A stretch of DNA of 41,062 nucleotides from Geobacteraceae bacterium (GTDB lineage Bacteria > Desulfobacterota > Desulfuromonadia > Geobacterales > DSM-12255), in the NCBI GenBank assembly GCA_013377075.1, contig JACABD010000007.1, forward strand, positions 12,731-53,792. Direction: 5' to 3'. Of this stretch, positions 1 through 41,062 are shown piece by piece. Each line of letters starts with the position of its first letter. The stretch's first letter is position 1. The translations under genes were made by a program, and so were the position numbers. Under the pieces are notes generated by a model. That model had not been told where the DNA came from. It was given only the letters and a program-made list of their open reading frames with translations, and searched no databases.

Positions 1-2315
1 CGCAGGAAAATCACCTGGTCGTTCCATTCACGCACGGCAACATTGAAGTTTTTGATGCCATTTCGGGTAACGGAGAGCTCGGTCATCTCATGATAATGGG
101 TGGCAAAGAGGGTTCGTGCCTTGTGGGCAGGCTCGTCATGGAGGAATTCAGCTACTGCCCAGGCGATGGAGACACCATCGAAAGTCGATGTGCCGCGGCC
201 GATCTCGTCAAGAATGACAAGGCTCTTCGGGGTGGCATTCCTTAAGATATTGGCGGTCTCGGTCATCTCCATCATAAAGGTGGACTGCCCTTTTGCCAGA
301 TTGTCTGAAGCGCCGACCCTGGTGAAAATCCGGTCGGCAACGCCGATTATCGCGGCCTTGGCAGGGACAAAGCTCCCCATCTGCGCCATGAGGGTAATGA
401 GGGCGGCCTGACGCATGAAGGTCGACTTACCTGCCATGTTCGGACCGGTGATAATAAGGAGTTGGTTCTCTGTGTTGTCGAGGAGCAGGTCATTGGGAAC
501 GAAGCGCTCACCGAGGTTGAGGGACTCGATCACCGGATGGCGCCCTTCTGTGACCGAGATGATCTCGCCATTGTTGATCTCCGGACGGCAGTAACCGGCA
601 ACATGGGCGATTGTGGCAAGTGAGACAAGGACGTCGATGGTTGCAATCCGGTCGGCAGATGCGGCTATGCGCCCACCCTGGGCAGCGACGAGGTTTCTTA
701 TCTCCTGAAAGAGGGTATATTCGATCTCCACGATGCGGTCTTCTGCGCCGAGAACCTTGTCTTCGTACTCTTTCAACTCCGGGGTGATAAACCGCTCGGC
801 ATTGGCAAGGGTCTGGCGACGGATATAATCTTCGGGGATGTCAGAGAGGTTTGATCTGGTGACTTCAATGTAGTAGCCAAAAACCTTGTTGAACCTTATC
901 TTCAGGGAGTTTATGCCGGTACGCTGCTTCTCTTTTGCCTCTAGCCGGGCAATGAACCCTTTCCCCTCGCTGCTGATTTTTCTAAGGTCGTCGAGCTCAT
1001 CATGGTAGCCGTCGGCAATCACACCGCCGTCTCTCAGGGAGAACGGTGGATTTTCTGCGATGCCCCGTCTGATAAGGGATGAGACGTCATCAAGTGGGTC
1101 AATACCGGCCACTGAGCTCTTCATGAGATCTGAACAGGAGTCAGCAGCAGCGGTAACCACGGTCGGGAGTCGTTCAAGGGAATTTCTGAGCGCAACCATA
1201 TCCTTTGCATTTGCCGAGGCCATACTGACCCTGCCGTTGAGGCGCTCAAGGTCTGAAATCCCTTCAATGACAGTGCTGATGGCCTCCCGCCTTGACTGAT
1301 CGCTGAAAAGCTCGTCAACCGCCTCCTGGCGGGCGACTATCCGCTCAACAGCCACCAGGGGGTAGTTTATCCATTCCTTCAGTTTGCGCCCCCCCATAGG
1401 GGTTACGGTATGATCGAGAAGACCAAGGAGAGAGCCCCGCCGCTTCCCCTCGCTCATGGTTCTGGTCAGTTCAAGGTTTCGCCTGGTGGTATCGTCCAGG
1501 AGGAGGAAATCCTGACTTTGATAAGTAACCAGTTCCCGCAGATGAAGGGCCGTCCCTTTCTGCGTCTCTTTCAGATAGTGCAAAACGGCTGCTGAAGCGG
1601 CGGCGGCACCTTTCAGCGAGTGGCAGATGGTGTCGGGGTGAACCTTGAACTGCTCATCGAAGAGACGGATTCGGTACTCTGCATCCTGCACCCAATCTTC
1701 GATAAAAGTGACAAGGGCGACTGAGCTTTGGCGGATATATTTGTGAATGGCCGTATCACGGCAGCTCACAGGCAATAGGATCTCGCGGGGCATGAGACAG
1801 GAGATTTCGGCAAAAAGCGATTCAGTGGAGTCGAGCTCCGTAGCCCTGAAGTGGCCGGTCGACAGGTCGAGAGTTGCCATGCCGAACAGCTGTTCATGGG
1901 GGACGACAGAAACGAGGAAGTTATTCTCCTTGGGCTGCAACGAGTCGTTGTCAGTAACAAGACCGGGGGTGACGACCCTGACCACCTCCCGCCTGACAAT
2001 CCCTTTGACTGATTTGGGGTCTTCCACCTGCTCGCAGATGGCGACCTTCTCGCCAGCCTCTACCAGTTTGGCAATATATGGGGGCGCAGAGTGGTAGGGT
2101 ATACCGCAAAGGGGTGTATCTTTGCCATCAGCACCCTTGCCACGGGAGGTCAGGGTGATATCAAGAATTTTTGAGGCCTTTACAGCATCATCAAGAAACA
2201 TCTCGTAAAAGTCGCCGAGACGGAAAAATAGGATGGCGTCAGGATATGCTGATTTTATCTCCATATACTGACGCATCATCGGGGTAAGTTCATGTTGTGG
2301 TGCTTTTATATCCAT
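1..2315 (-). CDS. mutS: DNA mismatch repair protein MutS (3' end outside window)
   Basis: MutS recognises base mispairs and small loops and, with MutL, starts mismatch repair. About 771 codons are visible; the C-terminal part lies beyond the left edge. The start ATG at 2313-2315 opens with [17 protein letters not shown], followed by [12 protein letters not shown], which carries the Phe-x-Glu mismatch-reading motif of the family. The ATPase Walker A (GPNMAGKST) lies near 420-450 and a Walker B/signature region (DEIGRGTST) follows towards the left edge. An AGGG box precedes the ATG. It is the last visible gene of a minus-strand row (SpoIID-like, queA, mutS) and is separated from queA by a palindromic repeat. 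I see no frameshift in the parts I translated. The identity is secure; only the C-terminus is unseen. Confidence 0.96.
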
Positions 2316-2337
2316 TTATTGCCCTGTGCCTAGATGC

Positions 2338-2517
2338 GGTAGTTTGAAGCCACCTGCATTCGCGCTGACGTGCTGTTTCTGTAATTCCAGGCTCATTTCG
2401 CTACAGCCGATGAACTCGCCCTTCGGGCTCAAACAACATCGGCAGCTTAGGCTTCATTTCACCAGGAATTACGACGAAACAGCCCTGATGCGCTCATTCC
2501 GGCAGCTTCAAACTACC
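2338..2517. repeat. Imperfect palindromic repeat element between queA and mutS
   Basis: This is a 180-bp element with perfect 13-bp inverted ends, GGTAGTTTGAAGC at 2338-2350 and its complement at 2505-2517. Shared inner blocks (GCTGTTTC, GTAATTCC, CCGATG) can pair across the element, and a GCCCTTCGGGC hairpin sits near the centre (about 2418-2428). Its right end lies inside the queA reading frame and its left end is 22 bp before the mutS start. A diverged copy of the left arm runs off the window at 40991-41062. It contains no credible reading frame. The layout fits a MITE- or REP-like mobile repeat; the family name is unknown to me. Confidence 0.8.
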
Positions 2518-3552
2518 TTGTTCGGAATAAATAAACATGGCATCGCCATAGCTGTAAAAACGAAATCCCCTGCGGATCGCCTCGGTGTAGGCTTCCAGTA
2601 CCCTCTCCCGCCCTGCAAAGGCCGAGACGAGCATAAGGAGAGTGGACTTGGGGAGGTGGAAGTTTGTAAGCAGGCAATCAACAACCTTGAAGCTGTAGCC
2701 GGGATAAATGAAAATGTCGGCCTCGCCCGATCCGGCTTTCACCAGATTCCCTTCTGCTGCATACTCAAGGGTTCTTGCAACGGTCGTCCCGACAGCAATG
2801 ACCCTGCCCCCCGCACCCCTGCACCTGGCGATGGCAGCGACCGTCTCCTCCGGAATCGAAAAACGCTCTTTGTGCATTTTGTGGTGAGTAGGGTCTTCAA
2901 CACGCACCGGCATGAACGTTCCCAGGCCGACATGGAGAGTGACCGCTGCAAGCTGCACCCCTTTTTCGCGGATCCGGTTTAAAAGAGCATCTGTAAAATG
3001 GAGTCCGGCAGTCGGGGCGGCAACAGCTCCCCGCTCTTTTGCAAACACGGTCTGGTAGCGGCTGCGATCGTCTTCACGGGCATCCCTTTTTATGTATGGC
3101 GGAAGAGGCACAACTCCGTTTCTATCGAGCCAGGCTGAAAAATCATCGGTTCCGGAAAAGGAGACGATCCATTCATCATTGTCACCGCGCCCGCAAACCC
3201 TTGAGGTTACGCCGTCTGCAAGGTTTATAGTCGTTCCGGCCTTCGGCGACTTGGAGGCGCGAATCAGGGCAAGCCACTCCTCACACTCAGATTCAAGCCT
3301 GCGAACAAGGAATATCTCCACCCTGCCGCCGCTGCTCTTTTCGCCATGGAGCCTGGCCGGGATGACCTTCGTATCGTTGAAAACCAGCAGATCTGTGGGT
3401 CTGAGCAGGTCGGGAAGAGATGAAATCAGGCTTTCGCCGAGGCTGCCACCTTCTTTTGGTAGGATCAAAAGCCTTGCAGACTCCCTGTCTAAAGGTGGCT
3501 GAAGAGCAATCTGCTCCTGTGGAAGTACGAAATCAAAATCATCAAGACGCAT
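2494..3552 (-). CDS. queA: tRNA queuosine synthesis enzyme QueA (SAM:tRNA ribosyltransferase-isomerase)
   Basis: QueA transfers and isomerises the ribosyl group of S-adenosylmethionine onto 7-aminomethyl-7-deazaguanine in tRNA, giving epoxyqueuosine. The 352-aa product is of normal family length and has typical QueA segments: the MRLDDFDFVLPQEQIA start, LLVFNDTKVIPARL, APTAGLHFT, TLHVGLGTFMPV and LTNFHLPKSTLLMLVSAF. It starts 22 bp after the SpoIID-like gene and is probably cotranscribed with it and with mutS. The last seven residues (GSLKLPE) and the stop codon are encoded entirely by the right end of the palindromic repeat at 2338-2517. The original C-terminus was therefore replaced or extended, without touching the recognisable catalytic region. 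Function is probably retained. Confidence 0.96.
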   Translation of the reverse strand: MRLDDFDFVLPQEQIALQPPLDRESARLLILPKEGGSLGESLISSLPDLLRPTDLLVFNDTKVIPARLHGEKSSGGRVEIFLVRRLESECEEWLALIRASKSPKAGTTINLADGVTSRVCGRGDNDEWIVSFSGTDDFSAWLDRNGVVPLPPYIKRDAREDDRSRYQTVFAKERGAVAAPTAGLHFTDALLNRIREKGVQLAAVTLHVGLGTFMPVRVEDPTHHKMHKERFSIPEETVAAIARCRGAGGRVIAVGTTVARTLEYAAEGNLVKAGSGEADIFIYPGYSFKVVDCLLTNFHLPKSTLLMLVSAFAGRERVLEAYTEAIRRGFRFYSYGDAMFIYSEQGSLKLPE

Positions 3553-3574
3553 CTGCTATTAAATCCCCTAAAGC

Positions 3575-4687
3575 TTATTTCAGCTTCTCTACCCCGGCAC
3601 CGGGATAGTAATAGGAGAGAATCTCCCGGTAATTGAAACCGTCTCCGGCACGCTGCTTGGAGCCCCATTGGCAGAGTCCGACCCCATGGCCGTTTCCTAG
3701 GCCTGAGAAGATAACATCATCGCCGCGCATTTTGACCGTAAAATTGGTGCTCTTGATGATTGAATAGCCGATTGACTTTCTGAAGTTAACCCCGGAGATA
3801 AGCAGATCGCCTTTTGCCGCTTTAATGGTTACGTCCTGTAAACGCCCGCTTCTATTGATTTCGCCGGTTCTTATGCTGCCAGCATCCGGAATTCGGTAGC
3901 CTGCGGCTTTAAGAAGGCTTTCTACTTTTTGCATTGAAAGTGTGGTTTCCCATTTGGTTGAAGGGGCACTGAGGCAGTATTTACAGTCGACCCCCCTGAG
4001 GTAAGGGAGATCAGCACCCCAGACATTTTGCGCCGCCTCGGTATGACCGCCACAGCTGGAATGATAAAAAGCCTGAATCACGGCACCGGCGTAGGTAAGA
4101 ACCTCTCCGGAAGTTTCCTGGACTGCTCTGGCTGCCCGGCTATCCTCAATGTCGATGCCGTCATAGACCTGATCCATAACGCTGGATTCAAGGTGATACA
4201 GGGCACCACGCCGCGCATCCTTCTGATATACGGCATAGGAACGGGCAATTACAGCCTGTGCCTTCACCGCCTCAACGGGCCAGAGGGAGGATATTTCACA
4301 GTTTATCAGCCCGACCAGATACTCCTCGATCGGCAGTTCATTGACGACCAAAACCCCTTTGTCCGAAGGGTAAAAATCGATAATTCCCCGGTAACTCTTA
4401 CCGTTTATCCTGACTCTTGTAGGGGCTGAGAGTGTCAGACGTTTCAAGGCTCTGCCATCTGCATAGATTATTGTGCTTGAGCCTTTACGCACAGAAGAGG
4501 AGGAGCTCAAGGTGACCGGATTCCCCTTTTCGTCAGCAGCCAATAGACCGTCACCGTCAACCGCAACCTCGTTCACACCCTTGATTATGGCAACCCGGAC
4601 AGATTCGGGTCGTATTGCCGCAGTAGAGAGCGTTGAGAGAAGGAGCAGAGCTGTAAAGATAGAGAGTATTATTCGAGAAATTGACAA
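3575..4687 (-). CDS. SpoIID/LytB-domain protein (exported, cell-wall related)
   Basis: This 370-aa protein has an N-terminal signal segment (residues about 1-24, IILSIFTALLLLSTLSTAA) followed by a SpoIID/LytB domain. Recognisable stretches are VLVVNELPIEEYLVGLINCE, VKAQAVIARSYAVY, FYHSSCGGHTEAA and, near the end, GNGHGVGLCQWGS and YREILSYYYPGAGV. In sporulating bacteria SpoIID is a lytic transglycosylase acting on denuded glycan strands. In Gram-negative non-sporulating bacteria the family is also assumed to act on peptidoglycan, but its precise role is not established. It heads the minus-strand row SpoIID-like, queA, mutS. The N-terminal region before the domain probably carries an amidase-enhancer-like fold. 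Confidence 0.88.
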   Translation of the reverse strand: MSISRIILSIFTALLLLSTLSTAAIRPESVRVAIIKGVNEVAVDGDGLLAADEKGNPVTLSSSSSVRKGSSTIIYADGRALKRLTLSAPTRVRINGKSYRGIIDFYPSDKGVLVVNELPIEEYLVGLINCEISSLWPVEAVKAQAVIARSYAVYQKDARRGALYHLESSVMDQVYDGIDIEDSRAARAVQETSGEVLTYAGAVIQAFYHSSCGGHTEAAQNVWGADLPYLRGVDCKYCLSAPSTKWETTLSMQKVESLLKAAGYRIPDAGSIRTGEINRSGRLQDVTIKAAKGDLLISGVNFRKSIGYSIIKSTNFTVKMRGDDVIFSGLGNGHGVGLCQWGSKQRAGDGFNYREILSYYYPGAGVEKLK

Positions 4688-5080
4688 GTATTATCCTCTT
4701 TTGAAAATGTAATAAAAATCACAAAAGCAAGGGGCAGTCAACAGATAATCAGACATGGTCTAAAGCTGTCATAAAACAGTCCTGCTGATATCAACCATAT
4801 TTCGACTTGGCCAATGAATTGCTATGTAAAATGCAGAATAAAGTAATATCAGTCCGACAGGGAGCATGGTTTAAAAAGCTTTAATTGTTTCGCATAATTA
4901 CATGATCCGGCACATACCTCTTAAGGCTCTACTGTATTGAAGCGGCCTGTTTCAGAAGAGGTGACCAAACCAGGAATAAATTGTGATATGAAATAAGTAA
5001 TTAGCTTTACCTAACCGTCAAATCACTTGAAAACACTGCGAAATAAAGCTTTGATATCATTTAAAGAATCGAGAGTATTA
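4688..5080. other. Divergent intergenic region upstream of the HD-GYP gene
   Basis: This stretch of about 390 bp is AT-rich and has no convincing reading frame. It separates the divergent SpoIID-like and HD-GYP genes and must hold promoters for both. The one clear site is a -24/-12 type promoter, listed separately. I looked for a c-di-GMP or cGAMP (GEMM) riboswitch and found no matching core, even though the downstream product is a c-di-GMP phosphodiesterase candidate. Confidence 0.7.
4807..4823 (+). promoter_or_regulatory. Candidate sigma-54 (-24/-12) promoter
   Basis: The sequence TTGGCCAATGAATTGCT has the GG and GC dinucleotides exactly 10 nt apart, as needed by RpoN (consensus TGGCAC-N5-TTGC). 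Here the -24 box is TTGGCC and the -12 box is TTGCT. Transcription would start near 4834, leaving an untranslated leader of about 245 nt before the HD-GYP gene. No enhancer-binding-protein site was identified. This is a single-sequence match, so confidence is moderate. Confidence 0.4.
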
Positions 5081-7159
5081 ATGAGTATGAACTCACTTAA
5101 AACAAAAATACTCGTAACCGTATGCGGGCTGATAATTATCTTTTTATCAATTGCCACGTATGTGAACTTCAGACATCAGAAGCAGCTCGCTCACAAGATA
5201 ATTGACGGTAATGTCCATCTCCTCAACGAAACAATCAAAAGCAGCATTTCTGATGCTATGCGGACCGGAAGATCCGATGAAGTCCGTAACATTTTATCCC
5301 GCCTCAACAATTCAGGGCACATTACCTCAATAAGAATTCTTGATCCAGAAGGGATGGTTCTCAACTCTGCAACACCATCCGAAATAGGCACTTCCATACC
5401 CAAAGAGGACATGTCGGTAATAAAGCGCGGCGACGCAACAGTTCTCGACAATCTGCAGACATTTACTTCAATATCACTTATCAGAAACAGTGTCGCATGT
5501 CATGGCTGCCACAATCCGTCGACTGAAATACTTGGAATTCTTCAGGTCAGCATTTCAATCGAATACATGAAGTCAATTATGGAGTCGATGCGTAATAACG
5601 AGATTTATTCTACCCTTGCCATAATTCTGATGATAATCCTGACACTCTCCGTATTTCTCTTTCTCTACGTGGACAAGCCAATCAAAAGACTTATCGCCTC
5701 CATGCAGAATGTTGAAAATGGAGATTTTGAATCCAGAACCACCATCACCAGCAGCACCGAGATGAACCTCCTTAGTAATCACTTTAACCACATGGTTACC
5801 CAGTTAAACAGTGTCATGGATACGGCAATAACCCATGAGCGGGAGCTTGCCGTTGCCCAGGGCAAACTTTTCCATCACCGCGAAGTCCACACCCTTAACC
5901 AGAAGCTTGAAGCCCAGATTTCGGAAATAGAAACACTGAACATATCTCTGGAAGAGCGGATTGAAGAGATCGAGGAGGCAAACTACAAGATTGCCGATCT
6001 TGCCGGTGAGCTGGAAGACAAGAACTCCAATCTGGAAAAAGTTGTCTCAAGACTCTCCACTCTCTACAAAGTCGGGCTGGCAATCAACTCGAACATGGAT
6101 AGCGAAAACATCTTCAGGCTGATTGTTGACACAACCATAGAGACCCTCCATGCGGATATCGGCTACATAATAATCCATGACAAGGAGAAGGACGCACTCC
6201 GCGTAGACACACTGGTCGGCCATGACAATGTTCCCGAAGGTGATGTCTATCTTCAGAAAAAGGATTCCAGTGTGTCCGGATGGGTACTGGACAATGCCAA
6301 ACCTATCCTGATATCCGACATCAATGACACACCGCAGTTTGACCGTTTCAGTGCCCTTGGCTACGAACGTAAAACCCTGATTTGTGCACCGCTTATCGTC
6401 AAGGACGATGTTATCGGCACAATAACAGTCGTCAATAAAAACGACGGTTCGACCTACAACAATGACGAACTTGGCCTTCTTACTACAATTGCCGCACAGG
6501 CAAGTATCGCCATAAAAAATGCCATGCTCTACGACGAGCAGCAAAAAACCTATCTAAACACGATTCATGCGCTGGTGTCTGCTATTGAAGCCAGCGACAG
6601 CTATACACGCGGCCACTCCGAACGGGTCACAAAGTACAGCCTTTCCATTGCCAAAAAACTGGGTCTATCCCAGGAGCGCCTGAAAATCATGGAGAGAGCC
6701 GCCGTTCTCCACGATATCGGTAAAATCGGTATTAACCTCTCACTGCTCCACAAAATCGGCAAACTCACATCCGAAGATATCCATGACCTGCAGCAGCACC
6801 CGACTATCGGCATAAAGATTCTTGAGCCAATCGAATTCCTGCTTGACGTGAGGCTCTGCATTGCCCAGCACCATGAGCGTTTTGACGGCAAGGGCTATCC
6901 GAACAAGCTCTCCGGTGACCAGTTGCTGCTTGAGGCACGAATACTTGCCATTGCCGACTCATTTGATGCAATGACATCGGACAGACCATACAGAAAAGCA
7001 CTGGCGCTCGACATTGCCGTCAAGGAGCTGACCGACAACTGCGGCACACAGTTCGACCCTGAAATTGTACCCGTCTTCATTGAGCTTCTTGAAAAGGGGA
7101 CATTCCCTTTTTTCGCAGCCGCATCAGAACCGGTTAAGCAGGAATCCATAGCCGCCTGA
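5081..7159 (+). CDS. Membrane HD-GYP phosphodiesterase with periplasmic heme c sensor, HAMP and GAF domains
   Basis: The predicted product has 692 aa. Order: a transmembrane helix (residues about 8-28), a periplasmic sensor region carrying one CxxCH heme c site (CHGCH, residues 140-144), a second transmembrane helix (LAIILMIILTLSVFLFLY), a HAMP linker, a long coiled coil rich in E/I/L, a GAF domain (LSTLYKVGLAINSNMD onward), and a C-terminal HD-GYP domain with HDIGKIG (H544/D545) and HHERFDGKGYP. HD-GYP domains usually hydrolyse cyclic di-GMP (some act on cGAMP). The layout suggests redox or ligand sensing by the heme that controls second-messenger turnover. A TTG start at 5027 would add 18 residues; I chose the ATG at 5081 because it places the membrane helix right at the N-terminus and has GAGAG upstream. 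Periplasmic heme-bearing sensor domains are known in Geobacter chemoreceptors and kinases. Confidence 0.9.
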   Translation: MSMNSLKTKILVTVCGLIIIFLSIATYVNFRHQKQLAHKIIDGNVHLLNETIKSSISDAMRTGRSDEVRNILSRLNNSGHITSIRILDPEGMVLNSATPSEIGTSIPKEDMSVIKRGDATVLDNLQTFTSISLIRNSVACHGCHNPSTEILGILQVSISIEYMKSIMESMRNNEIYSTLAIILMIILTLSVFLFLYVDKPIKRLIASMQNVENGDFESRTTITSSTEMNLLSNHFNHMVTQLNSVMDTAITHERELAVAQGKLFHHREVHTLNQKLEAQISEIETLNISLEERIEEIEEANYKIADLAGELEDKNSNLEKVVSRLSTLYKVGLAINSNMDSENIFRLIVDTTIETLHADIGYIIIHDKEKDALRVDTLVGHDNVPEGDVYLQKKDSSVSGWVLDNAKPILISDINDTPQFDRFSALGYERKTLICAPLIVKDDVIGTITVVNKNDGSTYNNDELGLLTTIAAQASIAIKNAMLYDEQQKTYLNTIHALVSAIEASDSYTRGHSERVTKYSLSIAKKLGLSQERLKIMERAAVLHDIGKIGINLSLLHKIGKLTSEDIHDLQQHPTIGIKILEPIEFLLDVRLCIAQHHERFDGKGYPNKLSGDQLLLEARILAIADSFDAMTSDRPYRKALALDIAVKELTDNCGTQFDPEIVPVFIELLEKGTFPFFAAASEPVKQESIAA

Positions 7160-7230
7160 ACCGGCGCCAACAAACCTTTACCTTCTCAACAAAATTGCCT
7201 AACAATCAAATTGGTGCTATAACTCATTCC

Positions 7231-8211
7231 ATGCACCAGCCTGAACAACTCCTGCAGATAAACGGCCTCTCAGTAAGGTTTCCCACCGACAGTGGCACTA
7301 CTGTCAATGCGGTTGACAATCTCTCCCTGACAATCAACAAAAAGGAGACAGTTGCCCTTGTCGGAGAGTCGGGTTGCGGCAAGAGTGTCACCGCTTTTTC
7401 CATAATGCAGCTCCTGAGAAAACCTGCTGAAATCTTCTGCGGAGAGATCCTTTTCGAAGGCGAAAACCTTCTCGCACTCGATGAGAAGAGGATGCGTGAA
7501 CTGCGTGGCTCTGCAATCTCAATGATATTCCAGGAGCCGATGACCTCCCTGAATCCGGTGCTGAAAGTAGGTTTTCAGATTACCGAGGCTATCAGAAGTC
7601 ATAGAAACGTCTCCAGAGCCGATGCTGACCATGAGGCTGTAAACCTGCTGACTCAGGTAGGAATAGCTGCTGCCAGTGAACGTTTTTCCTCATATCCCCA
7701 TCAACTCTCAGGCGGCATGAAGCAGCGGGTAATGATCGCCATGGCACTTGCATGCAGACCGCGCCTTTTAATTGCTGACGAACCGACAACCGCCCTTGAT
7801 GTCACTATTCAGGCGCAGATACTCGAACTCATTGACAGTCTTAAAAAAAGCAGCGGCATGAGCCTTCTGCTGATTACCCACAATCTTGGCATTGTTGCCA
7901 ACCGGGCCGACAGAACCGTCATAATGTACGCCGGTTCCCCGGTTGAATCAGCAGCAACTGAACTGGTACTAAAATTTCCTCTGCACCCCTACACAAAAGG
8001 GCTGATAGCGTCCCTTCCCCAGAGCAGCCTGGCCGGAGAACCGTTACCGGCAATCAAAGGATCTTTTTCCCACGCTGACCTCCTTAAACCGGGCTGCCTT
8101 TTTTCTGAAAGATGCCCCTACTCTATAAAAAAGTGTGAGAGTGCCCGTCCGCCGCTTGTCGAAGTCAGGCAGAACCATTTTGCCGCCTGCTGGAGGGCTC
8201 CACTGCAATGA
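7231..8211 (+). CDS. dppD: Peptide/nickel-type ABC transporter ATPase (DppD/OppD family)
   Basis: This ATP-binding subunit energises uptake of di- or oligopeptides (or nickel) through a membrane permease. It shows Walker A GESGCGKS, the Q-loop ([12 protein letters not shown]), signature LSGGMKQR, Walker [13 protein letters not shown], and the C-terminal Cys-rich tail of this subfamily ([15 protein letters not shown]). The ATG at 7231 gives 326 aa; a TTG at 7195 would add 12 residues and neither has a strong ribosome-binding site. Its stop overlaps the next gene by 4 bp. No permease or binding-protein gene of this type lies nearby, so the partners must be encoded elsewhere. The true substrate cannot be told from the sequence. 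Confidence 0.9.
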
Positions 8212-9251
8212 GTGAGATACTTCTTGAAGCCCGTAACATTTTTAAACAGTTCCATCTGCCAACCCCGCCACTCACCCCGCCAAAAACCATTAATGCCCTG
8301 AATGGCGTCAATCTGTCACTTTGCAAGGGGGAGACACTGGGAATTGCCGGTGAGTCCGGCTGTGGAAAATCAACTATCGCAAAAATCATCCTGGGGCTCG
8401 AAGAGCCGACATCCGGCGAGGTTTTTTTTCAGGGCACCAATATTAATTGCTTTTCAAAGGCTGAAAAACTGAAATTCCGCCGTAACGTACAGATGGTCTT
8501 TCAGGACCCATACTCATCCCTGAACCCACGTATGAGAGTCGGAGAGATCATTGGCGAGCCGCTAACGATTCACGGTCTTGCACGTGGTCAAGAGCTCAGA
8601 CAAAGAGTACTTGCCCTCATGGAACAGGTCGGACTCTCTCAGGAACACTTTGACCGCTATCCACATCAGTTCTCCGGCGGACAGAGGCAGAGGATCGGGG
8701 TTGCACGGGCGCTGGCCCTTACGCCGGAAATCATCATTGCCGATGAACCGCTCTCAGCCCTTGACATTTCAATTCAGGCACAGATTATCAATCTCTTTAT
8801 CGATCTGCAAAAAAGACTCGGCCTCTCCTACATTCTTATTTCACACGATCTTGCAGTCATTCGGCATCTCAGTACAAAGGTCGCTGTCATGTATCTTGGC
8901 CGGGTTGTCGAGCTGGCAAAAGCAGAGGATATATTCAGCGGTTCGCTGCACCCCTATACAAAGGCGCTTCTTGCCGCCATACCCGGGTTCAACACTGACC
9001 CCGGGCACATGCCACTCATTGAGGGTGATATTCCTCTTTCAGTTACACCGTTGGCTGGCTGCCCATTCCACCCAAGATGCCCTTTCCGTAAAGATCTCTG
9101 CAAAGAGCTGCTTCCTGAACTTGAAGAGAAGCGTGACCACCATTTTGCCGCCTGCCATTTTAGTTGTGAACTACCGGTTGACAAACATATTGCCGAAGTC
9201 AATAATCCGGTTAACAAACCTACGGAGCTGTCACATGAAAATAAAAAGTGA
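8208..9251 (+). CDS. dppF: Peptide/nickel-type ABC transporter ATPase (DppF/OppF family)
   Basis: This is the second ATPase of the heterodimeric pair, 347 aa, starting at the ATGA overlap with the preceding gene, which points to translational coupling. It has Walker [11 protein letters not shown]-loop FQDPYSSLNPRM, signature FSGGQRQR, Walker B IIADEPLSALD and a C-terminal Cys cluster (GCPFHPRCPFRKDLC). A short proline-rich insert (PTPPLTPPKT) lies before the first strand. The 3' end overlaps the nadB start by 17 bp, so the transporter ATPases and nadB probably share one mRNA. Substrate unknown. Confidence 0.9.
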   Translation: MSEILLEARNIFKQFHLPTPPLTPPKTINALNGVNLSLCKGETLGIAGESGCGKSTIAKIILGLEEPTSGEVFFQGTNINCFSKAEKLKFRRNVQMVFQDPYSSLNPRMRVGEIIGEPLTIHGLARGQELRQRVLALMEQVGLSQEHFDRYPHQFSGGQRQRIGVARALALTPEIIIADEPLSALDISIQAQIINLFIDLQKRLGLSYILISHDLAVIRHLSTKVAVMYLGRVVELAKAEDIFSGSLHPYTKALLAAIPGFNTDPGHMPLIEGDIPLSVTPLAGCPFHPRCPFRKDLCKELLPELEEKRDHHFAACHFSCELPVDKHIAEVNNPVNKPTELSHENKK

Positions 9252-10830
9252 TTTTCTGGTGCTTGGAAGCGGTATAGCAGGGCTGTCATTTGCCCTTAAA
9301 GCCGCTGCGCACGGCACAGTTGCGGTCATAACAAAGCGCGAAGTGACCGAATCGGCAACAAACTACGCCCAGGGGGGTATCGCCTCGGTATTTTCAAAAG
9401 AGGATACCTTCGAGGCCCACGTTGAAGACACTCTGGTTGCAGGAGCCGGCATCTGTCACGAAGATATCGTCAGGCTTGTTGTTGAAGAGGGTCCGCCTAC
9501 CATACAGAACCTCATCGACTGGGGGGTAAAATTTACCCAGTCAGGTGAATCTTATGACCTGACCCGAGAGGGCGGACACAGCCAGAGACGGATTCTTCAT
9601 GCTGACGATGTCACCGGTCGGGAGATTGAGAGAGCGCTGGTAGCAGCTGCCAGAAATCATCCGAACATTACAATTTATGAAAACCATATCGCCATAGACC
9701 TCATTACTAAGGCAAAAATTACTCATAAGCGGCTCAAACCAAACCGTTGTCTGGGTGCCTACGTTCTCGGCATAGAAAACGAAAAAGTAAAAACATTTAC
9801 AGCCCGCTTCACACTTCTTGCCACTGGCGGCGCAGGAAAAGTCTACCTCTACACCTGTAACCCGGATGTTGCCACCGGCGATGGCGTTGCCATGGCCTAC
9901 CGTGCCGGAGCAGACATCGCCAACATGGAGTTCATGCAGTTCCACCCGACAACACTCTTTCACCCTCATGCTAAATCATTTCTAATATCAGAGGCTGTCC
10001 GCGGTGAAGGCGCAATCCTCAAAAGACGGGACGGAACCCCCTTCATGGAGAAGTATCACCACTTGAGAGACCTTGCGCCCAGAGACATAGTTGCAAGGGC
10101 AATTGACAGCGAGATGAAAACCTACGGGGACGACTGTGTATACCTCGACATGACACACAGGGACCCGGAATATATCAAAGGTCGATTTCCAAACATCTAC
10201 CAGACCTGCCTCGAATACGGTCTCGACATGACAGTTTCTCCACTCCCTGTCGTCCCGGCGGCTCACTATCTCTGCGGAGGGGTAGCCGTGGACAGAAATG
10301 CCGAAACCAACATAAAGCAGCTCTATGCCATCGGTGAGGTAGCCTTTACCGGCCTTCACGGTGCAAACAGACTTGCCAGCAATTCACTGCTCGAAGCGGC
10401 GGTATATGCCGGAAGGGCCTACAAACACATCCTCGGCGAGATTGACAAACAGCAGACCGATCTCCCTGAAGTACCTGATTGGGATTCAGGCACAGCCACA
10501 AACAGCGATGAGATGGTGATTGTTTCCCAAAACTGGGATGAGATCAGGCGCTGTATGTCAAATTATGTCGGCATTGTCAGGTCGGACAAGCGACTTGACC
10601 GCGCCCTGCGCAGGATAAGGCTGATACAGGAAGAGATCGAGGACTACTACTGGGACTTCATTATAACTTCCGACCTGATCGAACTAAGAAACATTGCAAC
10701 TGTTGCCGAGCTTATTGTCCGTTGCGCCAAGCAGCGCAAGGAGTCACGAGGACTCCACTTCACCATAGACTACTCCGACAGAGATGACATTCACTGGAAA
10801 AAGGATACATATGTCCGAAAACAGTTCTGA
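9235..10830 (+). CDS. nadB: L-aspartate oxidase NadB
   Basis: NadB is the FAD flavoenzyme that oxidises L-aspartate to iminoaspartate, the first step of de novo NAD synthesis; anaerobes can use fumarate as the electron acceptor. The 531-aa product opens with the FAD dinucleotide fold (VLGSGIAGLSFALKAA), followed by NYAQGGIA, EGGHSQRRILHADDVTG, MEFMQFHPT, SEAVRGEGA and the LHGANRLASNSLLEA motif. The start at 9235 has ACGGAG upstream and gives the standard N-terminus; an in-frame open stretch reaching back to 8578 is only the shadow of dppF. It overlaps dppF by 17 bp and the next gene by 20 bp, an unusual operon mixing peptide transport, NAD and aromatic synthesis. Confidence 0.96.
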   Translation: MKIKSDFLVLGSGIAGLSFALKAAAHGTVAVITKREVTESATNYAQGGIASVFSKEDTFEAHVEDTLVAGAGICHEDIVRLVVEEGPPTIQNLIDWGVKFTQSGESYDLTREGGHSQRRILHADDVTGREIERALVAAARNHPNITIYENHIAIDLITKAKITHKRLKPNRCLGAYVLGIENEKVKTFTARFTLLATGGAGKVYLYTCNPDVATGDGVAMAYRAGADIANMEFMQFHPTTLFHPHAKSFLISEAVRGEGAILKRRDGTPFMEKYHHLRDLAPRDIVARAIDSEMKTYGDDCVYLDMTHRDPEYIKGRFPNIYQTCLEYGLDMTVSPLPVVPAAHYLCGGVAVDRNAETNIKQLYAIGEVAFTGLHGANRLASNSLLEAAVYAGRAYKHILGEIDKQQTDLPEVPDWDSGTATNSDEMVIVSQNWDEIRRCMSNYVGIVRSDKRLDRALRRIRLIQEEIEDYYWDFIITSDLIELRNIATVAELIVRCAKQRKESRGLHFTIDYSDRDDIHWKKDTYVRKQF

Positions 10831-11128
10831 TATCAGAGAAACAATTTCAGGATTCAGGGAAGAGATCGACCAGATTGACAGCCGTCTGCTCGAAATATTC
10901 AACAGAAGGGCTTCTCTGGCCCTTGAAATAGGCCGTATCAAGAAAACCCTTGATCTTCCTGTTTATGACCCCTCAAGAGAAAAACGAATTTTCGACAGAA
11001 TGAAGGGAGATAATCCGGGACCTCTGGACAATGGTGCGGTTGTGCGGCTTTTTGAGCGTGTTATCGATGAATCGAGAAGGCTTGAGAGGATCATGACCCA
11101 CCCTGAAGATAATTCCGGCAAGGAGTAA
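10811..11128 (+). CDS. aroQ: AroQ-type chorismate mutase, monofunctional
   Basis: This enzyme rearranges chorismate to prephenate, the branch point to phenylalanine and tyrosine. The 105-aa all-helical product matches the AroQ fold: FREEIDQIDSRLLEIFNRR, LALEIGRIKK, VYDPSREKRIFDRM and VIDESRRLE, with the conserved Arg, Lys and Glu positions present. It stands alone rather than fused to prephenate dehydratase or DAHP synthase. I chose the ATG at 10811, which has AAGGA at a good distance; an upstream ATG at 10784 lies within nadB. The gene overlaps the nadB end by 20 bp and is followed 4 bp later by a small regulatory-domain gene. Confidence 0.88.
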   Translation: MSENSSDIRETISGFREEIDQIDSRLLEIFNRRASLALEIGRIKKTLDLPVYDPSREKRIFDRMKGDNPGPLDNGAVVRLFERVIDESRRLERIMTHPEDNSGKE

Positions 11129-11132
11129 ACCA

Positions 11133-11342
11133 ATGCTCATCATAATGAAAAAAACAGCTGCTGAAGAAGATCTGGTTCATGTAAAAGAGTTTCTTATAAA
11201 CCGTGATTTTGACATTCACCAGTCAACCGGCGCAAACAGAACAATCATTGGCGTCATCGGTGATACGGAAAAACTCGATACGTTAGTGGTGGAGGAGATG
11301 TCCGGGGTTCTTCAGGTGATAAGGATTGCAAAAGAAGAGTGA
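11133..11342 (+). CDS. Free-standing DAHP-synthase ferredoxin-like regulatory domain
   Basis: This 69-aa protein resembles the N-terminal ferredoxin-like domain of Thermotoga-type DAHP synthases, which binds tyrosine and gates the active site. Diagnostic parts are MLIIMKKTAAEEDL, the central NRTIIGVIGDTEKLD and a last strand ending VIRIAKEE. The reading frame stops just where the catalytic barrel would begin, and no DAHP synthase follows; a terminator does. It has a strong ribosome-binding site (AAGGAG) and starts 4 bp after aroQ, so it appears deliberately expressed. It may regulate chorismate mutase or a DAHP synthase in trans, or be a relic of a lost aroF. The domain assignment is fairly sure, the role is inference. 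Confidence 0.7.
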   Translation: MLIIMKKTAAEEDLVHVKEFLINRDFDIHQSTGANRTIIGVIGDTEKLDTLVVEEMSGVLQVIRIAKEE

Positions 11343-11363
11343 TTTTTTCGGCAAACGAATAAG

Positions 11364-11403
11364 AAAAGAGCCCTGACCAGAAAACTCTGATAAGGGCTCT
11401 TTT
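11364..11403 (+). terminator. Rho-independent terminator, likely bidirectional
   Basis: An 11-bp perfect stem, AAAAGAGCCCT (11364-11374) pairing with AGGGCTCTTTT (11393-11403), is followed by more T residues on the plus strand and by A/T-rich sequence on the other side. It ends the dppD-dppF-nadB-aroQ row and could also stop the convergent cytochrome gene at 11420. Confidence 0.85.
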
Positions 11404-11419
11404 TTATTCTTCAGAGTAA

Positions 11420-11788
11420 TCAGGGTTTTGCAGCCTCATCAATCAGAAAGTTCATCAGATCAACAACTTTCTTAACCTCTTCCCTCGACATGTTTGACTT
11501 GGGCTTGCGCAGCATCTTTATGCCGTATGCCTTTGTGGCCTGCTTGTCAAAAGGCTGACCAGTAACAGGCGCAATGCCGGTCTGTATGGCAATAACAGTC
11601 CTCTCCTGAGTATGACACTGAATACATTTGACCTTCATTATCTCGAATGCCTGTTTTAGATCCGCCGGAATCTGAGTCGGGTCAAAAGTCATCTTGTCCC
11701 CCTTGCCGACCGCCCTGATCTTTGCATGTACAGGGGTTGAAACCACTGCCAACAGAACTACAAAAATCGCCATCTTTAAAACACTCAT
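11420..11788 (-). CDS. Small exported monoheme c-type cytochrome
   Basis: The 122-aa product has a signal peptide (AIFVVLLAVVSTPVHA, cut near residue 22) and one CxxCH heme c site, CIQCH at residues 55-59. Methionines in the region KMLRKPKSNM are candidates for the distal heme ligand. It would be a periplasmic electron carrier after cleavage. It lies 33 bp downstream of the fused cytochrome-porin gene on the same strand, so the two are probably one operon and may exchange electrons. The exact cytochrome subfamily was not recognised. Confidence 0.85.
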   Translation of the reverse strand: MSVLKMAIFVVLLAVVSTPVHAKIRAVGKGDKMTFDPTQIPADLKQAFEIMKVKCIQCHTQERTVIAIQTGIAPVTGQPFDKQATKAYGIKMLRKPKSNMSREEVKKVVDLMNFLIDEAAKP

Positions 11789-11821
11789 ACTGATCTCCTT
11801 TCCTTGTGACGCATACCTAAT

Positions 11822-13195
11822 TTAAAAAGCGACTCTGACTCCCAGAAGCGCGATATTACTGGTTGTGGTTATTGCAGATATTTTGTCGGACACATGCTGA
11901 TATTCAATTGTCAGTTTCACATTCTGAATCGGAGCATAGGCAACAGCAGGAATATACCGGTGCGTCCTTGTGCCATCATTTACAGTGAGGTACTCATACC
12001 TTGCAAAGGCAAGCAGATCAGGGGTGAACATGTACTCTGCCTGGGCAAGCAATACATCTGTAGTATTACTTTGATGAGACGAGTAATCCGGATTTTTATC
12101 ATTCTCTCTTGCAAATGCAAGTTTTATTCTGGCACTTTTTACAATCAGGTCGGCATCTGCTCCAGCCCTGTAAAAGTTATTTCTCTGCTGTGAATAGAGA
12201 TCGAAAGAATTACGCCCGGTGTAGCCATAGCAGCCTAGCACCAGGTACATGTAGTCAAATATGCTCTCTTTATCAAGATCAATGTCCGGCTCATTCGCCT
12301 TGAAATCCGAGCCTCCTATTTTCAAGGAGACATGACCATATCCTTCATTTGCATCCTGCCCTTTTCTGTCCACAAGTCCGGTTGCCAGATAAAGCCGGTT
12401 GAAAAGGATGGCGTTGGCTTCAACCGCATCTGCCGGGGCATCGGCACTGAAAGTGGACTTGCCTACCCTGAAGCTTGTGGTTGCAAAATCGGAAATTCCG
12501 GTTTTATTGTTCTTCTTCCATAACGAAAGGGTCGGTCGAAAACGTCCTGCCTTTAAATTAAGTGGCGACCCCAGTGCGTTTCTCCAGACAAGATAAAACT
12601 CCTCAAGATCATTTGCATAAGGGGAACCGAGGTTGAGAGGAGTATTGCTTTGAGCCGGATCGAAAATCCCTTCGGAATAGAGGTTATATTTGAGGAAAAA
12701 TCCCAGTTTATCGCGGATTACTCCGCCAGCTAGCAGAGAGATTGCCCTGGTGGAGAGGTCAACCTTGTCATATTTTGCATCATCATTGTATGAGGCGTTA
12801 AGAGTTGCTGCAAGAGATATGGGAAGTGTCTGGGGAAGCCCTGCAAGCCAGAGAGGCTCACTCTTTTTACTTGAAGCAGCTGTCGGTTCATCGACTTTCT
12901 GTGGAAGTCCGGCAGCAGCAACCTCCTTGAGCTGGCGGAGAATATCCGGATCCCCCTCACCCTTTACCTGAGGAGCATTGGCAAGCGGTTCCCCTTTTTT
13001 CTGTTTGTTCCAGACAAAGCCATTTTTTAAAAACGCATCGCCATATTCATTAAGTTCAGGGTAAATTGTGTGGCAGGTTGCACACTCGGTGTTATGCTCC
13101 CTGCTGAAGGCAGGAATTGCATATGCCTGTGTGAAAAATCCCGACAGTATCAGCAGTCCTGAAATCAGGAAAATGTAGCTTAAACCAGCTCGCAT
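11822..13195 (-). CDS. Cyc2-like fused monoheme cytochrome / outer-membrane beta-barrel
   Basis: This 457-aa protein begins with a signal peptide (to AYA at about 24-26), then a short heme domain with one CxxCH (CATCH, residues 38-42) in the setting AIPAFSREHNTECATCH and YPELNEYGDAFLKNG. The rest, from about residue 115 on, alternates polar and hydrophobic residues like an outer-membrane barrel and ends in VRVAF, a C-terminal phenylalanine typical of porins. The layout and heme-region motif resemble Cyc2, the fused cytochrome-porin that takes electrons from Fe(II) in iron oxidisers; Cyc2 proteins are of similar length. A charged, low-complexity linker (about residues 45-110) joins the halves. 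It is the first gene of a two-gene operon with a monoheme cytochrome. Direction of electron flow here is unknown. Confidence 0.75.
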   Translation of the reverse strand: MRAGLSYIFLISGLLILSGFFTQAYAIPAFSREHNTECATCHTIYPELNEYGDAFLKNGFVWNKQKKGEPLANAPQVKGEGDPDILRQLKEVAAAGLPQKVDEPTAASSKKSEPLWLAGLPQTLPISLAATLNASYNDDAKYDKVDLSTRAISLLAGGVIRDKLGFFLKYNLYSEGIFDPAQSNTPLNLGSPYANDLEEFYLVWRNALGSPLNLKAGRFRPTLSLWKKNNKTGISDFATTSFRVGKSTFSADAPADAVEANAILFNRLYLATGLVDRKGQDANEGYGHVSLKIGGSDFKANEPDIDLDKESIFDYMYLVLGCYGYTGRNSFDLYSQQRNNFYRAGADADLIVKSARIKLAFARENDKNPDYSSHQSNTTDVLLAQAEYMFTPDLLAFARYEYLTVNDGTRTHRYIPAVAYAPIQNVKLTIEYQHVSDKISAITTTSNIALLGVRVAF

Positions 13196-13411
13196 AAAAA
13201 CCTCTTTGACTCGTCAGTAACTGTAGTTGAAGTAGTGTCTGAAAAAAATAATGTTATTTACTGTGAGACCCTGAAACAGTTGAAATCATTGTTATCATCA
13301 AAAGTAACTACAAAAATTCTGGTTCCTTATATATGATTTTTTTGTTTTAATCAACTGTCGATAATGGTATGCATTGATAAATTTACAGTTTTATCTAGAG
13401 AGGTTTGACTC

Positions 13412-14503
13412 ATGTGCAAAAAGCTTTTCATCGCCGCCACAGGACAGAACTGCGGCAAAACCACCATGAGTGTATCATTAATGCATCTCGCAAAAAAGAA
13501 ATATGGCAGAGTAGGCTTCATAAAACCGATCGGCCCCAAAATTGAGATGTTCGGCGACAGAATGGTTGATATGGACGCAGCCCTGATGGCAAAAGCTTAC
13601 GGACTTGAGAAGGATATTCACCTCATGTCTCCGGTTGCCCTGCATAAAAATTTCACAAAAGAGTTTCTGGCCGGACAAATCAAACGTGAAGAGCTTGAAG
13701 AAAGAGTGGTTTCGTCAGTCAGGGAGCTTGAAAAAAGGTACGATTTCCTTATAATCGAAGGCGCCGGTCACGCAGGAGTTGGTTCAATAATCGGTCTCAA
13801 CAATGCCCGTGTTGCCCATCTGCTTGATGCACCGGTTATTGTTGTGGCAGGAAGCGGCATTGGCAGTGTTGTTGACTCAATTCGCCTCAATATGGCCCTT
13901 TTTGAAAAGGAGAAGGCTGATGTACGCCTTGCCGTAATCAATAAAGTCAGATATGACAAGCGCAAACATATAATTGATCTCGTCAGACAGGCGTTTGCCG
14001 GTGAGCCGCTCAACATAACCGGTGGTTTCAATTATTCACCCATACTTGCCAACCCGACGCTCGGCCACATTTCAAGGCTGCTCAATCTTCCGCTACGCGC
14101 CAACGCTAAAGAGCGTAGCAGAATCATTCACAATATTCAGCTTGGAGCAGCATCTTCCCAAAAGGTTGTTGACAACCTGCTGGATGACACACTGCTTGTA
14201 GTCACAGGTTCAAGGGATGAACTTCTGGTAACGATTTCATCGCTGTATCACATTCCCGAATATCTGGAAAAAATCGCCGGTCTGATTATCACCGGCCATG
14301 CGCCGGTTTCGGAAATAAGTCAGAGAATAGTCGAAGATAGTGGCATCCCCTATATCCGCATTGATGAAACAACAGCAGATGTCTATACCGCGATTAGCGA
14401 AGACGTTGCAAAGATCACCGTAGAAGATGTCGAAAAACTAAACTGGATAAAGGATCATGCTGAGAAAGAGATCGACTTTGAGGCCATAGACGCCCTGCTT
14501 TAA
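13412..14503 (+). CDS. BioD-like P-loop / DRTGG domain protein (phosphotransacetylase N-terminal-like)
   Basis: The 363-aa protein joins an AAA_26/BioD-like nucleotide-binding domain (residues about 1-215; P-loop ATGQNCGKTT, then FIKPIGP and DFLIIEGAGHAGVGS) with a DRTGG domain (about 220-325). The same pair forms the N-terminal regulatory part of long phosphotransacetylases, but the catalytic acetyltransferase domain is absent. The family's function is not firmly known; a regulatory or sensing role has been suggested from domain company. The start ATG at 13412 has AGAGAGG upstream. It stands 60 bp ahead of the 13-heme cytochrome gene, and joint transcription is possible. Confidence 0.8.
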   Translation: MCKKLFIAATGQNCGKTTMSVSLMHLAKKKYGRVGFIKPIGPKIEMFGDRMVDMDAALMAKAYGLEKDIHLMSPVALHKNFTKEFLAGQIKREELEERVVSSVRELEKRYDFLIIEGAGHAGVGSIIGLNNARVAHLLDAPVIVVAGSGIGSVVDSIRLNMALFEKEKADVRLAVINKVRYDKRKHIIDLVRQAFAGEPLNITGGFNYSPILANPTLGHISRLLNLPLRANAKERSRIIHNIQLGAASSQKVVDNLLDDTLLVVTGSRDELLVTISSLYHIPEYLEKIAGLIITGHAPVSEISQRIVEDSGIPYIRIDETTADVYTAISEDVAKITVEDVEKLNWIKDHAEKEIDFEAIDALL

Positions 14504-14563
14504 GGCCTTGGCAAAAATACAAATTTAAAAATAAACCTTAAAAATAAACCTTGGAGGGTATGT

Positions 14564-16660
14564 ATGAACCTCGGCAAACTGCGGATTCAGATAATCACTT
14601 TACTTTCCGGAGCGATCCTTACCATGTCCGGCTGCGGCGGAAGCTCAGGGGGAGTTGTTCCTGTTATCTCGCCAACAGCATCCAACGAGTGCATTGCCTG
14701 TCACGCAACTAACAGCAAAAGCGTCTCCAGCACCTCGGGAGTAAAAATCACCGAACAGTGGCTGCTGTCGGCTCACAACACCGCCCATGGGGCAGGCTGT
14801 ATGGACTGCCACACAAGCGCCCACTTCCATGACAACGTCACAACCTGCCGCAGCTGCCATGCGACCTCCCATTCAAATAACGGCACAAGCTGCAATCTCT
14901 GCCATGGCGGAGGATCCAAAGAGGTCGCAAACTGTAGCAGCTGCCATCTTAATGTTCACAGCATTGCCAACATGAACAAGGATAGCTGCACCCGATGCCA
15001 CGGAGGCGACATCCCTGTTGATGTGGCAATGAAAAATCCTGATTTTGCAGGAAAATGTTTCGGCTGTCACCAGAACGGCAGTAACTTCAGACGTTATACG
15101 TCAGTTGCATTAAAACATTTCAACAACTTTACCGGATCCAACTATCATCAGGCAATGTATGTCACAGCAAGCTACCAGAACTCATGCACATCCTGCCACG
15201 AACCCCATAATCCGCTTCTCGGCCTAGGGAAAGACGAGCGCAAGGCATGGGCAAAGTCAGCCCACGGCGATGTTAAAGGGGTCGCTTGGACGACTTACGA
15301 TTTCAAGAATCCGGTTCACGGGTCATACTATTATTGCCAGCGCTGCCACACAGCAACAGGCTATATCAAGTTTACCCAAACCAATGACACCCGACCGACA
15401 ACTACCTGGGCAACTTCAGGTGACCTTGGCAGAGAGGTGCTGACCTGCAAGGCATGCCACGCAAGCAGCAACTTTGCAAGCAGCGTCCGCACTGTTAAAT
15501 CCTTCACAACGCCGTATAAAGCCAATGGCGGCTCAGACCTGATTCCGGACCTTGGCGAGTCAAATCTCTGCATTCCTTGCCATGCCGGCCTCTCATCACA
15601 GGCTGACATTTTAGGCATCAGCAACAGTGCTATCAGCAATACAGGTTTCAAGAACCCACATTACATGGCTGCAGCAGGCATCATGTACATGAAGGCAGGC
15701 TTTACCAGCTTCACTTCTGCAACGGCCCTGACAACAGGAACCAACATCAATGTCATCCCCAATATGCTGAACACATATGGACTACAGTACTCTTTGCCAC
15801 TTACTGGCAATGTCCTTGCTACAACTGGTTCAGATAAAAGCCAGATAGGTTATCCGCTGAACGGATCCGTAGACTCCATGTACGGAGGGATCCCCGGCGG
15901 AGTAACCAGCGCTCACCGTGCCATTGGAACAGCTACTGCCCGCGGACGGGAGACGTGGATGAGAAATCCGGCTGTTTATGGCCTCTGGGAGACAAAAGGT
16001 CCATGCGTGACATGTCACGTAAAGGCAGACATAACCCACATGCCTGCAGTCACAACCACTACTGCTGCTCCGTTTCTCCCGGCAGGAACGGCTATTCCGG
16101 TAAAACGCAGCGACTCACACAGCTACCTTGCCACCACCAATGACACCGGCAAGCAACTCTGCATGCCCTGCCACAACGATGCCGGAGACTTTAGCGCCAA
16201 ATTAAACACCGGAGATTTTGCTGACGCAATAGAGGAGAAGCTTCAGGAAGCAAAACCATATTTCCTCGGTGGTCTGGCAATAATCACCAAGCTGCTGGAC
16301 ACCAGATTCAGCATCACCTTTAACAATGGCACCTATCCATATTTCTTTGAAAAAACTGGTGGGGCAGCTGTGACCGACTGGACACGGGGAGGCACACTAC
16401 CAGCTGTCCAGGCAAGGAGACTCATGGGGGCCTGCTACAACCTGAAACTCCTCAGCGCTGACAAAGGAGCATTTGTCCATGGCCGCAGCTATGTGCAACG
16501 GCTGATTTTTGACTCTATCGACTTCCTTGATAACGGCAGGATGGATGGCCCGACAAACCTGCAGACAGCCAGCACTATTGTACTTCTTGGTGATCCGCTA
16601 CTCTTCCCCAATACAACTGCCGACCATTGGCTCTACAAAGCTAACGGAGTCAGAAAGTAG
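14564..16660 (+). CDS. Thirteen-heme c-type cytochrome lipoprotein
   Basis: The 698-aa product has a lipoprotein-type signal sequence ending SGCGG (Cys24) and 13 CxxCH heme c motifs that I counted directly, from CIACH at residues 43-47 to CMPCH near residue 531. Seven of them are packed into the first 175 residues (CIACH, CMDCH, CRSCH, CNLCH, CSSCH, CTRCH, CFGCH). The last 160 residues are heme-free. Multiheme lipoproteins of this sort sit on the outer membrane or periplasmic face in Geobacter and conduct electrons towards extracellular acceptors. A strong GGAGG lies before the ATG, and a terminator follows 10 bp after the stop. No porin-cytochrome partner genes (OmbB/OmaB type) are adjacent, so its conduit is not evident. 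Specific orthologue not assigned. Confidence 0.9.
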   Translation: MNLGKLRIQIITLLSGAILTMSGCGGSSGGVVPVISPTASNECIACHATNSKSVSSTSGVKITEQWLLSAHNTAHGAGCMDCHTSAHFHDNVTTCRSCHATSHSNNGTSCNLCHGGGSKEVANCSSCHLNVHSIANMNKDSCTRCHGGDIPVDVAMKNPDFAGKCFGCHQNGSNFRRYTSVALKHFNNFTGSNYHQAMYVTASYQNSCTSCHEPHNPLLGLGKDERKAWAKSAHGDVKGVAWTTYDFKNPVHGSYYYCQRCHTATGYIKFTQTNDTRPTTTWATSGDLGREVLTCKACHASSNFASSVRTVKSFTTPYKANGGSDLIPDLGESNLCIPCHAGLSSQADILGISNSAISNTGFKNPHYMAAAGIMYMKAGFTSFTSATALTTGTNINVIPNMLNTYGLQYSLPLTGNVLATTGSDKSQIGYPLNGSVDSMYGGIPGGVTSAHRAIGTATARGRETWMRNPAVYGLWETKGPCVTCHVKADITHMPAVTTTTAAPFLPAGTAIPVKRSDSHSYLATTNDTGKQLCMPCHNDAGDFSAKLNTGDFADAIEEKLQEAKPYFLGGLAIITKLLDTRFSITFNNGTYPYFFEKTGGAAVTDWTRGGTLPAVQARRLMGACYNLKLLSADKGAFVHGRSYVQRLIFDSIDFLDNGRMDGPTNLQTASTIVLLGDPLLFPNTTADHWLYKANGVRK

Positions 16661-16670
16661 ACCTGTAAAA

Positions 16671-16704
16671 AAAGGCCCCCGTACCGTCAGGTGCGGGGGC
16701 CTTT
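16671..16704 (+). terminator. Rho-independent terminator after the multiheme cytochrome
   Basis: The stem AAAGGCCCCCG (16671-16681) pairs perfectly with CGGGGGCCTTT (16694-16704) around a 12-nt loop. It starts 10 bp downstream of the cytochrome stop codon. The GC-rich stem with flanking A and T runs could work on either strand. Confidence 0.88.
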
Positions 16705-16759
16705 AACAAAGTTCTTCCTAAAATCAGCTCAGTTATCACCTCATAGTAACCGTGAAAAT

Positions 16760-17053
16760 CTACGTCTGGCTGATAACAATGTATTCAGCGTGTTTCAAGC
16801 CGGTCTTTGACGTGTAGATCCCCTCTTTACAGGCAATAACACTCGTATAGGAAATATGGCCGAAGAATCTACCGGTTGCCACACGACGTCTCCTCCGACT
16901 TAATGGCTGTAGCCAGCTCGTCACCGATCAGACCTGAAGTTACCAGGACGTCAGCGCAGCGGTCAGCAATTGAGAGCATGTAATCCGGCGATGATAGCAT
17001 CGAGGTGCCCTTGGAATGCATGTGGATCAAGGCTGCAAATGCTATTAATCACG
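16760..17053 (-). pseudogene. Decayed C-terminal part of a SAM-dependent methyltransferase-like gene
   Basis: On the minus strand two reading frames join into one protein-like string. The first (to about 16880) reads DYMLSIADRCADVLVTSG then LIGDELATAIKSEE; the second reads RVATGRFFGHISYTSVIACK and runs to a stop at 16760-16762. The end resembles the tail of class I SAM methyltransferases (LAxALKAExxRRV...FFGxIxYxSxIAxK). A single extra base at GAGGAG-A-CGTCGTGTG explains the frameshift. The upstream, catalytic part is missing; an in-frame stop lies near 17050. This fills the otherwise gene-free stretch between the terminator at 16704 and the Hfq-like gene. Family match is from memory of tail motifs, hence moderate confidence. 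Confidence 0.5.
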
Positions 17054-17097
17054 CAATTTACAGCCCCACTTACCTTCACCAAAAGGGTCAGATCAAC

Positions 17098-17445
17098 TCA
17101 TTCCGCAACAGTCTCTAAAGCTGCAATTGCATGTTTATACAAAAGCATCGCTTCCATGTGATCCGGCGACAGGAGAAAGTATATTGTCTCATTGTCATAT
17201 GCACTTATGAGTCCCGAAAGTTCCTTCCCGTCAGCAAGTTTTATCCTGATGCCGGTTCTGTTCTTCCGTGCTTCATTCAAGAACCCTTCCCCGAAACCGA
17301 AACTGACTTCACTTTGGGCCGGCTTAGCAGATTCATAAGGCTTTTCATAAGGCTTTCTGTATGCAACGGTTACAGTTCGCCCTATTGAGTCCCTTGGGAC
17401 GATTTCTGTTACACCTTTGCGTCTAATGATAATCGGATTACTCAC
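17098..17445 (-). CDS. Hfq-like Sm-fold RNA-binding protein with N-terminal extension
   Basis: The C-terminal 65 residues match the Hfq fold: FLNEARKNRTGIRIKLADGK (Sm1), ELSGLISAYDNETIYFLL and MLLYKHAIAAL, where YKHAI is the hallmark Sm2 motif of Hfq. Hfq hexamers bind U-rich small RNAs and mRNAs. This protein has about 50 extra residues in front, with a repeated KPYEKPYE segment. I chose the GTG start at 17445 (115 aa, sequence SNPIIIRRKG) because GGA lies at a suitable distance; the frame stays open to 17532. The Sm2-flanking residues differ from classic Hfq, so it may be a second, specialised homologue rather than the main Hfq. Confidence 0.72.
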   Translation of the reverse strand: MSNPIIIRRKGVTEIVPRDSIGRTVTVAYRKPYEKPYESAKPAQSEVSFGFGEGFLNEARKNRTGIRIKLADGKELSGLISAYDNETIYFLLSPDHMEAMLLYKHAIAALETVAE

Positions 17446-17570
17446 ACACTTTTCCTTTTCAGTTTTTGATATGGCGAACAGATATATTTCAGTGTTGAAC
17501 TCGTATATTCCACACATGATAACGGATGGCAACGATTTTGATGGCTAATTACAGGAAATATTTCAGCTAC

Positions 17571-19232
17571 CTACTCCGCCCCGACAATATCCTTCCCTTT
17601 CGGATAGTCAACATCAATCTGATAGCTTACTGTCCGCTTCTCACCCGGTTTCAGGTTCAGCTTCCAGAGCTGTCTGCCGTCATTGCGACTCTCCGTTGCA
17701 GTCGGATCGCTGTTTCTGAGCACCACCTTTATCTCCTCGTTTCCGGCAAGCGGCAACTGGTCAATCAGTGAGAGAACAATCTCTTCCTTCCTGAAATTCT
17801 CCAGCTCCACCGTGCACTTCCAGCTGACAGAATTCCCGGCAAGAAGCCCGGCCTCCTTGCGCACCTTTACCACGCTCCGCTTGACCTTGACATTATTATC
17901 GTTACCGAAAAAGAGGTCGAATTTTTCACCAGGCGCGACCGGCTTCAGGTAGGATTTACCCACATAGGCTGTGTCATTGAAGACATTCACTACACCGGCA
18001 AGAAGCGGGTAGGTTGTCTCGTTGGTGACTTCACTCTTGAGGAATACTGCCTGGGAAAGTTTCGGAACCGTTACGAATTCGGCCTTGACAGTGATCTTCT
18101 CTGCCGCAATCAGGCTGGTCTGCCTGCTGCCGTCTGCCGGGACGTCAACACTCTTCGGAATGGTGAACTGCACCGAACTCTGCCCCTCAATTATCCGGCT
18201 GGACTGATGGCTCGCCAGAAGCATCCCACTGTCGGCTGCGCCATACTCAGCCTGCATAGAATCGGCCTCAAGCGCCATTGGCGCTGGGGCGACAGCTTTC
18301 ATTGCCATTTTGTAGGAGCGGCCTTGAGCCGGCCTCACAGGCTCCGGAAAATTGATATTCCATGGCTGCAACTCCGGAGGTGCACTGCCAACTGAAGGGG
18401 CTGCGGTTGACAGGGAGAGATTTACTCCGCTCCAGTCTTCGCCTGAAGACTGGGCTACGACGGCGCGGTAGAGCAGCTCGGCGCTTTTGCCGTCAGGACT
18501 AAGACGGATATCATAGGTCGGCTCCCATCTGGCCTGACTGACCAGATAGGAGAGCTCCAGATCCAGCTTCATGGCTGCGGCAGCATCGATGGTCACTTCG
18601 GCGGTACGCACCTCCTTTCTGCTGTTTCTGCCAAGGTCGGCTAGCTGTTTTTTCAGGGCAGCAATCTTGTCAAGCAACGGTTTTTTCTCTGCCTCGGCAT
18701 CGAACAGCCCCTCCTCTAGCTTCTGCACCGATTCACCGACAAAGCGGTTTGCCTCACCAAGCTCCGCCACACCCGGTTTTCCAAGGGTAAGCTCCTTTGA
18801 AATCCGTTCCCCCCAGCCAAGCTTGATTGAATGTACAAACTCTTTCTGGGCAACAAAAGCCGAGCTCCGCGCATCAATCTTCTTCACCGACCGCTCAAGG
18901 GTCTGAATCTCAATTTCCAGATCGCGAATCCATTTTTCACTGTTGTTTTCCAGATAGACCGTCTTGATGGCAAGCCCCTCTATCCTGGCGTTGGCAGCCC
19001 CCCTACCCTCTGCCCGCAGGGTATCCTCGGAGACCTGCAGGGGGATACCCTCGAAGACGACGACATTCTCCCCCTTTTCAAGCTTTACGCTTGCGGTGCG
19101 CTTGACCATTGCCCGGTCGCCATAAACAGTGACATCTGAAACCCTCGATTCGGCGATGATCTGTCTTGCCTGGGCAGATGAAACTGTAGAAAGAAAACCC
19201 AGCAAAAGTACTGCGAAAACAGTTTTTTTCAT
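17571..19232 (-). CDS. MuiA-family DUF4139/DUF4140 protein
   Basis: The 553-aa protein has a signal peptide (FAVLLLGFLSTVSSAQA), an N-terminal DUF4140 region (VSDVTVYGDRAMVKRTASVK), a coiled-coil middle (about residues 85-210) and a DUF4139 domain (from LDLELSYLVSQARWEPTYDI to the end). The family is often annotated mucoidy inhibitor MuiA, after a gene that affects capsule in Escherichia coli, but its molecular function is not known. It is exported and probably periplasmic or membrane-associated. The start ATG at 19232 follows a GAGGTG box. It lies downstream of the formate dehydrogenase genes, separated by a palindromic element. Confidence 0.85.
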   Translation of the reverse strand: MKKTVFAVLLLGFLSTVSSAQARQIIAESRVSDVTVYGDRAMVKRTASVKLEKGENVVVFEGIPLQVSEDTLRAEGRGAANARIEGLAIKTVYLENNSEKWIRDLEIEIQTLERSVKKIDARSSAFVAQKEFVHSIKLGWGERISKELTLGKPGVAELGEANRFVGESVQKLEEGLFDAEAEKKPLLDKIAALKKQLADLGRNSRKEVRTAEVTIDAAAAMKLDLELSYLVSQARWEPTYDIRLSPDGKSAELLYRAVVAQSSGEDWSGVNLSLSTAAPSVGSAPPELQPWNINFPEPVRPAQGRSYKMAMKAVAPAPMALEADSMQAEYGAADSGMLLASHQSSRIIEGQSSVQFTIPKSVDVPADGSRQTSLIAAEKITVKAEFVTVPKLSQAVFLKSEVTNETTYPLLAGVVNVFNDTAYVGKSYLKPVAPGEKFDLFFGNDNNVKVKRSVVKVRKEAGLLAGNSVSWKCTVELENFRKEEIVLSLIDQLPLAGNEEIKVVLRNSDPTATESRNDGRQLWKLNLKPGEKRTVSYQIDVDYPKGKDIVGAE

Positions 19233-19266
19233 ATTTCACCTCGATTTAGACTTTCTCCAAAAAGGC

Positions 19267-19383
19267 TCATAACTCCTCCTGTCCTCCCCTTATCTTAAGG
19301 GGAGGGACGTGCTAAGTGAAATTCTATTAGTACTTCACTGCGTTCCCCCTCTTAAGCTAAGAGGGGGACAGGGGGCGTTATGA
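19267..19383. repeat. 117-bp palindromic element with two nested hairpins
   Basis: The ends TCATAAC (19267-19273) and GTTATGA (19377-19383) are inverted copies, and the similarity continues inward for about 45 bp on each side. Each arm has its own hairpin: CCTCCCCTTA/TAAGGGGAGG at 19283-19305 and TCCCCCTCTTA/TAAGAGGGGGA at 19344-19368. A short central stem AGTGAA/TTCACT closes the structure. The right end supplies the last Ser codon and stop codon of the formate dehydrogenase beta gene. It looks like a MITE-type or REP-like repeat and may also act as a transcription barrier between that operon and the MuiA-family gene. Confidence 0.75.
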
Positions 19384-20364
19384 AAGGTTGTGCTGAAACC
19401 TCTCCACCATCTTCCGCGCCACCGCCACAATCCCGATCCCCGTCGGGCAGACGGCATCGCATCTGCCACAGGTGAAGCAGCCCATCTCCCCCCATTTTGT
19501 CATGTCAGCCGCCAGCTTGTGGTGGATGCGGCGGCGGGTGCGGAGCGCCTCGGTGCCTAATGGGTTGTGCCCGCCGGCTTCACGGGCGAAGCCGTCCAGC
19601 TGGCAGGAGTCCCACATCCGGCTGCGGGAGAAGCCGTCGGCATCGCGCCAGTCCCTGACGCCGAAGCAGGTGCAGGTGGGGCAGACAAGGTTGCAGCCGG
19701 TGCAGAGGATGCAGGAAGCGGCAATCTCCTCCCAGAAACTGTCCGGCACCAGGTCGGCCATGAGGATTTGCGAGGCTTTTTTGATGATGGCGGCGTCTTC
19801 GTCAACATACCTCTCCACCTCTGCCATCACCTGTGACAGAGCGTCAATCGGCGCATCGTAAGGGATCAGAGCTGCAATCCCCCGTCCTGCCTCGCTGTAC
19901 GGGTTTATGATCCAGTTTTTACCATCGAAAATAAACTCAAAATCGCAGTTGCCAAAGGCGGGCGGTATGAACCCGCCATCAGCCCCTACATAACCGGATA
20001 CAGCGGCGATCAGCGCCCCCTGACGCCGCCTAAAGTAGATGTCGTCACGAAAACCGTCGCTAAAGAAACGGTCAATGAAGCCGAGGCAGAGGAGATCTTT
20101 TGGCGTAAAGCCAATGGCAAGGAGCTGTTTTTCCGGCGGAGGTTCTGAATCTCCACCACCTTCAACGTGAACGTCCTCTTCCTGGGGGAAGAAGAGAGAG
20201 GTCGGCTTGGCAAGGAGTGCGCCACCGTGCAGCGCCGGTGTTCCTGCCTGCAAAGTGCCGTAGATCCTGCATCCGCTGGCATCAATCACCGGGAGGGTCA
20301 GGTTGAACTCTCTATCAACCGTGGCAAGAAAATCTGTCAGGCCGGATGAATCAAGAATCTTCAT
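19378..20364 (-). CDS. Iron-sulfur electron-transfer subunit (AsrA/HydB type) of formate dehydrogenase
   Basis: The 328-aa protein belongs to the 4Fe-4S family of anaerobic sulfite reductase subunit A and sulfhydrogenase beta subunit. It has two Cys clusters: CILCTGCNLVCPTCTC (C218, C221, C224, C228, with C231 and C233 extra) and CFTCGRCDAVCPTGIG (C296, C299, C302, C306). Such subunits pass electrons between a catalytic subunit and an FAD/NAD gamma subunit. The start ATG overlaps the fdhA stop (ATGA), showing tight coupling, so it most likely serves formate dehydrogenase rather than a sulfite reductase or hydrogenase, neither of which is present. The matching gamma subunit lies at 30101-30940. 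Its final Ser and stop codon come from the palindromic element at 19267-19383. Confidence 0.85.
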   Translation of the reverse strand: MKILDSSGLTDFLATVDREFNLTLPVIDASGCRIYGTLQAGTPALHGGALLAKPTSLFFPQEEDVHVEGGGDSEPPPEKQLLAIGFTPKDLLCLGFIDRFFSDGFRDDIYFRRRQGALIAAVSGYVGADGGFIPPAFGNCDFEFIFDGKNWIINPYSEAGRGIAALIPYDAPIDALSQVMAEVERYVDEDAAIIKKASQILMADLVPDSFWEEIAASCILCTGCNLVCPTCTCFGVRDWRDADGFSRSRMWDSCQLDGFAREAGGHNPLGTEALRTRRRIHHKLAADMTKWGEMGCFTCGRCDAVCPTGIGIVAVARKMVERFQHNLS

Positions 20365-22394
20365 GGAGCCGCTCCTATCCTGACTGCACAGACTTTAAAC
20401 TCGGGGATATGGGATTCGGGGTCGAGCTGGTTATTGGTGAGGACGTTTGCCGCCCCTTCGGCAAAGTGGAACGGTATGAAGAGCACCCCTGGCAGGGCGC
20501 TGCCGGTCACCCTGGCAAAGGCGGTCACCTCACCACGGCGGCTGACTATGGTTACTCTGCCCCCCTCCCTGATGCCGTGGGAAGCGGCGTCAATGGGACT
20601 TATCTCCACAAATGACCGTCTCTCCTCACGATCCAGCAGGTGCGTCCGTCGGGTCATACTGCCGGTGTGCCAGTGGAAATATGTCCGACCGGTGGTCAGC
20701 ATCAGCGGATAATCAGCATCCGGCTCCTCCATTGGTGGACGGTAGCTGACCGGAATAAACTTCCCTTTGCCGCGGGTGAAATTTTCCCGGTGGAGAATCG
20801 GCGTACCGGAATGATCGGATGCAGGACAGGGCCACTGGAGCCCGGCTAGAGTTAGCCTTTCATGGCTGACACCGCCGTAGATCGGAGTGAGGGACGCTGC
20901 CTCCGCCATAATCTCTGCGGTGCTTGCGTAGTTCATCCCCTGGCAGCCCGCTCTGCAAGCCAGCTCACAGACAATCTCCCAGTCAGCCCGTGCCTCGCCC
21001 GGTGGCTCAAGCGCCTTGTGCAGCAGCTGTATGCGCCGCTCGGTGTTGGTGAAGGTGCCATCCTTCTCCCCATAGCAGGCCGCAGGGAGCACCACATGGG
21101 CCAGCTGGGCGGTTTCGGTGAGGAAAATATCCTGCACCACCAGAAGATCAAGGGATTTCAGCGCTTCCATGGCATGGTTCTGGTCAGGGTCGGAGAGGGC
21201 CGGATTCTCCCCCATGATGAACATCCCCTTGATTTTGCCATCATGGGCCGCGTTCATGGCATGGGTGAGCGGCAAGCCCGGATTTGACGGCAGCTCGCAG
21301 CCCCAAACCTTGGCAAACTTATCTCTGACCAAGGGATCAGCCACCTTCTGGTAACCGCTGTAAAGATCGGGGAGCGCCCCCATATCGCAGCCACCCTGGA
21401 CATTATTCTGACCACGCAGCGGACAGACCCCTGCCCCCTCCCGCCCCAGATTGCCGGTCATCATGGCAAGGGCGGCCACGCAGCGGACATTGTCAACGCC
21501 GTGGGAGTGCTGGGTGATCCCCATGGAGTAGAAGATCAGCGCCGACTTGGCAGAGGCGTAGAGCCGGGCTGCATCTGCCATGACAGATGGATCAACTCCG
21601 GTGATGGCGGCAGCGGCCTGCGGCGTCCAGCTGGCAAATGAATCCTGAAACTCGGCAAACCCCTCGGTGCGGCTCTCGATGAACTCCTGGTCAGCTAGAC
21701 CATCTGTCTGAATCTGGTTCATCATCGCCAGTAGGAGCGCCACGTCGGAGCCGTTTTTGTGGCGGATATGGATATCGGCATGCCTGGCGAGGCGGATCAG
21801 ACGATTATCGGCAACAATCAGCTTTGCACCGTTTTGCACCGCCTTGAGAATCCGCGTGCCGATGAGGGGGTGCTGCTCGGTAGTGTTGGAGCCGATGACA
21901 AAGATAAGGTCAGCATGCTCGATGCTGTCAACGGAGTTGGTCATGGCGCCGGAACCGAAGGTCTGGGCAAGGCCGGTAACGGTGGAGGAGTGGCAGAGAC
22001 GGGCGCAGTGATCGATATTATTGGTACCGAACACAGCCCGCGCCAGCTTCATCAGCAGGTAATTCTCCTCATTGGTCGCTTTGGCAGAAGAAGCGAACAT
22101 CATGGCATCATTGCCGTGAAGCCGCTGCAGATCCCGGATGCCGGACACTACCCTGTCAAGCGCTTCGTCCCAGGTGGCAGGGGTCAGAACCCCGTCTTTC
22201 CTGACCAGCGGAGTTTTCAGCCGTTCCGGATGGTTGATAAATGCGGCAGCATTCCACCCCTTGACGCAGAGGCCACCACGGCTCACCGGATGCTCCCGCA
22301 CCGGCTCAACGCCCACAGCACGGCCGTTCTCGGTGAGAAGCCAGAGTGCGCAGCCGGTGCCGCAGTAAGGGCAGATTGTCAGGGTTCGTTTCAT
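20361..22394 (-). CDS. fdhA: Molybdopterin formate dehydrogenase catalytic subunit (cysteine type)
   Basis: The 677-aa protein oxidises formate to CO2 (or the reverse) at a bis-MGD Mo or W site. The N-terminal 4Fe-4S ligands are C8, C11, C15 and C43 (CPYCGTGC). The catalytic position in the motif DHCARLCHSSTV is Cys134, followed by the conserved His135, where selenoenzymes have UGA. Other family stretches are MGITQHSHGVDNVR, NLGREGAGVCPLRGQNNVQG and MLTTGRTYFHWHTG near the C-terminus. There is no Tat signal, so the enzyme is cytoplasmic. I chose the ATG at 22394, which puts CPYC at the usual distance; AGAAGAG precedes it. It overlaps the beta gene by 4 bp and starts only 10 bp after higA. Confidence 0.9.
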   Translation of the reverse strand: MKRTLTICPYCGTGCALWLLTENGRAVGVEPVREHPVSRGGLCVKGWNAAAFINHPERLKTPLVRKDGVLTPATWDEALDRVVSGIRDLQRLHGNDAMMFASSAKATNEENYLLMKLARAVFGTNNIDHCARLCHSSTVTGLAQTFGSGAMTNSVDSIEHADLIFVIGSNTTEQHPLIGTRILKAVQNGAKLIVADNRLIRLARHADIHIRHKNGSDVALLLAMMNQIQTDGLADQEFIESRTEGFAEFQDSFASWTPQAAAAITGVDPSVMADAARLYASAKSALIFYSMGITQHSHGVDNVRCVAALAMMTGNLGREGAGVCPLRGQNNVQGGCDMGALPDLYSGYQKVADPLVRDKFAKVWGCELPSNPGLPLTHAMNAAHDGKIKGMFIMGENPALSDPDQNHAMEALKSLDLLVVQDIFLTETAQLAHVVLPAACYGEKDGTFTNTERRIQLLHKALEPPGEARADWEIVCELACRAGCQGMNYASTAEIMAEAASLTPIYGGVSHERLTLAGLQWPCPASDHSGTPILHRENFTRGKGKFIPVSYRPPMEEPDADYPLMLTTGRTYFHWHTGSMTRRTHLLDREERRSFVEISPIDAASHGIREGGRVTIVSRRGEVTAFARVTGSALPGVLFIPFHFAEGAANVLTNNQLDPESHIPEFKVCAVRIGAAP

Positions 22395-22396
22395 AT
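22388..22396. repeat. 9-bp direct repeat, fdhA-side border of the inserted block
   Basis: GTTTCATAT here is identical to 30098-30106, about 7.7 kb away in the same orientation. Here it overlaps the fdhA start codon; at the other site it overlaps the stop codon of the gamma-subunit gene. Short direct repeats of this kind are expected at the borders of an insertion or at a recombination joint. Chance cannot be excluded for 9 bp. Confidence 0.45.
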
Positions 22397-22404
22397 GCGC
22401 TCTT

Positions 22405-22695
22405 CTACGCCGCTTTCGCCATTGGCAGCGGCTCAATCGCAGGGCGTTTCTTTTGCAGACAGTGCCACAAATCCCACTTCAGCTGATTTGACAGCCATGA
22501 CTCTGGCGAGGTGCCGGTCAACAGCCCTACCCTGATGGCCATATCCGCCGTCATAGATGCATGGCCATTCAAGAGCCGGGACAAGTGGGGACGTGATACC
22601 CCAAGGCGGGCTGCCACCTCGCCAACAGTCATGTCAGCGGGAAGAAACTCCCGCAAAACCTCTCCGGGGTGAGCCGGATTGTACATTCTTGCCAT
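22405..22695 (-). CDS. higA: HigA-family antitoxin (XRE helix-turn-helix)
   Basis: HigA binds and neutralises the HigB ribonuclease and represses their shared promoter. The 96-aa product has the characteristic HigA opening (NPAHPGEVLREFLP) and a helix-turn-helix, VGEVAARLGVSRPHLSRLLN. A conserved TGTSPESWLSNQ segment follows. The ATG at 22695 is preceded by AAAGGAG; a TTG two codons upstream is less likely. The toxin gene is first in the pair, 12 bp upstream, as usual for higBA. The stop lies 10 bp before fdhA, so transcription from the higBA promoter would run into formate dehydrogenase. Confidence 0.93.
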   Translation of the reverse strand: MARMYNPAHPGEVLREFLPADMTVGEVAARLGVSRPHLSRLLNGHASMTADMAIRVGLLTGTSPESWLSNQLKWDLWHCLQKKRPAIEPLPMAKAA

Positions 22696-22707
22696 ACGCA
22701 ACTCCTT

Positions 22708-22986
22708 TCAATGGTAATCCTGATAATCAACCAGCACAGCGTCTACACCTTCGAACATAAAGGTCAATCGCCAGTTGCCATTCACCGTAACTGACCAGTG
22801 ACCGGCCAGTTTGCCAGTTAGTTGATGTAAGCGCCATCCGGGAGCATTCATATCCTGTGGAGAGATTGCATCATCAAGCCGGGTGAGTTGAACACGGAGC
22901 CGGGCAGCATGACTCGCCTGTATTCCCGCCATTGAACCGGTCTCAAAGAATCCTTGAATCCCTTTATGGCAAAAGCTTTTTATCAT
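22708..22986 (-). CDS. higB: HigB-family mRNA interferase toxin (RelE fold)
   Basis: HigB toxins of the RelE superfamily cut mRNA on the ribosome unless held by HigA. The 92-aa product starts MIKSFCHKGIQGFFETGS and ends GNWRLTFMFEGVDAVLVDYQ, both typical of the plasmid-maintenance killer-protein family; the Arg in GNWRL is the conserved basic residue. The ATG at 22986 gives the family-standard start; a GTG two codons upstream is possible. A palindrome at 23002-23020 just upstream is a good operator candidate. With higA it forms an intact addiction module. Confidence 0.92.
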   Translation of the reverse strand: MIKSFCHKGIQGFFETGSMAGIQASHAARLRVQLTRLDDAISPQDMNAPGWRLHQLTGKLAGHWSVTVNGNWRLTFMFEGVDAVLVDYQDYH

Positions 22987-23001
22987 GGACACAGTGTAGG
23001 C

Positions 23002-23020
23002 TGTAACCTAACAAGTTACA
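23002..23020 (-). promoter_or_regulatory. Likely HigBA operator palindrome
   Basis: TGTAAC (23002-23007) and GTTACA (23015-23020) form a 6-bp perfect inverted repeat with a 7-nt spacer, 16 bp upstream of higB. HigA antitoxins repress by binding such palindromes over their own promoter. The position supports this; no binding data are available from sequence. Confidence 0.5.
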
Positions 23021-23430
23021 AGTGGAATTTCTGGATGATTGTTTCTGGGAGTGTTGATTTGATGGGTAGGGTAAAAATTGGGTATATCCAAATAGCCCTG
23101 TTTCTATTATCACAGGGATAACCGATTGCGTACAGTACATTAGACATTTAACGCAATACTCTATTAAATAACGTAAATAGACCTGAGTGAAAGTGGTTGA
23201 GGGCCTGTCCGTAAGGGATCTGCCGATATGGAAATAGTGATTACACAAGGGGGGAGAGATTTTTTCTGGCAGGACAAGAGTTATCTATGGATCGCTCCGA
23301 AATTTAACGACCCCGTACCGAACAGAAAGAACTGCCCAACAGGCAGCTCTCTCTGTTCGGTCTTACATAAGTACTGACTACTTCTGTTCAACGGAGCAAA
23401 GTCACCAGCTACGGAAGGATTGGGCCAGGT
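23021..23430. other. Intergenic region between higBA and the NHL lipoprotein gene
   Basis: About 410 bp without a credible gene. It lies downstream of the NHL lipoprotein gene and upstream of higBA (both minus strand), so it should contain the terminator of the first and promoter elements of the second. The only structured piece I see is the hairpin at 23317-23361. Confidence 0.6.
23317..23361 (-). terminator. Hairpin downstream of the NHL lipoprotein gene, terminator-like
   Basis: ACCGAACAGA (23317-23326) pairs with TCTGTTCGGT (23352-23361), and an inner stem CTGCC/GGCAG (23332-23346) closes the loop. It lies 70 bp after the NHL gene stop on the minus strand. There is no clear U-run, so it may be a factor-dependent terminator or an mRNA-end stabiliser rather than a classic intrinsic terminator. 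Confidence 0.5.
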
Positions 23431-24708
23431 CTACTGAGCTTCGAATATCAAGTAGCGGTGATTGCTCGCCTCCCCCACAAACAGCTTATTCCCATAGAGA
23501 TAGATGCCCGTTGGACTGCTGAGAGTGCGGGCGGTAAGATTCGCATTGGGAATCCCGTCCTGGTTGTCGTCGTTGTAGGCGTTATGGGTGAAATCCCCCT
23601 GGCCCAGCACCCGGTCCGCCGACTGGAAGTTGGTTATCGGAAAGGTGTTCCAGACCAAAACCCGGTTGTTGGAGTAGTCTGACAGAAAGAGCTGCAAACC
23701 GTTAGAGTCGACAAAATAGGGGAAATATAATGTGCGGGCACTGGGGGTTGCATCTGAAGCTCCGTCCTGATTGTCGTCGTTGGGGGCGTTATGGGCGAAA
23801 TCCCTCTGGCCCAGCACCCGGTCCGCCGACTGAAAACTGGTCGTCGGAAAGGTATTCCATATCAGGACCCGGTTGTTGTCGCTGTCGCATACCACCAGCC
23901 GCGTACCGTCGCTCCAGATACCGCTAGGATACTGCATGGTCCGGGCGGTGGGGGCGGCATCGGCGCTGCCGTTCTGGTCGTCGTCGTTGGCTGCGTTGTG
24001 GGTGAAATCGCCCTGACCGAGGACCAGGTCGGCAGGCGCACCGCTGGCCGCCGGGATGCTGTTCCAGATCAGGACGCGGTTGTTTCCGGAATCGGCCACG
24101 ATCAGCTTGCCATTGACCACCAGGATACTCTCCGGATAGTTCAGACGCGACTGGGAGGTTGCCGGGCTATCGGCCCCGAAACCTGTCTGGCCGACGACGA
24201 TGTCCGCCGGGGCCTGGGTGGTTGTGGGAGGAGTGTTCCAGATGAGGATCCGGCTGTTGTTATAGTCGCTGAGGAAAAGCTTGCCGTTGTAATACCTGAC
24301 TGTCTGCGGCCCGTACAACTGGTTGGCGCCGTTGCCTGAGGCAATCGAAGTGAAGTCCGGCTGTCCCAGAACGAAATCGGCGCTGGCACCGCTGACCTTC
24401 GGCACGGTAGTGAAGCCCAGGACCCGGTTGTTATCGAAATCCGGCAGATAGAGGACGCCGTTATGCACGACCGGGTCGCCATAAGGACCCGACAGGGTGT
24501 TGGCGGCAGCGCTCCCTCCCCGGTTCGGTCGGCCGGAGGTCAAATCAGCCTGACCGACAGCAACGGTTGCGCTGGTGAAATTGCCAAACTTCAAGACGGT
24601 TACGGAACTGCTGTTTGAAGTACTGGCAATGCCTCCTCCCCCGCCGGTGCAGGCGGCAAGGAGTACTCCCAGCCCTAGGCAACACAACAAACGACACGAT
24701 CTTTTCAT
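23431..24708 (-). CDS. Lipoprotein with six NHL-type beta-propeller repeats
   Basis: The 425-aa product has a lipoprotein signal (LGLGVLLAACTGGGGG, Cys20) and six repeats of about 58-70 residues, each with a VLGQxDF entry and an NNRVLIWN exit. Six such blades would close a beta-propeller. Repeats 4 to 6 carry an insert of the form NDDDQNGSADA, whose spaced Asp/Asn residues resemble a calcium-binding loop. Repeats 4 to 6 are also close at DNA level, indicating recent internal duplication. NHL propellers are usually protein-, sugar- or RNA-binding surfaces; the partner here is unknown. It follows the two-component genes by 54 bp on the same strand, so it may be part of the same transcript or a target of that regulator. 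Confidence 0.85.
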   Translation of the reverse strand: MKRSCRLLCCLGLGVLLAACTGGGGGIASTSNSSSVTVLKFGNFTSATVAVGQADLTSGRPNRGGSAAANTLSGPYGDPVVHNGVLYLPDFDNNRVLGFTTVPKVSGASADFVLGQPDFTSIASGNGANQLYGPQTVRYYNGKLFLSDYNNSRILIWNTPPTTTQAPADIVVGQTGFGADSPATSQSRLNYPESILVVNGKLIVADSGNNRVLIWNSIPAASGAPADLVLGQGDFTHNAANDDDQNGSADAAPTARTMQYPSGIWSDGTRLVVCDSDNNRVLIWNTFPTTSFQSADRVLGQRDFAHNAPNDDNQDGASDATPSARTLYFPYFVDSNGLQLFLSDYSNNRVLVWNTFPITNFQSADRVLGQGDFTHNAYNDDNQDGIPNANLTARTLSSPTGIYLYGNKLFVGEASNHRYLIFEAQ

Positions 24709-24762
24709 ATTCCCTCCTAGATTGACTTCATTGGAATTACGTCACCGTTGCCGTCAGATAAT

Positions 24763-25404
24763 TCAGCCAGTTCCCAGACCATGTTGAATGGCAACTACCG
24801 CCGCCTGAGTCCGGTCCGAGACATCCAGCTTGCTGAAAATGGAGCTGACGTAATTACGGATCGTTCCCTGGGAGAGAAAAAGGCGATCGGCGATCTGGGC
24901 ATTGTTCAGACCCCGCGCCAGCAAGCGCAGAACGTCCAGTTCCCGCTCGCTCAGCTTTTCGGTAATGAGGACTGCAGGCCCGGTCTGTCCAGCCGATAAC
25001 TTATTCATCAGGTTTCCTGCCACTGCCGGATCAACGAATGTTTTTCCTGCCACTGTTTCTTTGACTGCCCTGATCAATTGTTCACGGGGGGTATCCTTGA
25101 GCAGGTAGCCGGACGCACCGGCTCGGATGGCCCCCATGACCCAATCATCGTCATCATAGGTGGTCAGCACGAGCACTTTCACGGCTGGAAATCCGGTTCG
25201 GATCCGCCGGGTGGCTTCGATGCCGTTCATTCCTGTCATTTTCAGATCCATCAGCACAAGATCAGGCTTCAGCCTTGCGGTCAGTTCCACAGCTTCCCAC
25301 CCCTCCTCGGCCAACCCCACAACCTCGATCTCCTTATCCAGAGCCAGCAGCATCTGCAAGCCGTCACGAATGGTCGCCTGGTCGTCGCAAATAATTACCT
25401 TCAT
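24763..25404 (-). CDS. NarL/FixJ-family response regulator
   Basis: The 213-aa protein has an N-terminal receiver domain (D7, D8, phosphoacceptor D53 in LVLMDLKMTG, then VLVLTTYDDDDWV and GYLLKD) and a C-terminal LuxR-type helix-turn-helix (LSERELDVLRLLARGLNNAQ then IADRLFLSQGTIRNYVSSIF). It should bind DNA as a dimer after phosphorylation by the sensor kinase encoded 10 bp upstream. Targets are not visible, but the adjacent exported NHL and PKD proteins are candidates. Confidence 0.94.
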   Translation of the reverse strand: MKVIICDDQATIRDGLQMLLALDKEIEVVGLAEEGWEAVELTARLKPDLVLMDLKMTGMNGIEATRRIRTGFPAVKVLVLTTYDDDDWVMGAIRAGASGYLLKDTPREQLIRAVKETVAGKTFVDPAVAGNLMNKLSAGQTGPAVLITEKLSERELDVLRLLARGLNNAQIADRLFLSQGTIRNYVSSIFSKLDVSDRTQAAVVAIQHGLGTG

Positions 25405-25414
25405 TGTGTATTCC

Positions 25415-26692
25415 TCAAATAGTCATGATTATTGCCGTTCCTTGCCCGACGATACTTTCGACGGTCAGGTGACCGCCGACCAGTTGTGCCCGCTCCCGCA
25501 TACCGGCCAGACCAAAACGACCCGCCGGTTCATGGTGAAGGCTATCGAATCCCATACCGTCATCACGAACTGTGAGAGCAACCCGGCCGCCCGTCAGGGT
25601 CAGCTGCAGCGTCAATGTTCGAGCATTTGCGTGGTTCACCACATTGGTAACCGCTTCCTGGGCTACACGGTACACAGCCTGCTCCACATCTGGAGAAAGT
25701 AGCTCCGTTGTGTCCGGCAAAATAAGGTGAAGCTCCAGCCTGGCTCGGCTGGCAGATTCTTCCGCCATTTTACGCAGGGCCAGCAATATCCCCAGATCAT
25801 CAAGCGGGCCAGCGCGAAGCGACTTCAATGCCAGTCGCGTCTCCACCAGACCTGCTCGGGTAGCCTGAAGTGATTGATTAATCAGCTCTTCGGCTGCCGC
25901 CGGGTCGACTTCGAAATAAGCCTTTGCCGTTTCGAGCTGCACCGACAACGCAGTCAGAGTATGGGCAAGGGTGTCATGCAGTTCGCGCGCCAGCCGGTTT
26001 CTTTCCCTGCTCATGGCGAGATGCTCCAGAGTGCTTGCGTAGTGAATCAGCTGCGTGTGCGCCGCTTGCAGTGATACATTCTGTTCCTTCAAGCGGGTTA
26101 TCAGATAACAGATAAAATATCCGATTAACAAAAATCCTATTACCTGAACAATATATGTCTCCACGGAAGAGAGGAAATGGTCACCCTTGGGGAAAAACAT
26201 CATTCTCGTGCTCAGGCGAAGACCCACCATTGTCATGGTCAAGACAACTACATGCCTCCAGCCGTACCGCCAAGCTGTTATGAGCAGCGGCATGAGCAGC
26301 ATTGGCAGATTTCTCAAAATGGTTGAATCCGTGCTGCCAGCAACCTGGTATGGGGTGCGCAGTATGGCCACATTCCCGGTAATAATCGGCACCGCCGAAA
26401 ACAGTAATATAAGCAGTGGAAGGAACCAGCAACCGAGACGTTTCCGGCACCCTGGACAAAGAATCATCCCCATTACCACCAGCCCATCGACACCGTTAAT
26501 AAGGTAATAGGACTCTTCAAATACGGGATGTGACATGAACAGGTAATCCATTACCGCAAGGATAAGCAGATACCCGATCCAAAGCGTACACAAGAGGCCC
26601 AACAGAGGCATTATTGGTTCGTCGTCGTATTCTGTCTGGTGCAAATGATTCCCTTTACTGCAAAGTTTGCTCATGAATTCTGCAGCGAGCAT
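25415..26692 (-). CDS. Membrane sensor histidine kinase (HisKA_3, NarX/DesK class)
   Basis: The 425-aa protein has about six hydrophobic segments in residues 28-198, a short coiled linker, and a HisKA_3 dimerisation domain with phosphoacceptor His239 in ERNRLARELHDTLAHTL. The ATPase domain shows the N box (QEAVTNVVNHANA), G1 (VRDDGMGFD) and GLAGMRERAQLVGGHL. No recognised extracellular sensing domain is present, so the membrane segments probably sense directly or with a partner. The start at 26692 has a weak ribosome-binding site; ATG at 26674 is an alternative. It precedes its response regulator by 10 bp. Confidence 0.92.
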   Translation of the reverse strand: MLAAEFMSKLCSKGNHLHQTEYDDEPIMPLLGLLCTLWIGYLLILAVMDYLFMSHPVFEESYYLINGVDGLVVMGMILCPGCRKRLGCWFLPLLILLFSAVPIITGNVAILRTPYQVAGSTDSTILRNLPMLLMPLLITAWRYGWRHVVVLTMTMVGLRLSTRMMFFPKGDHFLSSVETYIVQVIGFLLIGYFICYLITRLKEQNVSLQAAHTQLIHYASTLEHLAMSRERNRLARELHDTLAHTLTALSVQLETAKAYFEVDPAAAEELINQSLQATRAGLVETRLALKSLRAGPLDDLGILLALRKMAEESASRARLELHLILPDTTELLSPDVEQAVYRVAQEAVTNVVNHANARTLTLQLTLTGGRVALTVRDDGMGFDSLHHEPAGRFGLAGMRERAQLVGGHLTVESIVGQGTAIIMTI

Positions 26693-26845
26693 TTACCGGA
26701 TTTGCCATAAAGCTGATAAACTGTAAAGCATATACAGCCATTATTGCGAATTTTAGTTTGCATCCCGTAACTCCGCGTTCCAGGTCACTTGAGTAAATAC
26801 GGCAGTAAATTAGTTATCTGTAGTTCATCCCCGGATTCTTTTCAG

Positions 26846-27130
26846 TCAACTTTGCGGCTGCTGGTTCCGGTTACCGCGGTTGTCTTTAGGCTGTGGACGA
26901 TATTTCTCACGACAATATTTAAGTTCCTCATGGGACTTGGCTGATTTCACACATGCTTTTTCTGCATTAATGGCTGTAATCCTCTCTTCAATATGCTGCA
27001 GGATTGCTGATTTCTTCTGCTCGACGGTCAGCTGTCCCCCCTGTGGAGCTCGTTCTCCTTCACTGTTTGTTGCCAGCGCAGTTGAAACGAACAGGCCAGT
27101 GAACAGTGCTGCGATTAGTGCTGTTTTCAT
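26846..27130 (-). CDS. Small exported protein, function unknown
   Basis: The 94-aa product has a signal peptide (MKTALIAALFTGLFVSTALA) and a mature part of about 74 residues, mostly helical and charged, with two cysteines (ACVKSAKSHEELKYC) that could form a disulfide. The last 20 residues are rich in Gln, Asn, Pro and Arg. The ATG at 27130 has a perfect GGAGG seven bases upstream, so the start is well supported although the frame stays open to 27157. I recall similar small exported proteins in Geobacter genomes but know no function. It lies 48 bp after the PKD/DUF1566 gene on the same strand. Confidence 0.75.
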   Translation of the reverse strand: MKTALIAALFTGLFVSTALATNSEGERAPQGGQLTVEQKKSAILQHIEERITAINAEKACVKSAKSHEELKYCREKYRPQPKDNRGNRNQQPQS

Positions 27131-27178
27131 AATGACCTCCACTTGTCCGATTAACATCCATTGCTGCCGTAATAATGC

Positions 27179-29104
27179 CTATCTGGCATCCCTTACCAGC
27201 CGCACATAATTATTTATTCTGATGACATCACCCTGGGGCCCCTTGCCGTACACCGCATTGCCGCTGCTGTCTGTCCCCAGGTAGTAGCTGGTGACGCTGC
27301 CGCTCTTGGGGTCGCTGCGCTGGGCTCCGGCACCGTGGACATCAAGTAAGCTATAGGTGGTGGCAGTGCCAAGCTTCATCCACCCCAGCGCCCGGCCAAA
27401 GGCGAGGTAGGCGGCACCGCCGCTGTCCAGGTGTGTCGTTCCGGTCCAGTAGAAGGGATAATCAGCGACGCCACCTTCGTTGGTAATGGAGGTGCTGCTG
27501 AACATGGCATTGATGGTGGCCGAGCCGGTGGTGGCCGGGGAGCGAGTATAGTCCACTAGGCTCTGCAGCTCCTTGGCATTGGGAAGACGCCAGTCGCTAT
27601 AGCCAAGGTAATTGGCGGTTTTCTTGGTCTGCACCCAGGCCAGGGCATCCTGCCAGTTCATGCCGCTGCCGCTATCCTGCTTCGCCCACATGAGCCCAGT
27701 TGCCTGGTCGATGATGGTGTTATCGCCATGATCCACAAAGTCGTTGACTCCATAGGAGCTGTTGCCGCGCACATAGCGGACATACAGGGTATACCCGGCG
27801 GTGTAGTTTGGCGGAGTGTACTGGGGATACCCCTTGATGCGGCCATCGATAAAGTTGACGCCAAAAATTGTGGCGTTGTCTCCCATGGTGGTACTGACAT
27901 ACCTGGTGGAAGACCAGTCCTGGCCGTCGATCACCCGCCCGCCGGTAACGTCGCCGTAGATGATCTCAAAGTAGGTGGTGTTGATGTACGGGATGCACTG
28001 GGCGTCGGTAGAGGCGGACTTGCCGTTGAAATCAATTAACGAGTAAAGCTCCTTGATAGTGGGCATGCGCCAGTCACTGTAGCCGCCAGTCCGATTGGTG
28101 GCAGCCCCGGAAACGGCGTTATCCCACGTCACCTTGCTGCCCCGGGCCGACACCCACATCAACCCGGTATTAAGATCGGAGATAGTGCCGTCACCGTTGT
28201 TGCGGTAGGAGGGCTGCAGGCCGGAAAACTGGGCGTCCTGGCCGTAGAAGGACTGCCCGGAGGTAGGCGCTGTTATTGAAGTTGTGGCGTTGTAGCTCGT
28301 CAACTGTCCAGTGTCTACTAGGGGGTACGTGTAGGACGAGACTGTAATGGCGCCAGTGGCGCTGCCAGACCCGCCTGTGTTGGTGGCGGTGAGGGTTACG
28401 GTGTAGCTGCCTGCGGCGGTATAGCTGTGGGATGGATTCTGGGCTGTGCTGGTGGCGCCATCACCAAAGTTCCAGGCCCAGGAAGTTGGCGAATTACTGG
28501 AGGCATCGGTAAAGGTCACGCTCTGACCGGCGCTCAGTGTGGTTGTCGAAGAGCTGAACGCAGCGACCGGAGCGGCTACCGCTACCGTTACCGTATGGCT
28601 GACGCTGCCGGAACCGCCGGCATTGCTGGCGATGAGGGTCACGGTATAACTCCCTGCGGAGCTGTAGCTATGGGTCGGATTCTGTAATGTACTGGTACTG
28701 CCGTCACCAAAGCTCCAGACCCAGGATGACGGCGAGTTACTGGTGGAGTCGGTAAAGGTCACAGTCTGACCAACTGTCGGAGCGGCAGGCGAAGAGCTAA
28801 AGGCAGAAACCGGAGCAGCAATAGCAATTCCTCCCAGGCTGAGAGTTCCCGAACCCAGCGAAATCTGGTTGGCCGCTATGGTGAGAGAGGCGATAGTCAC
28901 ACTGGAGGAGATCGTAATGGCATCAAAGCTCGCCCCGGTGATAAGCACATCATCACCAGCCGCCGGAATTGAAGCGGATACCCAGGTAGTGGCTGACTCC
29001 CAGGCTCCGCCACTACTACCGGTTAATGTCACTGTTGCGGCATTAACCGGTAGATATGACAAAAACAGGATGGCGATAACCAGTAACAGATATTTTACCG
29101 GCAT
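27179..29104 (-). CDS. Exported protein with two PKD domains and two DUF1566 domains
   Basis: The 641-aa protein has a signal peptide (LLLVIAILFLSYLPVNAA), a short beta-helix-like stretch, two PKD domains (each with WxFGDG: SWVWSFGDGSTST and SWAWNFGDGATST, residues about 105-260), and two copies of a DUF1566/Lcl-like module (GLMWVSARGSKVTWDNA...GGYSDWRMPTIKELYSLIDF and GLMWAKQDSGSGMNWQDA...YSDWRLPNAKELQSLVDY). PKD domains are spacers or binding modules of surface proteins; DUF1566 proteins are usually exported and of unknown function. The PKD copies are similar at DNA level. No membrane anchor is seen at the C-terminus. Confidence 0.88.
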   Translation of the reverse strand: MPVKYLLLVIAILFLSYLPVNAATVTLTGSSGGAWESATTWVSASIPAAGDDVLITGASFDAITISSSVTIASLTIAANQISLGSGTLSLGGIAIAAPVSAFSSSPAAPTVGQTVTFTDSTSNSPSSWVWSFGDGSTSTLQNPTHSYSSAGSYTVTLIASNAGGSGSVSHTVTVAVAAPVAAFSSSTTTLSAGQSVTFTDASSNSPTSWAWNFGDGATSTAQNPSHSYTAAGSYTVTLTATNTGGSGSATGAITVSSYTYPLVDTGQLTSYNATTSITAPTSGQSFYGQDAQFSGLQPSYRNNGDGTISDLNTGLMWVSARGSKVTWDNAVSGAATNRTGGYSDWRMPTIKELYSLIDFNGKSASTDAQCIPYINTTYFEIIYGDVTGGRVIDGQDWSSTRYVSTTMGDNATIFGVNFIDGRIKGYPQYTPPNYTAGYTLYVRYVRGNSSYGVNDFVDHGDNTIIDQATGLMWAKQDSGSGMNWQDALAWVQTKKTANYLGYSDWRLPNAKELQSLVDYTRSPATTGSATINAMFSSTSITNEGGVADYPFYWTGTTHLDSGGAAYLAFGRALGWMKLGTATTYSLLDVHGAGAQRSDPKSGSVTSYYLGTDSSGNAVYGKGPQGDVIRINNYVRLVRDAR

Positions 29105-29146
29105 GACTGAATCTCCGATTTAGCGTTGACGAGAAAATGCTCCTGA

Positions 29147-29285
29147 TTACTGTAGCGTTACTTCCACAACAGAGGCTGTCATGCCAGCTATGGGTGCCCC
29201 CAGTGTGTCAATTACAGTCAAAGAACCACTGTTCACTATAAAGCTTGCCGCTGATGGAGCCGCGCCATTGGTCAACCTCAAACTT
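29147..29285 (-). pseudogene. C-terminal fragment of an exported-protein gene
   Basis: An open stretch ending at the stop at 29147 encodes RLTNGAAPSAASFIVNSGSL and then VIDTLGAPIAGMTASVVEVT, resembling the tail of an extracellular beta-sandwich (cohesin-like) domain. It has no start of its own: upstream it joins directly, at about 29280-29290, to the truncated transposase reading frame. It is therefore the leftover 3' end of a gene cut by an insertion sequence and a later deletion. Domain identity is tentative. Confidence 0.5.
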
Positions 29286-29815
29286 ATGGTGCAAACGCTC
29301 TGGCCCGTATGTCTTGCGATCCCTTTCATGAGCTGCCTTGATCTCAGCTACAAGCCTAGGCTCCTCTAGTGCCCTTTTGAGGGTTTTCTCCCAAGGCAGG
29401 AATAGTAACCGCTTATAGACACATCAAACATTGCCGCCAGTATTTCCAGCGGATATTTGAGTCGCATCTTTTTCATCATCGCGTACCGAGGAGCGACTCC
29501 TTCACAAAGTACGCTGCTGCCATTTTTAAAATATCACGCTCCACCTTTACCTGTGCCAGCTCAATCTCAAGGTCAGTAAGTGGACGATGATTCGTCCCTA
29601 CTTCTCCCAATGACCCATTGTGGTAGATCCGTATCAAGTTCCCAAGAGTCGATTGAGGCAAGCCTTGACGCTACGATGCTTCTGGGACTGAAAACCCTCC
29701 CTTTGTTACCAGGTTGACTGCCTGCGCCCGAAATTCCTTCATGTAGTTGCCATTCGGTATTCGTTCTATTACTGACACCCTCCTCTGGTATTTATTACCA
29801 GATTTGGTGTCCGTT
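29286..29815 (-). mobile_element. Degraded IS3-family insertion sequence (orfA plus start of orfB)
   Basis: OrfA starts at 29742 (MKEFRAQAVNLVTKGGFSVP), is broken by an in-frame TAG at 29671-29673, and resumes as LPQSTLGNLIRIYHNG and VERDILKMAAAYFVKESL, a typical IS3-group OrfA end. OrfB follows in the shifted frame (AMMKKMRLKYPLEILAAMFD and ISGYYSCLGRKPSK), has another frameshift near 29370, and continues with KAAHERDRKTYGPERLHH before it is cut off at about 29286. The catalytic DDE core is missing, so the element is dead. A 38-bp palindrome at 29774-29811 marks its upstream end. Confidence 0.8.
29774..29811. repeat. Palindrome at the upstream end of the IS3 remnant
   Basis: Two nested inverted repeats share one centre: GACACC...GGTGTC (29774-29779 and 29806-29811) and CTGGTA...TACCAG (29785-29790 and 29796-29801). 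It lies 32 bp before the orfA start, where the terminal repeat and transposase promoter of an IS3 element would be. It may be the end of the element or a transcription barrier. Confidence 0.55.
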
Positions 29816-29933
29816 TTCTCCAAACTATCTCACAACGTGAATAGCAGCGAAAATAACGGCCAACTTTTCATGGCGCACCTCGGGCTAATATTTTATTAGA
29901 CCGTAGCACACCAACTGACTCGCTGATAAATGC

Positions 29934-29971
29934 CAGGTGTCACATTTTTAACTTCTGTAATATGACACCTG
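29934..29971. promoter_or_regulatory. Inverted repeat CAGGTGTCA-N20-TGACACCTG
   Basis: Two perfect 9-bp arms (29934-29942 and 29963-29971) flank a 20-bp AT-rich spacer. The right arm also starts a smaller palindrome TGACA-CC-TGTCA. The rest of 29816-30100 contains no gene that I can support. The repeat could be a regulator binding site or another transposon end; the GGTGTC core is shared with the palindrome at 29774-29811. Confidence 0.35.
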
Positions 29972-30097
29972 TCATAGAAAGTAAGGAGATCCACCTGATG
30001 GAGAGTTCTATTTGATAATCAGGACAGTATTTCGCAGATATAAGCTGATTAGGCTCACATCAGCGATTTAAATTATTGACTTGCATCACTGGAAGTT

Positions 30098-30106
30098 GTT
30101 TCATAT
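30098..30106. repeat. 9-bp direct repeat, gamma-subunit border of the inserted block
   Basis: GTTTCATAT here matches 22388-22396 exactly. On the minus strand it contains the TGA stop of the gamma-subunit gene inside an ATGA, the same kind of overlap that joins fdhA to its beta gene. This supports the view that gamma and fdhA once overlapped here. Confidence 0.45.
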
Positions 30107-30940
30107 CGCCCCCTTTAGCCCCATCACCTTATCCAGCCTGAACACCGGCCCGTCGGTGCAGCAGTAGAGATGATCGATGGCGCAGTGGCCGCATTTGCCC
30201 ACGCCGCAGCGCATGTTCCGCTCAAGGGAGATGTAGACCCGCTCCGCAGGTATCCCCTTTGCCAGCAGTTCGTCAATCACCCCTTTATACATCACCGGAG
30301 GGCCGACTATCGCTGCTGCTGTCCGAGTAGGGTCAATATCCAGCGGCGGGATGAGGGTCTGAACAAAGCCTGTTGCCCCTTCATAACAGGCTGCTGACGG
30401 GGCGCTGTCTACGATGATGCCGCATGAAAAGCCTGCTGACCCCTGCCAGGCTGCCAGATCACCCTTGAAAAGGAGATGATCCGGGCTCCGTGCACCGTAG
30501 AGGATATGCACAGTGCCGAACCTGTCCCGATAATCTTCGCAGTGCTTGATCAGCGAACGCATCGGCGCAAGGCCGCAGCCGCCGGAAACGAGGATCAGAT
30601 CCATTCCGGCAAACTCATCGACCGGAAAGAATGAGCCGAACGGCCCCCTGATGCCGACGATGTCACCGGCAACTTTGGTGTGCATTTCACCTGTAAGAAA
30701 GCCTGCCCTGCGAATAGCCAGCTCGAAACAGCCGTCATGGCTGCATGAGGAGGTAATGGAGATCGGCGCTTCGCCAAAACCTGGAAGGGAGAGCTGGACG
30801 AACTGCCCGGGCAGATGGCAAAGGTCGACACCGTCAACCATCTTCAGGCAAAACAGTTTTTCTTCAGGAGTAAGGGCGGTGACCGAAATAATTTCAGCCT
30901 GCCGCGGCGTGTAGAGCGATTTTACAGGTGATGTTTCCAT
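30101..30940 (-). CDS. FAD/NAD(P)-binding, 2Fe-2S gamma subunit (AsrB/HydG type), likely of formate dehydrogenase
   Basis: The 279-aa protein is a ferredoxin-NADP reductase-like flavoprotein. The FAD domain covers about residues 10-110 (PGQFVQLSLPGFGEAPISIT), the NAD(P) domain about 112-240 (LILVSGGCGLAPMRSLI, ILYGARSPDHLLF), and the C-terminal 2Fe-2S ligands are C245, C250, C253 and C260/C261 (CGVGKCGHC). Such subunits link a hydrogenase, sulfite reductase or formate dehydrogenase to the pyridine nucleotide pool. No hydrogenase or sulfite reductase is nearby, whereas the matching beta subunit and FdhA lie on the same strand 7.7 kb downstream. GGAGA precedes the ATG. It is probably the displaced first gene of the formate dehydrogenase operon. 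Confidence 0.88.
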   Translation of the reverse strand: METSPVKSLYTPRQAEIISVTALTPEEKLFCLKMVDGVDLCHLPGQFVQLSLPGFGEAPISITSSCSHDGCFELAIRRAGFLTGEMHTKVAGDIVGIRGPFGSFFPVDEFAGMDLILVSGGCGLAPMRSLIKHCEDYRDRFGTVHILYGARSPDHLLFKGDLAAWQGSAGFSCGIIVDSAPSAACYEGATGFVQTLIPPLDIDPTRTAAAIVGPPVMYKGVIDELLAKGIPAERVYISLERNMRCGVGKCGHCAIDHLYCCTDGPVFRLDKVMGLKGAI

Positions 30941-31172
30941 CGGCTCTCCGGGTTGAGTTTAAATTCTGTGCAATAGTAGCCGATGCGTAAAAAGGTGTAC
31001 ATAGAGAAATTACGAGCGGTTAAGGATGAATTGCACTCGCGGTGCTGTGTGATATGTTTGTTTCAGGTCAATAGAACTATTCCCGACTTCTCTTTTCAGA
31101 CAAGACGCTTTAGTGTATAAAACAGCAGAAGGCCGTTTTAATCCGGTGCAACAAAGTTTTCAGGAGCCTTAA

Positions 31173-31922
31173 GTGATCCAGTTCACCAATGTAAACAAGT
31201 GGTTTAACACTCTCCATGTTCTCAACAACATCAACCTTCAAGTCAAGCAGGGGGAAGTCATTGTTGTCTGCGGCCCTTCTGGCTCGGGGAAATCAACACT
31301 TATCCGTACCATCAACCAGCTTGAGCCGATCAACGACGGCAAGCTGATTGTCGACGGCAAGGATCTTTCCGACAAGAGCACCGATATCAACAAGCTCAGA
31401 GCCGAGATCGGTTTTGTCTTCCAGCAGTTCAACCTCTATCCTCACCTCTCGGTCATCAGCAACATAACCCTTGCACCGATCAAGCTCCGCGGCCTTTCCA
31501 AAAAGGATGCGGAAGAGCAGGCAATGCAGCTTCTGACAAGAGTCGGCCTTGCGGAAAAGCGGGATGTCTACCCATCCCAGCTCTCCGGCGGCCAGCAGCA
31601 GCGGGTGGCAATTACCAGGGGACTTGCCATGAAGCCCCGCATCATGCTCTTTGACGAACCGACATCGGCACTGGATCCTGAGATGATCGGCGAGGTGCTT
31701 GCCGTTATGCAGGATCTTGCCAAAAGCGGCATGACCATGGTTGTAGTGACCCATGAAATGGGCTTTGCCCGAGAGGTCGCCCACCGGGTCGTCTTCATGG
31801 ATGCCGGTACAGTGCTGGAAGAGGCACCGCCTGAAGAGTTTTTCTGTAACCCGCAGACTGACCGGGCAAAGCAGTTCCTCAACCAGCTTTTGACACCAAT
31901 GCACGGTGCAACCTGCAATTAA
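31173..31922 (+). CDS. Polar amino-acid ABC transporter ATPase (GlnQ/GltL family)
   Basis: The 249-aa protein is the ATPase of an amino-acid uptake system. It has Walker [11 protein letters not shown]-loop [12 protein letters not shown], signature LSGGQQQR, Walker [17 protein letters not shown] and the H-loop VVTHEMGFA. The GTG start at 31173 has CAGGAG upstream. It is the first gene of a four-gene transporter row followed by a TauE-type exporter. The specific amino acid (glutamine, glutamate, aspartate or other) cannot be told from sequence. Confidence 0.93.
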
Positions 31923-31981
31923 CAGGCGTCTACGGGCTGAGACAGTCTCTGCCTGCAAACTCAAACGGAGGTAACAGTTAA

Positions 31982-32803
31982 ATGAAAAATCTCGTTGCAA
32001 TATTGATGATGACAGCAGCAGTTACGGTCGCAGCAAAAAGCTTTGCTGCGCCGCCGGCAGACACACTTGCAGAGGTAAAGAAGAAGGGAGTTCTGGTGGC
32101 AGGGGTAAAAGATTCAACGCCACCTTTCGGGTATATCGACGAAAAAACACGCACAATTATAGGTTACGACATAGATTTTATTCATGCGATTGCCAGAAAG
32201 ATAAATGTCAAGGTTGAACTAAAACCGGTTACATCTGCCAGCCGGATGGCTCAACTGCAAGAAGGCAACATTGACATGATTGTAGCCACTATGACAAAAA
32301 ACCCTGAACGCGCCAAGCAGATCGACTTCAGCCACACATACTTCTTTACCGGCCAGAAGTTTATAACCAGGAAAGGGAGTGTAAAAGCTCTTAAGGACCT
32401 TGAAGGAAAGAAAATAGGAACTACAAAAGGCTCGACTTCCGAACAACAGGCAAGAAAAGCGCTCCCTACTGCAAATGTTCTATCATATGACGACTATCCA
32501 CAAGCCTTTCTGGCCCTTCAACAAGGGAAAGTTTTTGCTATGACAACAGATGAATCAATCCTTCTCGGACTTCTTGCTAAATCACCAGAAAAATCAAAAT
32601 TTGAAATCCCGAACATTCAGATATCTGACGAGCCTTACGGTATAGGCATGAGAAAGGGTGACAAGAACTTTGTTGACTTCGTCAACAAAGCCATCCTTGA
32701 ATTGGAGAAGAGCGGCGAAGCAAAGAAGATATTTGACAAATGGTTCGGACCTAAAACCGATTATCACATTCAGCGCAATTTCAAGATAACAGCAGATAAG
32801 TAA
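31982..32803 (+). CDS. Periplasmic amino-acid binding protein of the ABC transporter
   Basis: The 273-aa protein has a signal peptide (LMMTAAVTVAAKSFA) and the solute-binding family 3 fold: VLVAGVKDSTPPFGYIDE, GYDIDFIHAIARKI, MIVATMTKNPERAKQIDFSH, and DLEGKKIGTTKGST. The Arg in NPERAKQIDFS is the residue that normally holds the amino-acid carboxylate. The spacing and family match polar amino-acid uptake. A good GGAGG lies 9 bases before the ATG. The gene sits between the ATPase and the two permeases and is followed by a tandem-repeat hairpin. Confidence 0.92.
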   Translation: MKNLVAILMMTAAVTVAAKSFAAPPADTLAEVKKKGVLVAGVKDSTPPFGYIDEKTRTIIGYDIDFIHAIARKINVKVELKPVTSASRMAQLQEGNIDMIVATMTKNPERAKQIDFSHTYFFTGQKFITRKGSVKALKDLEGKKIGTTKGSTSEQQARKALPTANVLSYDDYPQAFLALQQGKVFAMTTDESILLGLLAKSPEKSKFEIPNIQISDEPYGIGMRKGDKNFVDFVNKAILELEKSGEAKKIFDKWFGPKTDYHIQRNFKITADK

Positions 32804-32809
32804 TAAAGC

Positions 32810-32876
32810 AGGCTGAAGGTAGAAGGCTGAAGGACAAACAGTTTTGCCGTTACCTTCAGCCTTCAGTCTTCAGCCT
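32810..32876. repeat. Hairpin built from GGCTGAAGG tandem units
   Basis: The arm at 32810-32833 contains AGGCTGAAGG twice, spaced by GTAGA-like sequence, and pairs with 32853-32876 over 24 bp with only three mismatches. It begins just after the binding-protein stop and ends 21 bp before the permease start. In an operon such a hairpin can protect the upstream mRNA from 3' exonucleases and raise the amount of binding protein relative to permease. Confidence 0.7.
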
Positions 32877-32897
32877 GAATGCTAAAAGAGGTCTTCC

Positions 32898-33605
32898 TTG
32901 CTCTCATATAAATTCGACTGGTCAGTCATAACATCCGGTCAGTACCACGAATGGCTCATATCAGGTCTGAAAGTCACTATCCAGCTCTCGATTTCCGGAA
33001 TACTTTTATCTTTCCTGCTCGGGCTGATTGTTGCTGTCATGCGCATGAGCCATTTAAAGCTCTTTCGCTGGAGCGCCTGTGTATTCCTTGAATTCACACG
33101 GAACACCCCTCTTCTTGTGCAGATCTTTTTCTGGTATTTCGGCTCGTACAAACTGCTGCCGACAGCTGTAAACGAATGGCTCAACAACACTGGTTTCGAG
33201 TTCGCAGCAGCGCTCATCGCCCTGACCATCTACACATCGGCCTTCATTGCCGAAGATATCCGCTCCGGAGTTCTCTCCATACCGAAAGAGCAGATGGAAG
33301 CTGCCCAAAGCAGTGGTTTCTCCTACATAAGGTCGATGCAGTATATCATCCTGCCCCAGGCTGTACGCATTACCATTCCGCCCTTGGTCAACCAGTTTCT
33401 CAATCTTGCCAAAAACTCCTCGCTCGCCATGACCATCGGCGTTATGGAGCTGACATATCAGGCGCGCCAGGTAGAAAGCTACACCTTTAAAGGCTTCGAA
33501 GCTTTCACCGCAGCAACAGTGGTCTATCTGGCGATTTCAGTAATCATAACCTTTCTTGTGGATCAGTATAACGAGCGGGTCCTCCAGATTCACAAGGGGG
33601 CATAA
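32898..33605 (+). CDS. Amino-acid ABC transporter permease (HisM/GlnP family), first subunit
   Basis: The 235-aa membrane protein has about five hydrophobic helices and the family EAA loop (EQMEAAQSSGFSYIRSMQYI ILPQA). Other signatures are FLEFTRNTPLLVQIFFWYF. The most likely start is TTG at 32898, preceded by AAGAGG; no ATG fits as well. It ends 2 bp before the second permease, with which it forms the heterodimeric channel. Confidence 0.9.
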   Translation: MLSYKFDWSVITSGQYHEWLISGLKVTIQLSISGILLSFLLGLIVAVMRMSHLKLFRWSACVFLEFTRNTPLLVQIFFWYFGSYKLLPTAVNEWLNNTGFEFAAALIALTIYTSAFIAEDIRSGVLSIPKEQMEAAQSSGFSYIRSMQYIILPQAVRITIPPLVNQFLNLAKNSSLAMTIGVMELTYQARQVESYTFKGFEAFTAATVVYLAISVIITFLVDQYNERVLQIHKGA

Positions 33606-33607
33606 AG

Positions 33608-34309
33608 ATGACAATTCTTTCAAACTTCCAGGTCATTGCAGACAATATCATCTACTTCTTTGTCGGACGCTGGCCGGAAGGCCCACTTGGCGGAGTCGGC
33701 CTGACACTCTATCTTGCTTCAGCCTCCTGCATCCTCTCGATCTTCGGCGGGCTTATTCTCGGACTGCTCAGCGTATCCAAAAAAAAATGGATCAGCTGGC
33801 CGTCGATGCTGGTTATCAACACCATCCGCGGCGTGCCCCTTTTGATGGTCATCTTCTGGATGTACTTCCTCCTGCCGGCAATTTTCGGCAAGGTGATTAC
33901 CGAGACGAGAACCGTCATTCTCGGTCTGACATTCTTTACCTCTGCCTATATGTCACAGATTGTCCGTGCAGGCATTGAAGGCATCCCCAAAGGGCAGATG
34001 GAGGCAGCCATTTCAACAGGTCTGACACACTGGCAGGCAATGATCTACATCATTCTGCCCCAGGGACTGCGCAACATGATCCCCTCATTTGTGAACCAGT
34101 TCGTTTCCCTGATAAAGGACACCTCCCTTGCCTTTATTGTCGGTGTTTCCGAGCTTACCCACGTGGCAACCCAGATAAATAACCGCACCATGGCTTTCCC
34201 GACGGAAATATTCTTCTTCATTGCTGTGGTCTACTTCATCATCTGCTACGCCTTCACCTCGCTCTCAAGAAACCTTGAAAAGAGGCTGGAATGGCGCAAA
34301 GCCATTTAG
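33608..34309 (+). CDS. Amino-acid ABC transporter permease (HisM/GlnP family), second subunit
   Basis: The 233-aa membrane protein has five or so helices, the stretch INTIRGVPLLMVIFWMYF and an EAA loop (GQMEAAISTGLTHWQAMIYI). An AAGGGGG box overlaps the end of the preceding gene. It is the last subunit of the transporter; a second tandem-repeat hairpin follows 4 bp after the stop. Confidence 0.92.
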   Translation: MTILSNFQVIADNIIYFFVGRWPEGPLGGVGLTLYLASASCILSIFGGLILGLLSVSKKKWISWPSMLVINTIRGVPLLMVIFWMYFLLPAIFGKVITETRTVILGLTFFTSAYMSQIVRAGIEGIPKGQMEAAISTGLTHWQAMIYIILPQGLRNMIPSFVNQFVSLIKDTSLAFIVGVSELTHVATQINNRTMAFPTEIFFFIAVVYFIICYAFTSLSRNLEKRLEWRKAI

Positions 34310-34313
34310 AAAC

Positions 34314-34373
34314 GGTTGAGTAGTTGAGTGGTCAAGTTGTCTAATCGCCACTCAACTACTCAACTACTCAACC
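34314..34373. repeat. Hairpin built from GTTGAGTAG tandem units
   Basis: The left arm GGTTGAGTAGTTGAGTGG (34314-34331) pairs with 34348-34373, which holds one extra unit. The unit is GTTGAGTA repeated. It starts 4 bp after the permease stop and ends 4 bp before the TauE start, leaving no room for a ribosome-binding site. Its design matches the hairpin at 32810-32876 although the sequence unit is different. Confidence 0.7.
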
Positions 34374-34377
34374 AACA

Positions 34378-35133
34378 ATGCCCGATCCATTAACACTTCT
34401 ACTCCTCATAACTGCCGCTTTTTTCGCCGGTCTCATCGATGCCGTGGCAGGGGGAGGCGGCCTCATTACCGTTCCGGTTCTCATGGGAATCGGCTTGCCT
34501 CCCCAGGTAGCGCTGGGCACAAACAAGCTCCAGGCATCCTTCGGCTCTGGGAGCGCCATGCTCCACTTTGTCAGAAACGGCACGGTCGATCTCTCCGAAT
34601 GCGTCAGCGGCATCATCTGGACGGCAATAGGTGCAGCTACCGGTGTCTTCGCCATTCAGCAGATGGATGCAGGTTTCCTGAAACATCTAGTCCCCTGGCT
34701 CCTTGTCACCATTGCCATTTATACGCTTTTTACTCCAAAACTCGGCGCTGAGGACATTCACGCCCGGCTCCCCATAAAGATTTTCTACCCGCTTTTCGGT
34801 CTGACCATTGGATTTTATGACGGATTTTTCGGGCCAGGAACCGGCTCGTTCTGGGCGATGGCATTTGTGCTGCTGCTCGGCTGCTCCCTTGTCAGGGCGA
34901 CTGCTCACACAAAGGTGATGAACTTTACCAGCAACATCGTCGCGCTGGTCATTTTCATGGCTGCCGGTCAGGTTCACTATCTGGAGGGTCTATTGATGGG
35001 GGCTGCCCAGTTCATCGGGGCAAAGATAGGGGCAAATCTGGTGAGTCTCAAAGGGGCGAAATTCATCCGCCCGGTATTCATAACTATTGTTCTGGCAATT
35101 ACGGCAAAACTTCTTTACCAGAACTACCGCTGA
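34378..35133 (+). CDS. TauE/SafE-family membrane exporter
   Basis: The 251-aa protein has about seven to eight hydrophobic helices and the two half motifs of the family: FFAGLIDAVAGGGGLITVPV at the N-terminus and TIGFYDGFFGPGTGSFW in the middle. Members export or take up sulfite, sulfoacetate or other organosulfur anions; the substrate here is unknown. The ATG at 34378 gives the standard N-terminus, but the bases ahead of it belong to a hairpin and show no Shine-Dalgarno sequence, so it may depend on translation of the upstream genes. Its end overlaps the convergent DUF4388 gene by 10 bp. Confidence 0.9.
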   Translation: MPDPLTLLLLITAAFFAGLIDAVAGGGGLITVPVLMGIGLPPQVALGTNKLQASFGSGSAMLHFVRNGTVDLSECVSGIIWTAIGAATGVFAIQQMDAGFLKHLVPWLLVTIAIYTLFTPKLGAEDIHARLPIKIFYPLFGLTIGFYDGFFGPGTGSFWAMAFVLLLGCSLVRATAHTKVMNFTSNIVALVIFMAAGQVHYLEGLLMGAAQFIGAKIGANLVSLKGAKFIRPVFITIVLAITAKLLYQNYR

Positions 35134-36236
35134 TTTTTCAGATACTTCGGCAAAACCTCCAGCAGCATGATCAGCTTGTCAGCGTAGTCATTCCCCGAAG
35201 GCTTCGGCATAACAGCAGACGCACCTGCCCTGTAGGCATCAAGCATCCCCTTGAAATCCCCGCAAAGAGATAGTACGGCTTTCGAGGAAGCAGGCGAAAC
35301 CGGCATGTCAGTAACCTGCCACACCCTGCTATCGCCAGACTCAACAGGCGGTTCCTCTTCTGTCACAGAAAAGCCCAGATCAGTAAAGCAGGTTTGGGCA
35401 GCGTGACATAAAAGCCTGTCCGAAAGGCTCAGGCAGAGTCGCACAGCATCAGCTGCCGGAGCAGCTATCTTTTCTTTGGTAAACGGAGCAAGGAAGAAAA
35501 CAAGTTTTTCTTTTTCGGATTCAGGAAGATCGGTTGCAATTGCACTGATTTTCCTGCGCTGGGTTTCGGTGGGATCAAACGGTTGGGCAGTTTTAAAAGA
35601 TGGACGAGGCTTTGTGTCAAGCTGGTCTATTTCGGAAAGACCTAGATCATCGGCAGAGATCATCTCATCATCAACCTGGGCCGGCTCTGGATCTTCAGGC
35701 TCATCGACTATGAGTCCATCCCGCATTTTCTCATCGAATATCCTCAAAGCATCCATGAGAATACTCTGGGTATTGACATTTATTTCGTGATCCATTCTTG
35801 CCGGATAATATCTAAAGTCGCAGTCGATCACATCTTTGAGATGATCGAGAGTGAACCTGCCGCTCTTCCAGGTAAGGATCTCGACGATTGTTATCTCGAT
35901 CAGATGTTGCAGGGCTTTATGGGCATCCTGTTCGCTGAGGACGTCAAGTTCAATCAGGGTGATGGCCAGTGGCTTCCTGCTCTCACCGTCAAGTTGCTGC
36001 TTCTTTAAGCCCTCTTCAATCTGGGCATCAGAAACAAACCCCATTTGCACAAGCACCTGACCGATTCTGATACTGTTGTTCAGGTGGCTGGCACTGACAA
36101 TGTAACCATCCTTGAATATAAGCTGGCTCTCCCCTTTTCGTCCCTTGACCGAAAGCAGGCCGGATTTTCTGGTCGAGTTCATCAGCTGGATAAGATCAAC
36201 TATCGGAAGGTGAGCCAAGTCACCGGTGAAAGACAT
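35124..36236 (-). CDS. DUF4388 (PATAN-type) domain protein
   Basis: The 370-aa cytoplasmic protein starts with a DUF4388 domain (MSFTGDLAHLPIVDLIQLMN, then SGLLSVKGRKGESQLIFKDG and ASHLNNSIRIGQVLVQMG; about residues 1-165). The middle (about 165-230) is acidic and probably disordered. The C-terminal 110 residues look like a degenerate receiver-like alpha/beta domain (LCLSLSDRLLCHAAQTCF and AVLSLCGDFKGMLDAYRAGA) without an obvious phosphoacceptor Asp setting. DUF4388 proteins are common in Geobacter and Myxococcus and are linked to signalling and gliding or polarity functions; the role here is unknown. It overlaps the TauE gene tail to tail. Confidence 0.82.
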   Translation of the reverse strand: MSFTGDLAHLPIVDLIQLMNSTRKSGLLSVKGRKGESQLIFKDGYIVSASHLNNSIRIGQVLVQMGFVSDAQIEEGLKKQQLDGESRKPLAITLIELDVLSEQDAHKALQHLIEITIVEILTWKSGRFTLDHLKDVIDCDFRYYPARMDHEINVNTQSILMDALRIFDEKMRDGLIVDEPEDPEPAQVDDEMISADDLGLSEIDQLDTKPRPSFKTAQPFDPTETQRRKISAIATDLPESEKEKLVFFLAPFTKEKIAAPAADAVRLCLSLSDRLLCHAAQTCFTDLGFSVTEEEPPVESGDSRVWQVTDMPVSPASSKAVLSLCGDFKGMLDAYRAGASAVMPKPSGNDYADKLIMLLEVLPKYLKNQR

Positions 36237-36295
36237 ATCTGCTGCTCCGTAGAAAAGGTTTCAGTTGCATCCAGAGTATATCATTGAATTATAGA

Positions 36296-36316
36296 GGGGC
36301 GGCCGTAGGCCGCCTC
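36296..36316. terminator. GC-rich hairpin between accA and the DUF4388 gene
   Basis: GGCGGCC (36298-36304) pairs with GGCCGCC (36308-36314) around a 3-nt loop. It lies 26 bp downstream of the accA stop on the minus strand. There is no long U-run, so termination may be weak or partial, giving some read-through into the DUF4388 gene. Confidence 0.5.
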
Positions 36317-36341
36317 ATTTGCAGAGTTACTTGAGGAGGTA

Positions 36342-37295
36342 CTACTCCATACACCGGGTCATCTTGCGAAACTTCTGGTAACGAAGCTCGACAAGGTCAC
36401 TTGCCGGTATCTTTTTCAGCTCTGTCAGATTGCGTGTCAGAGCTTCGTGAAGAGATGCTGCCATGGCTTCATGATCCCTGTGGGCGCCGCCAACCGGCTC
36501 ACCGACTATTTCGTCGATGACATCAAGGGCCTTGATATCTTTGGAGGTCAGCTTCAGCGCTTCTGCTGCCTGCTCACCCTTTGTGCCGTCAGACCAGAGA
36601 ATGGCAGCGCACCCTTCAGGCGAGATAACCGCATAGACTGAATGCTCAAGCATGAGGATACGGTCGCCGACAGCTATTGCCAACGCCCCACCGGAGCCAC
36701 CTTCACCGGTGATGACAACAATGATAGGCACGGTGAGACTGGCCATTTCACGCAGGTTTCTGGCGATTGCCTCTGCCTGACCGCGCTCTTCTGCACCTAT
36801 TCCCGGAAATGCGCCGGGAGTATCGACAAAAGTGATAATCGGCAGTTTGAAACGCTCTGCCATTTCCATCAGACGAAGGGCCTTTCTGTAACCCTCAGGA
36901 TTGGGCATACCGAAGTTACGGAATACTTTCTCCTTGGTGTCACGCCCTTTTTGATGACCGATTACCATGACCGGCTCGCCGTCAAGCCGCGCAAGGCCAC
37001 CGACGATGGCGTGATCGTCACCGAAATTTCTGTCGCCGTGAAGTTCGGTGAACTCGGTGAAAATAAGATCCAGGTAATCAAGGGTGAACGGACGGTTGAT
37101 ATGACGGGCAATCTGGGCCGTCTGCCAACGAGAGAGGTTGTTGAAAATATCCTCGCGCACTGCATCGGCCTTCTTTTCCAGCTTGGAGATCTCCTTGGTC
37201 AGATCCATATCACCTGAGAGTCCTGCCAACTCTTCGATCTTCTTCTCCAGCTCCATAAGCGGTTTTTCAAACTCCATATAGGTCTGTGCAGCCAT
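36342..37295 (-). CDS. accA: Acetyl-CoA carboxylase carboxyltransferase alpha subunit
   Basis: AccA with AccD transfers the carboxyl group from biotin to acetyl-CoA to make malonyl-CoA for fatty acid synthesis. The 317-aa product is of standard length and shows [13 protein letters not shown] at the start, [57 protein letters not shown] and the [11 protein letters not shown] oxyanion motif. The start has a GGAGAA box. It is 49 bp downstream of dnaE on the same strand, a common gene order in proteobacteria, and probably shares its transcript. Confidence 0.97.
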
Positions 37296-37344
37296 TTATA
37301 GTTTCTCCTGATTGTTGATTGTATTTGATACCTTAAAAGCGACT

Positions 37345-40300
37345 CTATTCAAATGAGACGGCATTATAGCCTAAGAGATTCTCAACTTCCACAGATAATC
37401 CTTCAGTCGGCGACACAGAGCACTCTCTGGGGAGTTTCACCACTGCGCTGCCAAGGTCGGGCAGAACGATATGCAGCCTTGTCTGGCATGAACCGCTGTG
37501 ATGAAGGATGATCCCTTTGAGTTGCTCAAGCTTTTTCTGGTCAAAGCCTGCGCCAGTCAACTTGAAGTTTACAGCCTTTGTCTCCCGCTCACTGACCGCC
37601 TTCAGGGGCTGAACAGATGAAGCGATGATCTTGTTCGACTTCTCACCCCGCTCGAATGAGCCTGCCACCAGGAGCGGTTCGTCGCTCTTTAAAAAATCCG
37701 CCACCCCCTGGAAAACATTGGGGAGGACAACCACCTCAACGCTGCCGAGCAGATCTTCGAGGGTGACAAATCCCATTTTCTCACCTTTTTTGGTGATGAA
37801 CTCCTTCATGGCCACAACAACACCGCAGAGCCTGGTCTCGGATTTATCGCTGAGATCGGAGATGGTTGAGGTGTCATGGGAGGAGAAACGCTTCATTTCA
37901 GCCTGATAACGTCCAAGGGGATGGCCGGTTATGTAAAAACCGAGGCAATCCTTCTCGAAGCCAAGACGCATCTTCTCATCCCACTCCCTGATGTCAGGCA
38001 GATTGCCATGGCCGTTGCCGTTGCTTTTTGCTATTTCGGCTGTACCAAAGAGTGATACCTGGGCGCTGTCACGCTCATCCTGAATCCGCTGACCGAGATT
38101 TGCAGCATCCTCAAGAACTGCGTAAAGTGCTGACCTTTTTGCACCGGTTGAATCGAAGGCACCGCATTTCACCAACGATTCAAGAACCCGCTTGTTGACC
38201 TTGCGCAGATCGACCCTCTCGCAGAAGTTGAAGAGGCTGGTAAAAGGCTCGTCTTTCCTGGCTTCGAGAATGGAAACAATCGCTGACTCGCCAACATTTT
38301 TTATGGCACCGAATCCAAAACGGATCGATTTGTCGATAACCCTGAAGAAAAGCTCAGACTCGTTGACGTCTGGGGGGAGAACTTCAATCCCCATCTCCCT
38401 GCAATCGTTGATATTCTTGACGATCTTGTCGGTGTTCCCCATGTCTTCGGTCAAAAGCGCTGCCATGAATTCAACCGGATAATGGGCTTTAAGATAAGCC
38501 GTCTGATATGCAATCAGGGCGTAAGCTGCCGAGTGGGACTTATTGAAACCGTATTCGGCAAACATCGCCATCAGGTCGAAGATCGCTCCTGCCTTTTTCA
38601 GATCGATCCCCTGGGCCTTTGCCCCGTCCAGGAACGGAATCTTCTCTTTTGCCATGACCGATGCATCTTTCTTACCCATTGCCCGGCGCAAAAGGTCGGC
38701 CTGTCCAAGGGAGTATCCGGCCAGGGTTCGGGATATTTGCATAACCTGTTCCTGATAGACGATAACGCCGTACGTGTCTTTCAGAATCGGTTCCAGCTCG
38801 GGAAGGTCGAAAACAACCTTTTTGCGACCATGTTTACGTTCGATAAAGTCCTTCACCATGCCGGAGTTCAAAGGTCCAGGACGGTAGAGGGCGCAGGCAG
38901 CAATGACATCTTCGAAGCAGGACGGTTTCAGGTCGCGGAGCATCTCGCGGATACCGCTGGACTCAAGCTGGAAAACACCGGTGGTATTGCCGTCGGAGAT
39001 CAGTTTATAGCTGTCAGCATCGTCATCATCCAGCATGGCAATGTCGAATTCAGGATCTTTACCGGCGCGAATCAGCTTTACGGCATTATCGATAACCGTG
39101 AGGTTCTTCAGACCGAGGAAGTCGAACTTGACCAGACCGATCTTCTCCACATACTTCATGGAGTACTGGGTATTGATAACTCCGGTCTTCTGGTCCTTAT
39201 AGACCGGGCAGAACTCCTCCATCATGGCAGGAGCGACCACAACACCGGCCGCATGGGTGGATGCATGCCGTGCCAGCCCTTCAAGGCGAAGGGCGACCTC
39301 CAGAAGCTCGTTTACCTTGCTGTCGGCAGCAGCCATCTCCTTCAGCTTCGGCTCCTGCTCCATGGCTTTTTTCAGGGTTATGCCAAGAACTTCCGGAACA
39401 AGTTTGGAGATCCGGTCAACATCGCCGTAAGTCATATCCAGGGCGCGGCCGACATCACGGATAACGCCCTTTGCTGCCATGGTACCAAAGGTGATGATCT
39501 GGCTGACCTTGTCACGTCCGTACTTGTCGGCAACGTACTGGATAACCTCCTCACGGCGGTCAGTACAGAAGTCGACGTCGATATCAGGCATGGAGATACG
39601 TTCCGGGTTGAGGAACCGCTCGAAGAGGAGATTGTAAGGGATCGGATCGATATCAGTAATGCGGATCGCATAGGCGACAAGGGAACCGGCAGCTGAGCCC
39701 CGGCCAGGGCCTACCGGGATTCCCTGGTTTTTAGCCCAGTTGATAAAGTCGGCAACAATGAGGAAGTAGCCGGGAAAACCCATCTGCTTGATGCAGTCAA
39801 GCTCTATTTTAAGACGCTTTCGGTAGATCTCTTCATCGGCATCACTAAAAGCAGGCTTTTTCTTGCGAATGGCAGCAAGACGCACTGCAAGGCCATTGAA
39901 AGAATCCTCCTCCAGAATCTCATCAAGAGTCTTGCCTGAATCCTGCTCGATATGGGGGAAGTGATAGGTATTGAAATCGAATTTGATATCGCAGCGCTCG
40001 GCAATGACAAGGGTATTGGCAACCGCCTCTGGTGCATAGGAGAAGGCGGCATGCATCTCTTCAGGAGATTTTACGTAAAACTCGCTGGCAGAAAACTGCA
40101 TCCGGTTCGGATCGTTCATGGTCTTGCCGGTCTGGATGCAGAGCAGGACTTCGTGGGCCTTGGCATCCTCGCGGTTCAGATAGTGACAGTCGTTGGTGGC
40201 AACAAGTGGGATATTCAGTTCAGTGGCGATCTCGATGAGACGCTTGTTAACAATATCCTGCTCCGGAAGGGTGTTCTCCTGAATCTCGATGTAGTAGCTA

Positions 40301-40806
40301 TCAGGAAAAATATCAGCATACCAGCGGGCAACATCTTTGGCCTCATCCATTCTGTTACGACCACAGAGCCAGGCCACCTCCCCTTTCAGGCAGGCCGACA
40401 TGGCTATCAACCCTTCGGAGTGTTTGGAAAGAAGTTCCTTGTCAATACGGGGCTTGTAGTAGAAACCATCCTTGAAACCGGCAGAAGAGAGGATGGAGAG
40501 ATTTTTATACCCCTGCATATTCATGCAGAGTAAAACAATGTGAAAATTGGAGACGCCGTCAGCTCCACCGCCATCCTTCTGGGTTCTGGAGCCCGGAGCG
40601 ATATAAAGTTCAGAACCGATAATCGGTTTGATACCGGCATCCTTGCACTTGCTGTAAAACTCGATTGCCCCGAACATGCAGCCGTGATCGGTCACGGCAA
40701 CGGCAGGCATGTTCTGCTCCTTGACCTTTTTCACAAGGTCATCAAGCCTGATTGCGCCGTCAAGGAGCGAATATTGTGAGTGCAGATGAAGATGAACAAA
40801 AGACAT
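37345..40806 (-). CDS. dnaE: DNA polymerase III alpha subunit DnaE
   Basis: DnaE is the catalytic subunit of the replicative polymerase. The 1153-aa product begins with the PHP domain (FVHLHLHSQYSLLDGAI). The polymerase active-site aspartates lie in MPDIDVDF, with GPGRGSAAGSLVAYA upstream and YGVIVYQEQVMQISRTLAGY and FNKSHSAAYALIAYQTAYLK in the fingers region. Helix-hairpin-helix and OB-fold regions (RLCGVVVAMKEFITKKGEKM) follow. Length and domain order are those of the proteobacterial DnaE1 type. The start ATG at 40806 is the family-standard start. It heads the dnaE-accA pair. Confidence 0.97.
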   Translation of the reverse strand: MSFVHLHLHSQYSLLDGAIRLDDLVKKVKEQNMPAVAVTDHGCMFGAIEFYSKCKDAGIKPIIGSELYIAPGSRTQKDGGGADGVSNFHIVLLCMNMQGYKNLSILSSAGFKDGFYYKPRIDKELLSKHSEGLIAMSACLKGEVAWLCGRNRMDEAKDVARWYADIFPDSYYIEIQENTLPEQDIVNKRLIEIATELNIPLVATNDCHYLNREDAKAHEVLLCIQTGKTMNDPNRMQFSASEFYVKSPEEMHAAFSYAPEAVANTLVIAERCDIKFDFNTYHFPHIEQDSGKTLDEILEEDSFNGLAVRLAAIRKKKPAFSDADEEIYRKRLKIELDCIKQMGFPGYFLIVADFINWAKNQGIPVGPGRGSAAGSLVAYAIRITDIDPIPYNLLFERFLNPERISMPDIDVDFCTDRREEVIQYVADKYGRDKVSQIITFGTMAAKGVIRDVGRALDMTYGDVDRISKLVPEVLGITLKKAMEQEPKLKEMAAADSKVNELLEVALRLEGLARHASTHAAGVVVAPAMMEEFCPVYKDQKTGVINTQYSMKYVEKIGLVKFDFLGLKNLTVIDNAVKLIRAGKDPEFDIAMLDDDDADSYKLISDGNTTGVFQLESSGIREMLRDLKPSCFEDVIAACALYRPGPLNSGMVKDFIERKHGRKKVVFDLPELEPILKDTYGVIVYQEQVMQISRTLAGYSLGQADLLRRAMGKKDASVMAKEKIPFLDGAKAQGIDLKKAGAIFDLMAMFAEYGFNKSHSAAYALIAYQTAYLKAHYPVEFMAALLTEDMGNTDKIVKNINDCREMGIEVLPPDVNESELFFRVIDKSIRFGFGAIKNVGESAIVSILEARKDEPFTSLFNFCERVDLRKVNKRVLESLVKCGAFDSTGAKRSALYAVLEDAANLGQRIQDERDSAQVSLFGTAEIAKSNGNGHGNLPDIREWDEKMRLGFEKDCLGFYITGHPLGRYQAEMKRFSSHDTSTISDLSDKSETRLCGVVVAMKEFITKKGEKMGFVTLEDLLGSVEVVVLPNVFQGVADFLKSDEPLLVAGSFERGEKSNKIIASSVQPLKAVSERETKAVNFKLTGAGFDQKKLEQLKGIILHHSGSCQTRLHIVLPDLGSAVVKLPRECSVSPTEGLSVEVENLLGYNAVSFE

Positions 40807-40990
40807 AAGGTAAAGCAGCTCCTACAAAATGAAAAAGAGTTGTCAGGGGGATTTGGAAGAAGGGAGTTTTATTCTGACTAAATTTAGTGGGAAGATTATG
40901 CCTCTAATCCGGCACATTGTCAACGAGTAGCACTTGGCAATCAGATTAATTGCCGGTAAGCAGAGTGAGCATCGATGAACCTTAAAAGCA

Positions 40991-41062
40991 GCAGTTGGTG
41001 GCTACCTCCGTTCGCGTAACGGCTCAATTTCTGTATTTCTAAGTTCATTTCGCAACAGCAGA
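40991..41062. repeat. Partial second copy of the palindromic repeat, cut by the window edge
   Basis: From about 40991 the sequence aligns with the left arm of the element at 2338-2517: TTCGCG, TTTCTGTA-TT and TTCATTTCGC-ACAGC blocks occur in the same order and spacing. It lies about 185 bp upstream of dnaE. The gap 40807-40990 shows no gene; it presumably contains the dnaE promoter. Confidence 0.6.

Follow-up and report, generated by a model that had tools for sequence, protein, structure and literature searches.

A window of 41,062 nucleotides from a Geobacteraceae bacterium (genome of 3.7 Mb in 126 contigs, 95% complete) encodes a polypeptide in which a cytochrome domain is fused to an outer membrane barrel. 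The gene, P1, lies beside that of a small monoheme cytochrome, P2, and raises the question of whether it encodes a Cyc2 protein, as its architecture had suggested, or a component of a different route for electrons across the outer membrane. The closest named relatives found were MAGs labelled 'Geobacter sp.' and 'Deltaproteobacteria bacterium'. The features concerned, including a third gene, P3, are as follows.

11822..13195 (-): P1, fused monoheme cytochrome-outer membrane barrel, 457 aa (open reading frame, AlphaFold2 (AF2) model, structure matches)
13070..13084 (-): heme c motif CATCH, P1 residues 38-42 (C38, C41 and H42 invariant in 60/60 aligned P1 family members)
12836..13012 (-): variable linker of P1, about residues 62-120, with a predicted helix at 83-94 (length comparison, AF2 models)
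11828..12820 (-): predicted 16-strand beta barrel of P1, residues 126-456 (DSSP on both AF2 models)
12332..12334 (-): codon of His288 in P1, strand 8, inward side, candidate distal heme ligand
11420..11788 (-): P2, secreted monoheme c-type cytochrome, 122 aa, predicted periplasmic (open reading frame, one CXXCH)
11612..11626 (-): heme motif CIQCH of P2 (sequence)
14564..16660 (+): P3, multiheme cytochrome lipoprotein, 698 aa, 13 CXXCH (open reading frame, neighbour conservation)
14633..14635 (+): putative lipidation cysteine of P3, MSGC, residue 24 (CG invariant in alignment A3; lipobox pattern)
13412..14503 (+): phosphotransacetylase-like gene (AAA_26/DRTGG, Pfam), probably a bystander

The initial annotation placed a CxxCH domain N-terminal of an outer membrane barrel in one polypeptide, and this was confirmed. 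In P1 a signal-like segment is followed by AIPAFSREHNTECATCHTIYPELNEYG, the linker, a beta-rich part and a C-terminal phenylalanine (...VRVAF); the single CXXCH reads AIPAFSREHNTECATCH. Structure prediction with AF2, using 65 homologues, returned 16 strands within residues 126-456 (mean pLDDT 77.7, pTM 0.75), and an earlier model from 27 sequences had identical strands at a pLDDT of 65. The top structure match in the PDB was OprP (Z 27.3, 3.2 Å over 310 residues), followed by OprO (Z 27.1). Sequence searches found no solved relatives of P1 in the PDB and no family for the window P1 in Pfam and NCBIfam. Pfam Porin_O_P was matched by 9 of the 65 aligned P1 proteins, and some aligned members gave weak matches to LbtU, a siderophore porin. 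The heme domain was modelled at low confidence (pLDDT <50 for residues 21-41); it may plug, or reach into, the protein's own barrel. The linker had been singled out as long, charged and unusual. It is present but ordinary, ranging from 25 to 99 aa among members from the order (median 59.5, window 59) and from 21 to 31 aa in more distant relatives, and in the window it is charge-balanced, with 9 K/R against 8 D/E. At two loci (L138 6252-7040 and L139 7274-8020), proteins of approximately 250-263 aa have a similar heme domain at the N-terminus, continue into a region rich in Pro, Glu and Lys and lack anything of barrel length, which makes the heme domain look modular.

Only two histidines were invariant in the 60 P1 family members, H42 of the CXXCH and H288. 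The latter lies on predicted strand 8, within E-G-Y-G-H-V-S-L-K-I-G. Here E/D284, Y286, H288, S290 and K/R292 alternate with residues that are largely apolar, and H288 should therefore face the pore. Five further heme-barrel proteins lack a histidine at the corresponding place in the alignment. Judged from the alignment, H288 is a candidate ligand: roles as distal heme ligand, as part of a metal site or in maintaining structure would all fit.

A profile (A1) was built from 27 P1 relatives and run over 141 genomes of the order. Matches were obtained in 80 genomes, and in 73 after the removal of seven that were weak, N-terminal-only or at contig ends. P1 is therefore no rarity of this genome, and its presence in an apparent metal reducer, initially regarded as an oddity, is shared by about half of the order. 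The invariant C38, C41 and H42, this distribution and the predicted 16-strand barrel together indicate that the P1/P2 observation is not a chance one. A sample of 395 genomes from the phylum added a few closer relatives from other classes, together with many heme-barrels that are more distantly related. P1 was found in 72 of the 113 order genomes with strong PpcA homologues, against 1 of the 28 with weak homologues or none (Fisher p about 2e-9, uncorrected for kinship). As the best match of the PpcA query was 86%, the order set apparently does not include G. sulfurreducens.

Gene neighbourhoods were read in 60 regions around P1, P2 or distant relatives and subsequently in 20 more. P1 and P2 of the window are adjacent on the minus strand, 33 bp apart. 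The noted pairing of P1 with a small soluble monoheme cytochrome recurred throughout: P2 came immediately after P1 in each of the 49 order-level loci assessable for it, and a P3 homologue adjoined P1 in 49/49 loci assessable for P3, these loci coming from kindred genomes and hence not being independent. Gaps in the counts were due to contig ends (L085 for P3, L140 for P2). The P1-P2 pair is thus the core of a conserved three-gene locus, of which the interval first annotated omits the third component, P3 (14564-16660, +). In one layout P3, P1 and P2 are collinear with gaps mostly <85 bp; in the other, P3 is transcribed divergently from P1-P2 and the gaps span roughly 130-540 bp. The window and L084 have a P3-P1 gap of 1.37 kb with the phosphotransacetylase-like gene inside. 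This gene was rejected as a component because it lies between P1 and P3 at these two loci only, and its position is a local rearrangement in the window's lineage. In L082 and L083 it is found outside an in-line P3-P1-P2.

Twelve loci of the P2-only kind (L147-L158) had neither P1 nor P3. Several of them share outside neighbours with complete loci, which would fit joint loss of P1 and P3 from the P2-only loci. Among relatives from outside the order, three (L127-L129) have P1 adjoining P3 and P2 beyond P3, and five (L122-L126) have P1 and P2 without P3. In genome G516 (L165 6906-8398) the P1 frame is split over two frames by a frameshift or assembly error, with P2 and P3 intact. PccH of G. sulfurreducens was considered as a relative of P2 and rejected, a PDB sequence search with an E limit of 1 having given no match.

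In an alignment of 23 P3 proteins (A3), approximately ten CXXCH motifs and the Cys-Gly at the lipobox were invariant. The lipobox pattern was present in 51/53 P3 matches, the exceptions being one contig-end fragment and one LLNGC, and lipidation of P3 is therefore likely. By analogy with known conduits, P3 is probably located on the outer face of the outer membrane. A PDB sequence search with P3 gave only weak, partial multiheme matches. Across 15 genomes there were 0-13 matches to P3-like genes per genome, and with so few the chance of one adjoining P1 was estimated to be of the order of 1% per genome.

We consider it likely that P1, P2 and P3 form an undescribed three-component trans-outer-membrane electron conduit of Desulfuromonadia-type bacteria. 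This reading is built on gene content, the constant neighbourhood, the absence of P1 and P3 from the same loci, the signal and lipobox motifs, the predicted barrel and conserved residues. It is favoured because P2 and P3 flank P1 in every assessable order-level locus and both layouts keep the identical three genes, because the P2-only loci have neither P1 nor P3, and because adjacency of P3 by chance would be rare; the frequency of the P3 lipobox, the OprP/OprO-like barrel, the conservation of His288 in 60/60 sequences and the tracking of PpcA homologues by P1 argue in the same direction. For the working of the conduit we infer heme insertion, a surface-side P3, a physical complex and electron flow. 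The secreted monoheme P2 would exchange electrons with the P1 heme domain in the periplasm. That domain would plug, or reach into, its own 16-strand porin barrel, where its heme might be ligated by the inward-facing His288. Lipid-anchored P3, with about ten conserved hemes (13 here), would dock on the outer mouth of the barrel and connect it to extracellular acceptors or donors. In organisms of this type the main use is more likely to be outward flow, with Fe(III), electrodes or partner cells receiving the electrons. Several points stand against such a conduit. As modelled, a 16-strand barrel is too narrow for the multiheme chain of Mtr-type conduits, and the distance from the P1 heme to the P3 hemes may therefore be too great for electrons to tunnel quickly. 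The heme domain model is of low confidence, P3 is missing from L122-L126, and P3 and P1 have an unrelated gene between them in the window and in L084.

Were P1 a true Cyc2, it would be a stand-alone outer membrane oxidase of dissolved Fe(II), passing electrons inward to P2, with P3 a mere neighbour. Cyc2 has been defined by AXPXFAR[Q/K][T/Y] before the CXXCH and PXL after it (Keffer et al., PMC8406198), and is reported to be structurally homologous to the porins OprP and OprO (PMC8406198). P1 resembles Cyc2, Cyc2-PV1 and Cyt572 (PMC8406198, PMC5566968) in its signal-like N-terminus, its CXXCH domain N-terminal of a 16-strand barrel for which OprP and OprO rank first (Z ~27), and its length (457 aa, the criterion being at least 365 aa). 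Its heme motif is also close to that of Cyc2, with an A-x-P-x-F-x-R element at equal spacing upstream of the CXXCH and a P-x-L downstream. However, the window P1 reads AIPAFSREH and so departs from the strict motif, which was found in 2/58 scored P1 family members. In the PEL after the P1 heme motif, three residues separate the CXXCH from the P, against four in full-motif homologues, although the published wording, '4 aa downstream of CXXCH', allows either count (PMC8406198).

The phylum search yielded six sequences with FARQ(T/V/M)G..C..CHFQHxPxLN. From this motif we take them to be Cyc2 cluster-1-like, no named reference being among them. In a tree they and the P1 family fell into separate clades (SH-aLRT 99 and 98), the deep order being unsure because of long branches. 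The phylogeny proposed against Cyc2 clusters, when run with these six sequences, therefore left P1 outside the cluster-1-like clade. By BLAST, P1 matched the cluster-1-like proteins over the heme domain only (52 bits) and FARKY-type heme-barrels over the whole length (101 bits). The description 'Cyc2-like' accordingly holds for the fused architecture and the OprP/OprO-like barrel but does not extend to Cyc2 in the strict sense; at the level of sequence, and with cluster-1-like sequences as the sole comparison, P1 is Cyc2-like without being established as a Cyc2. FeGenie matches to cluster-3 cyc2 have been reported in Desulfobacterales (PMC8446621). Unlike Cyc2, the P1 family has the invariant barrel His288 and, within the order, is always accompanied by the multiheme lipoprotein and the monoheme cytochrome. 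As this constant neighbourhood and the joint absence of P1 and P3 also speak against it, a Cyc2 role for P1 is unlikely. Redox sensing or taxis, in which P1 and P2 would pass a redox signal from outside the cell to a chemoreceptor instead of carrying respiratory current, draws on a methyl-accepting chemotaxis receptor gene that adjoins P2 in approximately 30 loci, mostly directly downstream and including P2-only loci (for example L089 5375-7555, L094 5665-7872 and L159 8474-10675). A sensing role is thus conceivable for some members of the group. No chemotaxis gene linked to P2 was found in the window, its genus or the f4 genomes, however, and the constant P3-P1 pairing would be left unexplained, making sensing quite improbable as the general function. 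The Porin_O_P and weak LbtU matches would suit a solute or ion porin in which the P1 heme gates or reduces a substrate entering the pore (metal, metalloid or siderophore). A parallel is ExtI, an OprP-annotated porin of G. sulfurreducens that affects selenite and tellurite reduction and reportedly lacks a heme motif (PMC5877670). A porin of this kind would not account for the constant multiheme lipoprotein and monoheme neighbours, and we regard it as very improbable.

The three-component conduit that we favour has features of several known systems. Like the Mtr/Omb type (MtrCAB, OmbB-OmaB-OmcB, PccF/G), its three genes encode a periplasmic cytochrome, an outer membrane barrel and a multiheme lipoprotein, and P3, with its lipobox and 13 CXXCH, is encoded beside the barrel in 49/49 assessable loci. 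The earlier proposal of a conduit distinct from porin-multiheme complexes is therefore not supported, a multiheme lipoprotein being the constant genomic neighbour of P1. Differences are nonetheless evident: the P1 barrel is predicted to have 16 strands and carries its own heme, whereas Mtr/Omb barrels have 26 or more strands (MtrB 26) and are heme-free, and P2 has one CXXCH in place of the 8-10 hemes that thread the barrel. The extHIJKL cluster of G. sulfurreducens (PMC5877670, PMC6148476) similarly has an OprP-annotated barrel, ExtI, in a Geobacteraceae redox locus; P1 differs in its invariant CXXCH, and the ExtI neighbours, a rhodanese lipoprotein and a pentaheme cytochrome, were not found among recurring P1 neighbours. 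The FARKY-type heme-barrels of other Desulfobacterota (L064-L069) share with P1 the heme domain at the N-terminus and a C-terminal part of barrel length, and show the highest full-length similarity outside the P1 family. Unlike P1, they have no histidine at the His288 position, and P2 and P3 were not detected nearby in three neighbourhoods (L130-L132). Known conduits comprise MtrCAB/OmbB-OmaB-OmcB, ExtABCD, ExtEFG, ExtHIJKL, PccF-H, OetABI and OmcKL (PMC6148476, PMC10989804, PMC10553843); in the accessible parts of these sources none is described with a fused cytochrome-barrel and a monoheme partner. A literature search for a Geobacter fused cytochrome-porin conduit, with subscription journals and preprints outside its scope, likewise found no description.

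It is possible, though doubtful, that a single heme inside a 16-strand porin, ligated by His288, bridges the monoheme and surface multiheme cytochromes, which would place this conduit among the smallest of its kind. Such a bridge could, tentatively, be viewed as combining the Cyc2 architecture with the porin-multiheme one in a hybrid. If the conduit is real, it adds a type to well-studied electricity-producing, metal-reducing bacteria, present in approximately half of the order genomes searched. The locus connects Cyc2 fusions with porin-multiheme complexes, two architectures that had been kept apart, and warns that a Cyc2-like match need not imply Fe(II) oxidation. With a conserved His288 and a three-gene unit, whether one heme can help electrons to cross the outer membrane becomes directly testable.

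Two minor observations were made by eye. P2 homologues outside the order (L124, L127, L128 and L129) have the wider-spaced CX4CH or CX6CH instead of CXXCH. Elsewhere in the window, at 5027-7159, an HD-GYP/GAF-like signalling protein has an isolated CHGCH in its N-terminal sensor region and is possibly a heme c sensor.
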